A stretch of 64,000 nt of DNA from Homoserinimonas aerilata. GTDB lineage: Bacteria; Actinomycetota; Actinomycetes; Actinomycetales; Microbacteriaceae. The stretch is from NCBI RefSeq assembly GCF_006716125.1, contig NZ_VFOM01000001.1, forward strand, positions 1 through 64,000, read 5' to 3'. How positions within the stretch are numbered: position 1 is the stretch's first letter; every line of letters starts with the position of its first letter. A program made the position numbers and the translations under genes. The notes beneath the pieces are model-generated. The model was not told the DNA's origin and ran no database searches. It was given only the letters and a program-made list of their open reading frames with translations. Shown in pieces: positions 1 through 64,000 of the stretch.

Positions 1-1
1 T

Positions 2-1510
2 CTCCTCAACCCGGGCGTGCTCGTCGCCCCGCGTCCGCTCGACGCCGACCTGCGCCGACCGCAGGCGCTGCCCTTGCCGAAGGTGCGCGGCTTCGCCCTC
101 GACCACGACGGCGGCGACTTCACAAAAGCCGTGCACCGCTGCGTCGGAGTCGGCAAATGCCGGGCCGACAACACGGCATCCGGCGGCTTCATGTGCCCGT
201 CATACCTCGCCACGGGTGACGAGAAGGACTCGACTCGCGGCCGCGCCCGCGTGCTGCAGGAGATGGCCAACGGAACCCTCGTCACCGGCGGATGGCAGTC
301 ACCCGAAGTGCAGGAATCGCTCGACCTGTGCCTCTCATGCAAAGCCTGCGCGAGCGACTGCCCGGCCGGCGTCGACATGGCCGCCTACAAGTCGGAGGCG
401 CTGTTCAGACGCTACGAGGGGCGGATGCGACCGGTCACCCACTACGTGCTCGGCTGGCTGCCGCGGTGGGCGCGCCTTGCGTCGCCGTTCGCCCGCATCC
501 TGAACCCGCTGCTGCAGTGGCGGCCCCTGCAGCGGCTCGTGCTGTGGGCCGGAGGAATGGATGCGCGCCGCAGCGTGCCGCGCTTCGCGGACGTGTCGTT
601 CAGCAGGAGCCGCCGCACCCCACGCGGGTTGAGGGATCGCGCTCTGGCGCGATCGTCTCGAAACCAGCCCACCCAAAACTCGCGCGCCGGTCTCGAGACT
701 GCCGCCCTAGAGGGCGGCACCTCGACCAGCGGGTTGCCCACTACTCGCGGGTTGAGGGATCGCGCTCTGGCGCGATCGTCTCGAAACCCAGCCCCCCGCG
801 TGCTCGTCTGGGCCGACTCGTTCAGCGACAACTTCTCGCCGTCGATCGCGCACGCATCCGTCGCCGTTCTCGAGGCGGCAGGCTACGAGGTTGTCACCCC
901 GAAGCCGGTCTGCTGCGGGCTCACCTGGATCACGACCGGCCAGCTGACGGCCGCCCGCGCGAAGCTCTCCGCGCTGCTCGACGAGTTCACGCCGTATGTC
1001 GACGCGGGCGTGCCGATCCTCGGGCTCGAACCGTCGTGCACGGCCGTGCTGCGCTCCGATCTGCTGGAGCTGCTGCCCGACGACCCGCGCTCCGCCCGAG
1101 TCGCCGCGGCAACCCACACGCTCGCCGAACTGCTCGCCGCGCCCGAACCGATTGGCCCCGGCGCGCGCTGGTCGCCGCCGCGCCTCGACGGAACCGATGT
1201 ACTCGTGCAGCCGCACTGCCACCAGCACGCCGTCATGGGTTTCGACGCTGACACCCGCCTGCTGGAGGGGCTCGGAGCATCCGTCACCGCGCTCGCCGGA
1301 TGCTGTGGGCTGGCCGGCAACTTCGGCATGGAGAAGGGGCACTACGAGGTGTCGGTCGCCGTCGCGGAGAACGCGTTGCTGCCGGCGCTGCGCACGCGGG
1401 CGAGTGAGACGGTGTTCCTTGCGGACGGGTTCTCGTGCCGCACGCAGGCCGACCAGTTGGGCGCGACCCGCGGCATCCACCTGGCGGAGCTCCTCGCGGA
1501 GGCGCTGTAG
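2..1510 (+). CDS. FAD-linked / Fe-S oxidoreductase (D-lactate dehydrogenase-like), 5' end missing
   Basis: This is the C-terminal part of a large FAD-binding plus Fe-S-binding oxidoreductase of the Dld2/GlcD-GlcF fusion type, which oxidises a 2-hydroxyacid and passes electrons through Fe-S centres. The frame is open from base 2 and reads LLNPGVL, the usual linker just after the FAD-linked oxidase domain, so the FAD domain lies outside the window. Visible are a cysteine-rich ferredoxin-like region ending in CLSCKACASDCP (bases about 330-364, a 4Fe-4S motif) and two cysteine-rich CCG modules (PVCCG near 896, and HCHQH then CCGLAGNFG near 1217-1330) that bind a non-cubane cluster in heterodisulfide-reductase-like proteins. 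Between the ferredoxin part and the first CCG module about 60 residues come from intergenic-type palindromic repeats in frame. Substrate cannot be told; D-lactate or another 2-hydroxyacid is likely. Confidence 0.85.
   Translation, partial: LLNPGVLVAPRPLDADLRRPQALPLPKVRGFALDHDGGDFTKAVHRCVGVGKCRADNTASGGFMCPSYLATGDEKDSTRGRARVLQEMANGTLVTGGWQSPEVQESLDLCLSCKACASDCPAGVDMAAYKSEALFRRYEGRMRPVTHYVLGWLPRWARLASPFARILNPLLQWRPLQRLVLWAGGMDARRSVPRFADVSFSRSRRTPRGLRDRALARSSRNQPTQNSRAGLETAALEGGTSTSGLPTTRGLRDRALARSSRNPAPRVLVWADSFSDNFSPSIAHASVAVLEAAGYEVVTPKPVCCGLTWITTGQLTAARAKLSALLDEFTPYVDAGVPILGLEPSCTAVLRSDLLELLPDDPRSARVAAATHTLAELLAAPEPIGPGARWSPPRLDGTDVLVQPHCHQHAVMGFDADTRLLEGLGASVTALAGCCGLAGNFGMEKGHYEVSVAVAENALLPALRTRASETVFLADGFSCRTQADQLGATRGIHLAELLAEAL
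623..788. repeat. Three family-A palindromic elements inside a coding region
   Basis: Two identical 43-base copies (623-665 and 746-788), each with outer arms GGTTGAG/CTCGAAACC and inner arms GATCGCG/CGCGATC, flank one inverted copy (687-736, inner arms TGCCGCCCT/AGGGCGGCA). The two direct copies are 123 bases apart, a multiple of three, so both encode the peptide RGLRDRALARSSRN. The reading frame stays open throughout. The same element is otherwise found between genes in this window (18770, 25120, 42710, 45361, 50490, 59782, 60551). Confidence 0.9.
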
Positions 1511-1516
1511 CCCGTC

Positions 1517-1545
1517 GGCACCACCTCGACCAGCGAGTCGGCCGG
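1517..1545. repeat. Family-A half element
   Basis: The string CACCTCGACCAGCGAGTCGG is one arm of the family-A palindrome (reverse complement of CTGGTCGAGGTG), lying just after the oxidoreductase stop. The matching right arm is missing or decayed. Confidence 0.6.
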
Positions 1546-1594
1546 AGCAGCCGTTTGCCGTACTTGAGCCGGATGGAGGCGGGGCGCAACGCGA

Positions 1595-1622
1595 AAGGGC
1601 CGCCCCGAACGGGACGGCCCTT
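1595..1622. terminator. Bidirectional terminator hairpin
   Basis: AAGGGCCGCCCCG and CGGGACGGCCCTT pair around a short AA loop, with one G-C to C-A break. The hairpin sits between the convergent oxidoreductase and Bax-inhibitor-like genes and can serve both; the stem itself ends in A and T pairs but no long T tract follows. Confidence 0.7.
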
Positions 1623-1636
1623 GTGCGAAGCGAACG

Positions 1637-2422
1637 CTAGTCGCGGAAGATGGCGAGGAGGCGCAGGATCTCGACGTACAGCCACACGACGGTGACCATG
1701 ATGCCGAACGCGGCCTGCCATCCGAACACGCGCGGGGCGCCGCGCTCGACGCCGGTCTTCACATTCTCGAAGTCCATGACGAGCGAGTATGCGGCGAGCA
1801 GCACGATGAGGATGCCGAGGCCGATGCTCACGATCGGGTTCGCGTCGCGCAGGCCGAACATGCTTTCGGTGGCGCCGAATGCGACGAGGCCGAAGTTGAC
1901 GAGCGAGAACATGGCGTAGCCGACCATGCCGACGAGGAAGATCTTCGTCATCTTGGGGGTGGCGCGCACCTTGCCGCTGAGGAACAGGGCGAGCGTCACG
2001 CCGACGACGCCGAGCGTTCCGAACACGGCCTGCGGCACGATGTCGTAGCCGAAGCCGCTACCGAAAACGTAGGAGATTCCACCGACGAAGAGGCCTTCTG
2101 CGGCCGCGTAGGCGAGGATCAGCCCGCGCGACGGCTGCTTCTTGAAGATGTTGACGAGCGCGAGCACGAGGCCGGCGATGGCACCCGGGATCATCAGGAT
2201 CGGAACCATCCAGCCGACGACGGCCGTGGCGACGAGCACCGCGAAGGCGATGAGCGTCTTCACGATGGTGTCCTCGTAGCTCATGCGACCCGTGTCGGTG
2301 GGCGTGGCCGACGGGCGGCCGTACATGGCGTCGAGCTCTTCACTCGAGACGGGCTTCGTGTAGCTGGCGGCCTTGGCGCCGGAGGCGAAGGCGGGGGAGT
2401 TGCTGAATGCGGGGTTGGCCAT
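1637..2422 (-). CDS. Bax inhibitor-1/YccA family membrane protein
   Basis: A 261-residue protein with a hydrophilic N terminus of about 50 residues followed by seven closely packed hydrophobic segments, the layout of the Bax inhibitor-1/YccA family (eukaryotic BI-1, bacterial YccA and YetJ). Members are inner-membrane proteins, some acting as pH-gated calcium leak channels or FtsH modulators; the role in actinobacteria is not established. The start has a good ribosome site (AGGAGAAG, about 6 bases before ATG on the minus strand). It stands alone, convergent with the upstream oxidoreductase and ending at the shared hairpin. The acidic residues near the C-terminal helices needed for ion gating were not checked. 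Confidence 0.85.
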   Translation of the reverse strand: MANPAFSNSPAFASGAKAASYTKPVSSEELDAMYGRPSATPTDTGRMSYEDTIVKTLIAFAVLVATAVVGWMVPILMIPGAIAGLVLALVNIFKKQPSRGLILAYAAAEGLFVGGISYVFGSGFGYDIVPQAVFGTLGVVGVTLALFLSGKVRATPKMTKIFLVGMVGYAMFSLVNFGLVAFGATESMFGLRDANPIVSIGLGILIVLLAAYSLVMDFENVKTGVERGAPRVFGWQAAFGIMVTVVWLYVEILRLLAIFRD

Positions 2423-2554
2423 GATGGTCTTCTCCTGGGTCGGCCGGCTGCGTTGGTGGGAGTGCCGGTCTGTGGGTGCAACCTTCAGGCTATCGAATCT
2501 GTTCCTGCGGGAAGCTGCGAATATGCCTGCGAACGGATGCGCATCCGCCGTCGG

Positions 2555-3013
2555 TCAGCGGCCGGGCCCGAACAGTTCGATGCCCATGTAGACGATGAGG
2601 GCGACGCCGGCGATGCCCAGCACGACGCCGATGAGCAGCGGTACGTCGAGTTTCGTCTTCTGCCGTTCCGTCTTCTGCGCGGTCCTGCGGCTCGCGGGGG
2701 CGGCGGGCGTTTCGGATGCGTCGCCAGCAGTGTCGGATGCGGTCTGCGCCGGTTCCGGGCGGATGGCCGCGGGCACCGTCTCGCCCTGAATGGCCTCCCG
2801 TATCTCGGCGACGCTCGTGGGGGCATCCGCAAGCGGGGCATCCGCAACTGGCGCATCAGCAACTGGCGCATCCGCGACCGGCACCTCGAGGAGGGGCGCG
2901 GGCGCATCCGTGATGGGGGCGGCGGGCTCTGCGGCGCTCAGGTCTGCGCCGCAGTGAATGCAGAATTTCCATTCGGGCGAGAGCTGCCGGGCACAGCTGG
3001 GGCAGGTGGGCAT
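2555..3013 (-). CDS. Zinc-ribbon membrane protein, function unknown
   Basis: A 152-residue protein. Residues 4-24 hold a zinc ribbon of two CxxC knuckles (CPSC and CIHCG). A low-complexity middle repeats the unit PVADA/PLADA four times and is rich in Ala, Pro and acidic residues. One transmembrane helix follows near residues 126-147 (LLIGVVLGIAGVALIVYMGI) with a short tail. Such zinc-ribbon plus single-helix proteins are common in actinobacteria and have no assigned function; the ribbon would face the cytoplasm. On the minus strand a TAGCCT -10 box lies exactly 6 bases before the ATG, so the message is probably leaderless. It diverges from the glycerophosphodiesterase gene, leaving 54 bases for both promoters. 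Confidence 0.75.
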   Translation of the reverse strand: MPTCPSCARQLSPEWKFCIHCGADLSAAEPAAPITDAPAPLLEVPVADAPVADAPVADAPLADAPTSVAEIREAIQGETVPAAIRPEPAQTASDTAGDASETPAAPASRRTAQKTERQKTKLDVPLLIGVVLGIAGVALIVYMGIELFGPGR

Positions 3014-3067
3014 TCTGGCAGGCTAGCAACGATTGGCGGCGCGCGGGAATGGCCGTAGCGTTGCACT

Positions 3068-4153
3068 GTGGATGACGAGAACGCGACGACCGGGCAGCCC
3101 ATCGAGGAGCGCCCCCACGGTGAGGTGGCGCGCCATCCGGCCAGGCCGTCGCTCGGCCCAGCATCCCGCCCGCTGGTGATCGCGCATCGCGGTGCGAGCG
3201 GCTACCGCCCGGAGCACAGCCGTGCCGCCTACGAGCTGGCCTTCGCCATGGGTGCCGACGCGGTCGAGCCGGACATCGTGCCGACCCGCGACGGCGTGCT
3301 CGTGCTGCGCCACGAGAACGAGATCTCGGGCACGACGGATGTTGCCGAGCATCCGGAGTTCGCGTCCCGCAGGGCCACCAAGACGATCGACGGCATCGCG
3401 CTCACCGGCTGGTTCACGGAGGACTTCACGTGGGCCGAGCTGAGCACGCTGCGGGTGCGCGAGCGGCTGCCGAAGCTGCGCGATGCGAGCACCACCTTCG
3501 ACGGTGCGGACGGCATCCTGAGGCTCACCGATCTGCTGGCGATGCTGGATGCGGCCGGTCGGCCGGTCGGGTTGGTCGCCGAGATCAAGCACGCCGCCTA
3601 CTTCGAGTCGATCGGGCTGCCGCTCGACGAGCTGTTCGCGGCCGAACTTCGGCAGGCCGGGTGGGCGAACGACGAGCGCCTCACCGTGGAAAGCTTCGAA
3701 CTCGATGTGCTGCATCTGATCCGCGGCCGAGGCATCCGCGCATCGTATGTGTATCTCGTGGAGGCGAGCGGGGCGCCCGCCGACAGGGTCGCCCGCGATG
3801 GTGACGCCGCCCGCGCCTACGCCGACGATGTGACCCCGAACGGGCTGGCCGAGCTGGCGCTGCTCGTCGACGGCATCAGTGTCGACAAGCGGATGCTGCT
3901 GCGAGCGGATGCGGACGGCAACACCCTGGGGCTGGGCACGATCGTCGAGCGGGCGCACGCCCACGGGCTGACCGTGTTCTGCTGGACCCTGCGTGCGGAG
4001 AACCGCTTTCTGGGCAAGAACCTGCGCAGGCCGGGCGGCGCCGCCCGCTGGGGCAACTGGCTGGAGGAGTTCCAGCTGATCCTCTCCTCGGGCATCGACG
4101 GCGTCTTCGCCGACCAGCCCGACTTGGCGATCGAGGCGCGGGCGCGGCTCTGA
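3068..4153 (+). CDS. Glycerophosphodiester phosphodiesterase family protein
   Basis: A 361-residue GDPD-family enzyme that hydrolyses glycerophosphodiesters to glycerol 3-phosphate and an alcohol. The signature HRGASGYRPEHS at residues about 41-52 carries the catalytic His and the metal-binding Glu, and AVEPDIV about 25 residues later supplies the second acidic pair. The C terminus (IDGVFADQPD) is also typical. No signal peptide is visible, so it is probably cytoplasmic or loosely membrane associated. The GTG start is supported by a TAGCGT -10 box 6 bases upstream (leaderless). It is convergent with the aldolase gene, only 6 bases apart, with no terminator between them. Confidence 0.9.
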   Translation: MDDENATTGQPIEERPHGEVARHPARPSLGPASRPLVIAHRGASGYRPEHSRAAYELAFAMGADAVEPDIVPTRDGVLVLRHENEISGTTDVAEHPEFASRRATKTIDGIALTGWFTEDFTWAELSTLRVRERLPKLRDASTTFDGADGILRLTDLLAMLDAAGRPVGLVAEIKHAAYFESIGLPLDELFAAELRQAGWANDERLTVESFELDVLHLIRGRGIRASYVYLVEASGAPADRVARDGDAARAYADDVTPNGLAELALLVDGISVDKRMLLRADADGNTLGLGTIVERAHAHGLTVFCWTLRAENRFLGKNLRRPGGAARWGNWLEEFQLILSSGIDGVFADQPDLAIEARARL

Positions 4154-4159
4154 CCGCTG

Positions 4160-4831
4160 CTACACCGTCGTCGCGACACCCTCGCGGGCCTGCGCTGGTG
4201 TCCAGGGCGTGCCGTTGGCGGTGGTGAGTTCGCGGATCTGCGCGTCATCGAGCAACCGGTAGGGGCGCCCGTGAAGCAGGAGTGCGGTCTGTGCCGCCTC
4301 CTCGATCTCGCCGACGGCAGTCTGGGCTTGGGCAAGGGTGGGGAACGCGGCGATGGAGCCGTGGTTGGCGAGCAGCGCCCCGCGGAACTCGAGCGGGCTG
4401 CTGCGGATGGCGTCTGCCTGTCGCGGATCGCCCGGCGCGAAGTACGGGAACAGCGGCACCTGGCCGACCTTCATCAGCAGGTAGGGGGTCACCGGCATGA
4501 TGGCGGTGTGCGCACTCCACGGTTCGAGGCAGGACAGTGCGGTGGCGCTCGCCGAGTGCACATGCACGACTGCGGTGTCGCGGGGGTCGCGCGCATACAT
4601 CGCCAGATGCAGGGGAACCTCTTTGGAGGGGCGAGGGCCGTCGAGGTGGGTGCCATCGAGTGCGACAACGGAGAGTTCATCGGCGCGCAGCGAGCCGAGG
4701 CTCGAGTTGGTGGGGGTCATGAGGATGGTGTCGCCGTCGCGGATGCTCATATTGCCGGAACGACCGGGGCTCAGGCCGGCGTCGACCAATTCGCGGCCCG
4801 CCTCGATGAGGCGGTTTCTCTTGTCTGTCAT
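4160..4831 (-). CDS. otnC: Class II aldolase/adducin family protein (likely 3-oxo-tetronate 4-phosphate decarboxylase)
   Basis: A 223-residue class II aldolase-fold enzyme. SPGRSGNMSIRD (residues about 20-31) is the phosphate-binding loop, and HVHSAS near residue 94 provides the zinc histidines; a further His (NHGSIA, about residue 156) completes the site. In loci with a DUF1537 kinase this family usually acts as OtnC, decarboxylating 3-oxo-tetronate 4-phosphate to dihydroxyacetone phosphate and CO2, but L-fuculose-phosphate-type aldolase activity on a related acid sugar is possible. It overlaps the kinase gene upstream by 4 bases (ATGA), so the two are translationally coupled. The gene symbol is assigned by context. 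Confidence 0.7.
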   Translation of the reverse strand: MTDKRNRLIEAGRELVDAGLSPGRSGNMSIRDGDTILMTPTNSSLGSLRADELSVVALDGTHLDGPRPSKEVPLHLAMYARDPRDTAVVHVHSASATALSCLEPWSAHTAIMPVTPYLLMKVGQVPLFPYFAPGDPRQADAIRSSPLEFRGALLANHGSIAAFPTLAQAQTAVGEIEEAAQTALLLHGRPYRLLDDAQIRELTTANGTPWTPAQAREGVATTV

Positions 4832-6069
4832 GCGAGGTGCTCCCAGGCTGTGCTGAACATGTCTTCTGATCCGAAGTTGCCGGACTTGAGGGCGATGGAG
4901 ATGGTCGGGCCCGCGTCGACTGTGGCGTTCGCCCAGACCACGCCGGGGGCGATCTCTGGGCCGATGAGCAACTCGGTGATGCCGAGTGCGGAGACGACGG
5001 AGCCTGACGTTTCGCCGCCGGCGACGATGAGTTGGCGTACGCCGGCGTCGACCCCGCGGCTTGCGATGCGGGCCAGTGCCGCCTCGATGAGTTCGGATGC
5101 CTCCTCCCGCGTCGTCGCCGTCGCCTCGAGGTCTGCCGCTGAGCCTGTCGCGTAGACGAGCACGGGGGCATCCGGCTGGGCAGCCCAGTGGTCTTCAGCC
5201 CAGTCGAGGATGCGGTCGATCTCTGCATCGAAGCGCTCGCCGAGCGCGTCGAGGTCGAGGTGGAGGGAGGGCATCCGATCGGATGCTGCGCTCACCTGGC
5301 CGCGCGTCGCCTCGGATGCGGACCCGCTGACGACGAGTCGTCGGCCGGGCGTGGGCGTGAGGGCGCCTGCCGCCTCACGCGGTTCTTTCGGCGTGAGCTG
5401 TGCGGCGAGTCCGGCGCCTCCCGTGAGCAGTACCTCGGCCGGGGTTGCGGCGGCGATCCTGGCGAGGTCGCTGTCGTCGATGGCGTCGAGGATGACGAGG
5501 CCTGGCGTTTCTGTGATGGCGGCGGTGAGCGCATCCTGTTCACCGCGCACGGTGGCAAGCCCGATGCGGCGCACCGGCCGACTCGTCTGCGGTGCGAGCA
5601 CGCGTTCGAGGTTCGCATCGGTCATGGGGGTGAGCGGGTGGTTGCGCATGGAGCTGTCGCTGAGGAGTGCGTCGCCGACGAAGAGGTGGCCCTGGTAGAC
5701 GGTCCTGCCGTTGGCGGGGAAGCTGGGGACCATGATGGCGGTGCTTGCGCCGGTACGGTCGAGGAGGGCATCCGTGACGGGGCCGATGTTGCCGGTCTCT
5801 GTGGAGTCGAAGGTGGAGCAGTACTTGAAGTAGAAGCGGTCTGCTCCCGCCGCGACGAGGGCGTCGTAGGCGGCGGTGCTGGCGTCGACGGCGTCGTCGA
5901 CGGGTGTGGTGCGCGTCTTGAGGGCGACGACGACCGCGTCGACGCTGTCGGCCGACTCGACGGTGGCGTGTCCTATCGTGACGGCGGTGCGGTATCCGGC
6001 CTTCACGAGGGCGGCCCCGATGTCGGTTGCGCCCGTGAAGTCGTCGGCAATGCAGCCGAGAAGTTGCAT
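4828..6069 (-). CDS. otnK: Four-carbon acid sugar kinase (DUF1537 family)
   Basis: A 413-residue DUF1537 kinase, the usual length. The N-terminal substrate domain has the DDFTGATDIGAALVKAG signature (residues 9-25); the C-terminal nucleotide domain holds the GGETSGSVVSALG motif (about residues 345-357). Characterised members (OtnK, DtnK, LtnK) phosphorylate threonate, erythronate or 3-oxo-tetronate at C4 using ATP. Translation should start at the ATG preceded by TTAGGAGAG. It is the first gene of a two-gene minus-strand operon with the aldolase and faces the SAF-domain gene across a 108-base regulatory gap. The exact acid sugar is not determined by sequence; a 3-oxo-isoapionate kinase role (OiaK, same family) is an alternative. 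Confidence 0.85.
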   Translation of the reverse strand: MQLLGCIADDFTGATDIGAALVKAGYRTAVTIGHATVESADSVDAVVVALKTRTTPVDDAVDASTAAYDALVAAGADRFYFKYCSTFDSTETGNIGPVTDALLDRTGASTAIMVPSFPANGRTVYQGHLFVGDALLSDSSMRNHPLTPMTDANLERVLAPQTSRPVRRIGLATVRGEQDALTAAITETPGLVILDAIDDSDLARIAAATPAEVLLTGGAGLAAQLTPKEPREAAGALTPTPGRRLVVSGSASEATRGQVSAASDRMPSLHLDLDALGERFDAEIDRILDWAEDHWAAQPDAPVLVYATGSAADLEATATTREEASELIEAALARIASRGVDAGVRQLIVAGGETSGSVVSALGITELLIGPEIAPGVVWANATVDAGPTISIALKSGNFGSEDMFSTAWEHLA

Positions 6070-6085
6070 GGTCTCTCCTAAGTCG

Positions 6086-6136
6086 ATTCACACTAACATG
6101 TGACGATTTGTGATTCTGTTTGCAAGTCGTGTGAAT
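6086..6136. promoter_or_regulatory. Divergent acid-sugar promoter region with a perfect 8-bp dyad
   Basis: ATTCACAC (6086-6093) and GTGTGAAT (6129-6136) form a perfect inverted repeat with 35 bases between. Inside lie two direct TGTGA strings (6100-6104 and 6110-6114). A possible forward promoter is TTGCAA (6120-6125), then TATTGT (6144-6149) at an 18-base spacing. The region lies between the kinase and SAF-domain genes and is the natural target for the DeoR-type regulator encoded 3.6 kb downstream. The link to that regulator is inference. Confidence 0.5.
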
Positions 6137-6177
6137 TTATGGTTATTGTCTCTCAACCGAACACATAAGGAATCGCA

Positions 6178-7530
6178 GTGAATATAGAAGCCCTCCTGAA
6201 GGAGGCCGACGGTGCCCCGATCAGGATCGCCCTCACCGGTGCGAACGGCGCCTATGCGCGTACCCTGCTCGCGCAGCTGCTGCTCGTGCCCTCACTTCAC
6301 CCCGCGATCCTGTGCGACCTCGACCTCGAAGGGCTGCGCGCCACACTCAGCGAGCTGGGTTACCCCGCCGAGCGCCTCGTCCTGGCGGCCGAAGCATCCG
6401 ATGCCCCCTCCGATGCGATCATCCTCAGTGACGATGTGACCTCGATCGGCGAACTCGGTTTCGACATCCTCGTCGAGGCCACCGGAAACCCGGCCATCGG
6501 CTACCAAGCGGCGCTCTCGGCACTCGAATCGGGCCACCACGTCGCCATGGTGAGCAAAGAGGTCGACTCGATCGCCGGCAGCCACCTGCTGCGCGTGGCC
6601 GCCCGCAACGACGTCGTCTATACACTCGCGGGGGGAGACCAGCCGGCGAACCTCCTCGGCCTCATCAGCTGGGTGCGCACGCTCGGCCTCGACATCGTCG
6701 CCGTCGGCAAATCCAGCGAATACGACCTCGTGCTCGACCCAGACACGGGCCAGCTCAGCCAACTCGACGAGACGATCGACGGCTCCGGGATGCTCGACCA
6801 CCTCGACCTCGGCACCAGCGTCACAGAGACCCTCGCGAAGAGGGCCGAAGTGGTCGAGGCATTGAACCGCCGCGCAACCGCCGACTACTGCGAGATGGCG
6901 GTCGTCGCCACCAACGGGGGCTTCTCGGCCGACGTCGAACGGCTGCACTACCCCGTCGCCCGCACTGCCGAACTTGCCGACATCTACTCGCTCCAAGAAG
7001 ACGGAGGCATTCTCTCCGCGCCCGGACGGATCGACGTCTTCAGCGCGCTCCGCCTGCGCGGCGAGGCCAGCTTCGCCGGCGGCGTCTTCGTCGTCGTGCG
7101 CACCCACGACTCGGCCACCTGGCGCATCCTTGCCGAGAAAGGCCACGTCGTCAGCCGCAACGAGCGCTACGCCGCCATCTACCTGCCGTACCACTTCATG
7201 GGCATCGAAACCCCGCTGACGCTGCTCGCCATCGCGCGGCTCGGGCTCGCGACCGGTTACTCGCAGGCGCGCGGCGACACCCTTCTCGCCGGGCGCGCAG
7301 CTCGCGACCTTCCCACCGGAACAGTTCTCAGCATGGGCGGCCACCACCACGATGTCGCGGGTGTGAACCCCGTGCTCGTCGAGCGCGGAACAGTGCCGGT
7401 GGGCACAGCACCCCTCTACGTGCTCTCGTTCGCCACGACCGTGCGAGACATCCGAGCGGGCGAACTCATCGCCATCGACGATGTGAGCGGCTACGACCCC
7501 GTTCTGCTCGCCGCCTCCACAACATCCTGA
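6178..7530 (+). CDS. Homoserine-dehydrogenase-like NAD(P)-binding protein with C-terminal SAF domain
   Basis: A 450-residue protein. The N-terminal half is a Rossmann fold resembling homoserine dehydrogenase (ALTGANGAYARTLLAQL at residues about 17-33; VEATGNPAIGYQAALSALE near 98-116; MVSKEVDS with a lysine typical of the family). The C-terminal 90 residues form a SAF domain (ARGDTLLAG...LPTGTVLSMGG...AGELIAIDDV), a fold shared with sialic acid synthase and altronate dehydratase. Such proteins recur in acid-sugar and carbohydrate loci but their reaction is not established to my knowledge; oxidation or retro-aldol processing of the acid sugar is a reasonable guess. The GTG start follows AAGGAA. 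It heads a forward operon with the MFS, lactonase-like and possibly DeoR genes. Confidence 0.75.
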   Translation: MNIEALLKEADGAPIRIALTGANGAYARTLLAQLLLVPSLHPAILCDLDLEGLRATLSELGYPAERLVLAAEASDAPSDAIILSDDVTSIGELGFDILVEATGNPAIGYQAALSALESGHHVAMVSKEVDSIAGSHLLRVAARNDVVYTLAGGDQPANLLGLISWVRTLGLDIVAVGKSSEYDLVLDPDTGQLSQLDETIDGSGMLDHLDLGTSVTETLAKRAEVVEALNRRATADYCEMAVVATNGGFSADVERLHYPVARTAELADIYSLQEDGGILSAPGRIDVFSALRLRGEASFAGGVFVVVRTHDSATWRILAEKGHVVSRNERYAAIYLPYHFMGIETPLTLLAIARLGLATGYSQARGDTLLAGRAARDLPTGTVLSMGGHHHDVAGVNPVLVERGTVPVGTAPLYVLSFATTVRDIRAGELIAIDDVSGYDPVLLAASTTS

Positions 7531-7570
7531 ACCACTTCACCGACCCCCAATCCATCTGCAAAGGAGCATT

Positions 7571-8872
7571 ATGAGTTCATCAGCCACGGCCACCAAGCCT
7601 CGAGCCACAGGCAAGGCCACGAGCGTCCGCTGGAGCATCGTCGTCGTGCTGTTCGTGTTCTACACGATCAACTGCATCGACCGCGCCGCCCTGGGTGTCG
7701 CGCTGCCATCGATCACAGAAGACTTCCACCTGTCCCCGACGATGCAGGGCGTCATCCTCAGTGCCTTCTTCTGGAGCTACTGCCTGCTGCAGATCCCCGG
7801 AGGCCTCGCCGCTGACAAATTCGGCCCGCGCCGAGTCATTGGCGTCGCCGCCGCCATCTGGGGTGCCTTCACCGCCTTTGCCGGCCTCGCCGTCAACGGC
7901 GTCATGCTCATCCTCGCCCGCGTCGGACTCGGCGCATTCGAGGCGCCCTACATGGCGTCCGCGAGCAAGCTTGTCGCAGCCTGGATGCCGCCCAAGCGTC
8001 GCGCCAGTGGCGTCACGCTCATCGACTCCGGGGCACCGCTGGGTGCCGCGATCGGCGGCCTTCTCATCGCCTGGCTGATCTCGACCACCGGGTCGTGGCG
8101 CTGGTCCTTCCTCATCATCGGTGTCTCGACAATCGTCATCGGCATCCTCGTAGCCCTCTACATCCGCAACAAGCCTCACGAGCACCCGCACGTCAACGAG
8201 CAGGAGATCGCCCTCATCGAGGTCCCGGCCGAAGCCGAGGGTGAGAAGCCTGGCCTGAGCAAAGCCAACATCGTCGCGATGGTCATCGGTCGTCTCGCCT
8301 GGGCGATGGTCTTCTGGGGTCTCGTCACCTGGGGCCCGAGCTACCTGAGCGCGGCCCGCGGGCTCGACCTCAAGGCCATGGGTTTCGCGATCTTCCTCAT
8401 CTTCCTCTGCGGCGCAATCGGAGAAATCCTCTCCGGCTTCCTCGCCGACCAGCTCCAGAAGCGCTTCTCCCGCAACGTCTCGTTCAAGCTCCTCTTCGGA
8501 GGCTCCGGGGCACTGAGTCTCGCCGCGCTCGTCGCGCTTCCGATGGTGTCGGATGCGGGAGTCGCCGTCGCCCTCCTCTGCGTCGGCGTGTTCTTCAACC
8601 TGTTCGGCGGCCTCTACTGGACCATCCCGGCGATGCTCGCCAAGCCTGACCGCGTCGGCCTCGTCGGCGGCGTCATGAACTTCGCCGGAACATCCGCCGG
8701 AATCATCGTGCCCATCGTGGCCGGAGTCCTCCTCGAGATCACGGGCGGCTACACCGCGGTGCTGATCTTCCTTGCCGGGGCAGCACTCGTCTACCTCGTC
8801 GGCTCACTGTCGATCAACTTCAACGGCACCAAGAAGAGCGACACGCAGGAGAAGGAACTGGCGCATGCCTGA
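7571..8872 (+). CDS. MFS transporter, ACS (anion:cation symporter) family
   Basis: A 433-residue 12-helix MFS carrier. The N terminus (NCIDRAALGVALPSITEDF) and the loop DKFGPRRVIG between helices 2 and 3 fit the ACS subfamily that imports hexuronates, glucarate, galactonate and related sugar acids with protons or sodium. That fits the surrounding kinase and aldolase genes and suggests it brings in the acid sugar or its lactone. A strong ribosome site (AAAGGAG) precedes the ATG. The stop lies inside the next gene's first codons (8-base overlap), indicating translational coupling. Confidence 0.85.
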   Translation: MSSSATATKPRATGKATSVRWSIVVVLFVFYTINCIDRAALGVALPSITEDFHLSPTMQGVILSAFFWSYCLLQIPGGLAADKFGPRRVIGVAAAIWGAFTAFAGLAVNGVMLILARVGLGAFEAPYMASASKLVAAWMPPKRRASGVTLIDSGAPLGAAIGGLLIAWLISTTGSWRWSFLIIGVSTIVIGILVALYIRNKPHEHPHVNEQEIALIEVPAEAEGEKPGLSKANIVAMVIGRLAWAMVFWGLVTWGPSYLSAARGLDLKAMGFAIFLIFLCGAIGEILSGFLADQLQKRFSRNVSFKLLFGGSGALSLAALVALPMVSDAGVAVALLCVGVFFNLFGGLYWTIPAMLAKPDRVGLVGGVMNFAGTSAGIIVPIVAGVLLEITGGYTAVLIFLAGAALVYLVGSLSINFNGTKKSDTQEKELAHA

Positions 8873-9815
8873 GACGGATGCCGCGGCGGCGGGCTATGAC
8901 GGACCCGTCATCGACGCCCACCACCACGTCTGGGACCTCCGACGCAACCTCCACCCCTGGCTGACCCCCGAGGGCAAAGTGGCACACCGCTACGGTGACT
9001 ACAGCGCCATCAAGCACGACTATCTGGCCGCCGACTTCCTCGACGACATCGAGGGCACGCCGGTCGAAGCCAGCGTGTACATGGAAGCCGAATGGGATCC
9101 GAGCGACCCTCTCGGCGAGGTCGAGTACATCCGTGAGATCAGTGCGACCACAGGCGTGCCGGGGGCGATGGCCGCGCAGGCGTGGCTGAACGCGCCGGAT
9201 CTGGCCGAAGTCCTCTCCTCCTACGCGGCGACGGGCATAGTGCGCAGCGTTCGGCACAAGCCCGGCGGCCCAGCGACACTCGCTGCCGTCGGAAGCGAGC
9301 GCACGCTCATGAGCGACGACGCGTGGAGGGCTGGCTACGCCCTCCTCGAGGAGCACGGGATGCACTTCGAGCTGCAGACACCGTGGTGGAACCTTCCCGA
9401 GGCCGTCGAACTGGCGAAGGACTTCCCGGCCACGACCCTCGTGATCAACCACTCCGGCGTGCTGCTCGACCGCGAGCCGGAAACGCTCGCAGGATGGCGC
9501 GCAGCCATCGACGCGGCCGCCGCCCTTCCGAATGTGGTGATCAAAGCATCCGGGCTCTGTGTCGAAGGCGTGCCGTGGAGTGTCGACCTCAACGCCCGCG
9601 TCGTGCTCGACATGGTTGCCGCTTTCGGGGCAGAGCGCGTCATGTTCGGCAGCAACTTTCCGGTCGACGGCATGTTCACGACATACCGCGGGCTGCTCGA
9701 CGGTTACCGCGAGATCACGAGCGTGCTCTCGGCATCTGAGCAGCGCGCGTTCTTCCACGATACGGCGGCGCGAGTGTACCGGCCGACGCCGATCGTGGGC
9801 GATTCAGTACTCTAG
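8865..9815 (+). CDS. Amidohydrolase (COG3618), probable sugar-acid lactonase
   Basis: A 316-residue TIM-barrel amidohydrolase of the 2-pyrone-4,6-dicarboxylate lactonase/L-rhamnono-lactonase group. The opening PVIDAHHHVWDL (residues about 12-23) is the HxH metal motif of the family; VINHSG (about 195) and FGSNFPVDG (about 263) are the usual second His and the Asp. The ATG chosen gives the canonical N terminus and an 8-base overlap with the transporter; longer forms would read far into that gene. In context it would open an imported lactone to the free acid before oxidation and phosphorylation. The substrate is not determined. Confidence 0.8.
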   Translation: MPETDAAAAGYDGPVIDAHHHVWDLRRNLHPWLTPEGKVAHRYGDYSAIKHDYLAADFLDDIEGTPVEASVYMEAEWDPSDPLGEVEYIREISATTGVPGAMAAQAWLNAPDLAEVLSSYAATGIVRSVRHKPGGPATLAAVGSERTLMSDDAWRAGYALLEEHGMHFELQTPWWNLPEAVELAKDFPATTLVINHSGVLLDREPETLAGWRAAIDAAAALPNVVIKASGLCVEGVPWSVDLNARVVLDMVAAFGAERVMFGSNFPVDGMFTTYRGLLDGYREITSVLSASEQRAFFHDTAARVYRPTPIVGDSVL

Positions 9816-9819
9816 GCGA

Positions 9820-10623
9820 ATGGCCCAGAACCCGACCTCGGAAGCGCCGCTCATTCCCGAGCAGCGTAGGGAGAAGATACTGCGCCAGCTGCACCGGGAG
9901 CAGGTTCTGAGCGTCCACCAGCTCACCGAGATGCTGGGGGTCTCCCATATGACGGTGCGGCGAGACATCGCCGCACTGGAGACGGATGGGAAGGCCCTCG
10001 GCATCCCGGGCGGCGTGCGGCTGGCGAGCCATGTGCGTACCGAACCGAGCCGCGTCGACAAGTCGGCGCTCGAGCCGCAGCGAAAGGCAGGCATCGCACG
10101 CGTCGCCGCCGGGCTCATCCGCGACGAGATGGTGATCTATCTGGATGCGGGAACAACGACGCTCGCGATCGTCCCGCACCTCGCGGGCCTCACAGGGCTC
10201 ACCGTCATCACCAATGACTTCGCCATCGTCGACGAGCTGTCGCTGCTCGGCGGCGTCGAGGCCGTGCACATCGGCGGTCAGGTCGAATGGGCCAACCGTT
10301 CCACCGTCGGAACGATAGCGGCGCGCACGCTCGCACGGCTCAACACCGATCTTGCCTTCATCAGCGCGAGCTCGTGGAGTATGCACCACGGCGTGACAAC
10401 CCCGTCGCCGGGCAAGGTCGAGGTGAAGATGGCGGCCATCTCGTCGACCTCCGACGCGGTGCTCGTCGCCGACAGCTCCAAGTACGGCACCTTCAGCATG
10501 TATTCGGCGGTCGAGCTGCGTGAGTTCAGCTCCATCGTGACCGACTCCGAGCTGAGCGAGGGGGCCGCGGAGGGCATCCGCGCCCTCGATGTCGAGCTCA
10601 CGCTCGCGCCCCCGGCGGAATAG
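9820..10623 (+). CDS. DeoR/GlpR-family transcriptional regulator
   Basis: A 267-residue regulator. The N-terminal winged helix (EQRREKILRQLHREQVLSV, then VSHMTVRRDIAALE, residues about 13-55) is the DeoR signature; the C-terminal half is the DeoRC sugar-phosphate-binding fold (YLDAGTTTLAIVPHLAG, residues about 107-123). These proteins normally repress a sugar operon and release DNA on binding a phosphorylated intermediate, here presumably a product of the DUF1537 kinase. A TACTCT -10 box sits exactly 6 bases before the ATG, so it may also be transcribed on its own as a leaderless message. Confidence 0.9.
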   Translation: MAQNPTSEAPLIPEQRREKILRQLHREQVLSVHQLTEMLGVSHMTVRRDIAALETDGKALGIPGGVRLASHVRTEPSRVDKSALEPQRKAGIARVAAGLIRDEMVIYLDAGTTTLAIVPHLAGLTGLTVITNDFAIVDELSLLGGVEAVHIGGQVEWANRSTVGTIAARTLARLNTDLAFISASSWSMHHGVTTPSPGKVEVKMAAISSTSDAVLVADSSKYGTFSMYSAVELREFSSIVTDSELSEGAAEGIRALDVELTLAPPAE

Positions 10624-10684
10624 CGAGCGACGATCCGTCGGCACTCCTGCGGGGTCGGTGGTGCCGCCTACAATTGGGCGGGAC

Positions 10685-13093
10685 ATGACCTTCATCCCCA
10701 CCGCTCCCGACCTCCTCGACGGCCTCAACCCGCAGCAGAGGCAGGCCGTCGACTATCGCGGCCCTTCGCTGCTCATTCTCGCGGGTGCCGGCTCCGGCAA
10801 GACGAGCGTGCTGACGCGCCGCATTGCGAGCCTGCTGCAGAATCAGGATGCCTGGCCGAGCCAGATCCTCGCCATCACGTTCACCAACAAGGCCGCCGCC
10901 GAGATGCGCGACCGTGTGGAGGGTCTCATCGGGCAGGCCGCCGAGGGCATGTGGATCTCCACCTTCCACTCCGCCTGCGTGCGCATTCTGCGCCGCGAGG
11001 CCGAGAACTTCGGCTTCACCAAGAACTTCACCATCTACGACTCCGCCGACTCGCGCGCACTCATCAAGCGCATCATCAAGGAGCTCGATGCGGATGCCTT
11101 CGGCTTCACGGTCAGTTCTGTCGCGTCCAAGATCTCCCGCCTCAAGAACGAGCTCAACGACGTCGAGTCCTACGCCCGCAACGCCAACTTCAACGACCCG
11201 GCCGAGCGCGTGTTCGCCGAGATCTTCCGCACGTACACGCGCGAGCTGCAGCGGGCGAACGCGTTCGACTTCGATGACCTCATCGGACAGACGGTCTACC
11301 TGTTCCGGGCGTTCCCGCAGGTGGCGGCCGTCTACCAGCGGCGCTTCCGGCACATTCTCGTCGACGAGTACCAGGACACGAACCACGCCCAGTACTCCCT
11401 CATCCGCGAACTGACCAGGCCCGTCGAGGCGCATGTCGCCGCCGAGCTGGAGGCGGGCGAGGGCTACCGCAGCTCGCAGCGCGACGCCACCGGCGGCATC
11501 CCGGGCGCGAGCCTCACCGTCGTCGGCGACTCCGACCAGTCCATCTATGCGTTCCGCGGGGCGGACATCCGCAATATCGTCGAGTTCGAGCGCGACTTTC
11601 CCAACTCGACCGTGATCCTGCTTGAGCAGAACTACCGCTCGACCCAGAACATCCTGAGCGCAGCCAATGCGGTGATCGCCAACAACTTCGACCGCAAGGA
11701 GAAGAACCTCTTCACGACGGTCGGCGATGGTGAGAAGATCGTCGGCTTCACCGGGTACAGCCAGCACGACGAGGCGCAGTTCATCGCCGACGAGATCGGT
11801 GTGCTGCACGAGGGCGGCATGGACTACAAGGACATGGCAGTGTTCTACCGCACCAACGCGCAGACGCGAGCGCTGGAGGAGATCTTCATCCGCTCCGCCA
11901 TCCCGTACCGCGTGCTCGGCGGCACCAAGTTCTACGAGCGCGCCGAGATCAAGGACGTCATGGCGTACCTCACGGCCGTCGCCAACCCGGCCGACCCGCT
12001 CGCCCTGCGCCGCATCATGAACGTGCCCAAGCGCGGCATCGGCCCGGCCACCGAGGCGGCGCTGCAGAACCATGCCGACAAGAACGAGCAGATGCTGCGC
12101 GACTCGCTGCGACAGGTCGACGAGCTGGGGCTCGGGCCGAAGGTGACGGCCGCCATCCAGGGTCTCGCCGCGACCCTCGACCAGGCGACCCTCGTGGTCG
12201 AGACCGCGAAGGTGGCCGACATTCTCGAAGGGCTGCTCAAGCAGACCGGATTCGTGGATGCGCTGCGCGCGTCACGAGACCCGCAAGACGAGGCGCGGGC
12301 TGAGAACGTCGAAGAGCTCCTCGCGCAGACGAAGGAGTTCGGCACGCGCAACCCGGAGGGCACGCTGCTCGACTTCCTCACCGAGGTGTCGCTTGTGGCG
12401 GCCGCCGATGACCTTGACGACTCCAGCGGAACCGTCTCGCTCATGACGCTGCACACCGCGAAGGGCCTCGAATACGATGCCGTATTCCTCGCCGGCGTGG
12501 AGGAGGGGCTGCTGCCGCACCAGATGTCGGCGGGCGAACCGGGCGGCCCGGCCGAGGAGCGACGCCTCTTCTATGTGGGAATCACGCGCGCCCGCCAGCG
12601 CCTCTACCTGTCACTCGCCATGACGCGTGCCCAGTTCGGCGACGTCAACGTGGCCATGCCGAGCCGCTACCTGCAGGAGATTCCCACCGAGCTCATCGAC
12701 TGGCGGCAGTCGCCGGGCATGGCCAACTCGCGCGGTGGCACGCAGCCGCGGGCGATCAACGCGCGGCGCGGGGAGCTCGGCTCCTCCGGTTCGGGCCTCA
12801 GTAGCGGCGGTTCCGGCTACGGCTTCTCGACCGGCCCGAGCGCGACGGCGTTGGCCCGCGCGGCCAAGAACGCCGAGAACAAGACCCAGTGGGCGAACCG
12901 CGTCACCAGCACGGTGCGCGACAACGGCGACCTCAAGCTGGCCGTAGGCGACCGCATCCGCCACGACGACTTCGGGGAGGGGCGCGTGTCATCCGTCACC
13001 GACAACGGCGCCAAGAGCATCGCCGAGGTGCAGTTCGACACGGCCGGCCGCAAGCGTCTCCTCGTCAAGATTTCTCCGATTGAGAAGCTATAG
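10685..13093 (+). CDS. pcrA: ATP-dependent DNA helicase PcrA/UvrD
   Basis: An 802-residue superfamily 1A helicase of normal length, acting in repair and replication restart. Motif I is AGAGSGKTSVLTRR (residues about 31-44), motif II is VDEYQDTN (about 226-233), motif IV-region QNYRST is present, motif V is LHTAKGLEYDAVF and motif VI is FYVGITRARQRL (about 630). After a glycine/serine-rich linker the C terminus carries the Tudor-like domain of PcrA (VGDRIRHDDFGEGRV) that contacts RNA polymerase. The ATG chosen gives MTFIPTAP and follows a TACAAT -10 candidate (10669-10674) by 10 bases. It stands apart from the acid-sugar cluster. Confidence 0.95.
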   Translation: MTFIPTAPDLLDGLNPQQRQAVDYRGPSLLILAGAGSGKTSVLTRRIASLLQNQDAWPSQILAITFTNKAAAEMRDRVEGLIGQAAEGMWISTFHSACVRILRREAENFGFTKNFTIYDSADSRALIKRIIKELDADAFGFTVSSVASKISRLKNELNDVESYARNANFNDPAERVFAEIFRTYTRELQRANAFDFDDLIGQTVYLFRAFPQVAAVYQRRFRHILVDEYQDTNHAQYSLIRELTRPVEAHVAAELEAGEGYRSSQRDATGGIPGASLTVVGDSDQSIYAFRGADIRNIVEFERDFPNSTVILLEQNYRSTQNILSAANAVIANNFDRKEKNLFTTVGDGEKIVGFTGYSQHDEAQFIADEIGVLHEGGMDYKDMAVFYRTNAQTRALEEIFIRSAIPYRVLGGTKFYERAEIKDVMAYLTAVANPADPLALRRIMNVPKRGIGPATEAALQNHADKNEQMLRDSLRQVDELGLGPKVTAAIQGLAATLDQATLVVETAKVADILEGLLKQTGFVDALRASRDPQDEARAENVEELLAQTKEFGTRNPEGTLLDFLTEVSLVAAADDLDDSSGTVSLMTLHTAKGLEYDAVFLAGVEEGLLPHQMSAGEPGGPAEERRLFYVGITRARQRLYLSLAMTRAQFGDVNVAMPSRYLQEIPTELIDWRQSPGMANSRGGTQPRAINARRGELGSSGSGLSSGGSGYGFSTGPSATALARAAKNAENKTQWANRVTSTVRDNGDLKLAVGDRIRHDDFGEGRVSSVTDNGAKSIAEVQFDTAGRKRLLVKISPIEKL

Positions 13094-13177
13094 CTTCGCC
13101 TTCTTGTCTGATTGCCGCTTCGCGCCAATCCCCATCGAGAAGCTGTAACTCTCTGCGCGCCGCGGGCATCCGCCATC

Positions 13178-13241
13178 GTTGTGCGGGTTTTGTGTCATTG
13201 CGCGTGCCCTGACGCGCACAACGACACAAAACCCGCACAAC
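13178..13241. repeat. Family-C long inverted repeat
   Basis: A 64-base near-perfect palindrome. The left arm begins GTTGTGCGGGTTTTGTGTC and the right arm is its reverse complement with two base changes near the centre (ATTGCGCGTG against CGCGCACAAC). It fills most of the 176-base gap between the pcrA and ribonuclease genes and has no T tract, so it is more likely a mobile-type palindromic element than a plain terminator. Just before it a decayed direct repeat (ATTGAGAAGCTATAGC and ATCGAGAAGCTGTAAC) looks like a partial duplication of the pcrA 3' end. Confidence 0.85.
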
Positions 13242-13269
13242 GTCACCCGCGGCCCGTAACGTGGATCCC

Positions 13270-14685
13270 ATGCCGCTCACAAAACTGCGATCGAATGTCG
13301 GCGGCGAGGTGGCGGATGCCCTGGCCGGCCTGCGCACGGATCTGCCGGATGCCTTCCCCGAGGCTGTCGAGGCGGAGGCCCGGCGAGCAGTCGACGCGGC
13401 AGAAATGCCCGACGACGACCTGAGCGGGGTGCCGTTCGTGACCCTCGACCCGGCGGGCTCCACCGATCTCGACCAGGCGCTGCACATCGAGCGCGCCGGC
13501 GACGGCTTCACCGTTCTGTACGCGATCGCTGACGTGCCCGCGTTCGTCGCGCCCGGCGGGGCGGTCGACGCGGAGGCGCGACGCCGCGGCCAGACGATCT
13601 ACGCGCCCGATGGCCGCATCCCGCTGCATCCGCCCGTCATCAGCGAGGGCGCCGCAAGCCTGCTCGAGGGTCAGGAGCGGGGCGCGTTCGTGTGGCGCTT
13701 CGAGCTCGACCATGCCGGCAGGGTGACGGATGCCTCGCTGCGGCGGGCGCGCATCCGCAGCACCTGGCAGGGGTCGTATGAGGAGGCTCAGGCCCACGTG
13801 GATGCCGGCGGCGACGAGCTGCTGTCGCTGCTGCAGGAGGTGGGCGAGCTGCGCATCGCTCTGGAGCGCGAGCGCGGCGGGGCGAGCCTGAACCGCCCTG
13901 AGCAGGAGATCGTGGAGGAGGGCGGCCACTACCGGCTGGTGCGGCGCGCGACCCTCCCGGTGGAGGGTTGGAATGCGCAACTGTCACTCATGACGGGGAT
14001 GGCGGCGGCCGACATGATGCTGTCGGCCGGGGTGGGCATCCTGCGCACAATGCCGGCGCCCGACGCGCAGGTGATCGAGGCGTTCCGCATCCAGGTGGCG
14101 GCGCTCGGCCGGGAGTGGCCGACCGGGATGGCGTACGGCGAGTACCTGCGCACCCTGCCGCAGGATGACCCTGTGACGCCGGCGATCATCCAGGCGGCGG
14201 CGAAGCTGTTTCGTGGGGCCGGGTACACGGTGCTCGACGGGCCGGTCGACCCTGCGACTGTCGTGCAGGCGGCCATCGGTGCGCCGTACGCGCATGTGAC
14301 GGCGCCGCTGCGCCGGCTGGTCGACCGTTTCGTGCTGCTCGTGTGCGAGGCCGTGTCTCAGGGGCGGCCCGTGCCGGGGTGGGTGACGGATGCCCTTGCG
14401 AGCCTCCCCGGGATCATGGCCGAATCGGGGCGGCTCGCCTCCCGGGTCGACAGCGGCGCCATCGCGATCGTCGAGGCGGCGGTGCTGGCCGACCGGGTGG
14501 CGGAGAGTTTCGACGCCGTCGTGGTGTCGGCGAACGACTCGCACGGCACGATCCAGCTGCTGGACCCGGCCGTCACGGCCCGCTGCGATGGCGCGCTCAC
14601 GGCGGGCGAGCGGGTGACGGCGACCCTCGTGACGGCGGATGTGGCATCCGGAACCGTGCTGTTCAGAGTCACCGCTCCGCGCTGA
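13270..14685 (+). CDS. RNB-domain ribonuclease (RNase II family)
   Basis: A 471-residue 3'-5' exoribonuclease of the RNase II/R catalytic (RNB) family, acting on RNA in the cytoplasm. FVTLDPAGSTDLDQAL (residues about 57-72) contains the cluster of acidic metal ligands; YAIADVPAFV and the distal Arg motif region (APYAHVTAPLRRLVDRF, about 337-353) are also typical. It is shorter than E. coli RNase II and lacks obvious cold-shock domains at the N terminus and S1 at the C terminus, as is usual for the short actinobacterial form. The ATG is preferred over a GTG 9 bases earlier because a TAACGT -10 box ends 7 bases before it and covers that GTG (leaderless). It overlaps the convergent downstream gene by 17 bases. 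Confidence 0.9.
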   Translation: MPLTKLRSNVGGEVADALAGLRTDLPDAFPEAVEAEARRAVDAAEMPDDDLSGVPFVTLDPAGSTDLDQALHIERAGDGFTVLYAIADVPAFVAPGGAVDAEARRRGQTIYAPDGRIPLHPPVISEGAASLLEGQERGAFVWRFELDHAGRVTDASLRRARIRSTWQGSYEEAQAHVDAGGDELLSLLQEVGELRIALERERGGASLNRPEQEIVEEGGHYRLVRRATLPVEGWNAQLSLMTGMAAADMMLSAGVGILRTMPAPDAQVIEAFRIQVAALGREWPTGMAYGEYLRTLPQDDPVTPAIIQAAAKLFRGAGYTVLDGPVDPATVVQAAIGAPYAHVTAPLRRLVDRFVLLVCEAVSQGRPVPGWVTDALASLPGIMAESGRLASRVDSGAIAIVEAAVLADRVAESFDAVVVSANDSHGTIQLLDPAVTARCDGALTAGERVTATLVTADVASGTVLFRVTAPR

Positions 14686-15421
14686 CCAGTTGCTGGCCAT
14701 CCCAGCTCACATCGACCGAGTTCATTCCCATGGCGAGGCCGCCGTTGGGGCCGAACTCGGATTCGGGGATGCAGGAGAGCGCCCACCCTGCCGAGCCGTC
14801 TGTCGCGAGCAGGCAGATGTCGCCGTCCGTGTTGCGGACCGCGTAGGCGTTGCCGTTGACGGTCGCGTCGACGAGTCGCACAGACTCGGGAATGACGGAC
14901 ATTGATTCCGCGAGCTCAGGGGTGATGGTGAGATCGTTGCTCGTCCAGGGGCGGTCGAGCAGCGCGAGGGCCGAGGCGAGGCGTTCGTCGGCGGCGGCCT
15001 GCTCGGCCGGGTTGAGTTGCGGGCGCAGCGAGTCGGTGACGGGAGGAGGTGCCGCCACTGCGCCAAGGTCCTCAGGCGCGCCCGGATGCTGCTGCGCCAC
15101 GGATGCGACGGCGAAGCCGAGCCCGAAGCAGGCGACCATGCCGGCGGCGATGGCGATGCGCGGCCAGAGCCTGCGCTTGGGCGGGGTTGTCGTCGGCTCT
15201 TCTGCGGGCCAGGGCTGCTCTGCGGTTTCGGGCGCCGAGGCATCCGGCTCGGTGACTGCGGCTGCGTCTGCGTCTGCGTCTGCGTCTGTGGGCGTCGCCG
15301 CCGCAAGCTCCTGCAGCCGGAGCCGCGCGTCAGCGGCGGCCTGTTCGTCGTCGGCGTTGCGGGTGCGACCGTAAGCGGTGGCGCGCAGTCTCTGTAGCTC
15401 GTGCGCGGCATCCGGGGTCAT
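14669..15421 (-). CDS. Hypothetical single-pass membrane protein
   Basis: A 250-residue protein I cannot assign. A cytoplasmic N terminus of about 90 residues is rich in Ala, Asp, Pro and Thr with a (DA) run encoded by a hexamer repeat (about 15258-15290, unit CTGCGT on the plus strand). One transmembrane helix follows (IAIAAGMVACFGLGFAVASVA, residues about 93-113), then an extracytoplasmic domain of about 135 residues with two cysteines (CLLATDG and CIPES) that could form a disulfide. The layout resembles anti-sigma-like or sensor membrane proteins, but no sigma factor is adjacent. A TAGGCT -10 box lies 6 bases before the ATG on the minus strand (leaderless). Confidence 0.7.
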   Translation of the reverse strand: MTPDAAHELQRLRATAYGRTRNADDEQAAADARLRLQELAAATPTDADADADAAAVTEPDASAPETAEQPWPAEEPTTTPPKRRLWPRIAIAAGMVACFGLGFAVASVAQQHPGAPEDLGAVAAPPPVTDSLRPQLNPAEQAAADERLASALALLDRPWTSNDLTITPELAESMSVIPESVRLVDATVNGNAYAVRNTDGDICLLATDGSAGWALSCIPESEFGPNGGLAMGMNSVDVSWDGQQLVSAER

Positions 15422-15491
15422 CGTTCCAGCCTAGGGCGGCGGTTGCGGGGCGTCGACAGGCTCCGGATGCGCGCCCGTCGAGAAATAGAGG

Positions 15492-15534
15492 GTGACAGAT
15501 CACGAGACGGCGAATATAGTTGGTGTACTGACTA
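15492..15534 (+). promoter_or_regulatory. Gentisate operon promoter with overlapping MarR-type operator
   Basis: GTGACA (15492-15497) and TATAGT (15515-15520) are separated by exactly 17 bases, a near-consensus sigma-70/SigA promoter. TAGTTGGTGTACTGACTA (15517-15534) is a dyad of the form TAGTnnGTnnACnnACTA and covers the end of the -10 box and the start region. The position suits a repressor blocking polymerase; the MarR protein encoded at the end of the operon is the obvious candidate. The gap between the two start codons here (15422-15570) holds no gene. Confidence 0.75.
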
Positions 15535-15570
15535 ATCGGCGGCGATGCCGCGTCGGAGAGGACGACTGCA

Positions 15571-16653
15571 ATGCAGCAGATGGATGGAACCGCAGACACC
15601 CCGGAGCTTGAGCAGCTGTACAAGGACTTCGAGGCGAACAACATGACGCCGCTGTGGACGCAGCTCGGCGACCTCATGCCGTTGCAGCCGAGCCCCGCTG
15701 CAATCCCCTTCGTGTGGCGCTGGAAGGTGCTGCACGACATCGCGCGGCGCGCCGGCCATCTCGTGCCCGTCGGGCGCGGCGGCGAGCGGCGCGCCATCGC
15801 CCTCGCGAACCCTGGCCTCCCCGGCACCGCGTATGCGACCCCGACGCTGTGGGCGGCCATCCAGTGGCTTGAGGGCCACGAGACAGCCCCCGAGCATCGT
15901 CACAGCCAGAACGCGTTCCGCTTCGTGGTGGAGGGTGAGGGTGTGTGGACGGTCGTCAACGGCGACCCTGTGCGCATGAGCCGCGGCGACTTCCTGCTCA
16001 CGCCGGGGTGGAACTTCCACGGCCACCACAACGAGACCGACCAGCCGATGGCGTGGATCGACGGCCTCGACATCCCGCTCTCGCACTACATGGATGTGGG
16101 CTTCTTCGAATTCGGCTCCGAGCGCGTCACCGACTACGCGACGCCCGACATCTCCCGATCCGAGCGGCTCTGGGCCTACCCGGGCCTGCGCCCGCTCTCG
16201 AGCCTCGACCCGCTCGTGTCGTCGCCGATCCCCGCCTACCGCTGGGAGTACACCGACCGCGCGCTCGCCGAGCAGCTCCTGCTCGAAGACGAGGGCCACC
16301 CGGCCACCGTCGAGCAGGGCCATGCTGCCGTGCGGTTCTCCAACCCGACGACAGGCGGCGACGTCATGCCGACGATCCGCGCCGAATTCCACCGACTCCG
16401 CGCCGGCGCCGCCACCCAGACCCGCCACGAGGTCGGATCGAGCGTCTGGCAGGTCTTCGAGGGCTCCGGCACCGCGGTGCTCGGCGACGTCGAACACAAG
16501 CTCGAGAAGGGCGACCTCTTCGTCGTCCCCTCGTGGGTACCGTGGTCACTGCACGCCAACGGCGAGCAGTTCGACCTGTTCCGCTTCTCGGATGCGCCCG
16601 TCATGGAGCGCCTCCACTTCAACCGCACCTACATCCCTGGAGAGAACAAGTGA
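15571..16653 (+). CDS. Gentisate 1,2-dioxygenase
   Basis: A 360-residue bicupin ring-cleavage dioxygenase. It opens gentisate (2,5-dihydroxybenzoate) to maleylpyruvate with O2 and Fe(II). The first cupin carries the iron ligands in HRHSQNAFRFVVEGEG (residues about 109-124) and the distal His in LTPGWNFHGHHN (about 144-155); LAWIDGLD-type residues follow as AWIDGLDIPL. The second cupin is at about residues 250-350 (RHEVGSSVWQVFEGSG). The length matches characterised enzymes. A ribosome site (GGAGAGGA) precedes the ATG. It is the first of a three-enzyme operon and its stop overlaps the hydrolase start (GTGA). 1-hydroxy-2-naphthoate dioxygenase is a related alternative, but the downstream genes favour gentisate. 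Confidence 0.92.
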   Translation: MQQMDGTADTPELEQLYKDFEANNMTPLWTQLGDLMPLQPSPAAIPFVWRWKVLHDIARRAGHLVPVGRGGERRAIALANPGLPGTAYATPTLWAAIQWLEGHETAPEHRHSQNAFRFVVEGEGVWTVVNGDPVRMSRGDFLLTPGWNFHGHHNETDQPMAWIDGLDIPLSHYMDVGFFEFGSERVTDYATPDISRSERLWAYPGLRPLSSLDPLVSSPIPAYRWEYTDRALAEQLLLEDEGHPATVEQGHAAVRFSNPTTGGDVMPTIRAEFHRLRAGAATQTRHEVGSSVWQVFEGSGTAVLGDVEHKLEKGDLFVVPSWVPWSLHANGEQFDLFRFSDAPVMERLHFNRTYIPGENK

Positions 16654-17492
16654 AACTCGCAACACTCCGCGCCGAGGCCCGCCCCGGCAGCAGCACCGTC
16701 GCCGTCCGCATCGACGGTGACGCCGCCGTCGAGATCGACGGATTCACGGATGTCGGTGCCCTGCTCGCGACGGAAGGCTGGCGCGACACCGCGGCAGCCG
16801 CATCCGGTGCGAGCCATGCGCTCGCCGACATCGAGCCGCAGCGTTGGGCTCCTGTCGTGCCGAAGCCCGGCAAGATCGTCTGCGTGGGCCTCAACTACGG
16901 CACCCACATCACGGAGATGGGCCGCGAACTGCCGGTGCATCCGACGCTGTTCGCCAAGTTCCCTGAGGCGCTCATCGGCCCGTTCGATGACGTCGAGATG
17001 CCCGCCATTTCGAACGAGGTCGACTGGGAGGCGGAGCTCGCCGTCATCATCGGCGCCCCCGCGCGCCGCGTCACCGAGGGCGAGGCGACCGCGCACATCG
17101 CCGGCTACGCCGTGCTCAACGATGTGACCATGCGCGACTACCAGTACCGCACGCTGCAGTGGCTGCAGGGCAAGACGTTCGAGAACACGACACCGTTCGG
17201 CCCGTACCTGGTGACGACCGACGAGTGGCAGCTCGGCCCCGACATGCGCTGCATCGTCGACGGCGACACCGTGCAGGACACGACGACGGCAGACCTGGTG
17301 TTCACGCCGGAGAAGCTCGTCTCCTACATCTCCGACATCGTCACGCTGAACGCGGGCGACGTCATCGCGACCGGCACCACCGGCGGGGTCGGCCACGCCC
17401 GCAAGCCCGCGCGCTACCTGAAGGACGGCTCCATCCTGGAGACCGAGATCGACGGGCTCGGCGCCCAGCGCAACCTGGCCAAGTCCGTCTAG
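16650..17492 (+). CDS. Fumarylacetoacetate hydrolase family protein (fumarylpyruvate hydrolase)
   Basis: A 280-residue FAH-family hydrolase. GKIVCVGLNYGTHITEMG (residues about 74-91) is the family entry motif; DWEAELAVIIG near residue 126 supplies the metal-binding Glu pair; YTVLND-like AVLNDVTMRDYQ (about 155) and TGTTGGVGHARKP near 247 complete the site. In the gentisate pathway it splits fumarylpyruvate to fumarate and pyruvate. The GTG start overlaps the dioxygenase TGA by 4 bases, so the two are coupled. Numerous FAH enzymes act on other beta-diketo acids; the assignment rests on the flanking dioxygenase and isomerase. Confidence 0.9.
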   Translation: MKLATLRAEARPGSSTVAVRIDGDAAVEIDGFTDVGALLATEGWRDTAAAASGASHALADIEPQRWAPVVPKPGKIVCVGLNYGTHITEMGRELPVHPTLFAKFPEALIGPFDDVEMPAISNEVDWEAELAVIIGAPARRVTEGEATAHIAGYAVLNDVTMRDYQYRTLQWLQGKTFENTTPFGPYLVTTDEWQLGPDMRCIVDGDTVQDTTTADLVFTPEKLVSYISDIVTLNAGDVIATGTTGGVGHARKPARYLKDGSILETEIDGLGAQRNLAKSV

Positions 17493-17498
17493 GCATCC

Positions 17499-17533
17499 GT
17501 TGTCGGCCCGGATGTCGCATCCGGGCCGACAAC
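17499..17533 (+). terminator. Strong intra-operon hairpin
   Basis: GTTGTCGGCCCGGATG pairs perfectly with CATCCGGGCCGACAAC across a TCG loop (16-base stem). It lies 6 bases after the hydrolase stop and 17 bases before the isomerase ATG, with no T tract. It may be a partial terminator, a transcript-stabilising structure or an RNA processing site that lowers expression of the isomerase and MarR genes relative to the dioxygenase. Confidence 0.6.
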
Positions 17534-17550
17534 CAAGCGAAGGAGTTCTG

Positions 17551-18303
17551 ATGGCCGCACGTACCGACAACGTCGACGACCCGAAGCTCGCGGCGGGCCT
17601 GCTGCTCGCGCGCCGCGGCACGGCATTCTTCTCCCGCAAGCTCAACGAGCTGAGCGACAGTGAGCTGTACGAGCCGTCGCTCCTCTCCGGGTGGACCCGC
17701 GCCCACCTCGCGGCGCACGTCGGCTACAACGCCCGCGCCCTCACGCGTCTCACCGAGTGGGCGGCGACGGGCGTCGAGACGCCCATGTACTCCTCGCCCG
17801 AGCAGCGCAACGACGAGATCCAGCTGGGGGCGACGCTCAGCGCGCGGGCGCTGCGCAACCTCAGCGACCACGCGATCGTGCACCTGAACGTGGAATGGCG
17901 TGACCTGCCCGCGGATGCCTGGGGTCGCCAGGTCAGAACGGCGCAGGGCCGCATCGTCCCCGTCTCCGAGACGGTCTGGATGCGCACCCGCGAGGTGTGG
18001 CTGCACGCGATCGACCTCGGCAACGGGGCGAGCGTGCGCGACCTGCCGACCGAGTTCGTCGACCGGCTGCTGCCGGAGGTCGTCGCACTGTGGAAGACGC
18101 GCGGCGACGCCGTGCCCAACCTGCTGCTGCGCGCCACCGACCGCCCCGATCTGTCGCTGCGACTCGATGACGCAGCCGACGCCGAGCCGGAGGTGCTCAC
18201 CGGCGAGGCCGCCCAGCTCCTCGCGTGGGAGACCGGACGCGCGAACACCGGGCTGCAGCTCTCGGGCGGCGGGCCCGTGCCTGTCGCGCCGCGGTGGCTC
18301 TGA
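17551..18303 (+). CDS. Mycothiol-dependent maleylpyruvate isomerase
   Basis: A 250-residue DinB-like/MDMPI protein. LLSGWTRAHLAAHVGYNARALTRL (read from residue about 46) carries the first metal-binding His of the four-helix bundle; a Glu/His pair follows in EVWLHAIDLGNG (about residues 148-159). The C-terminal MDMPI subdomain is present. Mycothiol is the actinobacterial thiol cofactor, and the enzyme converts maleylpyruvate to fumarylpyruvate between the two preceding enzymes. The start follows AGGAG. The gene completes the gentisate to fumarate plus pyruvate route. Confidence 0.88.
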   Translation: MAARTDNVDDPKLAAGLLLARRGTAFFSRKLNELSDSELYEPSLLSGWTRAHLAAHVGYNARALTRLTEWAATGVETPMYSSPEQRNDEIQLGATLSARALRNLSDHAIVHLNVEWRDLPADAWGRQVRTAQGRIVPVSETVWMRTREVWLHAIDLGNGASVRDLPTEFVDRLLPEVVALWKTRGDAVPNLLLRATDRPDLSLRLDDAADAEPEVLTGEAAQLLAWETGRANTGLQLSGGGPVPVAPRWL

Positions 18304-18330
18304 GCATCCGCCTCGTCCTAGGATCATCGG

Positions 18331-18777
18331 ATGCTGTCACCCGAGCTTGCGCGCTACACCGGCTACCTGGTTCGTCGCGCCCAGCAGCTGCATGCCGCAC
18401 TGTGGCAGCAGGAACTCCTGACGGAGAGCACCTCCGTGCAGTTCGGCGTGCTCAGCCTGCTCGCCAGCAACCCGGGTATCGACCAGCGCTCACTGGGCGC
18501 GCTGCTGCAGCTGGACCGTTCCACCGTCGCCGACGTCGTGCTGCGGATGGAACGCCGCGGCCTGATCGCGCGCGTGCGTGATGAAGGGGACCGCAGGAGG
18601 AACATCCTGAGCCTCACCGAGCAGGGCAGCGAGGAGCTCGCGACGCTGCTGCCGCATGCGGAGCGCGTGAACGAGGCCCTCGTCGGCGGGCTCGACGAGC
18701 GTGACCGCGCAGAGCTGAACCGCCTGCTGGGCATCCTGCTCGACACGCAGACGGCCCGCTCGCTCTCCGCTGGTTGA
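18331..18777 (+). CDS. MarR-family transcriptional regulator
   Basis: A 148-residue winged-helix regulator of normal MarR length. LSLLASNPGIDQRSLGALLQ, then LDRSTVADVVLRMERRGLI (residues about 35-75), is the HTH with the wing following (RVRDEGDRRRN). It probably represses the gentisate operon, with gentisate or its CoA/precursor as effector, and may bind the dyad at 15517-15534. A TAGGAT -10 box lies 6 bases before the ATG, so it can also be made as a leaderless message. The stop codon and last bases are shared with a family-A palindromic element, so the C-terminal residues may have been altered by it. Confidence 0.9.
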   Translation: MLSPELARYTGYLVRRAQQLHAALWQQELLTESTSVQFGVLSLLASNPGIDQRSLGALLQLDRSTVADVVLRMERRGLIARVRDEGDRRRNILSLTEQGSEELATLLPHAERVNEALVGGLDERDRAELNRLLGILLDTQTARSLSAG

Positions 18778-18805
18778 GGAGGCCGCCCGCGGCCGTCTCG
18801 AAACC
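18770..18805 (+). repeat. Family-A palindromic element
   Basis: CTGGTTGAGG then GGCCGCC/GGCGGCC-type inner arms then GTCTCGAAACC. The TGA of GGTTGAGG is the marR stop codon. The rest of the 203-base gap before sucC contains a TAGAGT hexamer (18893-18898) that may be the sucCD -10 box, leaving a leader of about 75 bases. Confidence 0.8.
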
Positions 18806-18980
18806 TCACCCGCGAGCAACCCCGGTGAAAGATTCGCCAGTCTTTCACCCCGAGCCGGACCTCTCTCGGGGAATCCCGCAGTGGGGTGCGGGTAGAGTTT
18901 CTTGAGGCACACTTCTGCGGCCCTGCTCTTTCGGTCCGCATGGACTTTCGCCACTTCCAGACAATTACGCGCGGATAGGA

Positions 18981-21072
<2,092 letters not shown>

Positions 21073-21086
21073 GGCTCACGCACCAA

Positions 21087-21116
21087 ACGGATGGCCCGCT
21101 TCGGCGGGCCATCCGT
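21087..21116 (+). terminator. Terminator of sucCD
   Basis: ACGGATGGCCCGC and GCGGGCCATCCGT pair perfectly (13 base pairs) around a stable TTCG loop, 14 bases after the sucD stop, followed by CGTT. Confidence 0.85.
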
Positions 21117-21177
21117 CGTTAACGGCCGCGCCACCCGCGCCCGCCCGCGCCCGCCCGCATCCGCCCGCCCCTCCATC

Positions 21178-21497
21178 TCGCCGAGACTGCACGTATTGCA
21201 CGTTTTGGCGTCCAAAGCGTACGGTTTGCGTACTCTCGGCGAAGTGTGTGGTCGCATCCGGGTGCCCGTCCCGCGCCACCACTTCACCACCCACTCCGCC
21301 CGCCTGCCCGTTCCCACCCCCTCCACTTCGCCGAGACTGCACGTATTGCACGTTTTTGCGCCCAAACCGTGCGGTTTGCGTACTCTCGGCGAAGTGTGCG
21401 GTCGCACCCGGGCGGCATCCACCTCACCCATTTCGCCGAGAGTACGCAGGTTGCACGTTTGCGGCGCGAAAGCGTGCGGTTTGCGTACTCTCGGCGA
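21178..21497. repeat. Array of three family-D inverted repeats
   Basis: Three 65-base elements (21178-21242, 21328-21392, 21433-21497), each starting TCGCCGAGA and ending TCTCGGCGA, with interiors that pair imperfectly (TGCACGTATTGCACGTTTT against GCGTACGGTTTGCGTACTC type arms). The first two are nearly identical and both are followed by AAGTGTGYGGTCGCAYCCGGGYG; the third has a variant left arm (GAGAGTACGCAGGTTGCACG) that mirrors the conserved right arms better. Before them lies a run of CCGCCCGC units. They fill the 481-base gap between sucD and the DUF6350 gene, where I see no coding region. Confidence 0.85.
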
Positions 21498-21553
21498 CGC
21501 GGTCGGCGGGGGAGCTGTGACGCCGCCGCAGCGCAGGTAGGGTCGGAGACGGT

Positions 21554-22771
21554 ATGAATCGCTCGCTCACCGCCGTCTTCTCCGCCCTGGAGGCGCTGCT
21601 CGTCGTCGGCATCGGCATCGGTATCTCGCTGGTTCCGCTGACGCTGATGTGGGGCATCCAGTACGGTCTGCAACTCGACTGGGTGCTGTTCTGGCGCGCC
21701 TCCGTCGACATGTGGCTGCTCGGCCACGGCGCGGGCATGACGGCGGCCCTCGATGAGGTGACGGCGGCGGCGCTCGGCCTGCCCGGAGCCGAAACCCCGT
21801 TCGTGCTGACGCTCGCCCCGCTCGGCTTCGGTCTGCTCACCCTGCTGCTCGGCCAGCGTGCGGGCCGGCGCATCGCCGAGACGCCGCACCACCTGCTGGG
21901 GCTCGCCGTCGCGGTCGTGACGTTCGCGGTGCTCGCGTTCGTCCTCGTGCTGACGGCGCTCCATCCGCTCGCCCGTCCCTCGATCGTGCAGGGCACCGCC
22001 TTCACGACGCTCGTCTTCGCGGTCGGCCTCGGCCTGGGCGCGGGGCTGGCCCGGTACCGTCTGGCAGGCTCGCGGCCGGTCGACGCGATCGACCGCCTGT
22101 GGGAGCGGCTCACGGACTGGCCTGTGCGGATGCGCGCCGTCGTCGGCAGCGCGCTCGTCGGCGCCGTTGCATCCGTCGCCGCGCTCGTCGTGGTCGCGTC
22201 TCTCGTGCTCGCCCTGCTGGTGGCCGTCAACTATGGCGACATCGTCGCCCTCTACGAGGGGGCGCACTCGGGGGTGCTGGGTGGGGTCGCGCTGACGCTC
22301 GCGCAGCTGGCCTTCGTGCCGAATCTGGTGATCTGGTGCGCGTCGTGGCTGCTCGGTCCCGGTTTCGCGATCGGCGCTGGTTCGGCCGTGTCGCCGCTCG
22401 GCACGGCGCTCGGGCCGATCCCGGCGATCCCTGTGCTGGGGGCGCTGCCGACGGGTCAACTCGCGTGGGGGTTCCTGGGGTTGCTCGTGCCGGTGGTGCT
22501 CGCGTTTCTCGTCGGCGTGCTGCTGAGCTCCCGCCTTCGCGGGGCGCTCGGTGCGCGTCCGGCGCTCGGCACGGTTCTGGCGACGGGCGGGGCGACCGCG
22601 CTCGGGGCGGGTCTGCTCATGGGGCTGCTCGCCTGGTGGTCGGGCGGTTCTGGCGGCCCGGGCCGGCTCGCCGAGTTGGGCCCGTCGCCGCTGCTTGTGG
22701 GGCTGTGCGCGGCGCTCGAGATCGGGCTGGCGTGCACCGCCGGGATGTTGGCGGCCCGCGCGCGGGAGTAG
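21554..22771 (+). CDS. DUF6350 family polytopic membrane protein
   Basis: A 405-residue protein with about nine hydrophobic segments and almost no polar loops. This family occupies the same slot between sucD and purN in many actinobacteria and is annotated as DUF6350 or PerM-like; function is unknown. Motif-like stretches are WLLGHGAGMTAAL near residue 55 and the glycine-rich IPAIPVLGALPTGQ near 280. A GGAG ribosome site precedes the ATG. The position between central-carbon and purine genes is conserved context rather than evidence of function. Confidence 0.8.
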   Translation: MNRSLTAVFSALEALLVVGIGIGISLVPLTLMWGIQYGLQLDWVLFWRASVDMWLLGHGAGMTAALDEVTAAALGLPGAETPFVLTLAPLGFGLLTLLLGQRAGRRIAETPHHLLGLAVAVVTFAVLAFVLVLTALHPLARPSIVQGTAFTTLVFAVGLGLGAGLARYRLAGSRPVDAIDRLWERLTDWPVRMRAVVGSALVGAVASVAALVVVASLVLALLVAVNYGDIVALYEGAHSGVLGGVALTLAQLAFVPNLVIWCASWLLGPGFAIGAGSAVSPLGTALGPIPAIPVLGALPTGQLAWGFLGLLVPVVLAFLVGVLLSSRLRGALGARPALGTVLATGGATALGAGLLMGLLAWWSGGSGGPGRLAELGPSPLLVGLCAALEIGLACTAGMLAARARE

Positions 22772-22894
22772 GGCGCGTGAGCCGGTTTCGGTACGGTCGC
22801 GCGACCCCGATCCCTCAAGCAGCAGGGTGATTCGCTGGTCGAGGTGTCGCCACCTGCGACGGGGCGGCCCTCATGGCGGCAGTAGGCTTGTCGA

Positions 22895-23481
22895 GTGCTG
22901 AAACTCGTCGTGCTCATCTCCGGTGGCGGCTCGAATCTGCGCTCGCTGCTGGAGGCTGCGCAGGATGCGGAGTATCCGGCCCGGGTGGTTGCGATCGGTG
23001 CCGATCGTGACGCGGAGGGCCTCGTGCACGCCGAGGAGTTCGGCATCCCGTCGTTCGCCGTCTCGTTCGCGAACTATCCCGACCGTGAGGCGTGGGGGGA
23101 TGCGCTGCTCGAGCAGGTTCAGCAGTGGCAGCCTGATCTGGTCATCCTGAGTGGGCTCATGCGCCTTCTGCCGCCGCGCGTGGTCGCGGCCCTGTCTCCG
23201 AATCTGATCAACACGCATCCGGCGTATCTGCCTGAGTTCCCGGGCGCGCATGGCGTGCGCGACGCGATCGCGGCGGGTGTGTCCGAGTCGGGCGCGAGTG
23301 TCATCGTCGTCGACAACGGGGTCGACAGTGGCCCGATCCTGTCGCAGCGCCGGGTTGCGGTGCTGCCGAATGACACCGAGTCGTCTCTGCACGACCGCAT
23401 CAAGCTCGTCGAGCGGGAGCTGCTGGTGCAGGTCGTGCTCGACATCGCCAATGGAACCATCGACCTGAAGGAGCTTGTCTC

Positions 23482-23485
<4 letters not shown>
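22895..23485 (+). CDS. purN: Phosphoribosylglycinamide formyltransferase
   Basis: A 196-residue GART enzyme that transfers a formyl group from 10-formyl-THF to GAR in purine synthesis. [18 protein letters not shown] (residues 4-21) is the GAR-phosphate loop; [20 protein letters not shown] (about 106-125) holds the catalytic Asn and His, and [11 protein letters not shown] (about 139-149) the catalytic Asp. The GTG start is preceded by a TAGGCT -10 box at 6 bases (leaderless). The 123-base gap before it carries decayed family-A fragments (GCTGGTCGAGGTG near 22835). It overlaps purH by 4 bases. Confidence 0.96.
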
Positions 23486-25104
<1,619 letters not shown>

Positions 25105-25119
25105 GCGGGGCCGGATGCT

Positions 25120-25155
25120 CGCTGGTTGAGGGGCATGGAGTACCGTCTCGAAACC
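25120..25155 (+). repeat. Family-A palindromic element
   Basis: CGCTGGTTGAGG, a short variable centre (GGCATGGAGTAC) and CGTCTCGAAACC, 15 bases after the purH stop. The outer arms are kept but the inner arms pair poorly. The remaining gap to 25293 holds a possible TAGTCT -10 near 25196 for the exporter operon. Confidence 0.8.
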
Positions 25156-25293
25156 TCATGGCGATGGGTGGTTGTCAGCGGGTGGGCGGAGGATCTAGTC
25201 TGTAAGGCTGCCCGCCGCACATCAGGGGTGCGGGCGGCAGGGTGAGAGGCCGCGCGGACCCGCGGCCCGCCCACCGATCCACAGGGACCACAA

Positions 25294-27102
25294 GTGCCAG
25301 AACAGCAGAAGCGCGCCGCCTCGTCGGGCGGAACCTTCCGGTCGATTGTGCGGGTGTACCCGTATGCGCGTCCGGCGATGCCGCGCATCTATCTGGGGAT
25401 GGCGGCGGCCCTGGTGGCATCCGTTGTCGCCCTTCTGATCCCGCAGGTGCTGCGCTCGCTCGTTGACGGCCCGCTGAAGGATGGCGATTCGGGCCAGATC
25501 GTCGCGCCTGTGCTCATCGTGCTCGGCTTGGGTGTGCTCGAGGCGGCCATGATCTGGTTGCGTCGCTGGTTCGTGCTGCTGCCGGGTACGGCCATCGAGG
25601 CGCGGATGCGCAACGGGCTGTATCACCAGCTTCAGGATCTGCCGGTCGCGTTCCATGACCGCTGGCCGAGCGGGCAGCTGCTGTCGCGTGCGGTGAGCGA
25701 TCTGAGTCTGATCCGCCGCTGGTTGTCGTTCGGCATCGTGCTGCTTGTGGTGAACACGGTGACGATTTTGATCGGGTTCGGCTTCCTGGTGGCCATCAAC
25801 TGGATGCTGGGGCTGCTGTTCCTGGTCTGCTCTGTGCCGCTCTGGATCTACGGTTTCGTGTTCGAGAACCGCTATTCGGTGGTGGCGCGGCGCAGCCAGG
25901 ACCAGAGCGGTGATCTGGCGACGACCGTGGAGGAGTCGGTTCACGGCATCCGCGTGTTGAAGGCGTTCGGTCGCGGCCGTGAGGCGTTGAGGGGTTTCGG
26001 CGTTCAGGCCGAGCAGCTGCAGGCGACGGAGATCGAGAAGGCGAAGGCGGTGGCCGGCATCTGGCTGTGGCTGCTGCTGGTGCCCGATGTGACGTTCGCG
26101 CTGGGCCTGCTCGGCGGCGTGTGGTTGGCCGTGGAGGGCCAGTTGACGGTGGGCGAGCTGGTGGCGTTCTTTGCGACGGCGACGGTGCTGCGCTGGCCTG
26201 TCGAGTCGATCGGGTTCCTGCTGTCGATGACGTTCGACACGCGCACCGCGGTCGACCGTTTCTTCGAGGTCATGGATGAGGTCAACGCGATTGCCGATCC
26301 GGATGCCCCCACGACGCTGGAGAAGGTGGAGGGTCGACTGGCCTTCGACGGTGTGCATTTCAGGTATCAGGATGCTGCTGCCGCATCCGCCGATCTCCTC
26401 GACGGTATCGAGCTGGTCGTCGAACCGGGCGAGACGATGGCGCTGGTCGGGCTCACGGGCAGCGGCAAGTCGACGATGACGGCGCTGGCCACGCGGCTGT
26501 ACGACGTCACGGGCGGAGCGGTCACGATCGATGGCGTCGACGTGCGCGAGCTGCGCCGCACCGAGCTGCGCCGGCACATCGCGATGGCGTTCGAAGACGC
26601 GATCCTGTTCTCGGCGAGCGTGCGCGACAATGTGCTCCTGGGGCGGCCGGATGCCTCGGAGGAGGAGCTCGCGGAGGCCCTGTCGATCGCGCAGGCCGAC
26701 TTCGTGTACTCGCTGCCGAAGGGCCTCGACACGCTCATCGGCGAGGAGGGTATGAGCCTTTCGGGTGGGCAGCGGCAGCGGCTGGCGCTGGCCAGGGCGG
26801 TCGCGGCGAAGCCTGCCGTGCTCGTGCTCGACGACCCGCTCTCCGCGCTCGACGTCGACACGGAGGCGCGTGTGGAGGCGGCCCTGCGCAGAGTTCTGGC
26901 GTCGACGACGGCGCTCATCGTGGCGCACCGGCCGTCGACGGTGGCGCTCGCCGACAGGGTCGCGCTGCTGGAGGAGGGGCGCGTGACCGCCGTCGGCACG
27001 CACTCCGAGCTGCTCGCGACGAGCGAGCACTACAGGTTCGTGATCTCGAGCCTCGAAGACGAAGACAAAGACGAAGACAGGCGAGAGGGGGTGTCGGCAT
27101 GA
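25294..27102 (+). CDS. ABC exporter half-transporter with degenerate ATPase site
   Basis: A 602-residue fused exporter: six transmembrane helices (residues about 30-320) and a C-terminal nucleotide-binding domain. Walker A is GLTGSGKST, the signature is [14 protein letters not shown], and the Walker B ends [12 protein letters not shown], with Asp where the catalytic Glu is expected; the Q-loop reads AFEDAILF, with Glu in place of Gln. The H-loop (VAHRPST) is kept. This is the degenerate half of a heterodimer, its partner being the next gene (4-base overlap). The GTG start lacks a strong ribosome site. Substrate is unknown; lipid-linked or drug export are common roles. Confidence 0.9.
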
Positions 27103-28904
27103 GCGTCACAGGGGTCATGGGTGAGGAGCGCGACGACTTCTCCCGCGCCGAGAGCCGACAGATCCGTCAGCGGTCCATCGCGCTGCTCTCCTCGCTGCTG
27201 CGGCCGCTGTGGGGCAGGGTGACGGTGACGGCGCTCGTGGTCGTGCTGAGCACGGCGGCGCAGGTGGTGGGTCCCGCGCTGATCGCGATCGGCATCGACA
27301 ACGGCCTGCCTGCGGCGCTGAACGCTGACTGGATGCCGCTGTGGCTGACGGTGGCCGGCTATCTGGCCGCGGGCATCATGGGCGCCGTGCTGATCTCCTC
27401 CTACACGGTCATGTCGGCGCGCATCAGTCAGGCGATCCTGCTCGATCTGCGCAAGCGGGTGTTCCTGCACACGCAGCGGCTGAGTCTCGACTTCCACGAG
27501 AACTACACGTCTGGCCGCATCATCGCGCGCCAGACGAGCGACCTTGATTCGATCCGCGAGCTGCTCGATTCCGGCATCAACCAGTTGGTGCGCGGCGGCC
27601 TGTACATGGGGTTCATCACGGTGGCGATGTTCCTCGTCGACTGGGTGAGCGGTCTGCTGCTGCTGATCGCGCTCGTGCCGCTCGCGGTGCTGTTCCGTTG
27701 GTTCCAGCGTCGCTCGCAGGCGGGCTTCCGCCGCACCCGTGTGGCCTCGGCGCGCCTCATCGTGAAGTTCGTGGAGACGATGACGGGCATCCGGGCGGTG
27801 AAGGCGTTCCGAACGGAGAAGCGCAACGAGGAGGTCTTCGGCGAGCATGTCGAGGAGTACCGGGATGCGAACGCGAAGGTCATCCAGCTGTTCGGCACCT
27901 TCGAGCCGGGGCTGATCCTGCTCGGCAATGTGACGCTCGCTGCGCTGCTGTTGGTGGGCGGGCTGCGGGTGGCCGACGGCCAGCTCGCGATCGGCGCGCT
28001 CCTGGCGGTTCTGCTGTACTCGCGCCAGTTCTTCGCCCCCGTCGAGGAACTGGCCATGTTCTACAACTCCTACCAGTCGGCTGCTGCCGCGTTGGAGAAG
28101 ATCTCGGGCGTGCTCGAGGAGCGGCCGAGTGTGCAGGATCCGACCACACCGATCGACCTGTGGCAGGCGAAGGGCGGCGTCGGCTTCGACGGCGTCGAGT
28201 TCGCCTACACGGAGGACCGGGTGGTGCTGCCGAGCTTCGACCTGCAGATCCCGGCCGGCCAGACCATCGCACTCGTCGGGTCGACGGGCGCGGGCAAGTC
28301 GACGCTCGCGAAGCTGATCTCGCGCTTCTACGACCCCACGCAGGGCAGGGTTTCGCTCGACGGCGTCGACCTTCGGAGGCTGCACCCGAAGGATCTGCGC
28401 CGCGCGATCGTGATGGTCACGCAGGAGGCGTACCTGTTCTCGGGCACCGTCGGCGGCAACATCGCCCTCGGCAAGCCGGACGCCACGCGAGACGAGATCG
28501 TCGCCGCGGCGAAGGCGGTCGGTGCGCACGATTTCATCGAGCGGCTTCCGGATGGCTATGAGACGGATGTCAACAAGCGCGGCGGCAGGGTGAGCGCCGG
28601 TCAGCGGCAGCTCATCTCCTTTGCGCGCGCGTTCCTCGCCGACCCCGTCGTGCTCATCCTCGACGAGGCGACGGCGTCGCTCGACATCCCCAGCGAGAGG
28701 CTCGTGCAGGAGGGGCTGCAGACGCTGCTGGCGGATCGCACGGCCGTGATCATCGCGCACCGCCTGTCGACGGTCGCCATCGCTGACAGGGTGCTTGTGA
28801 TGGAGCACGGTCGCATCGTGGAGGATGGTGCGCCGGAGGAGCTGATCGCGGGCACGGGCAGCTTCGCGCGCATGCACGCCGCCTGGCGCGACTCTCTCGT
28901 CTGA
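27099..28904 (+). CDS. ABC exporter half-transporter, catalytically complete half
   Basis: A 601-residue partner of the preceding protein. It has six membrane helices and a nucleotide-binding domain with Walker [11 protein letters not shown]-loop VTQEAYLF, Walker [13 protein letters not shown] with the catalytic Glu, and H-loop IIAHRLST. Its signature is RVSAGQRQ, a non-canonical form of LSGGQ. Taken with the first half, the canonical ATP site pairs this protein's Walker motifs with the partner's LSGGQ, while the degenerate site pairs Asp-containing Walker B with SAGQ. That is the pattern of asymmetric heterodimeric exporters such as TM287/288 and BmrCD. Start overlaps the upstream gene (ATGA). 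Confidence 0.92.
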
Positions 28905-28955
28905 GCGACTCGCTCCGCAACCCGCCGGGTCTCCGCACCCAATAGGCTCATGAGC

Positions 28956-30173
28956 ATGGCCTATCCCACTCTTACCCTGTCGCCCGCCCGCCGCGTCGGC
29001 GGTGCCCTTGCCGCGGGTGCCGTGGTGGCCGTCATCGCCCACGCGGTGACGGTGTTCGTGTTCTTTGTGTCGTCGGGGGCTGACCCGGCGAACTTTGCGA
29101 CGCTCAGCGAGTTCTTCCAGATGGGCAGCCTGTTGGGCTTCGTGTTGCTGGCTCTGGCTGCCGCGCTGGAGGCATTCCGCTGGTGGTATGTGGCGTTGCC
29201 GGCTGGTGCGCTGGCCGCAGTCCTGGCCGCATATTTCGGCACCATGTTGTCGCTGGTGGGTCAGGGCAACACGCTCGACCAGGCGGCGTTCGCCTATCTG
29301 GCGAATTCGCTCGTGGGGCCGAACCTGGTTTTCACTGTGGCGGCGGCGGTCGCTTCGGCGACGGCGGGTGTTGCCATCTGGAGGCGCATTGCGGGCAGCT
29401 CTGCGGCATCCGAGCGTCGTATTGCTCTTGTGCGGCTTCCGGCCAGCAATCTGGCGGAGGGCGAGATCACGCACATCGAGCGGCTGCCCGTGAACGCGGA
29501 GCTCGCCGATCAGCAGTGGGAGCAGTATGTTGCCGCTCTGGATGCTCACGGCTGGGAGGTCGTGGAGGTTCCCGTCGCGGAGGGCCACGCCGATTCGGTG
29601 TTCATCGAGGACACTGTGGTGATCTTCGGCACGACGGCTGTCATCGGCAGCCCGGGTGCCGCGTCGCGGATCGGTGAGACGGATGCTGTCGAGTCGGCGG
29701 TGCGCGGGCTTCGCCTGAAGGTCTCCCGCATCCAGCAGCCGGGCACGCTCGATGGTGGCGATGTGCTGAAGGTCGGCCGCACCGTCTATGTGGGCAGCAG
29801 CGGTCGCACGAATGCGGAGGGCATCCGTCAGTTGCGCGGCATCGTGTCGCCGCTCGGCTACACGGTTGTCGCGGTTCCGATGACGAAGGCGCTGCATCTG
29901 AAGACGGCGGTGACGGCACTGCCCGACGGCACCGTGATCGGCTTCGAGCCCTTCATCGACGACACGGGCCTGTTCGAGCGCTTCCTGGCGGTGCCGGAGG
30001 CGGAGGGCGCCGCGGTCGTGGTGCTCGACGAGGGCACCGTTCTCATGTCGGCGGCCGCGCCGAAGACGGCGGAGCTGCTCACCCGGCTCGGCTATGACGT
30101 CGTGACGGTGTCGATCGGCGAGTTCGAGAAGCTCGAGGGCTGCGTGACCTGCCTGTCGGTGCGGGTGCGCTGA
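28956..30173 (+). CDS. Membrane-anchored dimethylargininase (DDAH)-like protein
   Basis: A 405-residue fusion. The N-terminal 125 residues contain four transmembrane helices (about residues 12-34, 48-66, 73-93, 106-128). The rest is a DDAH/arginine-deiminase-type guanidine hydrolase domain: VFIEDTVVIFG and GTLDGGDVLKVGRTVYVG (about 253-270) hold substrate Asp/Glu, the catalytic His is probably in KALHLKTAVTALPDG, and the catalytic Cys in EGCVTCLSVRVR at the C terminus. It would hydrolyse methylarginine or a related compound. Of two in-frame ATGs, the second (28956) is preferred because a TAGGCT -10 box ends 7 bases before it; the first is at 28950. I do not know of a common family with this membrane part. 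Confidence 0.75.
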   Translation: MAYPTLTLSPARRVGGALAAGAVVAVIAHAVTVFVFFVSSGADPANFATLSEFFQMGSLLGFVLLALAAALEAFRWWYVALPAGALAAVLAAYFGTMLSLVGQGNTLDQAAFAYLANSLVGPNLVFTVAAAVASATAGVAIWRRIAGSSAASERRIALVRLPASNLAEGEITHIERLPVNAELADQQWEQYVAALDAHGWEVVEVPVAEGHADSVFIEDTVVIFGTTAVIGSPGAASRIGETDAVESAVRGLRLKVSRIQQPGTLDGGDVLKVGRTVYVGSSGRTNAEGIRQLRGIVSPLGYTVVAVPMTKALHLKTAVTALPDGTVIGFEPFIDDTGLFERFLAVPEAEGAAVVVLDEGTVLMSAAAPKTAELLTRLGYDVVTVSIGEFEKLEGCVTCLSVRVR

Positions 30174-30217
30174 GGCACCCGCGGGCGGCTCCTACAGCTG
30201 CCCAGACGGAGCAGCCC

Positions 30218-31174
30218 CTACGGGAGGAACGTCTCGAATTCGGGGATGTGCTTCAGGCTCAGGTATTTGACGGCGATGGTGGCGAGCTTGGTGGCCGCCT
30301 CCGCGTTGAAGTCGGTCCTGTAGGTGGGGAGTGCTGCGGTGATGCGCTCGTTCCACTGCGTCTGCGTGTAGGTGGTCACGATGGCCCGCACCTTGGTGGG
30401 GTTCTCGTTCGAGAACTCGATCGACTTGGTGAGCGCCTTCGTGAACCGCTCCAGGACATCCGGGTTCTCGGCGGCGAAGTCGGCCGAGGTGAAGTAGGCG
30501 CCCACGTCGAGGTTCGGGTCGAAGTCGTAGTAGCTGTAGCTGAGCACGCGCTTGCCGTTGTTGAGCGCGCGGGTCAGGTAGGGCTCGACCAGGAAGGCGG
30601 CGTCGACGGTGCCGTCGTCGAGCGCCTTCTCGGCGTCCTGGAAGGCGACCTCTCGCCACTGCACCGTCCAGGAGATGCCGCCGACGGCATCCATGGTCGC
30701 TCGCAGCACCGTGTCGTTGGTGTCGAGCAGGCTGTTGCTGCCGACGAAACCGCCCTCGAGGTCGTTGAGACTCTGGACGTCGGAGTCGCCGCTGACGATG
30801 AGCGCGCCGAAGTCTGCCTCCGCGTCGCCTGACGATGAGCCCGCGGGGGCGATGAGCTCGAGTTCGGAGCCGGAGACCGAGGCCCGCATGAGGCTGAGCA
30901 TGTCGCTCACTGCGACGTCGTAGTTGCCTTCGACGGTCGGCTGGATGAGCGCGGCGCTGCCCGATGCGAGCGAACCGATGCGCAGCGACAGACCCTCATC
31001 GGCGAAGAAGCCCTCGTCGACGCCCACGAACAGCGGTGCGCTCTCGAGGCTGGGGAGCACCCCGACCGATATGTCGGTGAGACCGGATGCTCCGGCGCCT
31101 TCAGAGCCGCACCCGGTGAGTGCCGTGCCTACGATACTGAGCGCAGCGAATGCTGCCACAGTGGACTTCTTCAT
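30218..31174 (-). CDS. Substrate-binding lipoprotein 1 (NMT1/THI5-like, SsuA/TauA/ThiY type)
   Basis: A 318-residue ABC-type solute-binding lipoprotein. The signal peptide ends in the lipobox ALTGCG (Cys at residue 22). The mature protein starts ISVGVLPSLESAPLFVGVDEGFF, the entry of the NMT1/THI5-like fold that binds sulfonates, nitrate, thiamine precursors or similar small anions. The start ATG follows GGAG; upstream in-frame codons lack a signal sequence context. No permease or ATPase gene lies nearby. It is the most divergent of three paralogues here (others at 32255 and 33382). No TPP or other riboswitch is visible upstream. Confidence 0.85.
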   Translation of the reverse strand: MKKSTVAAFAALSIVGTALTGCGSEGAGASGLTDISVGVLPSLESAPLFVGVDEGFFADEGLSLRIGSLASGSAALIQPTVEGNYDVAVSDMLSLMRASVSGSELELIAPAGSSSGDAEADFGALIVSGDSDVQSLNDLEGGFVGSNSLLDTNDTVLRATMDAVGGISWTVQWREVAFQDAEKALDDGTVDAAFLVEPYLTRALNNGKRVLSYSYYDFDPNLDVGAYFTSADFAAENPDVLERFTKALTKSIEFSNENPTKVRAIVTTYTQTQWNERITAALPTYRTDFNAEAATKLATIAVKYLSLKHIPEFETFLP

Positions 31175-31313
31175 GATCACTCCGTTGTCATCGGGTATGC
31201 GTAGGAGATACGTCTGGCGACTCAACCACGGTCGCGCCCCTGCGCAAGCATGACACAGCCTCATGGAGCGGAATAGAACCCTTAAGGGGGTGGCCTCGTG
31301 TCGGGCGGGAGGG

Positions 31314-31646
31314 TCACTCCCCGGAGTGGCGAGCCCGGGCGAGATCCACGCGAAACGTTCCCGAGCGAGACCAGAGCAGCGGGGTGCCCTCTGCCCGGTA
31401 GTGCTCGAGGGCGCGTGCCGAATGGTCGACGGCCGGATGCCCGCTGGCCCGGATCACCCGCCACCACGGCACATCAGACCCGTACCAGGCCATCACCTGC
31501 CCGACGGCGCGGGCCGCGCGTGAGCCGAGGGCGGCGGCGACGTCGCCGTAGCTCATGACCTGGCCGGGAGGGATCGAGGCGACGACGTCGAGCACCCGCG
31601 ACACGAAGTCCTCCGATGGGGGAGTCGATGGCGGAGTCGCCGCCAT
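31314..31646 (-). CDS. Alkyltransferase-like (ATL/MGMT-family) DNA-binding protein
   Basis: A 110-residue protein of the C-terminal MGMT domain only. The helix-turn-helix is in IPPGQVMSYGDVAAALG and the RAVGQVMA segment is the DNA-binding Arg finger region. Where MGMT has the alkyl-accepting Cys (PCHRVI), this protein reads PWWRVI, so it cannot transfer alkyl groups. Proteins of this kind flag alkylated guanine for nucleotide excision repair. The start codon is inside the upstream GNAT stop overlap (CATCA on the plus strand), so the two genes form an operon. Confidence 0.85.
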   Translation of the reverse strand: MAATPPSTPPSEDFVSRVLDVVASIPPGQVMSYGDVAAALGSRAARAVGQVMAWYGSDVPWWRVIRASGHPAVDHSARALEHYRAEGTPLLWSRSGTFRVDLARARHSGE

Positions 31647-32101
31647 CAGAGCTGGATCGATCCGACCTTCTCGCCGTACTGGGTCTCCTCGACGACGACG
31701 AAGCCGACGCGGAGGAAGAACTCCTCCGGTCCGTCCTCGCCGGGTTCCCAGATGACGGTGAGTCGTTCGAAGCCGCGTCTGCGTGCCTCGTCGACGGCGG
31801 CCTGCACGGCGAACTTGCCGACGCCGCGACCCTGCGCCTCTGCGGCGACATTCATGCGCCAGATGCAGCTGCGGAACTGCTCTTCATGGGCATCCGCATC
31901 GAAGTTGGCCATCAGGAATGCGAGCACGGTGCCGTCGGCGTCGACGACGACGCGCTGCCAGTAGGTGCTCGGGTCGAGCAGCGGGCCGGCGATCGCGTAA
32001 GAGACGGGCGCGATGAACTGTTCCTGCCCCGGCTTGAGGGTGAGCGTGTTCGCTGCCTCGATGTTCTTCGCGGAGAGCTCGTGGAGTGTCAGTTCGGCCA
32101 T
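31646..32101 (-). CDS. GNAT-family N-acetyltransferase
   Basis: A 151-residue GNAT acetyltransferase. The acetyl-CoA loop is NVAAEAQGRGVGKFAVQAAV (residues about 83-102, R/QxxGxG/A type). The C-terminal FFLRVGFVVVEE is the usual beta-bulge region. Substrate cannot be told from sequence. A TAGCCT -10 box lies exactly 6 bases before the ATG on the minus strand, so the GNAT-ATL message is probably leaderless. It separates the first and second substrate-binding lipoproteins and is unlikely to be functionally linked with them. Confidence 0.85.
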   Translation of the reverse strand: MAELTLHELSAKNIEAANTLTLKPGQEQFIAPVSYAIAGPLLDPSTYWQRVVVDADGTVLAFLMANFDADAHEEQFRSCIWRMNVAAEAQGRGVGKFAVQAAVDEARRRGFERLTVIWEPGEDGPEEFFLRVGFVVVEETQYGEKVGSIQL

Positions 32102-32185
32102 GACCTCAGGCTAACCTCTGCCGCCGTGGAAGCCCAACGGTATATCGTCGGCTCTTCTGGAGCGCACTCCCGAGGGCAGGCAGAA

Positions 32186-32216
32186 GGGTCGCCGCGTGGG
32201 TATCTTGCGGCGACCC
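32186..32216 (-). terminator. Terminator of the second substrate-binding lipoprotein gene
   Basis: GGGTCGCCGC and GCGGCGACCC pair perfectly (10 base pairs) around an 11-base loop, 38 bases after the stop on the minus strand, and TTCT follows on that strand. The remaining 153-base gap holds nothing else clear. Confidence 0.7.
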
Positions 32217-32254
32217 ATTGTGACTGCGAGTGTAGCGCCCGCCGTGACTCTCGG

Positions 32255-33214
32255 CTACGGAAGGATGCTGTCGAGGTCGGGCTGCTCGCGGAGCATCCCG
32301 TACTTCGTGGCTGCGGCGACGAGCTTGTCGGCCGCACCGCGATCGATCGTCTGGCTGAACACGGGCAGGGCGAGCCTGCTGCGCACATCGGCACCGGCAC
32401 CGATGTAGGTGTTGATGTTGTCGCGTACGTCGTAGTCGGATGCCTCGGCGTAGTCGATCGACTTGGTGAGGGCCGCGGTGAAGCGCTCGACCAGTTCGGG
32501 GTCGTCCTTCGCGATGGCGGAGGAGGTGAAGTAGGCCGAGACGGTGAGGGCCGGGTCGAATTCGGCGTAGGGGTAGGAGAGCACGCGCATGCCGCTCATC
32601 CGGGCCTCCGTGGCGAAGGGCTCCACGACGAGCGCCGCGTCGACGGTGCCCTCCGAGATGGCCTGGACCGCGTCGATGAAGGCGACCTCCTTCAGTTCGA
32701 TGCTCGCCGAGCTGCCACCGGCCGCGTCGATCGCGTTGCGGACGAGCAGGTCGTTGGTGGTGCGCAGCGAGTCGATGCCGACCGAGTGGCTGGTGAGGTC
32801 GGCGAGGTTCGTGATCGGTGAGTCCTTGCCCACGATGATCGCGGCGTAGTCGAAGGAGGTGTCGCCGGAGGTGGATGCTGCGCCACCGATGACGGACACC
32901 GGCTGCTTCGCCTCGAGGGCGGTGAGCAGCGAGAGTGCGTCGCTGTAGCCGAAGTCGTAGTTGCCCTCCGCGACGGCGGTGATGATCCCGCTGGTCTTCG
33001 AGGCGAGCGAGTTGATGCGGAGGGTGATGCCCTCTTCCGCGAAGAATCCCTGATCGAGGCCCAGGTAGAGGGGGGCGAGGTCGGCGCCGGGGATGACCCC
33101 GATGGTGACGTCGTTCGGTCCGGAGCCTGCGTTCGCGCCCTCGTCTGAGCATCCGGTCAGCGCGACGGCGAACAGGGAGGCTGCGACGATGCCGGCAAGC
33201 ATCTGCTTCTTCAT
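32255..33214 (-). CDS. Substrate-binding lipoprotein 2 (NMT1/THI5-like)
   Basis: A 319-residue lipoprotein with lipobox ALTGCS (Cys at residue 22). The fold entry VTIGVIPGADLAPLYLG is followed by QGFFAEEGITLRINSLAS; YDFGYSDALSLL and VDAALVVEPFATEA are the substrate-cleft segments. It is closest to lipoprotein 3 (shared GADLAPL, NSLAS, FDFGYSDA, VEPF, SGADVRSRLALP-type end), and the three probably arose by tandem duplication. Start ATG is in the same context as its paralogues. No transporter membrane or ATPase gene is present within the window. Confidence 0.85.
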   Translation of the reverse strand: MKKQMLAGIVAASLFAVALTGCSDEGANAGSGPNDVTIGVIPGADLAPLYLGLDQGFFAEEGITLRINSLASKTSGIITAVAEGNYDFGYSDALSLLTALEAKQPVSVIGGAASTSGDTSFDYAAIIVGKDSPITNLADLTSHSVGIDSLRTTNDLLVRNAIDAAGGSSASIELKEVAFIDAVQAISEGTVDAALVVEPFATEARMSGMRVLSYPYAEFDPALTVSAYFTSSAIAKDDPELVERFTAALTKSIDYAEASDYDVRDNINTYIGAGADVRSRLALPVFSQTIDRGAADKLVAAATKYGMLREQPDLDSILP

Positions 33215-33381
33215 ACCACTCCAGCGGGAGGAAGGATCCGGGCGGGAACCGGGAATCGGGTCGAAATCATGAACGGTGATCGGGTTCGGGTCAAGAACCC
33301 ATGATCGCACTGTTCAGGCCCCGATTGCCACGGCCGCCTACCTCCAAACCGGGGGGCAAAATGCCTCCGCCCACGGCGCGC

Positions 33382-34341
33382 CTACGGCAGCAGGTCGTCG
33401 ATCTGCGGTTTCGACGACAGGAAGTGGAAGCGCAGGCCCGCGTTGATGAGCTTGTTCAGGGCCGCCCGATCGATCTCGTTGCTGAAGCGGGGCAGAGCGA
33501 GCCGGCTGCGCACATCCGCCCCGGATGCGATGTAGGTCGTGATGTTGTTGCGCACCTTGTCGGGCTCGCTGGTCGCGTATTCGAGCGAATCCTCGATCGC
33601 GGCGGTGAAGCGCTCGACCAGCTCGGGGTGGCTCTTCGCCGTGTCCTCCGAGGTGAAGTAGGCAGAGACGGTGAGGTCCGGGCTGAACTCGGCGTAGGGG
33701 TAGGCGAGCACGCGCATCCCGTTGAGGCGCGCCTCCGTGACGAAGGGCTCCACGAGGAGCGCAGCGTCGACGGAGCCGTCGGCGACCGCCTGCGCACCGT
33801 CGATGAAGGGGATGGCGCGCCAGGTGACGGTGTCGCCGTCGGCCTCTGTCTCGTCGATGACCATCTGCACGACCGCCTGGTTGGTGGTGCCGATCGCGTC
33901 GACCGCGACCGTGGCGCCGTGCAGCTGCGCGAGCGACGTCACGGGGGAGTCGGCGTTCACGACGAGGGCTGCGTAGTCGAGGGCGGTGTCGCCGGATGTG
34001 GCCGCGGCGGCACCGACGAGGTGCAGCTTCGTGCCATCCTCGCGAGCCTTGAGCAGGGTGATTGCGTCGCTGTAGCCGAAGTCGAACTTCTCGGCGTCGA
34101 CGGCGGTGACGATGCCGGCCGTGGTCGACGCGAGCGAGTTGATGGTGAGGGTGATGCCGTGCTCGGCGAAGAGGCCCTCCTGCTGGGCGAGGAAGAGCGG
34201 GGCGAGGTCGGCGCCCGGCACGACGCCGATGGTGACCTCGGTGAGCCCGGTCTTCGCCCCGGCGTCTGCTTCTGCGCATCCGGCCAGCAGCATGCCCGCG
34301 GCGGATGCCATGGCGATGCAGGCAAGCAGTTTCTTGTTCAC
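33382..34341 (-). CDS. Substrate-binding lipoprotein 3 (NMT1/THI5-like)
   Basis: A 319-residue lipoprotein with lipobox LLAGCA. Two starts are possible: ATG at 34353 or GTG at 34341. The GTG is preferred because GGAG lies 8 bases before it and the protein then has the same length as paralogue 2 and a standard MNKKLL signal peptide. The ligand-cleft segments (VTIGVVPGADLAPLFLA, FDFGYSDAITLL, VDAALLVEPFVTEARLNGMRVLAYPYAEF) match paralogue 2 more closely than 1. Upstream, a perfect palindrome at 34485-34504 may be an operator. Confidence 0.85.
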   Translation of the reverse strand: MNKKLLACIAMASAAGMLLAGCAEADAGAKTGLTEVTIGVVPGADLAPLFLAQQEGLFAEHGITLTINSLASTTAGIVTAVDAEKFDFGYSDAITLLKAREDGTKLHLVGAAAATSGDTALDYAALVVNADSPVTSLAQLHGATVAVDAIGTTNQAVVQMVIDETEADGDTVTWRAIPFIDGAQAVADGSVDAALLVEPFVTEARLNGMRVLAYPYAEFSPDLTVSAYFTSEDTAKSHPELVERFTAAIEDSLEYATSEPDKVRNNITTYIASGADVRSRLALPRFSNEIDRAALNKLINAGLRFHFLSSKPQIDDLLP

Positions 34342-34484
34342 GGGTCGCTCCATAGGGGTACTCGGGTGTGCGCGCTGTGCGCGGCAGGTGCCGACTCGGG
34401 AGGGTCGGCGTGCGGGGGAGCGCCGATGCTCGGCCTCAAGCCTGCCATAGCTTTTGGGAGAATTCCTCCACCAGATCGGGGGGT

Positions 34485-34504
34485 CTGTTGTTGGTTAACA
34501 ACAG
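34485..34504. promoter_or_regulatory. Perfect 8-bp inverted repeat between lipoprotein 3 and icd
   Basis: CTGTTGTT and AACAACAG pair exactly with a GGTT spacer. It lies 144 bases upstream of the lipoprotein start and 119 bases upstream of icd, in an AT-richer patch of this 281-base divergent gap. It looks like a repressor operator (TetR, LacI or GntR size); the protein is unknown. The possible icd -10 box is TATGAT (34588-34593), of extended GGGTATGAT form. Confidence 0.55.
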
Positions 34505-34622
34505 GTGAACGGAGCGTGAACGGATGCCCTCCGCCGCACGCAATGGGGTACAACTATCTCGACGTCAAGACAGTTGCTCAGGGCGGGTATGATGTATGCG
34601 GCCCTACGAGAGGAAGAACCCA

Positions 34623-35840
34623 TTGGCAAAGATCAAGGTTGAAGGCACGGTCGTCGAACTCGACGGCGACGAGATGACACGCATCATCTGGCAGAAGATC
34701 AAGGACACCCTGATCCACCCCTATCTCGACGTGAACCTCGAGTACTACGACCTCGGCATCGAGAAGCGTGACGAGACGGATGACCAGATCACCATCGACG
34801 CGGCCCACGCCATCCAGAAGCACGGCGTCGGCGTCAAGTGCGCCACCATCACCCCCGACGAGGCCCGCGTCGAGGAGTTCGGCCTCAAGAAGATGTGGCG
34901 GTCGCCGAACGGCACCATCCGCAACATCCTCGGCGGCGTCATCTTCCGTGAGCCCATCATCATCTCCAACATCCCGCGCCTCGTGCCCGGCTGGAACAAG
35001 CCGATCATCATCGGTCGCCACGCCTTCGGCGACCAGTACCGCGCCACCGACTTCCTGTTCAAGGGCAAGGGCAAGCTCACGGTGGAGTTCACGCCGGAGG
35101 ATGGCTCAGAGCCGATGAAGTTCGAGGTCTACGACGCTCCCGGCGACGGCATCGCGCAGGTCCAGTACAACCTCGACGACTCGATCGTCGACTTCGCTCG
35201 CGCCTCGCTCAACTACGGCCTCAGCCGCAACTACCCCGTGTACCTCTCCACCAAGAACACCATCCTGAAGGCCTACGACGGCCGCTTCAAGGACATCTTC
35301 GAGGAGATCTACGAGACCGAGTTCAAGGCGCAGTTCGAGGCTGCGGGCCTCACCTACGAGCACCGCCTCATCGACGACATGGTGGCATCCGCCATGAAGT
35401 GGGAGGGCGGCTACGTCTGGGCCTGCAAGAACTACGACGGCGACGTGCAGTCCGACACGGTCGCGCAGGGCTTCGGCTCGCTCGGCCTCATGACGTCGGT
35501 TCTGTCGACGCCAGACGGCAGGGTCGTCGAGGCGGAGGCCGCGCACGGCACCGTCACGCGTCACTACCGCCAGCACCAGCAGGGCAAGCCCACCTCGACG
35601 AACCCGATCGCCTCGATCTACGCCTGGACGCGCGGCCTCGCGCACCGCGGCAAGCTCGACGGCAACCAGGAGCTCATCGACTTCAGCCTCACCCTCGAGG
35701 ATGTCGTCATCAAGTCGGTTGAGGCCGGTCACATGACCAAGGACCTCGCGCTTCTGGTCGGCCCTGAGCAGAAGTGGGAGACGACCGAGGAGTTCCTCGC
35801 GACGCTCGACGAGAACCTCAAGGCGCGCATGGCGGCGTAA
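34623..35840 (+). CDS. icd: NADP-dependent isocitrate dehydrogenase (homodimeric, eukaryote-like type)
   Basis: A 405-residue isocitrate dehydrogenase of the short homodimeric subfamily, not the monomeric type found in Corynebacterium. The N terminus [20 protein letters not shown] is canonical and places the start at TTG 34623, after the ribosome site AGAGGAAG; an ATG 27 bases upstream would precede that site. Substrate residues include KLILPYLD-like [16 protein letters not shown], the [12 protein letters not shown] loop (about residues 95-106), and the NADP segment [22 protein letters not shown] (read from about 307). It makes 2-oxoglutarate and NADPH in the TCA cycle. Confidence 0.95.
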
Positions 35841-35858
35841 CCCGCCTCCCGCACGTCG

Positions 35859-35895
35859 AAGGCCCCCGCATCCATCACTCGGATGCGGGGGCCTT
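35859..35895 (+). terminator. Terminator of icd
   Basis: AAGGCCCCCGCATCC and GGATGCGGGGGCCTT pair perfectly (15 base pairs) around a 7-base loop, followed by TCTCCT, 18 bases after the stop. Strong intrinsic terminator shape. Confidence 0.88.
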
Positions 35896-35938
35896 CTCCT
35901 GTGCGCTCGCGGTGGTCATCCGCGCCCCTGTTCGAGGT

Positions 35939-35992
35939 GAGAGGTCATCTTTCGCCCTATGCGGCCACAGTTGGGGCGAAGAGTGGCCACTC
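35939..35992. repeat. Family-B inverted repeat, diverged copy
   Basis: GAGAGGTCA at the left and TGGCCACTC at the right, with TTTCGCCC pairing to GGGGCGAA inside. It shares the outer GAGnGGTCA...TGRCCACTC ends with the copies at 41135-41497 and 58691-58876 but has its own inner stem. It sits between the icd terminator and the stop of the convergent oxidase gene. Confidence 0.7.
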
Positions 35993-36006
35993 AAACCCGA
36001 GTGTGG

Positions 36007-37215
36007 TCACCGTGGTGGGGCAGGCGTACCGAGAAAATGCTCGAGCACGTACTGCGCGATCGCGATCGACGAGGTCGCCGCGGGCGAGGGCGCGTTGCGC
36101 AGCAGCGTGACGGGCCCCACCTGGTCGACGGCGAAGTCGTCGACCAGCTCGCCGCCGCGCCCCCACGCCTGGGCGCGCACGCCGGCGGCTCCCTTGTGGC
36201 TGAGGTCGCGCATCCGCAGCTCGGGGATGAACCGGCGGGCCTTGGTGTAGATGCGGCGCTTGATCAGTGACGCGCTGATCTCGTCGACGCCCATCCGCCA
36301 ATGCTGCTTCGCGAGGGGCCACGCACCGGGCCACATGAGCGACTCCCAAGTGTCCTTGACGGAGATCGTGAGCCAGTCGTAGCCCTCGCGCGCGAGCGCA
36401 GGAACAGCGTTCGGGCCCATGTGCACGGTGTCGTAGACGCCGCGGGTGAAGTGCACCCCGAGAAAGGGGAAGCGCGGGTCGGGCACCGGGTAGATCATGC
36501 CGTTGACGAGATCGGTGCGGTCGGGAGTCAGCTCCCAGTACTCGCCACGGAACGGAAGGATCTTGGGCGACGGGTCTGCTCCGACGAAGCGAGCCACGGC
36601 ATCCGACTGCAGGCCCGCGCACACGATGACGCGGTCGAACAGCTGCTCCGACTGCGAGGTCACGACCCGCACCCGGCCGTTCTCGAGGCGCATCCCGGTG
36701 ACCTCCTGACCGAGCAGGATGCTGCCACCGGATGCGAGGGCATCCTGCCCCATGGCCTCCGTGACGGCGGCATAGTCGACGATTGCGGTGTGCGGGGAAT
36801 GCACGGCCGCGATACCGGCGACGTGCGGCTCGATCTCGCGCAGGCGCTCGACGCCCTCGACGCGGGCGAGGTCGGGCACGCGATTCTCGATGGAACGCCG
36901 CTCGATCTCGGCGAGAGCGGGGAGCTCCGACTCGTCGACCGCGACGACGAGCTTGCCGACCTCGCGGTACGGCAGCCCCTTCTCCTGGCAGAACTCGCGC
37001 ATCGAGACGCGGCCCGCCGCGCACAGGGTCGCCTTGAGCGATCCGGGCGCGTAATACAGGCCTGCGTGCACGACGCCGGAGTTGTGGCCCGTCTGGTGCC
37101 GGGCCAGCCCCGATTCCTTCTCGAAGACGACGACCTCGTCGCCGAGCCGGGTGAGCTCGCGGGCGAGCGCGATTCCGACGATGCCGCCACCGATGATCCC
37201 GGTCTTCACAGCCAT
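36007..37215 (-). CDS. lhgO: L-2-hydroxyglutarate oxidase
   Basis: A 402-residue FAD-dependent oxidase of the DAO fold (LhgO/YgaF). TGIIGGGIVGIALARELTRL (residues about 5-24) is the FAD dinucleotide loop; GHNSGVVHAGLYYAPGSLKA (about 44-63) is characteristic of the L-2-hydroxyglutarate group. The C-terminal LLRNAPSPAATSSIAIAQYV carries the second FAD-binding segment. It returns the by-product L-2-hydroxyglutarate to 2-oxoglutarate with quinone or O2 as acceptor, a sensible neighbour for icd, though it is convergent with it and not co-transcribed. The ATG gives the normal N terminus. C-terminal FLGTPAPPR overlaps no other gene. Confidence 0.92.
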   Translation of the reverse strand: MAVKTGIIGGGIVGIALARELTRLGDEVVVFEKESGLARHQTGHNSGVVHAGLYYAPGSLKATLCAAGRVSMREFCQEKGLPYREVGKLVVAVDESELPALAEIERRSIENRVPDLARVEGVERLREIEPHVAGIAAVHSPHTAIVDYAAVTEAMGQDALASGGSILLGQEVTGMRLENGRVRVVTSQSEQLFDRVIVCAGLQSDAVARFVGADPSPKILPFRGEYWELTPDRTDLVNGMIYPVPDPRFPFLGVHFTRGVYDTVHMGPNAVPALAREGYDWLTISVKDTWESLMWPGAWPLAKQHWRMGVDEISASLIKRRIYTKARRFIPELRMRDLSHKGAAGVRAQAWGRGGELVDDFAVDQVGPVTLLRNAPSPAATSSIAIAQYVLEHFLGTPAPPR

Positions 37216-37368
37216 CAGTGGGTCCTCACCGCCGCAGTCCTGATCGTCGCCGTCCTGATCCGAGTGTAGGGCGGGCCTCGCATCCGCCGCATGCCCGAAT
37301 TGCACCCCGGATTGTCCGCACAAAGGGGGACAGGATGTCACGGATTGGTAACAAGTCACCCTTAAGCC

Positions 37369-37382
37369 CCCCCTAATGGGGG
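37369..37382. promoter_or_regulatory. CCCCCTAATGGGGG palindrome upstream of the subtilase
   Basis: A perfect 5-base inverted repeat of C and G runs around TAAT, 78 bases before the subtilase start. A related string ACCCTTAAG lies just upstream (37358-37366), and CCCTTAAGGGGG also occurs upstream of lipoprotein 1 (31279-31290). It may be a response-regulator or LuxR-type site. The rest of the 245-base gap 37216-37460 shows no gene. Confidence 0.4.
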
Positions 37383-37460
37383 TGTATTCGTGCTTAGAGT
37401 GCCCTTGGCCGACGTGATCCGCCTGGCCGCAGAGCACCCTCTCGAGACAGGAAGAACTCC

Positions 37461-40400
37461 GTGAGACTTCGCCGGGCAGCATCCACCACAACAGCGTCCG
37501 CGGTCGCGGCGTTCGCGCTCATCGCAACCTCGCTCATGGGAGGTGGGGCGCTCGCAGCATCAGCGGTGCCCGCATCCATAGGCTCCGGAGGGCAGACCAC
37601 CTTCACGCCCGGCCGCTACATCGTGAGCATGGTCGACCAGGCCGTCGCCACCTACGACGGCGGCGTGCGCGGCTTCGACGCCACGACGCCCCCGGAGGGC
37701 GAGCAGCTCAACCCGCGACGCCAGGCCGTGCAGAGCTACAGCAGCTACCTCGAAGAGCAGCAGGCCACCGCCGCCGCATCGGTCGGCGCCGACATCGAGT
37801 ACTCGTACACGCTCGCCAGCAACGGCTTCTCGGCGGTGCTCACCGCGGAGCAGGCCGCCGAACTCGCGGCGAACAAGAACGTCGCCTCGCTCGTGCCCGA
37901 CGAGCTCAAGCATGTGACGGCCACCCCGCAGCGCTCCACCGAGTTCCTCGGCCTCGAAGGCGCCGACGGAGTCTGGGCGGCCACCGGCGGAGCCGAGAAC
38001 GCGGGCGAAGGCGTCGTCGTCGGAGTGCTCGACACCGGCATCGCCCCCGAGAACCCCGCCTTCGCCGGGGACGCACTCGGCACCGCGCCGGGGGCCGAAC
38101 CGTATCGCGACGGTGAGAGCATCCGCTTCGCCAAGTCCGACGGCGGAACCTTCACGGGCAGCTGCGTCGTGGGCGAGCAGTTCACGGCCGACGACTGCAG
38201 CACCAAGATCGTGTCGGCACGCTACTTCGTCTCAGGCTTCGGCCAGGGCAACCTCGGTGACGCGTCCCTCGGCGAGTACGTGTCGCCGCGCGACGGCGAC
38301 GGCCACGGCTCGCACACGGCGAGCACCGCCGCCGGAAACCTCGACACCCCCGCGACCATCGACATCCCCTCCGGCCCGGCCGACTTCGGCACCTTCTCTG
38401 GCGTCGCACCCGCAGCCAAGGTCGCCGCCTACAAGGTGTGCTGGACCGGGCAGGACCCCCACGACACCGCAGACGACGGATGCGCGACAACAGACCTGCT
38501 CGCGGCAATCGACCAGGCGGTGGCCGACGGCGTCGACGTCATCAACTACTCCATCGGCGGCGGCGCGGCGCAGAGCACCGTCTCTCCGACCGATCAGGCA
38601 TTCCTCGGCGCGGCCGCGGCTGGCGTCTTCGTCTCGGCGTCAGCGGGCAACTCCGGCCCCGGAGCCTCGACCCTCGACAACGCGGCCCCGTGGATCACCA
38701 CCGTCGCGGCATCCACCATCCCCAACTACGAGGCGACAGTCGACCTGGGTGACGGGAGTGCCTACCCGGGCGCCTCCTCGACCGTCGACCGCGCCGAGGG
38801 CGTCGAGCCCGTGAGTGGGCCGCTCGTGCTCGCCGCAGCCGTCGCCCTGCCCGGTGTGGCCACCCCCGAGCTGTGCCTCGCCGACTCGCTCGACCCGGCG
38901 CTCGCCGCCGGCGCGATCATCGTGTGTGACCGCGGCGTCAGCGCCAGGGTCGACAAGTCTGCTGAGGTCGCCAGGGTCGGCGGCATCGGCATGGTGCTCA
39001 TCAACCCGGCGCCGAGCTCCACCGACCTCGACACCCACTCGGTGCCCACCGTGCATCTCGACGCGCAGTTCCACGCGGCGGTCACCGCGTACGCCGCGAC
39101 CGCCGGCGCGACGGCAACACTCACCCCCGGAAACGACACCGAGTACCAGTCGCCCACCCCGCAGGTCGCCGGCTTCTCGTCGCGCGGACCCGTCGAGGCT
39201 GACGGCAGCGACATCCTGAAGCCCGACATCGCGGCACCCGGCGTCGGAATCCTCGCGGCAGGAGCCAACGCCGAAGGCGCAGACCCCAGCTACCAGTTCC
39301 TCTCCGGAACCTCCATGTCGGCCCCGCACATCACCGGGCTCGCGGCGCTGTACCTGGGCGAGCGGCCCAACGCGACACCCGCAGAAGTGAAATCGGCCAT
39401 GATGACCACCGCATACGACACGGTGGACGGCGACGGAGCATCCGTCACCGACCCCTTCACACAGGGGGCCGGCGAGGTCGACCCGACCCGCTTCTTCGAG
39501 CCAGGCCTGCTCTACCTGAACGACGTGCCCGACTGGCTGTCGTACATCGAGGGCGCAGGCTACGACGTGCTCGACCCGTCTGTTGAGGCGATCGACCCCA
39601 GCAACCTGAACCTCGCATCCATCGCCATCGGCTCGCTCACGGGCACCGAGACGGTCACGCGCACCGTCACGGCCACGCAGGCCGGAACATTCACCGCCGA
39701 GATCAGCGTGCCCGGTATCGACGCGACAGTGTCGCCGTCGACGCTCACGTTCGGCGCGGCCGGCGAAAGCCAGAGCTACGAGGTCACATTCACCAGAACG
39801 GATGCCCCGCTCGACCAGTTCACGAGCGGTGCGCTCAACTGGACCAGCGGTGACACCGTGGTGCACAGCCCCGTCGCCATCCGGCCCGTCACGATCGTGG
39901 CACCCGCCGGCGTCGACGGCACCGGCACCACCGGCGCGGTCGACGTGACGGTCACCCCCGGCGGCGACGGCGAGATCCCGCTGACGACGACCGGCCTCAC
40001 CGCAGGCGTACTGCAGGCCGACCCCACCGGCACGGAGACGGAACACTCCGGCTCCGGCACCAACGGCGACGAGTTCCAGTACTCGATCGTCGTGCCGGAG
40101 GGCACCGCGTTCGCCCGCTTCGACCTCGACTCGATCGACGACAGCGCCGACCTCGACCTGATCGTCTACCTGCTGGATGCCTCGGGCACGCCCGTCGCCG
40201 GCTGGCAGTCAGCGACAGGCTCGGCAGACGAGCGCGTCGACCTCGCCGAGCCGACGCCCGGCGACTACCTCGTCATCGCATCCATCTACTCGGCCAACCC
40301 GCCGACCGCGTTCGACCTCACCACCTTCGCGGTGGCTGCGGCGGGCGAGCCGCTCACCCTCGAACCGGCCGTGCTCGCAGGCGTGCAGGGCGAGCCCGTC

Positions 40401-41087
40401 ACCTACCGCGCATCGTGGTCGGGGCTGGCGCCGTTCTCCAGCTATCTGGGCCTCATCGCCTACGGCGAGACGGGCGCGAGCACCGCGATCAGCGTCACGA
40501 CGCTCGAAGGCGCAGAGCCGGGAGCGCCCGTGAACACGGTGGCCCCGAGCGTGTCGGGTGAGCCTCACGTCGGTTCCCGACTCGTGGCCGACCCGGGTGA
40601 ATGGGATGTCGAGGGCCTCGCGTTCGCCTACCAGTGGCAGCGTGACGGCGTCGACATCGCCGGCGAGACGGGCAAGCGCTACAGGGTGACCAAGGCCGAC
40701 CAGGGCGCCGCCATCTCCGTCGTCGTGACCGCGTCGAAGGAGGGGCTGCCGAGCGCGAGTGCCGCATCCGAGTCCGTCGTCATCGTCGTCGACTCGAAGA
40801 CGTCGCTCAAGCTGAGCACCCCCATCGCGTTCTCCTTCCAGAAGGTCACCGCGACCGTGAAGGTGACGACGGATGTCGGGGCGCCGCAGGCAGGCACCGT
40901 CATCGTCACGGTCGACGGCAGAAAGGTGGCCGAAGTGGCCCTTGATGCTTCGGACAATGGCACCGTCAAGACGACGCTGAAGAAGATCAGCCGTGGCTTC
41001 CACTACGTGCAGGCTGAGTTCGTGCCGGCCGACTCCTCCGTGGCGCCGTCGAAGAGCACGAAGCAGCTGCTCTGGATCGTGCTGTAA
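37461..41087 (+). CDS. Secreted S8 subtilisin-like serine protease, multidomain
   Basis: A 1208-residue exported protease. A Sec signal peptide covers residues 1-39 (RLRRA then a hydrophobic core, cleavage near ASA). An I9-type propeptide follows (about 50-155), then the S8 catalytic domain with Asp in VVGVLDTGIAPENPAF (about 190), His in DGDGHGSHTAS (about 277) and Ser in LSGTSMSAPHITG (about 616). A PA insert lies between His and Ser (about 440-560). After it come an Fn3-like fragment (about 700-800), a PPC domain (about 880-960), an Ig-like domain with the PGEW...YQWQRDG pattern (about 1015-1110) and a last beta domain. No LPXTG or membrane anchor is present, so it is probably released. 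GTG start. Confidence 0.93.
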   Translation: MRLRRAASTTTASAVAAFALIATSLMGGGALAASAVPASIGSGGQTTFTPGRYIVSMVDQAVATYDGGVRGFDATTPPEGEQLNPRRQAVQSYSSYLEEQQATAAASVGADIEYSYTLASNGFSAVLTAEQAAELAANKNVASLVPDELKHVTATPQRSTEFLGLEGADGVWAATGGAENAGEGVVVGVLDTGIAPENPAFAGDALGTAPGAEPYRDGESIRFAKSDGGTFTGSCVVGEQFTADDCSTKIVSARYFVSGFGQGNLGDASLGEYVSPRDGDGHGSHTASTAAGNLDTPATIDIPSGPADFGTFSGVAPAAKVAAYKVCWTGQDPHDTADDGCATTDLLAAIDQAVADGVDVINYSIGGGAAQSTVSPTDQAFLGAAAAGVFVSASAGNSGPGASTLDNAAPWITTVAASTIPNYEATVDLGDGSAYPGASSTVDRAEGVEPVSGPLVLAAAVALPGVATPELCLADSLDPALAAGAIIVCDRGVSARVDKSAEVARVGGIGMVLINPAPSSTDLDTHSVPTVHLDAQFHAAVTAYAATAGATATLTPGNDTEYQSPTPQVAGFSSRGPVEADGSDILKPDIAAPGVGILAAGANAEGADPSYQFLSGTSMSAPHITGLAALYLGERPNATPAEVKSAMMTTAYDTVDGDGASVTDPFTQGAGEVDPTRFFEPGLLYLNDVPDWLSYIEGAGYDVLDPSVEAIDPSNLNLASIAIGSLTGTETVTRTVTATQAGTFTAEISVPGIDATVSPSTLTFGAAGESQSYEVTFTRTDAPLDQFTSGALNWTSGDTVVHSPVAIRPVTIVAPAGVDGTGTTGAVDVTVTPGGDGEIPLTTTGLTAGVLQADPTGTETEHSGSGTNGDEFQYSIVVPEGTAFARFDLDSIDDSADLDLIVYLLDASGTPVAGWQSATGSADERVDLAEPTPGDYLVIASIYSANPPTAFDLTTFAVAAAGEPLTLEPAVLAGVQGEPVTYRASWSGLAPFSSYLGLIAYGETGASTAISVTTLEGAEPGAPVNTVAPSVSGEPHVGSRLVADPGEWDVEGLAFAYQWQRDGVDIAGETGKRYRVTKADQGAAISVVVTASKEGLPSASAASESVVIVVDSKTSLKLSTPIAFSFQKVTATVKVTTDVGAPQAGTVIVTVDGRKVAEVALDASDNGTVKTTLKKISRGFHYVQAEFVPADSSVAPSKSTKQLLWIVL

Positions 41088-41134
41088 CGGGCGCCTTCGC
41101 GCGAGTCTCCGGTGCTCGTGGGGTCACACCCTGA

Positions 41135-41497
41135 GCGCGAGTGGTCATTTCTTGCCCTAAGGGTGGGCGGGGTGGGGTGAGAAGTGACCACTCGCGCACT
41201 GACTCGCGCACTGACTCGGGTGCGATGGCATCCGGTGCGATGGCATCCGGTGTGTGGATTCGTGTTCTCGTGTCTCGTGTCTCGTGTCTCGTGTCTCGTG
41301 TTCTCGCGCGAGTGGTCATTTCTTGCCCTAAGGGTGGGCGGGGTGGGGTGAGAAGTGACCACTCGCGCACTGACTCGGGTGCACTGACTCGGGTGCGGTG
41401 GCATCGGGTGTGTGTTCTCGTGTCTCGTGTTCTCGCGCGAGTGGTCATTTCTTGCCCTAAGGGTGGGCGGGGTGGGGTGAGAAGTGACCACTCGCGA
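41135..41497. repeat. Triplicated family-B inverted repeat with tandem-repeat spacers
   Basis: Three copies of an identical 62-base hairpin (41135-41197, 41306-41368, 41435-41497). Each runs GCGCGAGTGGTCA, TTTCTTGCCC, a G-rich loop, GGGTGAGAAG, TGACCACTCGCG. The spacers (108 and 66 bases) are built from short repeats: CACTGACTCGGGTG, GGTGCGATGGCATCC twice, and GTGTCTC three to four times. The array fills the 482-base gap between the subtilase and the PLP enzyme; no coding region is convincing there. Confidence 0.9.
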
Positions 41498-41569
41498 TGT
41501 GTGGGGCGGATGTTCGGGGCTCCATAGGATGAGGAAAGGTAACGACACAGAGACGAGGGGAGCACGCGC

Positions 41570-42703
41570 ATGACGGCTGCGCTGATCGGCCGCGACGGCC
41601 AGAGCTACCCCATCGAGCAGCCGCGCTGGCGCGGCGACGACGGCTCGCCGCTCATGGTGACCGCGCTGCCCGGCATCGGCCGGACCGACATTGACACGAC
41701 CGTGCGCTCGCACTGGCGCTACGCCGCGGCACTGCCTCTTCCGCTGGTTCCCCTGTCGCTGGGCGAGGGCTGCACCCCGCTGCTCGCGGCGGAGCTGCCC
41801 GGCCTCCCGCCGGGCGCCGAGCTGCTCGTGAAGCCCGAATGGTTCAACCCGAGCGGCAGCTTCAAGGACCGCGGCGCATCCGTCATGGTGGCTCTGCTCG
41901 CGCAGCAGGGTGTCACCGAGCTGCTCGAGGACAGCAGCGGCAACGGCGGGGCCGCGATCGCCGCCTACGCGGCTGCGGCGGGCATCCGGGCGAAGATTCT
42001 GGCGCCGGAGTCGAAGTCTGCGGCGAAGACGCTGCAGTCGCGAATGCATGGGGCCGAGCTCGAACTCGTCCCGGGGCCGCGCCAGGCGACGGCTGACGAG
42101 GCCGTGCGGCAGTCGGCCGGGCGGTTCTATGCGAGCCACAACTGGCATCCGTTCTTTCTGCAGGGCACCAAACTGCTCGCCTACGAGATCTGGGAGGACC
42201 TCGGATTCGTCGCGCCGGACGCCGTTCTGCTGCCGGCCGGCGCGGGCAGCCTCGTGCTCGGCTGCTCGATCGGCTTCGGCGAGCTGCTGCGGGCGGGGGC
42301 CATCGAGCGGATGCCGCGGCTGCTGGTCGCGCAGCCCGAGAACTGTGGCCCCCTGGTGCGGGCCTTCGATGCCGGCGCCGCCGAGGTGCAGCCGGGTTCG
42401 TGGCATCCGACGCTCGCCGAGGGTACGTCGATTGCGCGGCCCGTGCGCGACAGGGAGGTTCTGGATGCGGTGCGCACCTCGGGCGGGGACATGGTCGCGG
42501 TCGCGGAGCGCGACATCGCCCCGGCGGTGCGGATGCTGGCTGCGTGCGGCCTGTACGCCGAGCCGACGAGCGCACTCGTGGCGGCCGCGCTGCCGGAGTT
42601 CGCGCGGCGCGGTGCGATCGTGGCGGGGCAGCGCGTGGTGGCGGTGCTGAGCGGCTCGGGGTTGAAGGCGGCCGAGTCGATGCGCGCCATTCTCGAGGGC
42701 TGA
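41570..42703 (+). CDS. PLP-dependent threonine synthase-like enzyme
   Basis: A 377-residue fold-type II PLP enzyme. The PLP lysine is in FNPSGSFKDRGASVM (residues about 87-101); EDSSGNGGAAIAAYA (about 116-130) is the Asn-containing PLP loop; the phosphate-binding glycine loop is PAGAGSLVLGC (about 222-232). It resembles threonine synthase and related pyridoxal-phosphate lyases but its N-terminal segment (ALIGRDGQSYPIEQPRWRGD) looks like the short zinc-less cap of threonine synthase-like proteins. Whether it makes threonine is uncertain, as no hom or thrB is adjacent. A GAGGGGAGC ribosome site precedes the ATG; a TAGGAT -10 is at 41526. Confidence 0.75.
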   Translation: MTAALIGRDGQSYPIEQPRWRGDDGSPLMVTALPGIGRTDIDTTVRSHWRYAAALPLPLVPLSLGEGCTPLLAAELPGLPPGAELLVKPEWFNPSGSFKDRGASVMVALLAQQGVTELLEDSSGNGGAAIAAYAAAAGIRAKILAPESKSAAKTLQSRMHGAELELVPGPRQATADEAVRQSAGRFYASHNWHPFFLQGTKLLAYEIWEDLGFVAPDAVLLPAGAGSLVLGCSIGFGELLRAGAIERMPRLLVAQPENCGPLVRAFDAGAAEVQPGSWHPTLAEGTSIARPVRDREVLDAVRTSGGDMVAVAERDIAPAVRMLAACGLYAEPTSALVAAALPEFARRGAIVAGQRVVAVLSGSGLKAAESMRAILEG

Positions 42704-42709
42704 ATAACT

Positions 42710-42746
42710 CGCTGGTTGAGGAGCGACGAAGGAGCGTCTCGAAACC
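42710..42746 (+). repeat. Family-A palindromic element
   Basis: CGCTGGTTGAGGAGCGACG then AAGGAGCGTCTCGAAACC, 7 bases after the PLP enzyme stop. Outer arms and the inner GAGCG/CGTC-type arms are recognisable. Confidence 0.8.
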
Positions 42747-42807
42747 TCCCCCGCGCAACTTCTCCTGAAAAAGGCACGACGGATGCCAAATCGTTGCTTG
42801 CATTTAA

Positions 42808-42832
42808 TTTGTTCGTAAGCTTTACTAACAAA
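42808..42832. promoter_or_regulatory. ROK-regulator operator abutting the start codon
   Basis: TTTGTTCGTAA, GCT, TTACTAACAAA: 11-base arms that match at 10 of 11 positions (reverse complement of the right arm is TTTGTTAGTAA). The dyad ends one base before the ATG of the ROK regulator. AT-rich arms of this size resemble NagC/Mlc-family sites. A weak promoter TTGCTT (42794-42799) with TAAGCT (42816-42821) would put the start of transcription at or next to the ATG. Confidence 0.75.
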
Positions 42833-42833
42833 C

Positions 42834-43976
42834 ATGACGATGGAGTTCATGACGGGCCGGGCGTTGCGCCCCACCACGAAAGTGCTGCCTGAGCACGCCC
42901 GCAGTCACAACCGCTCCCTCGTACTCCAGACCCTCTACCGGGCGGGCGAACGCAGTCGCGCCGACGTCGCCCGCGAGACGGGCCTCACCCGCGTCACCGT
43001 CTCCGACCTCGTCGCCGAGCTCATGGCCGAGGGCCTCATCATCGAGCTCGGGCAGCGCGAGGGCAGCCGGCCCGGCAAGCCCGCCACCCTGCTCGATCTC
43101 AACCGCGGCGCGTACCAGATCGTCGGCCTCGACCTCAGCGCCTTCGAGATCTTCCGGGGCGCCCTCCTCGATCTCGACGGCGGCGTGATCGCGCGCGCCG
43201 AGGTGCCGCTCGCGGGCAGCACCGGTGCCGACGCCACCGCCAAGGTCGTGGCGCTCGCCGAAGGTCTCATAGCGCAGGCGACCGCCCCCATCCTCGGCGT
43301 CGGGGTCGGCTCGCCCGGCGTCGTCGATCTCGCCGGCGTCGTGCTCGCCGCGCCCAACCTCGGGTGGCGTGACGAACCGCTGCAGGCGACTCTCGCATCC
43401 CGTCTCGCACTGCCCGTGCTTGTCGCCAACGACGCCAACGCGGCCGTTCTTGCCGAGCACAGCTTCGGCGGCGCCGACAGCGACATGATGCTCGTGAAGG
43501 TCGGTCACGGTGTCGGCGCAGGCCTGCTCCTCGGCGGTTCGCTGCTGCGCGGCAGCCGCTTCGCCGCCGGCGAGCTCGGCCATGTCGTCGTCGGCACCCA
43601 CGGCGGGGCCGACTGCGTGTGCGGCAAGAAGGGATGCCTCGAGACCTGGTTGGCGACGCCCCGGCTCGACGCGGCCATCTCGGCGGCCCGGGCATCCGGC
43701 AACTCCACAGACCCCATTCTTCGGGAGGCGGGGCGGCACCTCGGTATCGCCCTCGCTCCCGTCGTCGGAGCGCTCGACCTCGCCGAGGTCGTGCTCAGCG
43801 GTCCGGCAGAGCTTCTCGACGGCCCCCTCATGGAGGCCACAATCGAGACGTTCGCAGCGCGCACCATGGCCGAGTTCCACAGTGGGCTGATCGTGCGCAT
43901 GACCACCCTCGGCGAGGACATCGTTGTGCGCGGCGCTGCCGCAATGGTCCTCTCGGGGCAGCTCGGGGTTTCCTGA
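42834..43976 (+). CDS. ROK-family transcriptional regulator (NagC-like)
   Basis: A 380-residue ROK regulator. The N-terminal winged helix (LQTLYRAGERSRADVARETG, then LTRVTVSDLVAELMAEGLI; residues about 27-65) is joined to a sugar-kinase-like domain (GVGVGSPGVVDLAG, about 158-171). The zinc site of ROK proteins is intact as CVCGKKGCLETW (about 263-274). It heads the amino-sugar locus and probably represses it, released by an N-acetylglucosamine-derived ligand. Three in-frame ATGs lie at residues 1, 3 and 6, and the operator reaches to the first, so a leaderless start is possible. Confidence 0.88.
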   Translation: MTMEFMTGRALRPTTKVLPEHARSHNRSLVLQTLYRAGERSRADVARETGLTRVTVSDLVAELMAEGLIIELGQREGSRPGKPATLLDLNRGAYQIVGLDLSAFEIFRGALLDLDGGVIARAEVPLAGSTGADATAKVVALAEGLIAQATAPILGVGVGSPGVVDLAGVVLAAPNLGWRDEPLQATLASRLALPVLVANDANAAVLAEHSFGGADSDMMLVKVGHGVGAGLLLGGSLLRGSRFAAGELGHVVVGTHGGADCVCGKKGCLETWLATPRLDAAISAARASGNSTDPILREAGRHLGIALAPVVGALDLAEVVLSGPAELLDGPLMEATIETFAARTMAEFHSGLIVRMTTLGEDIVVRGAAAMVLSGQLGVS

Positions 43977-44037
43977 CCCGGGCACAGGATGCGGTCACCC
44001 GGTCGCACCCACGGCACCAAGAAACGAAGGAAAAGAC

Positions 44038-45327
44038 ATGAAGAAGACGCTTGGAGTGGTTGCCGCAGCAGCCACCGCGGCTCTCATTCTGGCCGGATGC
44101 TCCACCACGGCACCGGCAGAGGATGCGGGCGGCAAGGACGTGACCCTGTGGCTGATGGGCGGTGACACCCCGGACACGCTGCGCGACTTCCTTAAGACAG
44201 AGTACGCAGACGCGACCGGGGGCACCCTTACCATCGAGGAGCAGGCGTGGGGCGATGCGATCGCAAAGCTCACCACGGCGCTCCCCGACGCCGAGAATAC
44301 CCCCGACGTCGTGGAGATCGGAAACACGTGGTCGCCCACGTTCACCAATGCGGGTGCATTCAGCGACCTCAGCGACATGTATGAGGAGCTCGGCGGCGAC
44401 AGCCTGCTGCCGTCGTTCGTGGAGGCGGGTGTTGTCGACGGCGCCAACTATGCGCTGCCGTACTACTTCGGTTCGCGCTACGTGTTCTACCGCAAGGACA
44501 TCTGGGCTGCGGCGGGCAAGACCGTTCCGACGTCGCTCGAGGAGTTCAACGCGACGGTCGCCGAGTTGGAGAGCGACGACCAGTCGGGCTTCTACATCGG
44601 CGGCGAGGACTGGCGTAATGGCGTCTCCTGGGTCTTCGCGAACGGCGGCGACCTTGCTATGAAGGATGGCGGCGAGTGGGCGTCATCGCTCTCCGATGCG
44701 AAGACGGTGAAGGGGCTCGAGCAGTTCCAGGCGCTGTTCCAGGATGCCTCGAATGCGCCGGTCACCGAGGCGGACAGCACGCCGTGGGTGAACATCAACG
44801 ACAACGAGTCGACGGGAGCCCCCGAGTCGGCCACGATCATCGCACCCGGCTGGGCGCACTGGTCGATCGGTGACCTCGCCCCCGACCCCGAGGACGACAC
44901 GAAGACGGTCGCCACCTGGAATGACGACGTGTTCGGCGTGTTCGCGCTCCCCGGCGCTGGCGGAGGAATCGCCCCCGTGTTCGCCGGCGGCTCCAACATC
45001 GCCATCTCGGCGGCCAGTAAGAATCAGGATGCGTCGAAGGAGCTCCTGAAGATCATCTTCAGCGAGAAGTACCAGAACATGTTGGGCGAGAACGGTCTCG
45101 GGCCGGCCAACCTCGACTACACGGGCTCGCTCGGTGACGACCAGTTCGCGAAGGCGCTCGCGGAGTCGGCCGCAGGGTCGAAGCTGACGCCTGCCGCACC
45201 CGGCTGGGCTGCGGTCGAGGGCTCGGGTCTGCTGGAGGAGTTCTTCGGCAAGGTCGCTGGAGGCGGAGACGTGAAGGCTCTCGCCGCGGAGTACGACGAG
45301 AAGATCACGCCGCTGCTGAACGACTAG
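44038..45327 (+). CDS. Sugar ABC transporter substrate-binding lipoprotein
   Basis: A 429-residue family 1 solute-binding protein. The signal peptide ends at the lipobox LILAGCST (Cys at residue 21). VTLWLMGGDTPDT is the mature N terminus; GAFSDLSDMYEELGG, NYALPYYFGSRYVFYRKDIW (about residues 140-159) and FAGGSNIAISAASKN are typical of oligosaccharide binders. Its neighbours make chitobiose, N-acetylglucosamine or muropeptide sugar the likely ligand (DasA/NgcE role). Chosen ATG follows GAAACGAAGG. It is 61 bases after the regulator gene and 188 bases before the first permease; that gap contains a family-A array. Confidence 0.9.
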   Translation: MKKTLGVVAAAATAALILAGCSTTAPAEDAGGKDVTLWLMGGDTPDTLRDFLKTEYADATGGTLTIEEQAWGDAIAKLTTALPDAENTPDVVEIGNTWSPTFTNAGAFSDLSDMYEELGGDSLLPSFVEAGVVDGANYALPYYFGSRYVFYRKDIWAAAGKTVPTSLEEFNATVAELESDDQSGFYIGGEDWRNGVSWVFANGGDLAMKDGGEWASSLSDAKTVKGLEQFQALFQDASNAPVTEADSTPWVNINDNESTGAPESATIIAPGWAHWSIGDLAPDPEDDTKTVATWNDDVFGVFALPGAGGGIAPVFAGGSNIAISAASKNQDASKELLKIIFSEKYQNMLGENGLGPANLDYTGSLGDDQFAKALAESAAGSKLTPAAPGWAAVEGSGLLEEFFGKVAGGGDVKALAAEYDEKITPLLND

Positions 45328-45337
45328 CGGCCCCGTG

Positions 45338-45466
45338 CCCCTCAACCGGCGGGCCCACCCCGCCGGTTGAGGGATCGTGCCCCAGCGCGATCGTCTCGAG
45401 ACCCACCCAAGGGTCGCTCGCGGGCGAGGTTTCGAGACGGCCTCGTTCCTCGGCCTCCTCAACCCG
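45338..45466. repeat. Family-A array inside the amino-sugar operon
   Basis: A half element (45338-45356, CCCCTCAACCGGCGGG), a direct copy (45361-45402, GGTTGAGGGATCG...CGATCGTCTCGAGACC) and an inverted copy (45427-45466, GAGGTTTCGAGACGGCC...GGCCTCCTCAACC). They occupy most of the gap between the sugar-binding gene and the first permease. The stems could act as partial terminators or RNA stabilisers, raising the binding protein above the permeases. Confidence 0.85.
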
Positions 45467-45515
45467 CAGAACCGCACCCACGATCAACACAACTGACACA
45501 GAGAGGAGGGCCGCC

Positions 45516-46403
45516 GTGAAGCGGACTTTCACCCCGCAGGTGCTTCTGCTTCCGGCGATCCTCATCCTGCTGCTGGGCATGGGCTACCCGCTCGTGTGGC
45601 AGGTGGTCACCTCGTTGCAGAAGTTCGGCATCCAGCAGCAGTTCGGCAAGCCGGCGTCGTTCGTCGGCGTTGACAACTATGTGACGCTGTTCGCGGATGC
45701 CGAGCTGTGGGGCGTCGTCGCGCGTTCGCTGCTGTTCTGTGTGGTGACGGCGACGGTGACGCTTGTCATCGGCATGCTGTTGGCGCTGCTGATGACGGTG
45801 GTCACGAAGACGGCCCGGCTCATCCTGCAGGTGGCGTTGCTGTTGGCGTGGGCGATGCCGGTGGTGGCGGCGATGACGGTGTGGATCTGGTTGTTCGATC
45901 GCCGTCGCGGCGTGGTCAACTATCTGCTCGATCTGGTGCCTGGCGTCGACATGAACCGGTTCAACTGGTTGGAGACGCCGACGACGTTCTTCATCGTGGC
46001 CGGCATCATTGTGCTCTGGATGTCGGTGCCGTTCGTCGCGTTCTCCGCCTATGCCGGGCTCACGCAGGTCTCCGATGAGGTGTTGGAGGCGGCGCAGATC
46101 GATGGCGCGACCCCGTGGCAGCGCCTGCGTGAGATCATCCTGCCCATGATCCGCCCGGTGATCATGATCGTGTTCCTGTTGCAGCTGATCTGGGATCTGA
46201 GGGTGTTCACGCAGATCACGATGCTGCAGGATGCGGGCTCGAAGTCGGGGGCTTTCGATCTGTTGGGCACGTACATCTACAAGCTGGGTACGCGCGCGCA
46301 GGACTTCGGGATGGCATCCGCCGTCTCCATTCTGGTGCTGGCGATCACGATCGCACTGAGCTGGTTCTATGTGCGCAGCCTGTTGAGGGAGGAGGAGGCA
46401 TGA
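45516..46403 (+). CDS. Sugar ABC transporter permease 1 (MalF-type)
   Basis: A 295-residue inner-membrane permease with six helices. The cytoplasmic EAA loop that contacts the ATPase reads EAAQIDGATPWQRLREIILPMIRP (from residue about 190; key residues EAA, G, P). The N terminus LLPAILILLLGMGYPLVW is the first helix. With the next gene it forms the membrane part of the importer. GTG start after GAGAGGAGG. No ATPase gene is present; related actinobacterial importers use a shared MsiK-type ATPase encoded elsewhere. Overlaps the next gene by 4 bases. Confidence 0.92.
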   Translation: MKRTFTPQVLLLPAILILLLGMGYPLVWQVVTSLQKFGIQQQFGKPASFVGVDNYVTLFADAELWGVVARSLLFCVVTATVTLVIGMLLALLMTVVTKTARLILQVALLLAWAMPVVAAMTVWIWLFDRRRGVVNYLLDLVPGVDMNRFNWLETPTTFFIVAGIIVLWMSVPFVAFSAYAGLTQVSDEVLEAAQIDGATPWQRLREIILPMIRPVIMIVFLLQLIWDLRVFTQITMLQDAGSKSGAFDLLGTYIYKLGTRAQDFGMASAVSILVLAITIALSWFYVRSLLREEEA

Positions 46404-47239
46404 GGCGCTCGACTGTAGTCAGGACGCTGTGGAGCGCGCTTGCCGTGGTCATCGCCCTCGGCTGGGTGTTCCCGGTCTACTGGATGGTGAACTCCTCGCT
46501 GCTGCCGACGTCGCGGCTGGAGTCGTTCATCCCCACGTTCATCCCGTTCGGCGGTTCGCTCGACAATTTCACGGCGGCGCTCGCTGACGGCGACTTCTAT
46601 TCCGCTCTGGGCATGAGCGTGGCGATCACGCTCATCACCGTGTTCTTCTGTCTCGTGTTCGCGTTCTTCGCGGCGGTGGCGATCAGCCGGTTCCGCTTCC
46701 GGGGGCGCAAGTCGTTCATCGTCGCGGTGTTGCTGGTGCAGATGCTGCCGGCGGAGGGCCTGTTCATCGCGCAGTACAAGATGATGTCGAGTGTCGGCCT
46801 GCTCAATTCGGTGGGCGGGGTCAGCATCATCTACATCGCGGCCGTCGTGCCGTTCACGATCTGGATGCTGCGCGGTTTCGTCACCGGCATCCCGGTCGAT
46901 CTGGAGGAGGCGGCGATGGTCGACGGCCTGAGTCGCACGCAGGCGTTCCTTCGCATAACCTTCCCGCTGCTCGCGCCGGGCCTCATAGCCAGCGGCGTAT
47001 ATGCGTTCCTGCAGGCCTGGAACGAGTTCACGGTGGCGCTCGTTCTGCTGCCGGCTGAGGCCTCCCAGACCCTGCCGCTGTGGTTGCGCGGCTTCGTGCA
47101 GGCGAGCGCGACGCGCGCGACCGACTGGGGTCAGGTGATGGCCGCATCCACTCTTGTCGCGGTCCCCGTGATCATCTTCTTCCTCATCGTGCAGGGCCGA
47201 CTCACCTCGGGTCTCGTCAGTGGGGCGGTGAAGGGATGA
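46400..47239 (+). CDS. Sugar ABC transporter permease 2 (MalG-type)
   Basis: A 279-residue permease with six helices and the EAA loop EEAAMVDGLSRTQAFLRITFPL (from residue about 169). The short periplasmic loop after helix 1 (SLLPTSRLESFIPTFIPFG) is the MalG-type substrate-side feature. Start and stop both overlap neighbours by 4 bases, so it is tightly coupled within the operon. It partners permease 1. Confidence 0.92.
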   Translation: MRRSTVVRTLWSALAVVIALGWVFPVYWMVNSSLLPTSRLESFIPTFIPFGGSLDNFTAALADGDFYSALGMSVAITLITVFFCLVFAFFAAVAISRFRFRGRKSFIVAVLLVQMLPAEGLFIAQYKMMSSVGLLNSVGGVSIIYIAAVVPFTIWMLRGFVTGIPVDLEEAAMVDGLSRTQAFLRITFPLLAPGLIASGVYAFLQAWNEFTVALVLLPAEASQTLPLWLRGFVQASATRATDWGQVMAASTLVAVPVIIFFLIVQGRLTSGLVSGAVKG

Positions 47240-48651
47240 CCGCGAACCCTCTGGCCGTGCTCATGCCCGGTTTCGTCGGGCTGGAGCTGCCTGACTGGCT
47301 GGCCGCACGGCTGCGTGCGGGCCTCGGCGGAGTGTGCGTCTTCGGCGAGAACATCGCTGCGCCCGCGCAGCTGCGTGCCCTCTGCGATTCGATCTTCGAG
47401 GCGAATCCGGATGCTCTCATTGCGATCGATGAGGAGGGCGGAGACGTCACGCGGCTCTTCTATTCGCAAGGGTCCCCGTTCCCCGGCAACGCCATCTTGG
47501 GCCGCATCGATGACGAGGCTTTCACGGCGCAGGTCGCGGTGTCGGTCGGCGAGCAGCTGCGCACGGTCGGCTGCAACCTCGATTTCGCTCCGGATGCCGA
47601 CACCAATTCGAATCCGCGCAATCCGGTGATCGGCGTGCGCAGTTTCGGGGCGGAGCCGCAGCTCGTGGCCCGGCACACGGTCGCCTGGACGCGCGGTCTG
47701 CAGGCCGCGGGCGTCGCCGCCAGCGTGAAGCATTTTCCGGGTCACGGCGACACGGCGCAGGACTCGCATCTGGCGCTGCCGGTCGTCGACCGCTCGCTGC
47801 AGCAGCTGCGCGAGCGGGAACTGGTGCCGTTCATTGCCGCGATCGGCGCGGGCACGAAGACGATCATGACCTCGCACATCCTGCTGCCGCAGCTCGACCC
47901 CGACAACCCTGCGACCCTGTCGCGGCGCATCCTGCAGGGTCTGCTGCGTGAGGAGCTCGGCTTCGGCGGCGTCATCGTCTCGGACGCGCTCGACATGGCG
48001 GGCGCGAGTGGCGACATCGGCATCCCGGCGGCGGCCGTGCGGGCGATCGCGGCCGGCTGCGATCTGCTCTGCATCGGAACCCGCAACACGGATGCGCAGA
48101 TCGCCGAGATCGAGCGGGCCTTCACCACAGCCATTGCCGACGGTGCGCTCGAGGCCACGCGCCTGGCGGATGCGGCGGAGCGCACGACAGCGCTCGGCCA
48201 CGAGCTGGCGGAGGCGCGCGAAACGAGCGAGGCGCGCGCCCCGCAGGAACAGACCCCGGCCGCCCCCGACTTTCCGCTCGCACGAACCGCGGCCGTCTTC
48301 GATGTGCGCCCCGGCGTCACGCCGCAGAAGCGCCGCACGGTGATCGTCACCGAGTCCACCGCGAACGCCGCCGTCGGCCAGGTGCCGTGGGGGCCCGCCG
48401 GGGGGCTGCGCATACGGGAGGGGCAGCCGCTGCCCCAGATCGACGGCCAGCCGGTGCTCGTCGGCCGCGACAACCACCTGCACCCGTGGGTGCTGGAGCT
48501 TGCGGATGCGCTGCGGCAGCAGCATCCGTCGACGATCGTCGTCGACATGGGCTGGCCCGCCGACGACAGGAAGTATGCGGATGTCGCCACCTTCGGCGCA
48601 TCCGGGCATGTGGGCCGCGCGCTCGACGCGTGGCTGGAGGGAACACTGTGA
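47236..48651 (+). CDS. GH3 beta-N-acetylhexosaminidase (NagZ-like)
   Basis: A 471-residue glycoside hydrolase family 3 protein. KHFPGHGDTAQDSHLALP (from residue about 165) carries the His-Asp general acid dyad special to NagZ-type enzymes; GGVIVSDALDMAGA (about residues 242-255) has the nucleophile Asp. IAIDEEGGDVTRLF near residue 60 contacts the sugar. No signal peptide is visible, so it acts in the cytoplasm on imported chitobiose or GlcNAc-containing muropeptides. After the barrel there is a second domain of about 130 residues of less clear function. Starts inside the preceding stop codon overlap (ATGA). Confidence 0.92.
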   Translation: MTANPLAVLMPGFVGLELPDWLAARLRAGLGGVCVFGENIAAPAQLRALCDSIFEANPDALIAIDEEGGDVTRLFYSQGSPFPGNAILGRIDDEAFTAQVAVSVGEQLRTVGCNLDFAPDADTNSNPRNPVIGVRSFGAEPQLVARHTVAWTRGLQAAGVAASVKHFPGHGDTAQDSHLALPVVDRSLQQLRERELVPFIAAIGAGTKTIMTSHILLPQLDPDNPATLSRRILQGLLREELGFGGVIVSDALDMAGASGDIGIPAAAVRAIAAGCDLLCIGTRNTDAQIAEIERAFTTAIADGALEATRLADAAERTTALGHELAEARETSEARAPQEQTPAAPDFPLARTAAVFDVRPGVTPQKRRTVIVTESTANAAVGQVPWGPAGGLRIREGQPLPQIDGQPVLVGRDNHLHPWVLELADALRQQHPSTIVVDMGWPADDRKYADVATFGASGHVGRALDAWLEGTL

Positions 48652-49658
48652 CAGGGAGCACTGCGGCGGTGCCGGCGGATGCCCGCCTCGGCGTCGACAT
48701 CGGCGGCACCAAGACCGAGGCGGTTCTGCTCGATGGCGGCGGCACCATCGTGCGGCAGATTCGCATCCCGACCGGTTTCGGCCCCGACGGCGTCGTCGCA
48801 TCCACACTGGACGCGATCTCGCGACTGGAAGCACCCGGCGTGCCCATCGGCATCGGCACCCCCGGCACGGTCGACCCCGTCGCGGGCACCGTCTCGCATG
48901 CCCTCAACCTGGGCGTCGAACGTCTCGAACTGGGGCAGAGAGTCGCGGATGCCGTGGGTTACGGCGTGCGCGTCGAGAACGATGTGAATGCGGCAGCGCT
49001 GGGGGCGTTCCACCTGCTCGGGCGCCCCGGCACCGACTCGATCGGCTACCTGAATCTGGGCACCGGACTGGCGGCCGGCCTCGTGCTCGACGGCCGGCTG
49101 TGGCGGGGATCGCGCGGCGCGGCGGGCGAGATCGGACATATTCTGGTCGACCCGAAGGGGCCGCTCGACCTCGACGGGCAGCCGGGCGGGCTGGAGGTCA
49201 TGGCCTCCGGCTCGGGCATCGCCCGGCAGTGGGGGACGGGCGAACCGAATGCGGTCAGCGCCGTTCTCGATGCGGCCGATGCGGGCGACCGGCGGGCTGT
49301 GGACATCCGGCGTCGCCTGTTCGACGGCATCGCGTCGGCCGTGCGCATCCTGGTGCTCACCGTGGATGTCGACGCGGTCGTCGTGGGTGGCGGCATCAGC
49401 CGCCTGGGCGAGCGCATCGTCGACGGGGTCGGCGAGGTGTTCGACGGTTGGGCGGCGTCGTCACCGTTCATCGCCTCACTGGAACTGCGTGAGCGGATGA
49501 TGCTGCTGCCGGGCGACGCGCCCGTCGCCGCACTCGGGGCCGCCTGGATCGGCGAGCCGGCCGCCCGTGACTTGCCCCGAAGTGCTGTTCCCCGGGATGA
49601 TGAAGAGCATTTCGGCGCAACTCAGCGCCCTGACGCGGAGGCGGGGGTCAATGGCTGA
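48648..49658 (+). CDS. ROK-family sugar kinase, likely N-acetylglucosamine kinase
   Basis: A 336-residue ROK kinase. The phosphate-binding loop is LGVDIGGTKTEAVLL (residues about 14-28); VENDVNAAALGAF (about 102-114) holds the catalytic Asp; VVVGGGISRLG is the adenosine loop. The zinc-binding Cys/His cluster typical of ROK enzymes (CxCGxxGC) is missing here: the matching region reads GHILVDPKGPLDLDG, with His but no cysteines. By context it phosphorylates the GlcNAc released by the GH3 enzyme. The C terminus carries an extra tail after EPAARD that overlaps the nagB start by 8 bases. GTG start overlaps the preceding stop (GTGA). Confidence 0.85.
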   Translation: MTGSTAAVPADARLGVDIGGTKTEAVLLDGGGTIVRQIRIPTGFGPDGVVASTLDAISRLEAPGVPIGIGTPGTVDPVAGTVSHALNLGVERLELGQRVADAVGYGVRVENDVNAAALGAFHLLGRPGTDSIGYLNLGTGLAAGLVLDGRLWRGSRGAAGEIGHILVDPKGPLDLDGQPGGLEVMASGSGIARQWGTGEPNAVSAVLDAADAGDRRAVDIRRRLFDGIASAVRILVLTVDVDAVVVGGGISRLGERIVDGVGEVFDGWAASSPFIASLELRERMMLLPGDAPVAALGAAWIGEPAARDLPRSAVPRDDEEHFGATQRPDAEAGVNG

Positions 49659-50406
49659 GGTCATCATCGTGGAGAGCGCGGAGGCGGCGGGGGAGATCGC
49701 GGCCGACGCCATCGAGGCTCTCGTGGGCGGGAGGCCGGATGCCGTGCTCGGCCTCGCCACCGGCTCCACGCCGCTCACGACGTACCGTGCGCTCGCCACG
49801 AGGGGGCATGACCTTTCGCGGGTGAGGGGCTTCGCGCTCGACGAGTATGTGGGCCTCGAGCCGGGGCATCCGCAGTCGTATTATTCGGTCATCCAGCGCG
49901 AGGCGGTCGTGCCGCTCGGGTTGAACCCGCAGCTGGTGCGCGTTCCGGGCGACGACGGCACGGATGCGGGGGCCGGCGAGCGCTACGAGCGCGCCATCGA
50001 AGAGGCCGGCGGCGTCGACCTCCAGCTGCTCGGCATCGGCGCGACCGGCCACATCGCCTTCAACGAGCCGGGCTCCTCGCTCGCCTCGTCGACACGTGTG
50101 AAGACGCTCATGCATCAGACCCGCATCGACAATGCCCGCTTCTTCGACACTCTGGAGGAGGTGCCGCGGCACTGCATCACGCAGGGGCTCGGCACGATCC
50201 TGCGCGCACGGCACCTCGTTCTGCTCGCTTTCGGCGAGAACAAGGCGGTTGCGGTGGCGGCAGCTCTGGAGGGTCCGGTGAGTGCGTCGACGCCCGGCTC
50301 GGTGGTGCAGCTGCACCCGCGGGTGACGGTTCTCGTGGACGAGGCTGCCGCATCGGGTCTGCGCTTCGCCGACTACTACCGCGAGGCCTGGGACAACAAG
50401 CTGTAG
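49651..50406 (+). CDS. nagB: Glucosamine-6-phosphate deaminase
   Basis: A 251-residue NagB. LGLATGSTPLTTYRAL (residues about 32-47) is the phosphate loop; RGFALDEYVGL has the catalytic Asp; LLGIGATGHIAFNEPGSS (about 127-144) contains the catalytic His and Glu region. It converts glucosamine-6-phosphate to fructose-6-phosphate and ammonia, the last step of the pathway. An in-frame upstream extension exists but lies in the kinase gene; the ATG at 49651 gives the canonical N terminus. Last gene of the forward operon. Confidence 0.95.
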   Translation: MAEVIIVESAEAAGEIAADAIEALVGGRPDAVLGLATGSTPLTTYRALATRGHDLSRVRGFALDEYVGLEPGHPQSYYSVIQREAVVPLGLNPQLVRVPGDDGTDAGAGERYERAIEEAGGVDLQLLGIGATGHIAFNEPGSSLASSTRVKTLMHQTRIDNARFFDTLEEVPRHCITQGLGTILRARHLVLLAFGENKAVAVAAALEGPVSASTPGSVVQLHPRVTVLVDEAAASGLRFADYYREAWDNKL

Positions 50407-50489
50407 CGCAGCGGCCTCCGCCGGAGATGATCGAATCGCTTCACGATCGGTCTCATGCAATGCCGCTGCGTGCCATGGTTGCGTAGCCC

Positions 50490-50590
50490 GCTGGTCGAGG
50501 TGGTGCGGTCTACCGCGCCAGTCTCGAGACCAGGCCCGCGGGTAGCTTGCTGGTCGAAGTGGTGCGGTCTGCCGCGCCAGTCTCGAGACC
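50490..50590 (+). repeat. Two family-A elements (second subtype)
   Basis: Two near-identical copies (50490-50531 and 50549-50590): CTGGTCGAGGTGGTGCGGT, CTACCGCGCCAGTCTCGAGACC and the same with CTGGTCGAAG and CTGCCGC. This subtype (GGTCGAGGTG...TCTCGAGACC) also occurs inverted at 687-736. They separate the convergent nagB and nagA genes in a 212-base gap and may end both transcripts. Confidence 0.85.
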
Positions 50591-50618
50591 AGGCCCCCGA
50601 GCAACCAGGGGCGACCGG

Positions 50619-51752
50619 CTACCGCAGCCGCGCCCCGCCTGCCCACACCTGTTCGACCTGCCAGCCGTTTTCGAAGACGACGGCGTCGGCCGCGTAGCCG
50701 GGCGCGAGCCTCCCGTACCGCTCGTCGATCCCGAGTGCCCGCGCGGGCGTAGCTGTGACGGCGGCAACCGCGTCGGAGGGCGCGATGCCGACGGTCTCGA
50801 TGGCGCAGCGCAGTGCTTCGTCCTGGGTGAGGGTGGAGCCGGCGATGGTGTTGGTGCCGCTGAGCAGGGCGCGCCCGTCGCGCACTGACACGTTGAGTGA
50901 GCCGAGCCGGTAGTCGCCGTCGCTTGAGCCTGCCGCAGCCATCGCATCCGTGACGAGTGCGATTCTGCCGGGGGCGGAGATGAAGGCGAGTTGGGCGACA
51001 TCCGGATGCACGTGGATGCCGTCGAGGATCAGTTCGATGGTGACGCGCGGGTCGCCGAATGCGGCGATGATCGGGCCGGGCGCGCGGTGGCGGATGCCGG
51101 GCATCGCGTTGAAGGCGTGCGTCAGCAGGGTGGCGCCGCGGTCGAAGGCTTCGCGGGCGGTGATGTAGTCGGCTTCGGTGTGGCCGAGGGCGACGACGAC
51201 GCCCGCGCCGACGAGGCGTTCTATGGCGTCGAGTGCACCGTCCCGTTCGGGCGCGATGGTGATCTGCCGGAGTGTTCCGCGGGCGGCTTCGAGGAGCCCT
51301 TCGAGTTCCAGCTGGTCGGTTTCGCGGAGGTGTTCTGGGTTGTGTGCGCCGCGTCTGGCCGCGCTCAGGTATGGCCCTTCGAGGTGGGAGCCGAGGATGA
51401 GCGGGTCGCGTTCCGTGAGTGCGGCGACGGTCCCGAGGCTGTCGCGGAGCATGGCGATGGGGTTGGAGACGAGGCTGATGAGGGTGCGGGTGGTGCCGTG
51501 CATGCGGTGCGTGTGCAGCGCCCGCTCGATCTCGTCGGGCCCGTCGTCGAAGGTGTTGCCGCCGCCTCCGTGGCAGTGCAGTTCGATGAAGCCGGGGGTG
51601 AGGGTGGTGCCGGCGAGGTCGATGGAGGTGTCTGCGTCGGGGGTTTCGCCGCTGCCGGTCTGTGTGATCGTGTCGCCGTCGACGAGCATCCAGAAGTCGT
51701 CGACTTCGCCGTCGACGTCGACCTTGTGGGCACTGTGGAACACCGTCGTCAT
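50619..51752 (-). CDS. nagA: N-acetylglucosamine-6-phosphate deacetylase
   Basis: A 377-residue amidohydrolase that makes glucosamine-6-phosphate for NagB. FIELHCHGGGGNTFDDG (residues about 55-71) is the HxH-type metal motif, GSHLEGPYLS (about 120-129) the Glu ligand; LGHTEADY and LTHAFNAMPG supply further histidines; VTDAMAAAG (about 267) has the catalytic Asp. On the minus strand a TAGGGT -10 box sits 6 bases before the ATG (leaderless), so it is expressed separately from the forward operon. Convergent with nagB. Confidence 0.95.
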   Translation of the reverse strand: MTTVFHSAHKVDVDGEVDDFWMLVDGDTITQTGSGETPDADTSIDLAGTTLTPGFIELHCHGGGGNTFDDGPDEIERALHTHRMHGTTRTLISLVSNPIAMLRDSLGTVAALTERDPLILGSHLEGPYLSAARRGAHNPEHLRETDQLELEGLLEAARGTLRQITIAPERDGALDAIERLVGAGVVVALGHTEADYITAREAFDRGATLLTHAFNAMPGIRHRAPGPIIAAFGDPRVTIELILDGIHVHPDVAQLAFISAPGRIALVTDAMAAAGSSDGDYRLGSLNVSVRDGRALLSGTNTIAGSTLTQDEALRCAIETVGIAPSDAVAAVTATPARALGIDERYGRLAPGYAADAVVFENGWQVEQVWAGGARLR

Positions 51753-51818
51753 GGTGCAACCCTAGCGACGCATGCTCGTGTTCCTGGGGTGCCGCCCCGG
51801 GCATCCGCCCTGTCGGTG

Positions 51819-52694
51819 CTACTTGAAGATGATGGTGCGCTGCCCGTCGAGCAGCACCCGGTTCTCGGCGAACCACTTGACGGCCTGCGTGAGGGTGCGG
51901 CTCTCTTCGTCCTGCCCGATGGCGACGAGCTCGGCGGGGCTGCGCGAGTGGTCGACGCGCACCACGTTCTGTTCGATGATGGGCCCCTCGTCGAGGTCGC
52001 TGGTGACGAAGTGGGCGGTCGCGCCGATGAGTTTCACGCCGCGCGCGTGCGCCTGCCGGTACGGGTTGGCGCCCTTGAAGCCGGGCAGGAAGGAGTGGTG
52101 GATGTTGATGATGCGCCCCGCGAGTCGCTCGCACAGTTCGGGGGAGAGGATCTGCATGTAGCGGGCGAGTACGACCAGTTCGATGTCGTGCTGCTCGACG
52201 GCATCCATCACGCGGTCTTCGAAGGCGAGCTTCTGGCCGGCGGATGTCACGGCGTGCGTTTCGAACGGCACGCCGTAGAACTCGGCCAGGCCGGCGAGGT
52301 CGTTGTGGTTGCTGAGCACGAGCGGCATGTGCACGGGCAGCTGGCCGGCGCGCTCGCGGAAGAGCAGGTCGTTGAGGCAGTGCGCCGCCTTGGAGACGAG
52401 TACGAGCGTGCGCAGCGGGCGCCCGACGATGTCGAGGTGCCAGGCCATGTCGTAGCGGGCGACGACGGGGGCGAGGGAGGCTTCGAACTGTTCGCGACTC
52501 GCGGCCGATTCGACCTGCAGTCTCATGAAGAAGTGTTCGGTGTCGAGGCTCGAGAACTGCTGCGATTCGGTGATGTTTCCGCCGGCTTCGACGATCGCCC
52601 CGCTGATGGCGTGCACGATGCCGGGGCGGTCGTTGCAGACGATCGTGAGCACCCAGTGGGTGCTGTCGGGGGCGGATGCGGAGAGCGTGTTCAC
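51819..52694 (-). CDS. purU: Formyltetrahydrofolate deformylase
   Basis: A 291-residue PurU. An N-terminal ACT domain (VLTIVCNDRPGIVHAISGAI, residues about 13-32) precedes a formyltransferase-like domain whose catalytic Asn-His-Asp set is visible in INIHHSFLPGFKGANPY (about 197-213) and ATAHFVTSDLDEGPII (about 226-241). It hydrolyses 10-formyl-THF to formate and THF, opposing FolD and purine synthesis. The start is GTG with a TAGGGT -10 box at 6 bases on the minus strand (leaderless). The 124-base gap to the SDR gene contains no other feature. Confidence 0.93.
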   Translation of the reverse strand: MNTLSASAPDSTHWVLTIVCNDRPGIVHAISGAIVEAGGNITESQQFSSLDTEHFFMRLQVESAASREQFEASLAPVVARYDMAWHLDIVGRPLRTLVLVSKAAHCLNDLLFRERAGQLPVHMPLVLSNHNDLAGLAEFYGVPFETHAVTSAGQKLAFEDRVMDAVEQHDIELVVLARYMQILSPELCERLAGRIINIHHSFLPGFKGANPYRQAHARGVKLIGATAHFVTSDLDEGPIIEQNVVRVDHSRSPAELVAIGQDEESRTLTQAVKWFAENRVLLDGQRTIIFK

Positions 52695-52754
52695 GAGAAC
52701 ACCCTACTTGTGGCGCGGGGCGGCACCGCGCATGACGCCGCCCCGCATGGTTGG

Positions 52755-53819
52755 CTACGCGGCCGACCAGCCGCCGTCGGAGGCGACGGTGACGCCGTTG
52801 ACGTTGACGGAATCGTCGCTGAGCAGCCAGGTGATGGATGCGGCGAGGGCGTCGGCTTCGGCCGCATCCGGCATGATCGCCATGCCTGTGCGCACGCGTT
52901 CTTCGCCGAGCGGTGAACCGAAGTTGGCTTCGATGTTCGTGATGGTGGGCCCGGGCGCGACGGCGTTGACGCGGATGCCGCTCGGGCCGTACATGTAGGC
53001 GCTGCTCTTGGTGAGGCCGACGACGGCATGCTTGGACGCCGTGTAGGCGGCGCCTGCGGCGGAGCCGCGCAGGGCTGCCTCGGATGCGACGTTGACGATG
53101 GAGCCGGTGGCGGAGGGCAGCATCTTGGGCAGGACGGCGCGCATGAGCTTCATGGTTCCGGTGACGTTGATGCGGAACACACGATCCCAGACGGCGTCGC
53201 TGACGTCGCCGACGGGGGTCATGTCGTCCATGATTCCGGCGACATTGGCGAGAGCGTCGATGCGGTCGCCTGCTGCCGCGATGATGGCGGCGACGGAGGC
53301 GTCGTCGCTGATGTCACCCGAGACGGTGACGATGTTCGAGCCGGCGAGCTCGTCCGCGAACTCGGCGAGGCGTTCCGCTGAGATGTCGACGGCGATGACG
53401 TGGCCGCCTTCGCGGGCGACGCGGGATGCTGTGGCGCGGCCGATCCCGGAGCCTGCGCCCGTGACGATGACGGTCTTGCCGGTGAAGCGCCCGGCGTCGA
53501 TGCGCTCGACCCATTCGGGGCGTTCAACGGCGGGGCGTTCGGCGGCGGGCGCCTCTTCAGTCGTGCTGCTTGCGGTGGCTGGCTGCTCGGCGGGCACGTC
53601 ACCGGCTTCGACGCGCGCGACGAGTCCGTCGATCATCTCCTGTGTGAAGCTGCCTCGGCTGAGCTTGACGAGGCGTTTGATGGCGAGTTTGCGCACGGGG
53701 CGGAAGACGTCGGCCGACTGGCCGTTCTGGGCGAGCATGTCGCGGAGGATGGCGCCGCCGGTGGGGTGGTCGAGCCACTGTGCGATGGAGGAGTCTCCGG
53801 AGAGTGTGGTGTCTGCCAT
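52755..53819 (-). CDS. SDR-family oxidoreductase with an extra N-terminal domain
   Basis: A 354-residue protein. Residues about 108-354 are a classical short-chain dehydrogenase: VIVTGAGSGIGRATASRVAR (about 112-131, TGxxxGxG), NVAGIMDD, and the catalytic AAYTASKHAVVGLTKS (YxxxK, about 266-281) with Ser upstream in IVNVASEAA. The first 90 residues (DDHPTGGAILRDML-like helices, then an Ala/Glu/Pro linker) are not part of the SDR fold and I cannot assign them. Substrate unknown. A weak ribosome site precedes the ATG. It diverges from a TetR gene across an operator and is probably controlled by it. Confidence 0.8.
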   Translation of the reverse strand: MADTTLSGDSSIAQWLDHPTGGAILRDMLAQNGQSADVFRPVRKLAIKRLVKLSRGSFTQEMIDGLVARVEAGDVPAEQPATASSTTEEAPAAERPAVERPEWVERIDAGRFTGKTVIVTGAGSGIGRATASRVAREGGHVIAVDISAERLAEFADELAGSNIVTVSGDISDDASVAAIIAAAGDRIDALANVAGIMDDMTPVGDVSDAVWDRVFRINVTGTMKLMRAVLPKMLPSATGSIVNVASEAALRGSAAGAAYTASKHAVVGLTKSSAYMYGPSGIRVNAVAPGPTITNIEANFGSPLGEERVRTGMAIMPDAAEADALAASITWLLSDDSVNVNGVTVASDGGWSAA

Positions 53820-53856
53820 GGGTTCCCTGCTTTCGTGGGTGGGGATGTCAACTAAC

Positions 53857-53872
53857 CGGACAACTCTGTCCG
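53857..53872. promoter_or_regulatory. TetR-type operator between the SDR and TetR genes
   Basis: CGGACA, ACTC, TGTCCG: a perfect 6-base inverted repeat with a 4-base spacer. The TetR -10 box (TAGGCT, 53877-53882) begins 4 bases after it, so a bound repressor would block the regulator's own promoter as well as the SDR promoter. Confidence 0.7.
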
Positions 53873-53888
53873 CTATTAGGCTACACCC

Positions 53889-54467
53889 GTGGCCGCACAA
53901 GCGAAAGAGAACCGAGGACCCGCCGCTGGTCCCGAGAATCGCCGCGCCCTCATCGCCGCCGCCCGCGAGGTCTACGCCGTCTCGGGCTACTCCACGCCCT
54001 TCAGCGCCGTCGCCAAGAAGGCGGGTGTCGGGCAGGGCAGCCTCTACCGCCACTTCCCGGATCGCACCGCGCTCGCCGTCGCCGTCTTCGATGAGAACAT
54101 CCGCGTCATCGAGGCTCACGCCGAATCGCCTGACGGAACCCTCGACGGCCTCTTCGACCTCATCATCGAGCAGGTTCTCGTGTCGTCGGCCTTCATTGAC
54201 ATGATCGTCGCCGACCGCGACGACGAGCGTGTCGTCCAGCTCGCAGCCCGCATCCGTGGGGCAGCGGATGCTCTGGTTGCCCGAGAGCGCGCGGCCGGTC
54301 ACATAAACACGTCGGTCGATGCTGACGATGTCGTCATCGCCATCTCGATGCTCGCGAGCACGCTCACGCACGGTGACGCCGAGCTGCGGGCTGGCATGGT
54401 GCGGAGGGCGAAGGCACTGCTGTGGCCAGCGTTCGCCTCAGCGCCGATTGAACACCGCGCCGACTGA
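53889..54467 (+). CDS. TetR-family transcriptional regulator
   Basis: A 192-residue regulator. The N-terminal HTH (residues about 19-63) includes REVYAVSGYSTPFSAVAKKAG and GQGSLYRHFPDRTAL, the TetR recognition helix. The ligand domain is all-helical with no assigned family. The GTG start is set by a TAGGCT -10 box 6 bases upstream (leaderless). It most likely represses the divergent SDR gene and itself through the CGGACA...TGTCCG dyad. The MFS genes downstream are on other strands or have own promoters. Confidence 0.9.
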   Translation: MAAQAKENRGPAAGPENRRALIAAAREVYAVSGYSTPFSAVAKKAGVGQGSLYRHFPDRTALAVAVFDENIRVIEAHAESPDGTLDGLFDLIIEQVLVSSAFIDMIVADRDDERVVQLAARIRGAADALVARERAAGHINTSVDADDVVIAISMLASTLTHGDAELRAGMVRRAKALLWPAFASAPIEHRAD

Positions 54468-54514
54468 ACCCAGCGCCCGATTGAACCCAGCGCCCGACTG
54501 GACGCTTCGACAGG

Positions 54515-55780
54515 TCAGCCTCGCAGCGCCCGCCGCGAGATCGCCCAGGTGCCGAATGTGGCGAGCAGGAGCAGGGCGGTGAGCCCGGCCCAGCCGAGCA
54601 CCCCGTTGCTGACGGCGGCCGTGATGATGAGCGGCGAGAGCATCGCCGACACCGGCCAGCTCAGTCCGTACACGCCCTGGTAGGCGCCCGCCCTGCGCTG
54701 GTCTGCGAGCTCGAAGCTGAGGCCCCACTGCCCGCTCGTTCCGAGCACTTCGGCGAGGCTGTGCGCGAGGGTCGCGATGAGGAGGAACACGATGGCAAAC
54801 CAGAAGCTGACGTAGCCGGATGCCGCGTAGATGCCGCACGCGCCCGCCATGAGGAGCCCGGCGACGGCGACGATGTTGCCCGCGTGGCGAACGTCGTTAG
54901 TGCCTCGGCTTGCCCTGATCTGAAACGCGATCACCATTATCGTGTTCACGATCAGCAGCAGCGAGACCATGCTGATGGGGGCATCCGTGTGGTGAAGGAT
55001 CCAGAGCGGCATGCCGATCTCGGCCAGCCCGAACTGCAGCCCGAAGAGGGTGCCGAAGGCGGTGAGCGCGAGGTAGCGGGGGTCGCGGTAGGGCGAGCGG
55101 CCGGGGGCGATCGCAGTCGTCGTGCCGGTGTCGCTCGTCACCGTTGTGGGCTGCGCTGAGGCGTTGACCCGCTCGGGCAGGCGCAGCAGCGGCAGCACAC
55201 TGCCCAGGATGACGACACCCGCGATGACCATCGTCGCGCGGAAGGCGAACGGGGTGTTGAAGAGCAGGGCGACCCCGGCCGCTGCGCTGCCGATAGCGAT
55301 GCCCACATTGGTGACGGTGTGCAGAACGGCGCGGGCGTTGACCCGCACCTCGCCCTCGAAGGCGCGGGCGATGATCGCCGAACGCACGGCGCTCGCGGCA
55401 GACGAGGTCACCGAGTAGAGGCACGCGAGCAGCAGCGCGGTCGAGAAGTTCTCGGCGAAGACGTAGCTCGTGAGTGCGATCGCCGAGAGGATCTGGAACA
55501 CCACGACCAGAATGCGCGAGCTGTAGCGGTCGGAGAGGTGACCTGCGACGACGGATGCTGCGGCACCGAACGCGCTCGACACCGTCAGCACGATGGCCAC
55601 CTCGAACGCCCCGAGCCCGACGATGAGGGTGAAGTAGAGAACCGTGAGTGTGAGGAACACGCCTCGGCCCAGTGTGAGCACGAAGCCCGCCGTGATGAGG
55701 ATGCGCAGGACAGGGTCGGCGACCCCCGCGCGGAGGCGCTGCAGGCGGGTGGGGTTTGCATCTGGTGCTGCTGAACTCAC
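54515..55780 (-). CDS. MFS transporter
   Basis: A 421-residue 12-helix major-facilitator protein. The helix 2-3 loop reads GHLSDRYSSRILVV, a variant of the family motif GxLaDrxGrrxxl. A hydrophilic stretch near the middle (about residues 205-235, rich in Thr and Ser) separates the two six-helix halves. Substrate unknown; drug efflux or sugar import are both open. The GTG start chosen is preceded at 6 bases by a TACTAT -10 box on the minus strand. Open reading further upstream runs antisense through the next gene and is not real. Confidence 0.8.
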   Translation of the reverse strand: MSSAAPDANPTRLQRLRAGVADPVLRILITAGFVLTLGRGVFLTLTVLYFTLIVGLGAFEVAIVLTVSSAFGAAASVVAGHLSDRYSSRILVVVFQILSAIALTSYVFAENFSTALLLACLYSVTSSAASAVRSAIIARAFEGEVRVNARAVLHTVTNVGIAIGSAAAGVALLFNTPFAFRATMVIAGVVILGSVLPLLRLPERVNASAQPTTVTSDTGTTTAIAPGRSPYRDPRYLALTAFGTLFGLQFGLAEIGMPLWILHHTDAPISMVSLLLIVNTIMVIAFQIRASRGTNDVRHAGNIVAVAGLLMAGACGIYAASGYVSFWFAIVFLLIATLAHSLAEVLGTSGQWGLSFELADQRRAGAYQGVYGLSWPVSAMLSPLIITAAVSNGVLGWAGLTALLLLATFGTWAISRRALRG

Positions 55781-55909
55781 TTGTCGATAGTAGGGGTCGC
55801 CCAAGACATGCCTGTTCGGCGGGTGGCACTGTAAACTGCTCAGGTCGTCCGCGCTCTGCGACGGCCCGTTGGCGGCGTCGCGCCACAGCCCCTCGATCGG
55901 ATCCGTCGC

Positions 55910-57178
55910 GTGTCTGCGCCAGAAACTGTCTCCCCTCCCAAGTTCCCCTACCTCGCCATGGTCACCGTCGCTGTCGCGACCTTCATGAGCGTCACCATCG
56001 AGATGCTGCCCACCGGGCTGCTGCCCGACATGAGTGAAGAGCTCGGTGTGAGCGAGTCGCTCATCGGCCTCACGGTGAGTGTCTTCGCGTTCACGGTCGT
56101 GCTCACGAGCGCCGTGCTCTCGCACCTCACCCGTCGCTTCAGCCGGCACACGCTCGTCGTGACGGTGCTGCTCATCCTCGCCATCAGTGCCGTGCTCACC
56201 GCTGTCGCGCCCAACTACGAGCTGCTCGTCGTGTCCCGCATCATGGGCGGCCTCGCGCACGGCCTGTTCTGGGCGGTCGTCGGCGCCTACCCGGCCTACC
56301 TCGTGCCACCGCAGCAGATCGCGAAGGCCGTGGCGATCGCCCTCGGCGGTGGAACCCTCGCCTTCGTCTTCGGTGTGCCCATCGGTGTCGCCCTCGGCCA
56401 TGCCCTCGGCTGGCGTCTCGCCTTCGGTGTCGTCGCCGCGGTGACCGTGCTCGGCGCGCTCATCGTCTACCGGTTCCTGCCCAAGGTCGATCACGCTGCC
56501 CCGCATCCGCCCACCGAGCCTGTCGCCGTCGTCGGCTTCGGAACGGGCGCCGTGCCCACCGTGGTGACCGCGAGCAAGGCTCCCCGGCGGGAGCAGTCGG
56601 CGCTCGCCGTCGTGCTCGTCTGCTGCATCACGGCCATCACGATGGTCGGGCAGTACACCTTCTACACCTACGTCGCGCCGTTCCTCGAACGCGGCATGGG
56701 TCTCGACCGTGACCTCATCAGCCCCGCCCTGTTCGTCTATGGGGCCATGGGTGTCGTCGCCGTTCTCATCGTCACCCTGTGGTTGGGTGCGCGCCCGCGT
56801 CTCGGGCTCAACCTCGCCCTCGCCGGGCTGCTCGTCGCGCTCATCGTCCTGGCCGTCTGGCCGCAGGTGTTCTGGCTCGCCGCGGCAGCCTTCATCCTGT
56901 GGGGGCTTGCGATCGGGATGCTGCCCACCTTCCTGCAGACGCGCGTGCTGCATGCGGCGCCCGCGCGCATCCGTGACCTGTCGAGCGCCTTCTACACGAC
57001 CGCGTTCAACATCGGCATCGGTGGCGGTGCGCTCGTCGGCGCGATCGCGCTCGACATGTGGGGCCTCGGCTCGCTCGCCCCGATCGCGGTCGGCTGCATC
57101 GTGCTCTCGATCGTGGCGGTCATCGTCTCCGATGTGGTTCTGCGAGGCATCCGCCCGCGTCGCGTGATCGAGCACTGA
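55910..57178 (+). CDS. MFS transporter, DHA1/AraJ-like
   Basis: A 422-residue 12-helix carrier. The N terminus (FMSVTIEMLPTGLLPDMSEEL, read in two parts FMSVTIEMLPTG and LLPDMSEEL) is characteristic of the DHA1 group that includes sugar-efflux proteins AraJ, SotB and YdhP and chloramphenicol exporters. The 2-3 loop is SHLTRRFSRHTLVV. It is likely an exporter. The GTG start is chosen to give this N terminus; an upstream ATG is absent. It is divergent from the neighbouring MFS gene, with 129 bases between, and no regulator gene of its own is adjacent. Confidence 0.85.
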   Translation: MSAPETVSPPKFPYLAMVTVAVATFMSVTIEMLPTGLLPDMSEELGVSESLIGLTVSVFAFTVVLTSAVLSHLTRRFSRHTLVVTVLLILAISAVLTAVAPNYELLVVSRIMGGLAHGLFWAVVGAYPAYLVPPQQIAKAVAIALGGGTLAFVFGVPIGVALGHALGWRLAFGVVAAVTVLGALIVYRFLPKVDHAAPHPPTEPVAVVGFGTGAVPTVVTASKAPRREQSALAVVLVCCITAITMVGQYTFYTYVAPFLERGMGLDRDLISPALFVYGAMGVVAVLIVTLWLGARPRLGLNLALAGLLVALIVLAVWPQVFWLAAAAFILWGLAIGMLPTFLQTRVLHAAPARIRDLSSAFYTTAFNIGIGGGALVGAIALDMWGLGSLAPIAVGCIVLSIVAVIVSDVVLRGIRPRRVIEH

Positions 57179-57243
57179 CGCCCTTTCCTGCTGCTTCGGT
57201 AGGAGCCGCTGGCGGTCGGCGGATGCGCGCAGCTAGAATCGCA

Positions 57244-57320
57244 GGGTCGCAACTGGCGTTGAGGTGGGCAACCACCGGGGAGCGACTGACATCGACGCGG
57301 CCGTACGCCTGGGCCGCCCG
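57244..57320 (+). ncRNA. ZTP/ZMP riboswitch (pfl motif)
   Basis: The conserved parts of the pfl aptamer are present in order: GGTCGC then AACTGGCG (57245-57258), a GGTGG...CCACC hairpin (57263-57276), CGGGGAGCGAC (57276-57286, the GCGAC pairing back to GTCGC), and after a variable linker CCGTACGCCTGGGC (57301-57314) that gives the pseudoknotted second domain. TAGAAT (57234-57239) is a good -10 box, putting the transcript start at the aptamer's 5' end. The RNA binds ZMP/ZTP, which builds up when 10-formyl-THF is short, and turns on the downstream one-carbon genes. The switch region would lie within 57321-57376, ahead of the glyA ribosome site (AAGGAG). Confidence 0.9.
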
Positions 57321-57376
57321 AGACCCCGCGGCAGCCGTCGCGGTACCTTGGACATGTCAGCCGTAAGGAGCCAGCA

Positions 57377-58675
57377 ATGAACGACAAACTTCCCTCCTCA
57401 TTCACCGACCCGCTGTCGAGTGTCGACCCCGAGATCGCGCGCGTTCTCGAGCAGGAACTCGGCCGCCAGCGTTCGACCCTCGAGATGATCGCCAGCGAGA
57501 ACTTCGTCTCGCGCGCGGTGCTCGAGGCGCAGGGTTCGGTGCTCACCAACAAGTACGCGGAGGGCTACCCCGGCCGTCGCTACTACGGCGGATGCGAATA
57601 CGTCGACGTGGCGGAGGATCTCGCCCGCGACCGCGCCAAGGCACTGTTCGGCGCCGGCTACGCGAACGTGCAGCCGCACTCGGGCGCACAGGCGAACGCG
57701 GCCGTGCTGATGGCGCTCGCCAACGCGGGCGACCGCATCCTGGGCCTCGAACTCGCCCACGGCGGGCACCTCACCCACGGCATGAAGCTGAACTTCTCGG
57801 GCAAGCTGTACGACGCGAACTCGTACGGTGTGAACCCGGAGACGAACCTCGTCGACATGGACATCGTGCGCGAGCAGGCGCTCGCCGTGCGCCCGGCCGT
57901 CATCATCGCCGGCTGGTCGGCGTACCCGCGCCAGCTCGACTTCGCCGCGTTCCGTGCGATCGCCGACGAGGTGGGCGCGAAGCTGTGGGTCGACATGGCG
58001 CATTTCGCCGGTCTCGTCGCGACGGGCCTGCATCCGTCGCCGGTTCCGTTCGCGGATGTCGTGAGCAGCACCGCCCACAAGACCCTCGCCGGGCCGCGCT
58101 CCGGTTTCATCCTCAGCAACGACCTCGAGATCGCCAAGAAGATCAATTCGGCGGTGTTCCCCGGGCAGCAGGGCGGGCCGCTCATGCACGTGATCGCGGC
58201 GAAGGCGACCGCGTTCAAGCTCGCCGCGGAGGACGAGTTCAAGGACCGCCAGGAGCGCACCGTGCGCGGCGCGAAGATCCTCGCCGAGCGCCTCATGGCG
58301 GCCGACGCGAAGGCCGCCGGAATCGACCTGCTCACGGGCGGCACCGATGTGCACCTCGTGCTGGTCGACCTGCGCAACTCGGCCATCCACGGCAAGGATG
58401 CTGAAGACATCCTGCACTCCGTCGGCATCACCGTGAACCGCAACTCGGTGCCGAACGACCCGCGCCCGCCGCTCACCCCCTCGGGTGTGCGCATCGGAAC
58501 GCCGGCGCTCGCGACCCGCGGCTTCGGCGACGAGGAGTTCACGCAGGTGGCGGATGTCATCGCGCAGGCGCTCATGCCGAACCCCGACATCGAGGCGCTG
58601 CGGGCCCGCGTGGAGATGCTCGCCGACGGCTTCCCGCTCTACCCGGGCCTCACGAGCCCGGGCAGCTGGGCGTAG
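57377..58675 (+). CDS. glyA: Serine hydroxymethyltransferase
   Basis: A 432-residue SHMT that converts serine and THF to glycine and 5,10-methylene-[23 protein letters not shown] (residues about 37-56), [18 protein letters not shown] and the PLP lysine motif [17 protein letters not shown] (about 231-247) are all intact. The start ATG follows AAGGAG. It is under the ZTP riboswitch and is followed by folD on the same strand, the next enzyme of the one-carbon route; the two form an operon with a 219-base spacer full of inverted repeats. Confidence 0.97.
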
Positions 58676-58690
58676 GCACCCGCCACCATC

Positions 58691-58876
58691 CGCGAGAGGT
58701 CAATTTTGATCCCAAGATTTCGTGGTTGGGATCTAAATTGACCACTCGCGACAGCTAGTCCGCGAGCCCCGACCCGTCCAGACCTACCCCGACCCATCCC
58801 GACCCACGCCGCACTTCGCGAGAGGTCATTCCTCGACCTAAGAAAATGTGCTTGGGGTGAGGAATGGCCATTCGCG
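58691..58876. repeat. Two family-B inverted repeats between glyA and folD
   Basis: Copy one (58691-58750) is almost perfect: CGCGAGAGGTCAATTTTGAT then CCCAA, loop, TTGGG then ATCTAAATTGACCACTCGCG. Copy two (58817-58876) begins CGCGAGAGGTCATTCCTCG and ends GAGGAATGGCCATTCGCG. The outer 11-12 bases are shared between copies and with 41135-41497, while the inner stems differ in sequence yet still pair. The second ends 18 bases before the folD start. Confidence 0.88.
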
Positions 58877-58894
58877 ACTGAGAGGAAGCACCAT

Positions 58895-59776
58895 ATGACC
58901 GCAACGATTCTCGATGGCGTCGCCACGGCATCCGCTGTCAAGGCTGAACTGGCAAGCCGCATCGCGGCGTTGAAGGCGCGCGGCATCACGCCCGGGCTGG
59001 GCACGCTGCTCGTCGGCGATGACCCCGGCTCGCGCTCCTATGTGGCGGGCAAGCACCGCGACTGCGCGGAGGTGGGCATCGAGTCGATCCGCGTCGACCT
59101 GCCGGCGACGGCGACGGATGCTGATGTCGCCGCCGCGATCGACGAGCTGAACACGAACCCTGCCGTCACGGGCTACATCGTGCAGCTTCCGCTGCCGAAG
59201 GGGCTCGACGAGCATGCGGCGTTGGAGCGCATCGACCCGGCGAAGGATGCCGACGGCCTGCACCCGACGAACCTGGGCCGCCTCGTGCTGGGCATCGAGG
59301 GCGAGCTGGCGTCACCGCTGCCGTGCACGCCCGCGGGCATCGTGGAGATGCTGCAGCGCTACGACGTGCCCATCAGCGGCAAGCATGTCACCGTGGTGGG
59401 GCGTGGCCTCACGGTGGGCCGCCCGCTCGGGCTGCTGTTCACCCGCAAGGGGCTGGATGCGACGGTCACGTTGACGCATTCGCGCACGGTCGATCTGGCT
59501 GCCGAGGTGCGGCGTGCCGACATCGTCGTGGCCGCAGTGGGTGTCGCACACCTGATCAAGCCCGACTGGGTGAAGCCGGGCGCCGCAGTGCTCGACGTCG
59601 GAATCACGCGCGTGCAGGACGAGGAGACCGGCAAGGGTCGTCTGACGGGTGACGTGGACCCGGCCGTCGCTGAGGTGGCGGGCTTCCTGTCGCCGAACCC
59701 CGGCGGTGTCGGCCCGATGACGCGCGCGATGCTCCTCGCCAACGTGGTCAAGGCCGCGGAGAAACTCGCCGAGTAA
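58895..59776 (+). CDS. folD: Bifunctional methylenetetrahydrofolate dehydrogenase/cyclohydrolase
   Basis: A 293-residue FolD that turns 5,10-methylene-THF into 10-formyl-[25 protein letters not shown] (read from residue about 43) contains the catalytic Tyr and Lys; [14 protein letters not shown] (about 89-102) and TPAGIVEML are typical; the Rossmann signature [16 protein letters not shown] is at about residues 166-181. The ribosome site is AGAGGAAG. It follows glyA in a riboswitch-controlled operon and supplies the formyl donor for PurN and PurH. Confidence 0.96.
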
Positions 59777-59781
59777 CCCGT

Positions 59782-59815
59782 GGGTTGAGGAGCGAGGTAC
59801 GAGCGTCTCGAAACC
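59782..59815 (+). repeat. Family-A palindromic element
   Basis: GGGTTGAGGAGCGAGGTACG then AGCGTCTCGAAACC, directly after the folD stop and before the convergent trpF stop. Arms GGTTGAG/CTCGAAACC are conserved. It is the only structure available to end the two convergent transcripts. Confidence 0.85.
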
Positions 59816-59827
59816 TCACCAACGAGA

Positions 59828-60421
59828 TCAGGCTTTCGCGGCCGCAAGGAACGCCCGGATGAGCTCCGTCGACTTCACGCCGGGCGCCGTCTCGACGCCG
59901 CTCGACACGTCCACGCCGTACGGCTTGGCGGCGGTCACCGCTGCAGCCACATTGCCGGCGGTGAGCCCGCCGGCGAGCAGCCACCGGCCGCGCGCTTCCG
60001 AAAGCCCTGACATGGCGGCGTAGTCCCACGCTTCGCCGGAGCCGGGCCGCGGCGCGTCGACGAGCAGCAGGTTCTCGCCCCAGTCTTCTTCCAGCGACGG
60101 GTCGTCGAAGGGCACGGCGCGGATGAGCGTGCGGCCGATCTGTTCCAGTTTCGACATCTCAGCGCGCGTGCGCTTGCCGTGTACCTGGATGGCCGCGACC
60201 CCGGATGCGTCGGCCAGCCGCGCGACCTCGTCGACCGTCTCGTGGCGGAACACTCCGACGGTCAGTGCCCGCGCATCCGCAATGCCGACGAGTTCGCGCG
60301 CTTCGGATGCTGTGACGAAGCGCGGGCTTGCGGTGAGCACGAAGCCGACCGCGTCGGCGCCCGCGTCGATGGCGGCCGTCACATGCCTGGCTTCGCGCAG
60401 GCCGCAGATCTTGGCGAACAT
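59828..60421 (-). CDS. trpF: Phosphoribosylanthranilate isomerase
   Basis: A 197-residue TIM-barrel TrpF. FAKICGLREARHVTAAIDAG (residues 2-21) has the catalytic Cys; ADAVGFVLTASPRFVTASEA gives the next strand; LLVDAPRPGSGEAWDY (about 118-133) carries the catalytic Asp region; LLAGGLTAGNVAAAV and YGVDVSSGVETAPGVKS are the phosphate-binding loops. It acts in tryptophan synthesis but is separated here from other trp genes. No clear -10 box at leaderless spacing; GGGAAC precedes the ATG. Confidence 0.94.
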   Translation of the reverse strand: MFAKICGLREARHVTAAIDAGADAVGFVLTASPRFVTASEARELVGIADARALTVGVFRHETVDEVARLADASGVAAIQVHGKRTRAEMSKLEQIGRTLIRAVPFDDPSLEEDWGENLLLVDAPRPGSGEAWDYAAMSGLSEARGRWLLAGGLTAGNVAAAVTAAKPYGVDVSSGVETAPGVKSTELIRAFLAAAKA

Positions 60422-60550
60422 GTTCCCACTCTGTCACGCATCCCGCCGACGTGCGTGGGTGCCCTCGAGTACGCCAAACGGATGCTCTGGGCCGCTCAGA
60501 GCAGTCGATAGCCGTACTTCACCCGGTTGTGAGAGGGGCACCCAACCCCG

Positions 60551-60593
60551 CCGGTTGAGGGGTCGCGCTCTGGCGCGACCGTCTCGAAACCGC
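60551..60593 (+). repeat. Family-A palindromic element
   Basis: CGCCGGTTGAGGGGTCGCGC then TCTGGCGCGACCGTCTCGAAACC: outer arms GGTTGAG/CTCGAAACC, inner GGTCGCG/CGCGACC. It is nearly identical to the elements at 623 and 746 and lies just after the galK stop on the minus strand. The rest of the 187-base gap 60422-60608 holds nothing clear. Confidence 0.88.
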
Positions 60594-60608
60594 GACCAGC
60601 GCCGACGG

Positions 60609-61769
60609 TCAGGGCTCGCGCGTCGCCCCGTATGACGCGGTGACGACGAACATCTCGGGCTGCCCGAAGCTGTGCTCGGCGAAGGCGCCGTCGATGGCGA
60701 CCTGGATGCGGGAGACGCCTTCGATGGGCACCAGCGCGATGGCTGCGCCGCCGAATCCGCCGCCGGTCATGCGTGCGCCGATGGCGCCGTTCGCCTGCGC
60801 GGTCTCGACGGCGAGGTCGAGTTCGGGTACGGAGATCTCGAAGTCGTCGCGCATGGACGCGTGTGAGGCGTCGAGCAGTTCGCCGATGGCGGTGGGCCCC
60901 TGCTCGCGCAGTGTGCGCACGGTGTCGAGCACGCGCTGGTTCTCGGTGACCACGTGCCGCACCCGGCGGAAGGTCACGTCGTCGAGCAGTTGCTGCGCCC
61001 GCGGCAGGTCGTCGATGCTGAGGTCGCGCAGCGAGGGGACTCCCATGGCGGTTGCGCCGCGTTCGCAGGCGGCGCGGCGCTCACCGTAGCCGCCGGTGGA
61101 GTGGGAGTGGGCGACGCCTGTGTCGATGATGACGAGTGCGAGCCCGGCTTCGTCGAAGCCGAGCGGCACGACGGTGGCGTCGAGCGTGCGGCAGTCGAGG
61201 AATACGGCGGAGTCGGCTTTGCCGAGCAGCGACGCGGACTGGTCCATGATGCCGGTGGGTGCGCCGACGGCTTTGTTCTCGGCGAGCTGGCCGACCTTGG
61301 CGAGGGTGGTGCGGTCGAGCCCGAGCCGCCACACGTCGTTGAGCGCGAGTGCGACGGCGCTCTCGATGGCGGCCGACGAGGAGAGGCCCGCTCCGACGGG
61401 CACGTCGGAGTCGATGAAGATGTCCACACCGGGTACCGCGGCGAGGTCGGCTCCGTGCTCGCCGAGCGCCCATGCGACGCCCAGCGGGTACGCCGACCAG
61501 CCGGCCAGGGCATCCGGTGTCAGCTCGGCGAGCGAGATCTCGGCGATCTCATCGGCGAAGGAGCTGGCCACGCGCAGCGTGCTGTCGTCGCGCAGCCCGA
61601 CGGCGGCGACGGTGCGGCGGTTGATGGCGAAGGGCAGCACGAAGCCTTCGTTGTAGTCGGTGTGTTCGCCGATCAGGTTCACACGGCCGGGTGCCGACCA
61701 GACGCCGGATGCCTCCTGGCCGTAGGCGTCGTGGAATGCGGCGCGTACGTCGTCGCGGATGTCGTTCAT
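60609..61769 (-). CDS. galK: Galactokinase
   Basis: A 386-residue GHMP kinase. SAPGRVNLIGEHTDYNEGFV (residues about 25-44) is the galactokinase signature; VPVGAGLSSSAAIESAVALA (about 125-144) is the ATP-binding GLSSS motif; the third motif is RMTGGGFGGAAIAL (about 340-353). It phosphorylates galactose at C1 in the Leloir pathway. It overlaps the upstream galT gene by 4 bases (ATGA), so the two are translated together on the minus strand. Confidence 0.96.
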   Translation of the reverse strand: MNDIRDDVRAAFHDAYGQEASGVWSAPGRVNLIGEHTDYNEGFVLPFAINRRTVAAVGLRDDSTLRVASSFADEIAEISLAELTPDALAGWSAYPLGVAWALGEHGADLAAVPGVDIFIDSDVPVGAGLSSSAAIESAVALALNDVWRLGLDRTTLAKVGQLAENKAVGAPTGIMDQSASLLGKADSAVFLDCRTLDATVVPLGFDEAGLALVIIDTGVAHSHSTGGYGERRAACERGATAMGVPSLRDLSIDDLPRAQQLLDDVTFRRVRHVVTENQRVLDTVRTLREQGPTAIGELLDASHASMRDDFEISVPELDLAVETAQANGAIGARMTGGGFGGAAIALVPIEGVSRIQVAIDGAFAEHSFGQPEMFVVTASYGATREP

Positions 61770-62860
61770 GCTGTCGCCTTCGCAATGCCGTCGCGGATGA
61801 GTTCCGCGCTCTTCTCGGGTGGAACGTCGCCGATCCAGGCGCCCATGGCGGCCTCGGACCCTGCCAGATATTTGAGCCTGTCGGCGGCGCGGCGCGGCGA
61901 GGTGAGCTGCAGGTTGAGCCGCACACTGTCGCGGTGGGTGTCGACGGGCGCCTGATGCCAGGCGGCGATGTACGGGGTGGGGGTGTCGTAGATGGCGTCG
62001 ATGCCGCGCAGCAGGCTCAGGTACAGCGACGACAGTTCGTCGCGTTCGGCGTCGCTGGTGGCGGCGAAGTCGGGCACCTGGCGGTGCGGCAGCATGTGCA
62101 CCTCGATGGGCCAGCGGGCGGCGAACGGCACGAAGGCCGTCCAGTGCTCACCCTGCAGCAGCACGCGCTCGGACGCCTGCTCGCTTTCGAGCACCCGGTC
62201 GAAGAGGTCGGGGCCGACCTCGTCGATGGAGGCGAGCAGTCGCTGCGTGCGCGGGGTCACGTACGGGTAGGAGTAGATCTGGCCGTGCGGATGCCGCAGG
62301 GTCACCCCGATCTCTTCGCCACGGTTCTCGAAGGGGAACACCTGGCGCACACCGGGCAGCGCGGAGAGTGCCTCCGTGCGGTCGGCCCACGCCTCGATCA
62401 CGGTGCGGGCGCGCGAGCGGCTCTGGGTGCCGAAGGAGCCTTCATGCTCGGGGCTGAAGCAGACGACCTCGCAGCGGCCGTAGGAGGGCGCGGTGCGGCC
62501 GATGCCGACGCCGGCGGTGTCTGCCGCGCCGGTCTCGGGCCCGAAGGAGGGGGAGCGGTTCTCGAACACGGCCACGTCGTACATGCCGGGGATCTCGGAG
62601 GGGTTGCTCGGGGTGGCGGGCGCGAGCGGGTCCTGGTCGGCGGGCGGCAGGAAGGCACGGTTCTGGCGGGCGGCCGCGATGGAGATCCATTCGCCGGTGA
62701 GCACGTCCTGGCGCATGGTGGCCGTCTCGGGTCGCGGGTCGAGCATCCGCCCGTCTGCTGCACGTTCTGTGCCGAGTGCGGTGTCGGCGTCGTCGAAGTA
62801 GATCAGTTCGCGACCATCGGCGAGCGTCGTGACAGTCTTGCGGATCGGGTTCTCGGGCAT
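61766..62860 (-). CDS. galT: Galactose-1-phosphate uridylyltransferase
   Basis: A 364-residue GalT that exchanges UMP between UDP-glucose and galactose-1-phosphate. LRHPHGQIYSYPYVTPR (from residue about 176) contains the HPH active site with the nucleotidylated His; ENRSPSFGPE and CFSPEHEGSF are typical of the N-terminal half, and HMLPHRQVPDFA (about 250) of the C-terminal half. The ATG gives MPENPIRKT; a longer in-frame form would add an unlikely Cys/Arg-rich segment. First gene of galTK and divergent from galM across only 36 bases. Confidence 0.94.
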   Translation of the reverse strand: MPENPIRKTVTTLADGRELIYFDDADTALGTERAADGRMLDPRPETATMRQDVLTGEWISIAAARQNRAFLPPADQDPLAPATPSNPSEIPGMYDVAVFENRSPSFGPETGAADTAGVGIGRTAPSYGRCEVVCFSPEHEGSFGTQSRSRARTVIEAWADRTEALSALPGVRQVFPFENRGEEIGVTLRHPHGQIYSYPYVTPRTQRLLASIDEVGPDLFDRVLESEQASERVLLQGEHWTAFVPFAARWPIEVHMLPHRQVPDFAATSDAERDELSSLYLSLLRGIDAIYDTPTPYIAAWHQAPVDTHRDSVRLNLQLTSPRRAADRLKYLAGSEAAMGAWIGDVPPEKSAELIRDGIAKATA

Positions 62861-62896
62861 GCGGGTAGGGCACCTTTTTCGCTTTAGGCTGACATC

Positions 62897-63832
62897 ATGC
62901 GCGCACCCACCGGAGAACAGCATGTCCTGTCGAGAGCGTCTGGATCACACCAGACACGGGCAATCATAACGGAGGTGGCGGCGTCGCTCCGGGAGCTCGT
63001 GATTGATGGCACGGCGGTGACGCAGCCGTATCCGGAGTCGAGTCGGCCGCCGTTCGGCGACGGCATCGTGCTCGTCCCCTGGCCGAACCGGGTGGAGGAT
63101 GGGCGCTGGCTGCTCGACGGCGAGGTGCAGCAGCTTGACGTGACCGAGCCTGACCGCAACAGCGCCATCCACGGCCTGCTGCGCAACGCGCCGTACACGG
63201 TCGCGGAGCGCTCCGACGACGCGGTCACGCTGGCGGCGACGGTGTTCCCGCAGCACGGTTACCCGTTCCTGCTCGACACGACGGTGCGCTACGAGCTGCT
63301 CGCGGACGGGCTGCGGGTCACCCACACGGTGACCAATCATTCGGATGCTGCGGCGCCTGTCGCGCTGGGCGTGCATCCGTTCTTCCGCATTGGCGAGGTG
63401 CCGACGGATGACCTGGTGCTGACCCTGTCGGCGTCGAGCCGTTTCGAGACGGATGCGAGGCTGAACCCGGTCGGCGAACTCGCGACGGCGGGCACCCGCT
63501 TCGATCTGTCGGAGGGCGTGCCGGTGCGCGAGCTGCAGCTCGATGACGCCTTCGGTGGCCTGACTCCGGATGCTGACGGCACCTTCTCCTGCTCGCTCAC
63601 CGCGACCGACGGTCGCAGCCTGCGCGTCTGGCAGGAGTCGGACTGGCGCTGGGTGCAGGTATTCACGACGCGCGAGTTCCCGACGGATGGCGGGCCGGCG
63701 ACGGCGATTGCGATTGAGCCGATGACGGCCCCACCGAACGCGTTCAACAGCGGCCTGGGCGTGCGCTGGCTGCAGCCCGGCGAGAGCTGGTCCACCTCAT
63801 GGGGGGTCACCCTTTCGGGCGGTGCCGCGTAA
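62897..63832 (+). CDS. galM: Aldose 1-epimerase family protein (mutarotase)
   Basis: A 311-residue galactose-mutarotase-like protein that interconverts alpha and beta anomers. PPFGDGIVLVPWPNRVEDGR (residues about 51-70) carries the Asn-Arg pair of the family, NSAIHGLLRNAPY (about 91-103) the first His, and ALGVHPFFRIG (about 156-166) the second catalytic His. The N-terminal 20 residues are extra. A TAGGCT -10 box lies 6 bases before the ATG (leaderless). It is divergent from galTK and completes galactose entry. Related YihR-type proteins act on other aldoses, so the gene symbol rests on context. Confidence 0.88.
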   Translation: MRAPTGEQHVLSRASGSHQTRAIITEVAASLRELVIDGTAVTQPYPESSRPPFGDGIVLVPWPNRVEDGRWLLDGEVQQLDVTEPDRNSAIHGLLRNAPYTVAERSDDAVTLAATVFPQHGYPFLLDTTVRYELLADGLRVTHTVTNHSDAAAPVALGVHPFFRIGEVPTDDLVLTLSASSRFETDARLNPVGELATAGTRFDLSEGVPVRELQLDDAFGGLTPDADGTFSCSLTATDGRSLRVWQESDWRWVQVFTTREFPTDGGPATAIAIEPMTAPPNAFNSGLGVRWLQPGESWSTSWGVTLSGGAA

Positions 63833-64000
63833 TGGCGCCCAGCACTTCGGATGCCCCCACGCCGGCGCAGATCAGACGCTGGCGCCGCTACCTGGCTGAC
63901 GAGCGCGCAGAAGCCGCCGTGTACCGCGACCTCGCGGGTCGCCGCAGCGGTGAGGAGCGCGACATCCTGTTGGCGCTCTCCGAGGCGGAGGCACGGCACG
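63832..64000 (+). CDS. VIT1/CCC1-family protein, 3' end missing
   Basis: The start of a gene cut by the window edge (56 residues visible). The protein opens MAPSTSDAPTPAQIRRWRRY then LADERAEAAVYRDLAGRRSG, the ferritin-like (rubrerythrin) N-terminal domain carried by many actinobacterial VIT1/CCC1 iron and manganese transporters; glutamates in DERAE and in SGEERD/LSEAEARH fit the di-iron helix pattern. The ATG shares one base with the galM stop (TAATG). The membrane part would lie beyond the window. Confidence 0.7.
   Translation, partial: MAPSTSDAPTPAQIRRWRRYLADERAEAAVYRDLAGRRSGEERDILLALSEAEARH

Follow-up and report, generated by a model that had tools for sequence, protein, structure and literature searches.

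Palindromic repeats of a high-copy family, probably read as protein, in the inter-domain linker of a FAD/Fe-S oxidoreductase of Homoserinimonas aerilata

The window analysed here is a stretch of 64,000 nucleotides from Homoserinimonas aerilata, and its start is also the start of contig C1 in a genome of 2.84 Mb in six contigs. The first gene, on the + strand at 2..1510, is the 3' part of a FAD/Fe-S oxidoreductase gene, recognised in the frame list and its translation as 502 open codons ending in a TAG stop at 1508-1510, and carrying the Pfam domains Fer4_8, Fer4_17 and CCG. A 4Fe-4S dicluster domain (PF13183) occupies residues 44-124 (131..373, +), and a cysteine-rich CCG domain (PF02754, a weak match: 21.9 bits, cut-off 20.6) occupies residues 277-348 (830..1045, +). 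The initial annotation had called this gene 5'-truncated; the break is a contig end and not damage, since the coding sequence continues on contig C3 of the same genome. The end of C3 and the window share 371 bases (1..371, +) with one mismatch, at window base 1, and the terminal frame of C3 is open for 652 codons until the contig ends, with full Pfam matches to FAD_binding_4 and FAD-oxidase_C. Joined through this overlap, the two parts would make a gene of up to about 1031 codons. The window protein is about 62-65% identical to its best homologues across its whole length and retains cysteines C47, C53, C65, C110, C113, C116 and C120 (invariant or nearly so among 50 aligned sequences) and, in the same alignment, C304, C305, C346, C406, C434, C435 and C479. 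Codon usage scores as coding in a single frame on either side of the repeats described below. To judge from its sequence, the gene is apparently functional and no decay is visible.

Between the 4Fe-4S and CCG domains, as had been claimed, lie three palindromic elements, which make up a portion of the inter-domain linker at 616..800 (+; about residues 206-267), delimited by repeat comparison and low pLDDT. The first is a type-A element at 627..665 (+), which encodes RGLRDRALARSSRN; the second is an inverted type-B element at 689..727 (-), recognised by pattern match, whose + strand reading is GLETAALEGGTST; the third is another type-A element at 750..788 (+). Exactly 43 nt (623-665 and 746-788) are shared without a mismatch by the A copies, which are 88% alike across 59 nt, both lie within the open frame and start 123 nt apart, and RGLRDRALARSSRN is encoded twice; in these respects the initial annotation was accurate. 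The middle element is inverted, as it had stated, and is of a different sub-family: type A ends in GGTT..AACC and type B in GGTC..GACC, and the inverted copy belongs to the sister type B. Among the 146 elements of the genome, the A sequence of the window occurs in these two copies only. The 616-800 strand folds better than all of 200 dinucleotide shuffles (z -5.4), and phage and plasmid records gave no match to it. Just 3' of the oxidoreductase stop, at 1517-1535, is an apparent decayed B half (a 27-nt repeat of 713-739, 81% alike).

A search for a solved structure related to the window protein by sequence found none. The AlphaFold model, built with 50 sequences, has a mean pLDDT of 84.5, and confidence falls sharply in the linker: successive ten-residue blocks across residues 211-260 average 68, 50, 43, 54 and 58, against 93 at residues 191-200, 91 at 261-270 and 95 at 271-280. 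Within this low-confidence stretch the model places helices at residues 207-220 and 248-258, which are the two A copies. A linker of low confidence between confident domains is as expected of a spacer.

At 72 residues, the linker is long by comparison with a median of 28 (range 19-113) in 136 homologue rows, which comprise 119 proteins and 18 loci minus one fragment, and with a median of 43 (22-88) in 80 genome loci. Linkers at least as long and free of elements occur in 2 of the 136 rows, and 2 of the 80 loci are likewise at least as long. The excess over the closest loci runs from one residue (Salinibacterium amurskyense, linker 71) to 50 (linker 22), which makes the 'about 60 residues' originally said to have been added an upper figure. 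Because Salinibacterium linkers reach 50-71 residues with no element, linker length alone proves nothing; and because the linker is hypervariable, homologues do not simply join its two flanks, as had been predicted, and neither the exact insertion point nor the exact length can be read from them. The peptide words RALAR, GLRDR and ARSSR occur in none of 217 homologue rows (0/137 and 0/80), and no element is present in the 80 genome loci or the 18 relative loci. No near-identical, element-free allele was found, and all four same-genus genomes are without the oxidoreductase gene.

The elements belong to a large family. The pattern GGTY GAGG N8-38 TCTCGARACC has 146 matches in the genome, one of them nested in another, while the reversed pattern has none; together with the fold of the linker strand, this puts the repeats above chance. 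GGTTGAGG..CTCGAAACC occurs 70 times and GGTCGAGG..TCTCGARACC 75 times. The 146 elements, at distinct positions, group into 104 clusters and comprise 84 distinct sequences; their lengths range over 26-44 nt, with 39 nt in 59 of the 146. Each is built from an outer arm of 4 bp (GGTY/RACC), the fixed blocks GAGG and GTCTCGA, a covarying inner stem of 8-9 bp and a small loop. The outer pair formed by position 4 is T-A in 70 elements, C-G in 74, T-G in one and C-A in one, and the eight inner pairs from 9-28 to 16-21 are Watson-Crick or G-U in 57-59 of the 59 copies of 39 nt, with several pair types. The 5' flank has the consensus CCCGCT (G at -3 in 99%), the 3' flank is weakly C-rich, and no target-site duplication was resolved. 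Identical sequences make up 11 of 22 pairs of same-orientation neighbours within clusters, versus 200 of 10530 pairs (1.9%) between clusters. Copies with altered ends are excluded from the count of 146; one such copy lies in the window at 50552-50590, where it follows a B-type element at 50493-50531 in tandem and is missed by the exact pattern owing to its altered end (GGTCGAAG). Against Rfam 15 the family corresponds to no known structured RNA: nothing exceeded the gathering score, and three sub-threshold matches to microRNA models were the only ones. A search of the literature on palindromic repeats in Microbacteriaceae and on intragenic REPs in actinobacteria found no description of the family.

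Most copies lie outside genes. By our own codon-usage gene calls, 47 of the 104 clusters are in unidirectional gaps, 46 in convergent gaps, 5 in divergent gaps and 6 inside genes, and the nearest facing stop is at a median distance of 19 nt (at most 50 nt in 78 of 93). The window has 11 exact-ended elements in eight clusters, and its seven clusters other than that of the oxidoreductase are outside genes, in agreement with the initial annotation, where genes are those called by codon usage and not by annotation. Along contig C1, elements per 200 kb number 30, 18, 10, 3, 2, 0, 1, 5, 8, 13 and 1; the regions 0-600 kb and 1.6-2.1 Mb are rich and 0.8-1.4 Mb is poor.

Internal clusters are present in five genes: the oxidoreductase, menD (TIGR00173, 337.6 bits, cut-off 244.2), a DUF255 (Thioredox_DsbH) protein recognised in our own gene calls, a GH13 glucosidase (Alpha-amylase domain, with the maltodextrin glucosidase model below its cut-off) and dnaX (DNA_pol3_delta2 and DNA_pol3_gamma3). 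Two further clusters are in C-terminal tails, one in an aldehyde dehydrogenase from our own gene calls, which is the last of the six counted inside genes, and one in a protein with a GtrA domain by Pfam (L105:4612-5484), whose tail consists of two elements and runs into the 3' end of the neighbouring gene on the opposite strand; this seventh intragenic case is the weakest. We compared three genes with the closer loci among those fetched (menD 12 of 20, DUF255 10 of 16, GH13 9 of 16). The DUF255 region has 86 residues versus 42-62 and is shorter in all ten aligned relatives, and the GH13 region has 106 versus 57-84 and is shorter in all nine. The menD region has 106 residues, as compared with 79-86 where the genome is of the same genus (four genomes); the 12 aligned relatives include ten with a shorter region and two with a longer one, and one of these two itself carries an element. 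The element region of menD comes after the N-terminal domain, and the match to solved MenD structures stops there, at residue 201. For dnaX, length gives no support for an insertion: the 87-residue linker is matched or exceeded in 58 of 119 homologues (median 86) and shows no net gain, though the element is present. Two other frames that span elements (C1:552137 and C1:1685830) were dismissed as intragenic cases, their antisense frames scoring higher, and a shallow scan for frame-shifting insertions revealed no clear broken gene in 11 coding frames that enter elements.

The menD and GH13 cases are informative in other ways. In another genus (genome G012), menD contains a 33-nt element in frame at residues 210-221 (RVEEPRSGVSKP; L149:2130-2162), which occupies the same inter-domain linker as the element of the host menD and differs from it in sequence; thus, two lineages would have accepted different copies there. 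Further elements lie past the end of the G012 gene, as is usual for the family. The GH13 gene carries left halves of a B element at 132051, 132084 and 132117, ahead of a full copy at 132150; the period is 33 nt, or 11 codons (C3:132051-132188 in the host genome, G000; L122:1452-1589), which makes this an in-frame coding repeat that apparently grew from an element. All nine internal elements of the host genome are 39 nt long (p 0.0002; 5/5 by cluster, p 0.009), a post hoc observation. Both 39 nt and the 33 nt of the G012 menD element are multiples of three, counting the element alone without its insertion flanks.

The family is patchily distributed, its pattern occurring in 10 of the 59 genomes searched. 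Besides the 146 matches in the host genome, there are 357 in G033, 198 in G012, 18 in G010 (these three being of other genera), 5 in G013 and 3 in G022, and single matches in G006, G008, G047 and G051, of which the first three look chance-like by eye. Each of four same-genus genomes has none. Many of the 357 matches in G033 form regular inverted arrays. The family would thus be young in the host genome or have been lost from its congeners; spread is the simpler reading, favoured over loss because hundreds of copies with identical ends occur in unrelated genera, and absence from the four same-genus genomes with abundance in two other genera points to a recent date for it. As for the mover, the RAYT (Y1) transposase domain PF01797 was found in none of 12 genomes searched, the host's included and G012 and G033 lying outside the 12, in a search whose control was positive in 5 of 14 named genomes. 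No obvious transposase gene was seen between closely spaced elements, judging 25 frames by eye only.

Bacterial REPs mobilised by RAYT, and REPINs, are covarying hairpins in inverted pairs with a patchy genome-wide spread, features that the present family shares; it differs from them in the absence of PF01797 from the 12 genomes. Work attributed to Ogata et al. in 2002 reportedly found palindromes (RPE) in Rickettsia that had entered genes in frame, the encoded proteins probably being functional. The present family behaves likewise, with in-frame insertions that are absent from 10/10 (DUF255) and 9/9 (GH13) relatives and, in the oxidoreductase, peptide words absent from 137 and 80 rows, where the evidence of length is ambiguous. 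It is unlike RPE in that most copies lie outside genes and in that the host is of a different phylum. The comparison with RPE drawn at the outset therefore stands for behaviour, while kinship stands by analogy only.

By other measures the family is a REP in the broad sense, an imperfect palindrome of 20-40 bp at high copy (146 elements with a covarying stem) that is mainly extragenic and close to gene 3' ends, where the gap is convergent or unidirectional. Among the systems described by Di Nocera et al. 2013 (PMC3733652), GTAG and CGTC REPs are likewise short high-copy palindromes, mostly past gene ends in such gaps, with some copies in frame within genes, often as dimers or clusters and in replication genes among others. 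Intragenic REPs are described there in many species, adding up to 43-82 residues as dimers or clusters, and striking replication and repair genes; the same recB site is struck in two Xanthomonas, which the menD recurrence in the host and G012 resembles. That paper, which cites the Rickettsia work, never uses the word 'actinobacteria' in its main text; the present family differs in its actinobacterial host, in having neither a GTAG nor a CGTC unpaired end tag, and in the lack of a Y1 domain among the 12 genomes. Its 5' flank is CCCGCT with no GTAG, and where the CGTC super-family has an unpaired CGTC end and a tail near CCA, here GTCTCGA is internal, following the inner stem, the base before it is C or A as set by the stem, and the elements end in GGTY and RACC. 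Small mobile repeats of 103-168 bp, the enterobacterial RU/MITE, also become parts of proteins (Delihas 2007, PMC2759123); the present elements span 26-44 nt between terminal motifs. With regard to MITE features, CCCGCT is conserved upstream and C-rich sequence lies downstream, no duplication was resolved and the genes that lie between close elements look ordinary by eye. RepRanger (PMC12306157) counts REPs in three Actinomycetota genomes. Given the cases of Di Nocera et al. and Delihas, this kind of event is already known, and what would be new is this family, its host group and the menD case in two genera. To speak of a 'rare snapshot', as the initial annotation did, was too strong in view of four further internal and two C-terminal cases in the genome, the G012 menD and many bacteria besides Rickettsia (PMC3733652); its observation is confirmed and its interpretation partly supported.

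We consider it likely that a recently spread, REP-like family entered the oxidoreductase linker, and that the copies there are translated as a passive spacer. The frame, copy number, stem covariation, absence from homologues and same-genus genomes, and intact domains are what the sequences show; we infer the insertion event, the order of events, the translation, the mover and the neutrality. Spread of the family would be recent and probably driven by an enzyme acting in trans, and the flexible stretch that joins the 4Fe-4S domain to the CCG domain would have received one element. A local duplication then probably gave the second A copy, with the inverted B copy between the two; the identity of neighbours within clusters and the uniqueness of the A sequence to the window point to such an event. 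The total length added would be compatible with the frame, with no stop in any frame used, and selection would purge most genic insertions, namely those that shift the frame or strike a folded domain, while those in loops, linkers and tails survive. Since the repeats sit in a flexible linker without breaking the gene, the elements of the oxidoreductase, and those of several other enzymes, are probably read as protein, and the linker-borne copies may serve as passive spacer.

Alternatively, the hairpins may have been put to use. They could supply a peptide module, the charged helix GLRDRALARSSR being present two times, or act as RNA structures that make ribosomes pause or govern the relative amounts of the two protein halves. 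The strong fold of 616-800, the model helices on both A copies and the uniform 39-nt type of the nine internal elements would suit this reading, but those helices fall in a stretch of low confidence, the peptide is conserved in no homologue, the five genes are functionally unrelated and the length bias is post hoc, with the menD element of G012 at 33 nt; we regard it as unlikely. A still less probable account is that the oxidoreductase is a pseudogene or non-expressed remnant that gathers repeats, its frame open by the luck of a G+C-rich genome. Such DNA does yield long spurious frames (31 of at least 60 aa overlap bases 1-4000), read-through needs little when type A is open in about 4.8 of six frames and type B in 5.7, and the four same-genus genomes are without the gene; against this, we reject it because the FAD half continues open on C3 with full domain matches, the domain cysteines are all present and the coding score holds in one frame on both sides of the elements, to which the identity with homologues over the whole length may be added, so that the initial annotation's own pseudogene alternative is weakened. 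An old, ancestral origin of the linker segment, its repeat likeness being a convergence of G+C-rich low-complexity coding sequence, draws on some repeat-free homologues with long linkers and is nearly refuted by the 43-nt identity of the two copies, the full terminal pattern with its covarying stem, the occurrence of that pattern at over 140 other places, nearly all outside genes, and the absence of the peptide words from 217 rows.

The preferred reading, of a recently spread family with linker copies translated as spacer, admits a more tentative extension, which we think possible and rather doubtful: that this is a recently active Microbacteriaceae family moved by an enzyme other than Y1/RAYT, whose frame-neutral copies, of 13 codons (39 nt) or 11 codons (33 nt) and nearly free of stops in all frames, recurrently seed coding modules. 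Independent lineages would accept different copies in the same linkers, as menD in two genera may illustrate, with linkers of replication and vitamin-K pathway genes among them, and the copies could then expand in frame, as the 33-nt period of GH13 may illustrate. Beyond the single locus, the value of these genomes would lie in the dense sampling of a clade where palindromes turn into protein: one genome has five internal cases and about a hundred copies outside genes, its sister species lack the family, and a second genus has an independent case in the same linker. Hence, questions open since Rickettsia, concerning a mover without RAYT, the possible restriction of survivors to frame-neutral copies in linkers and the neutrality of the peptides, may now be testable in harmless, culturable relatives.
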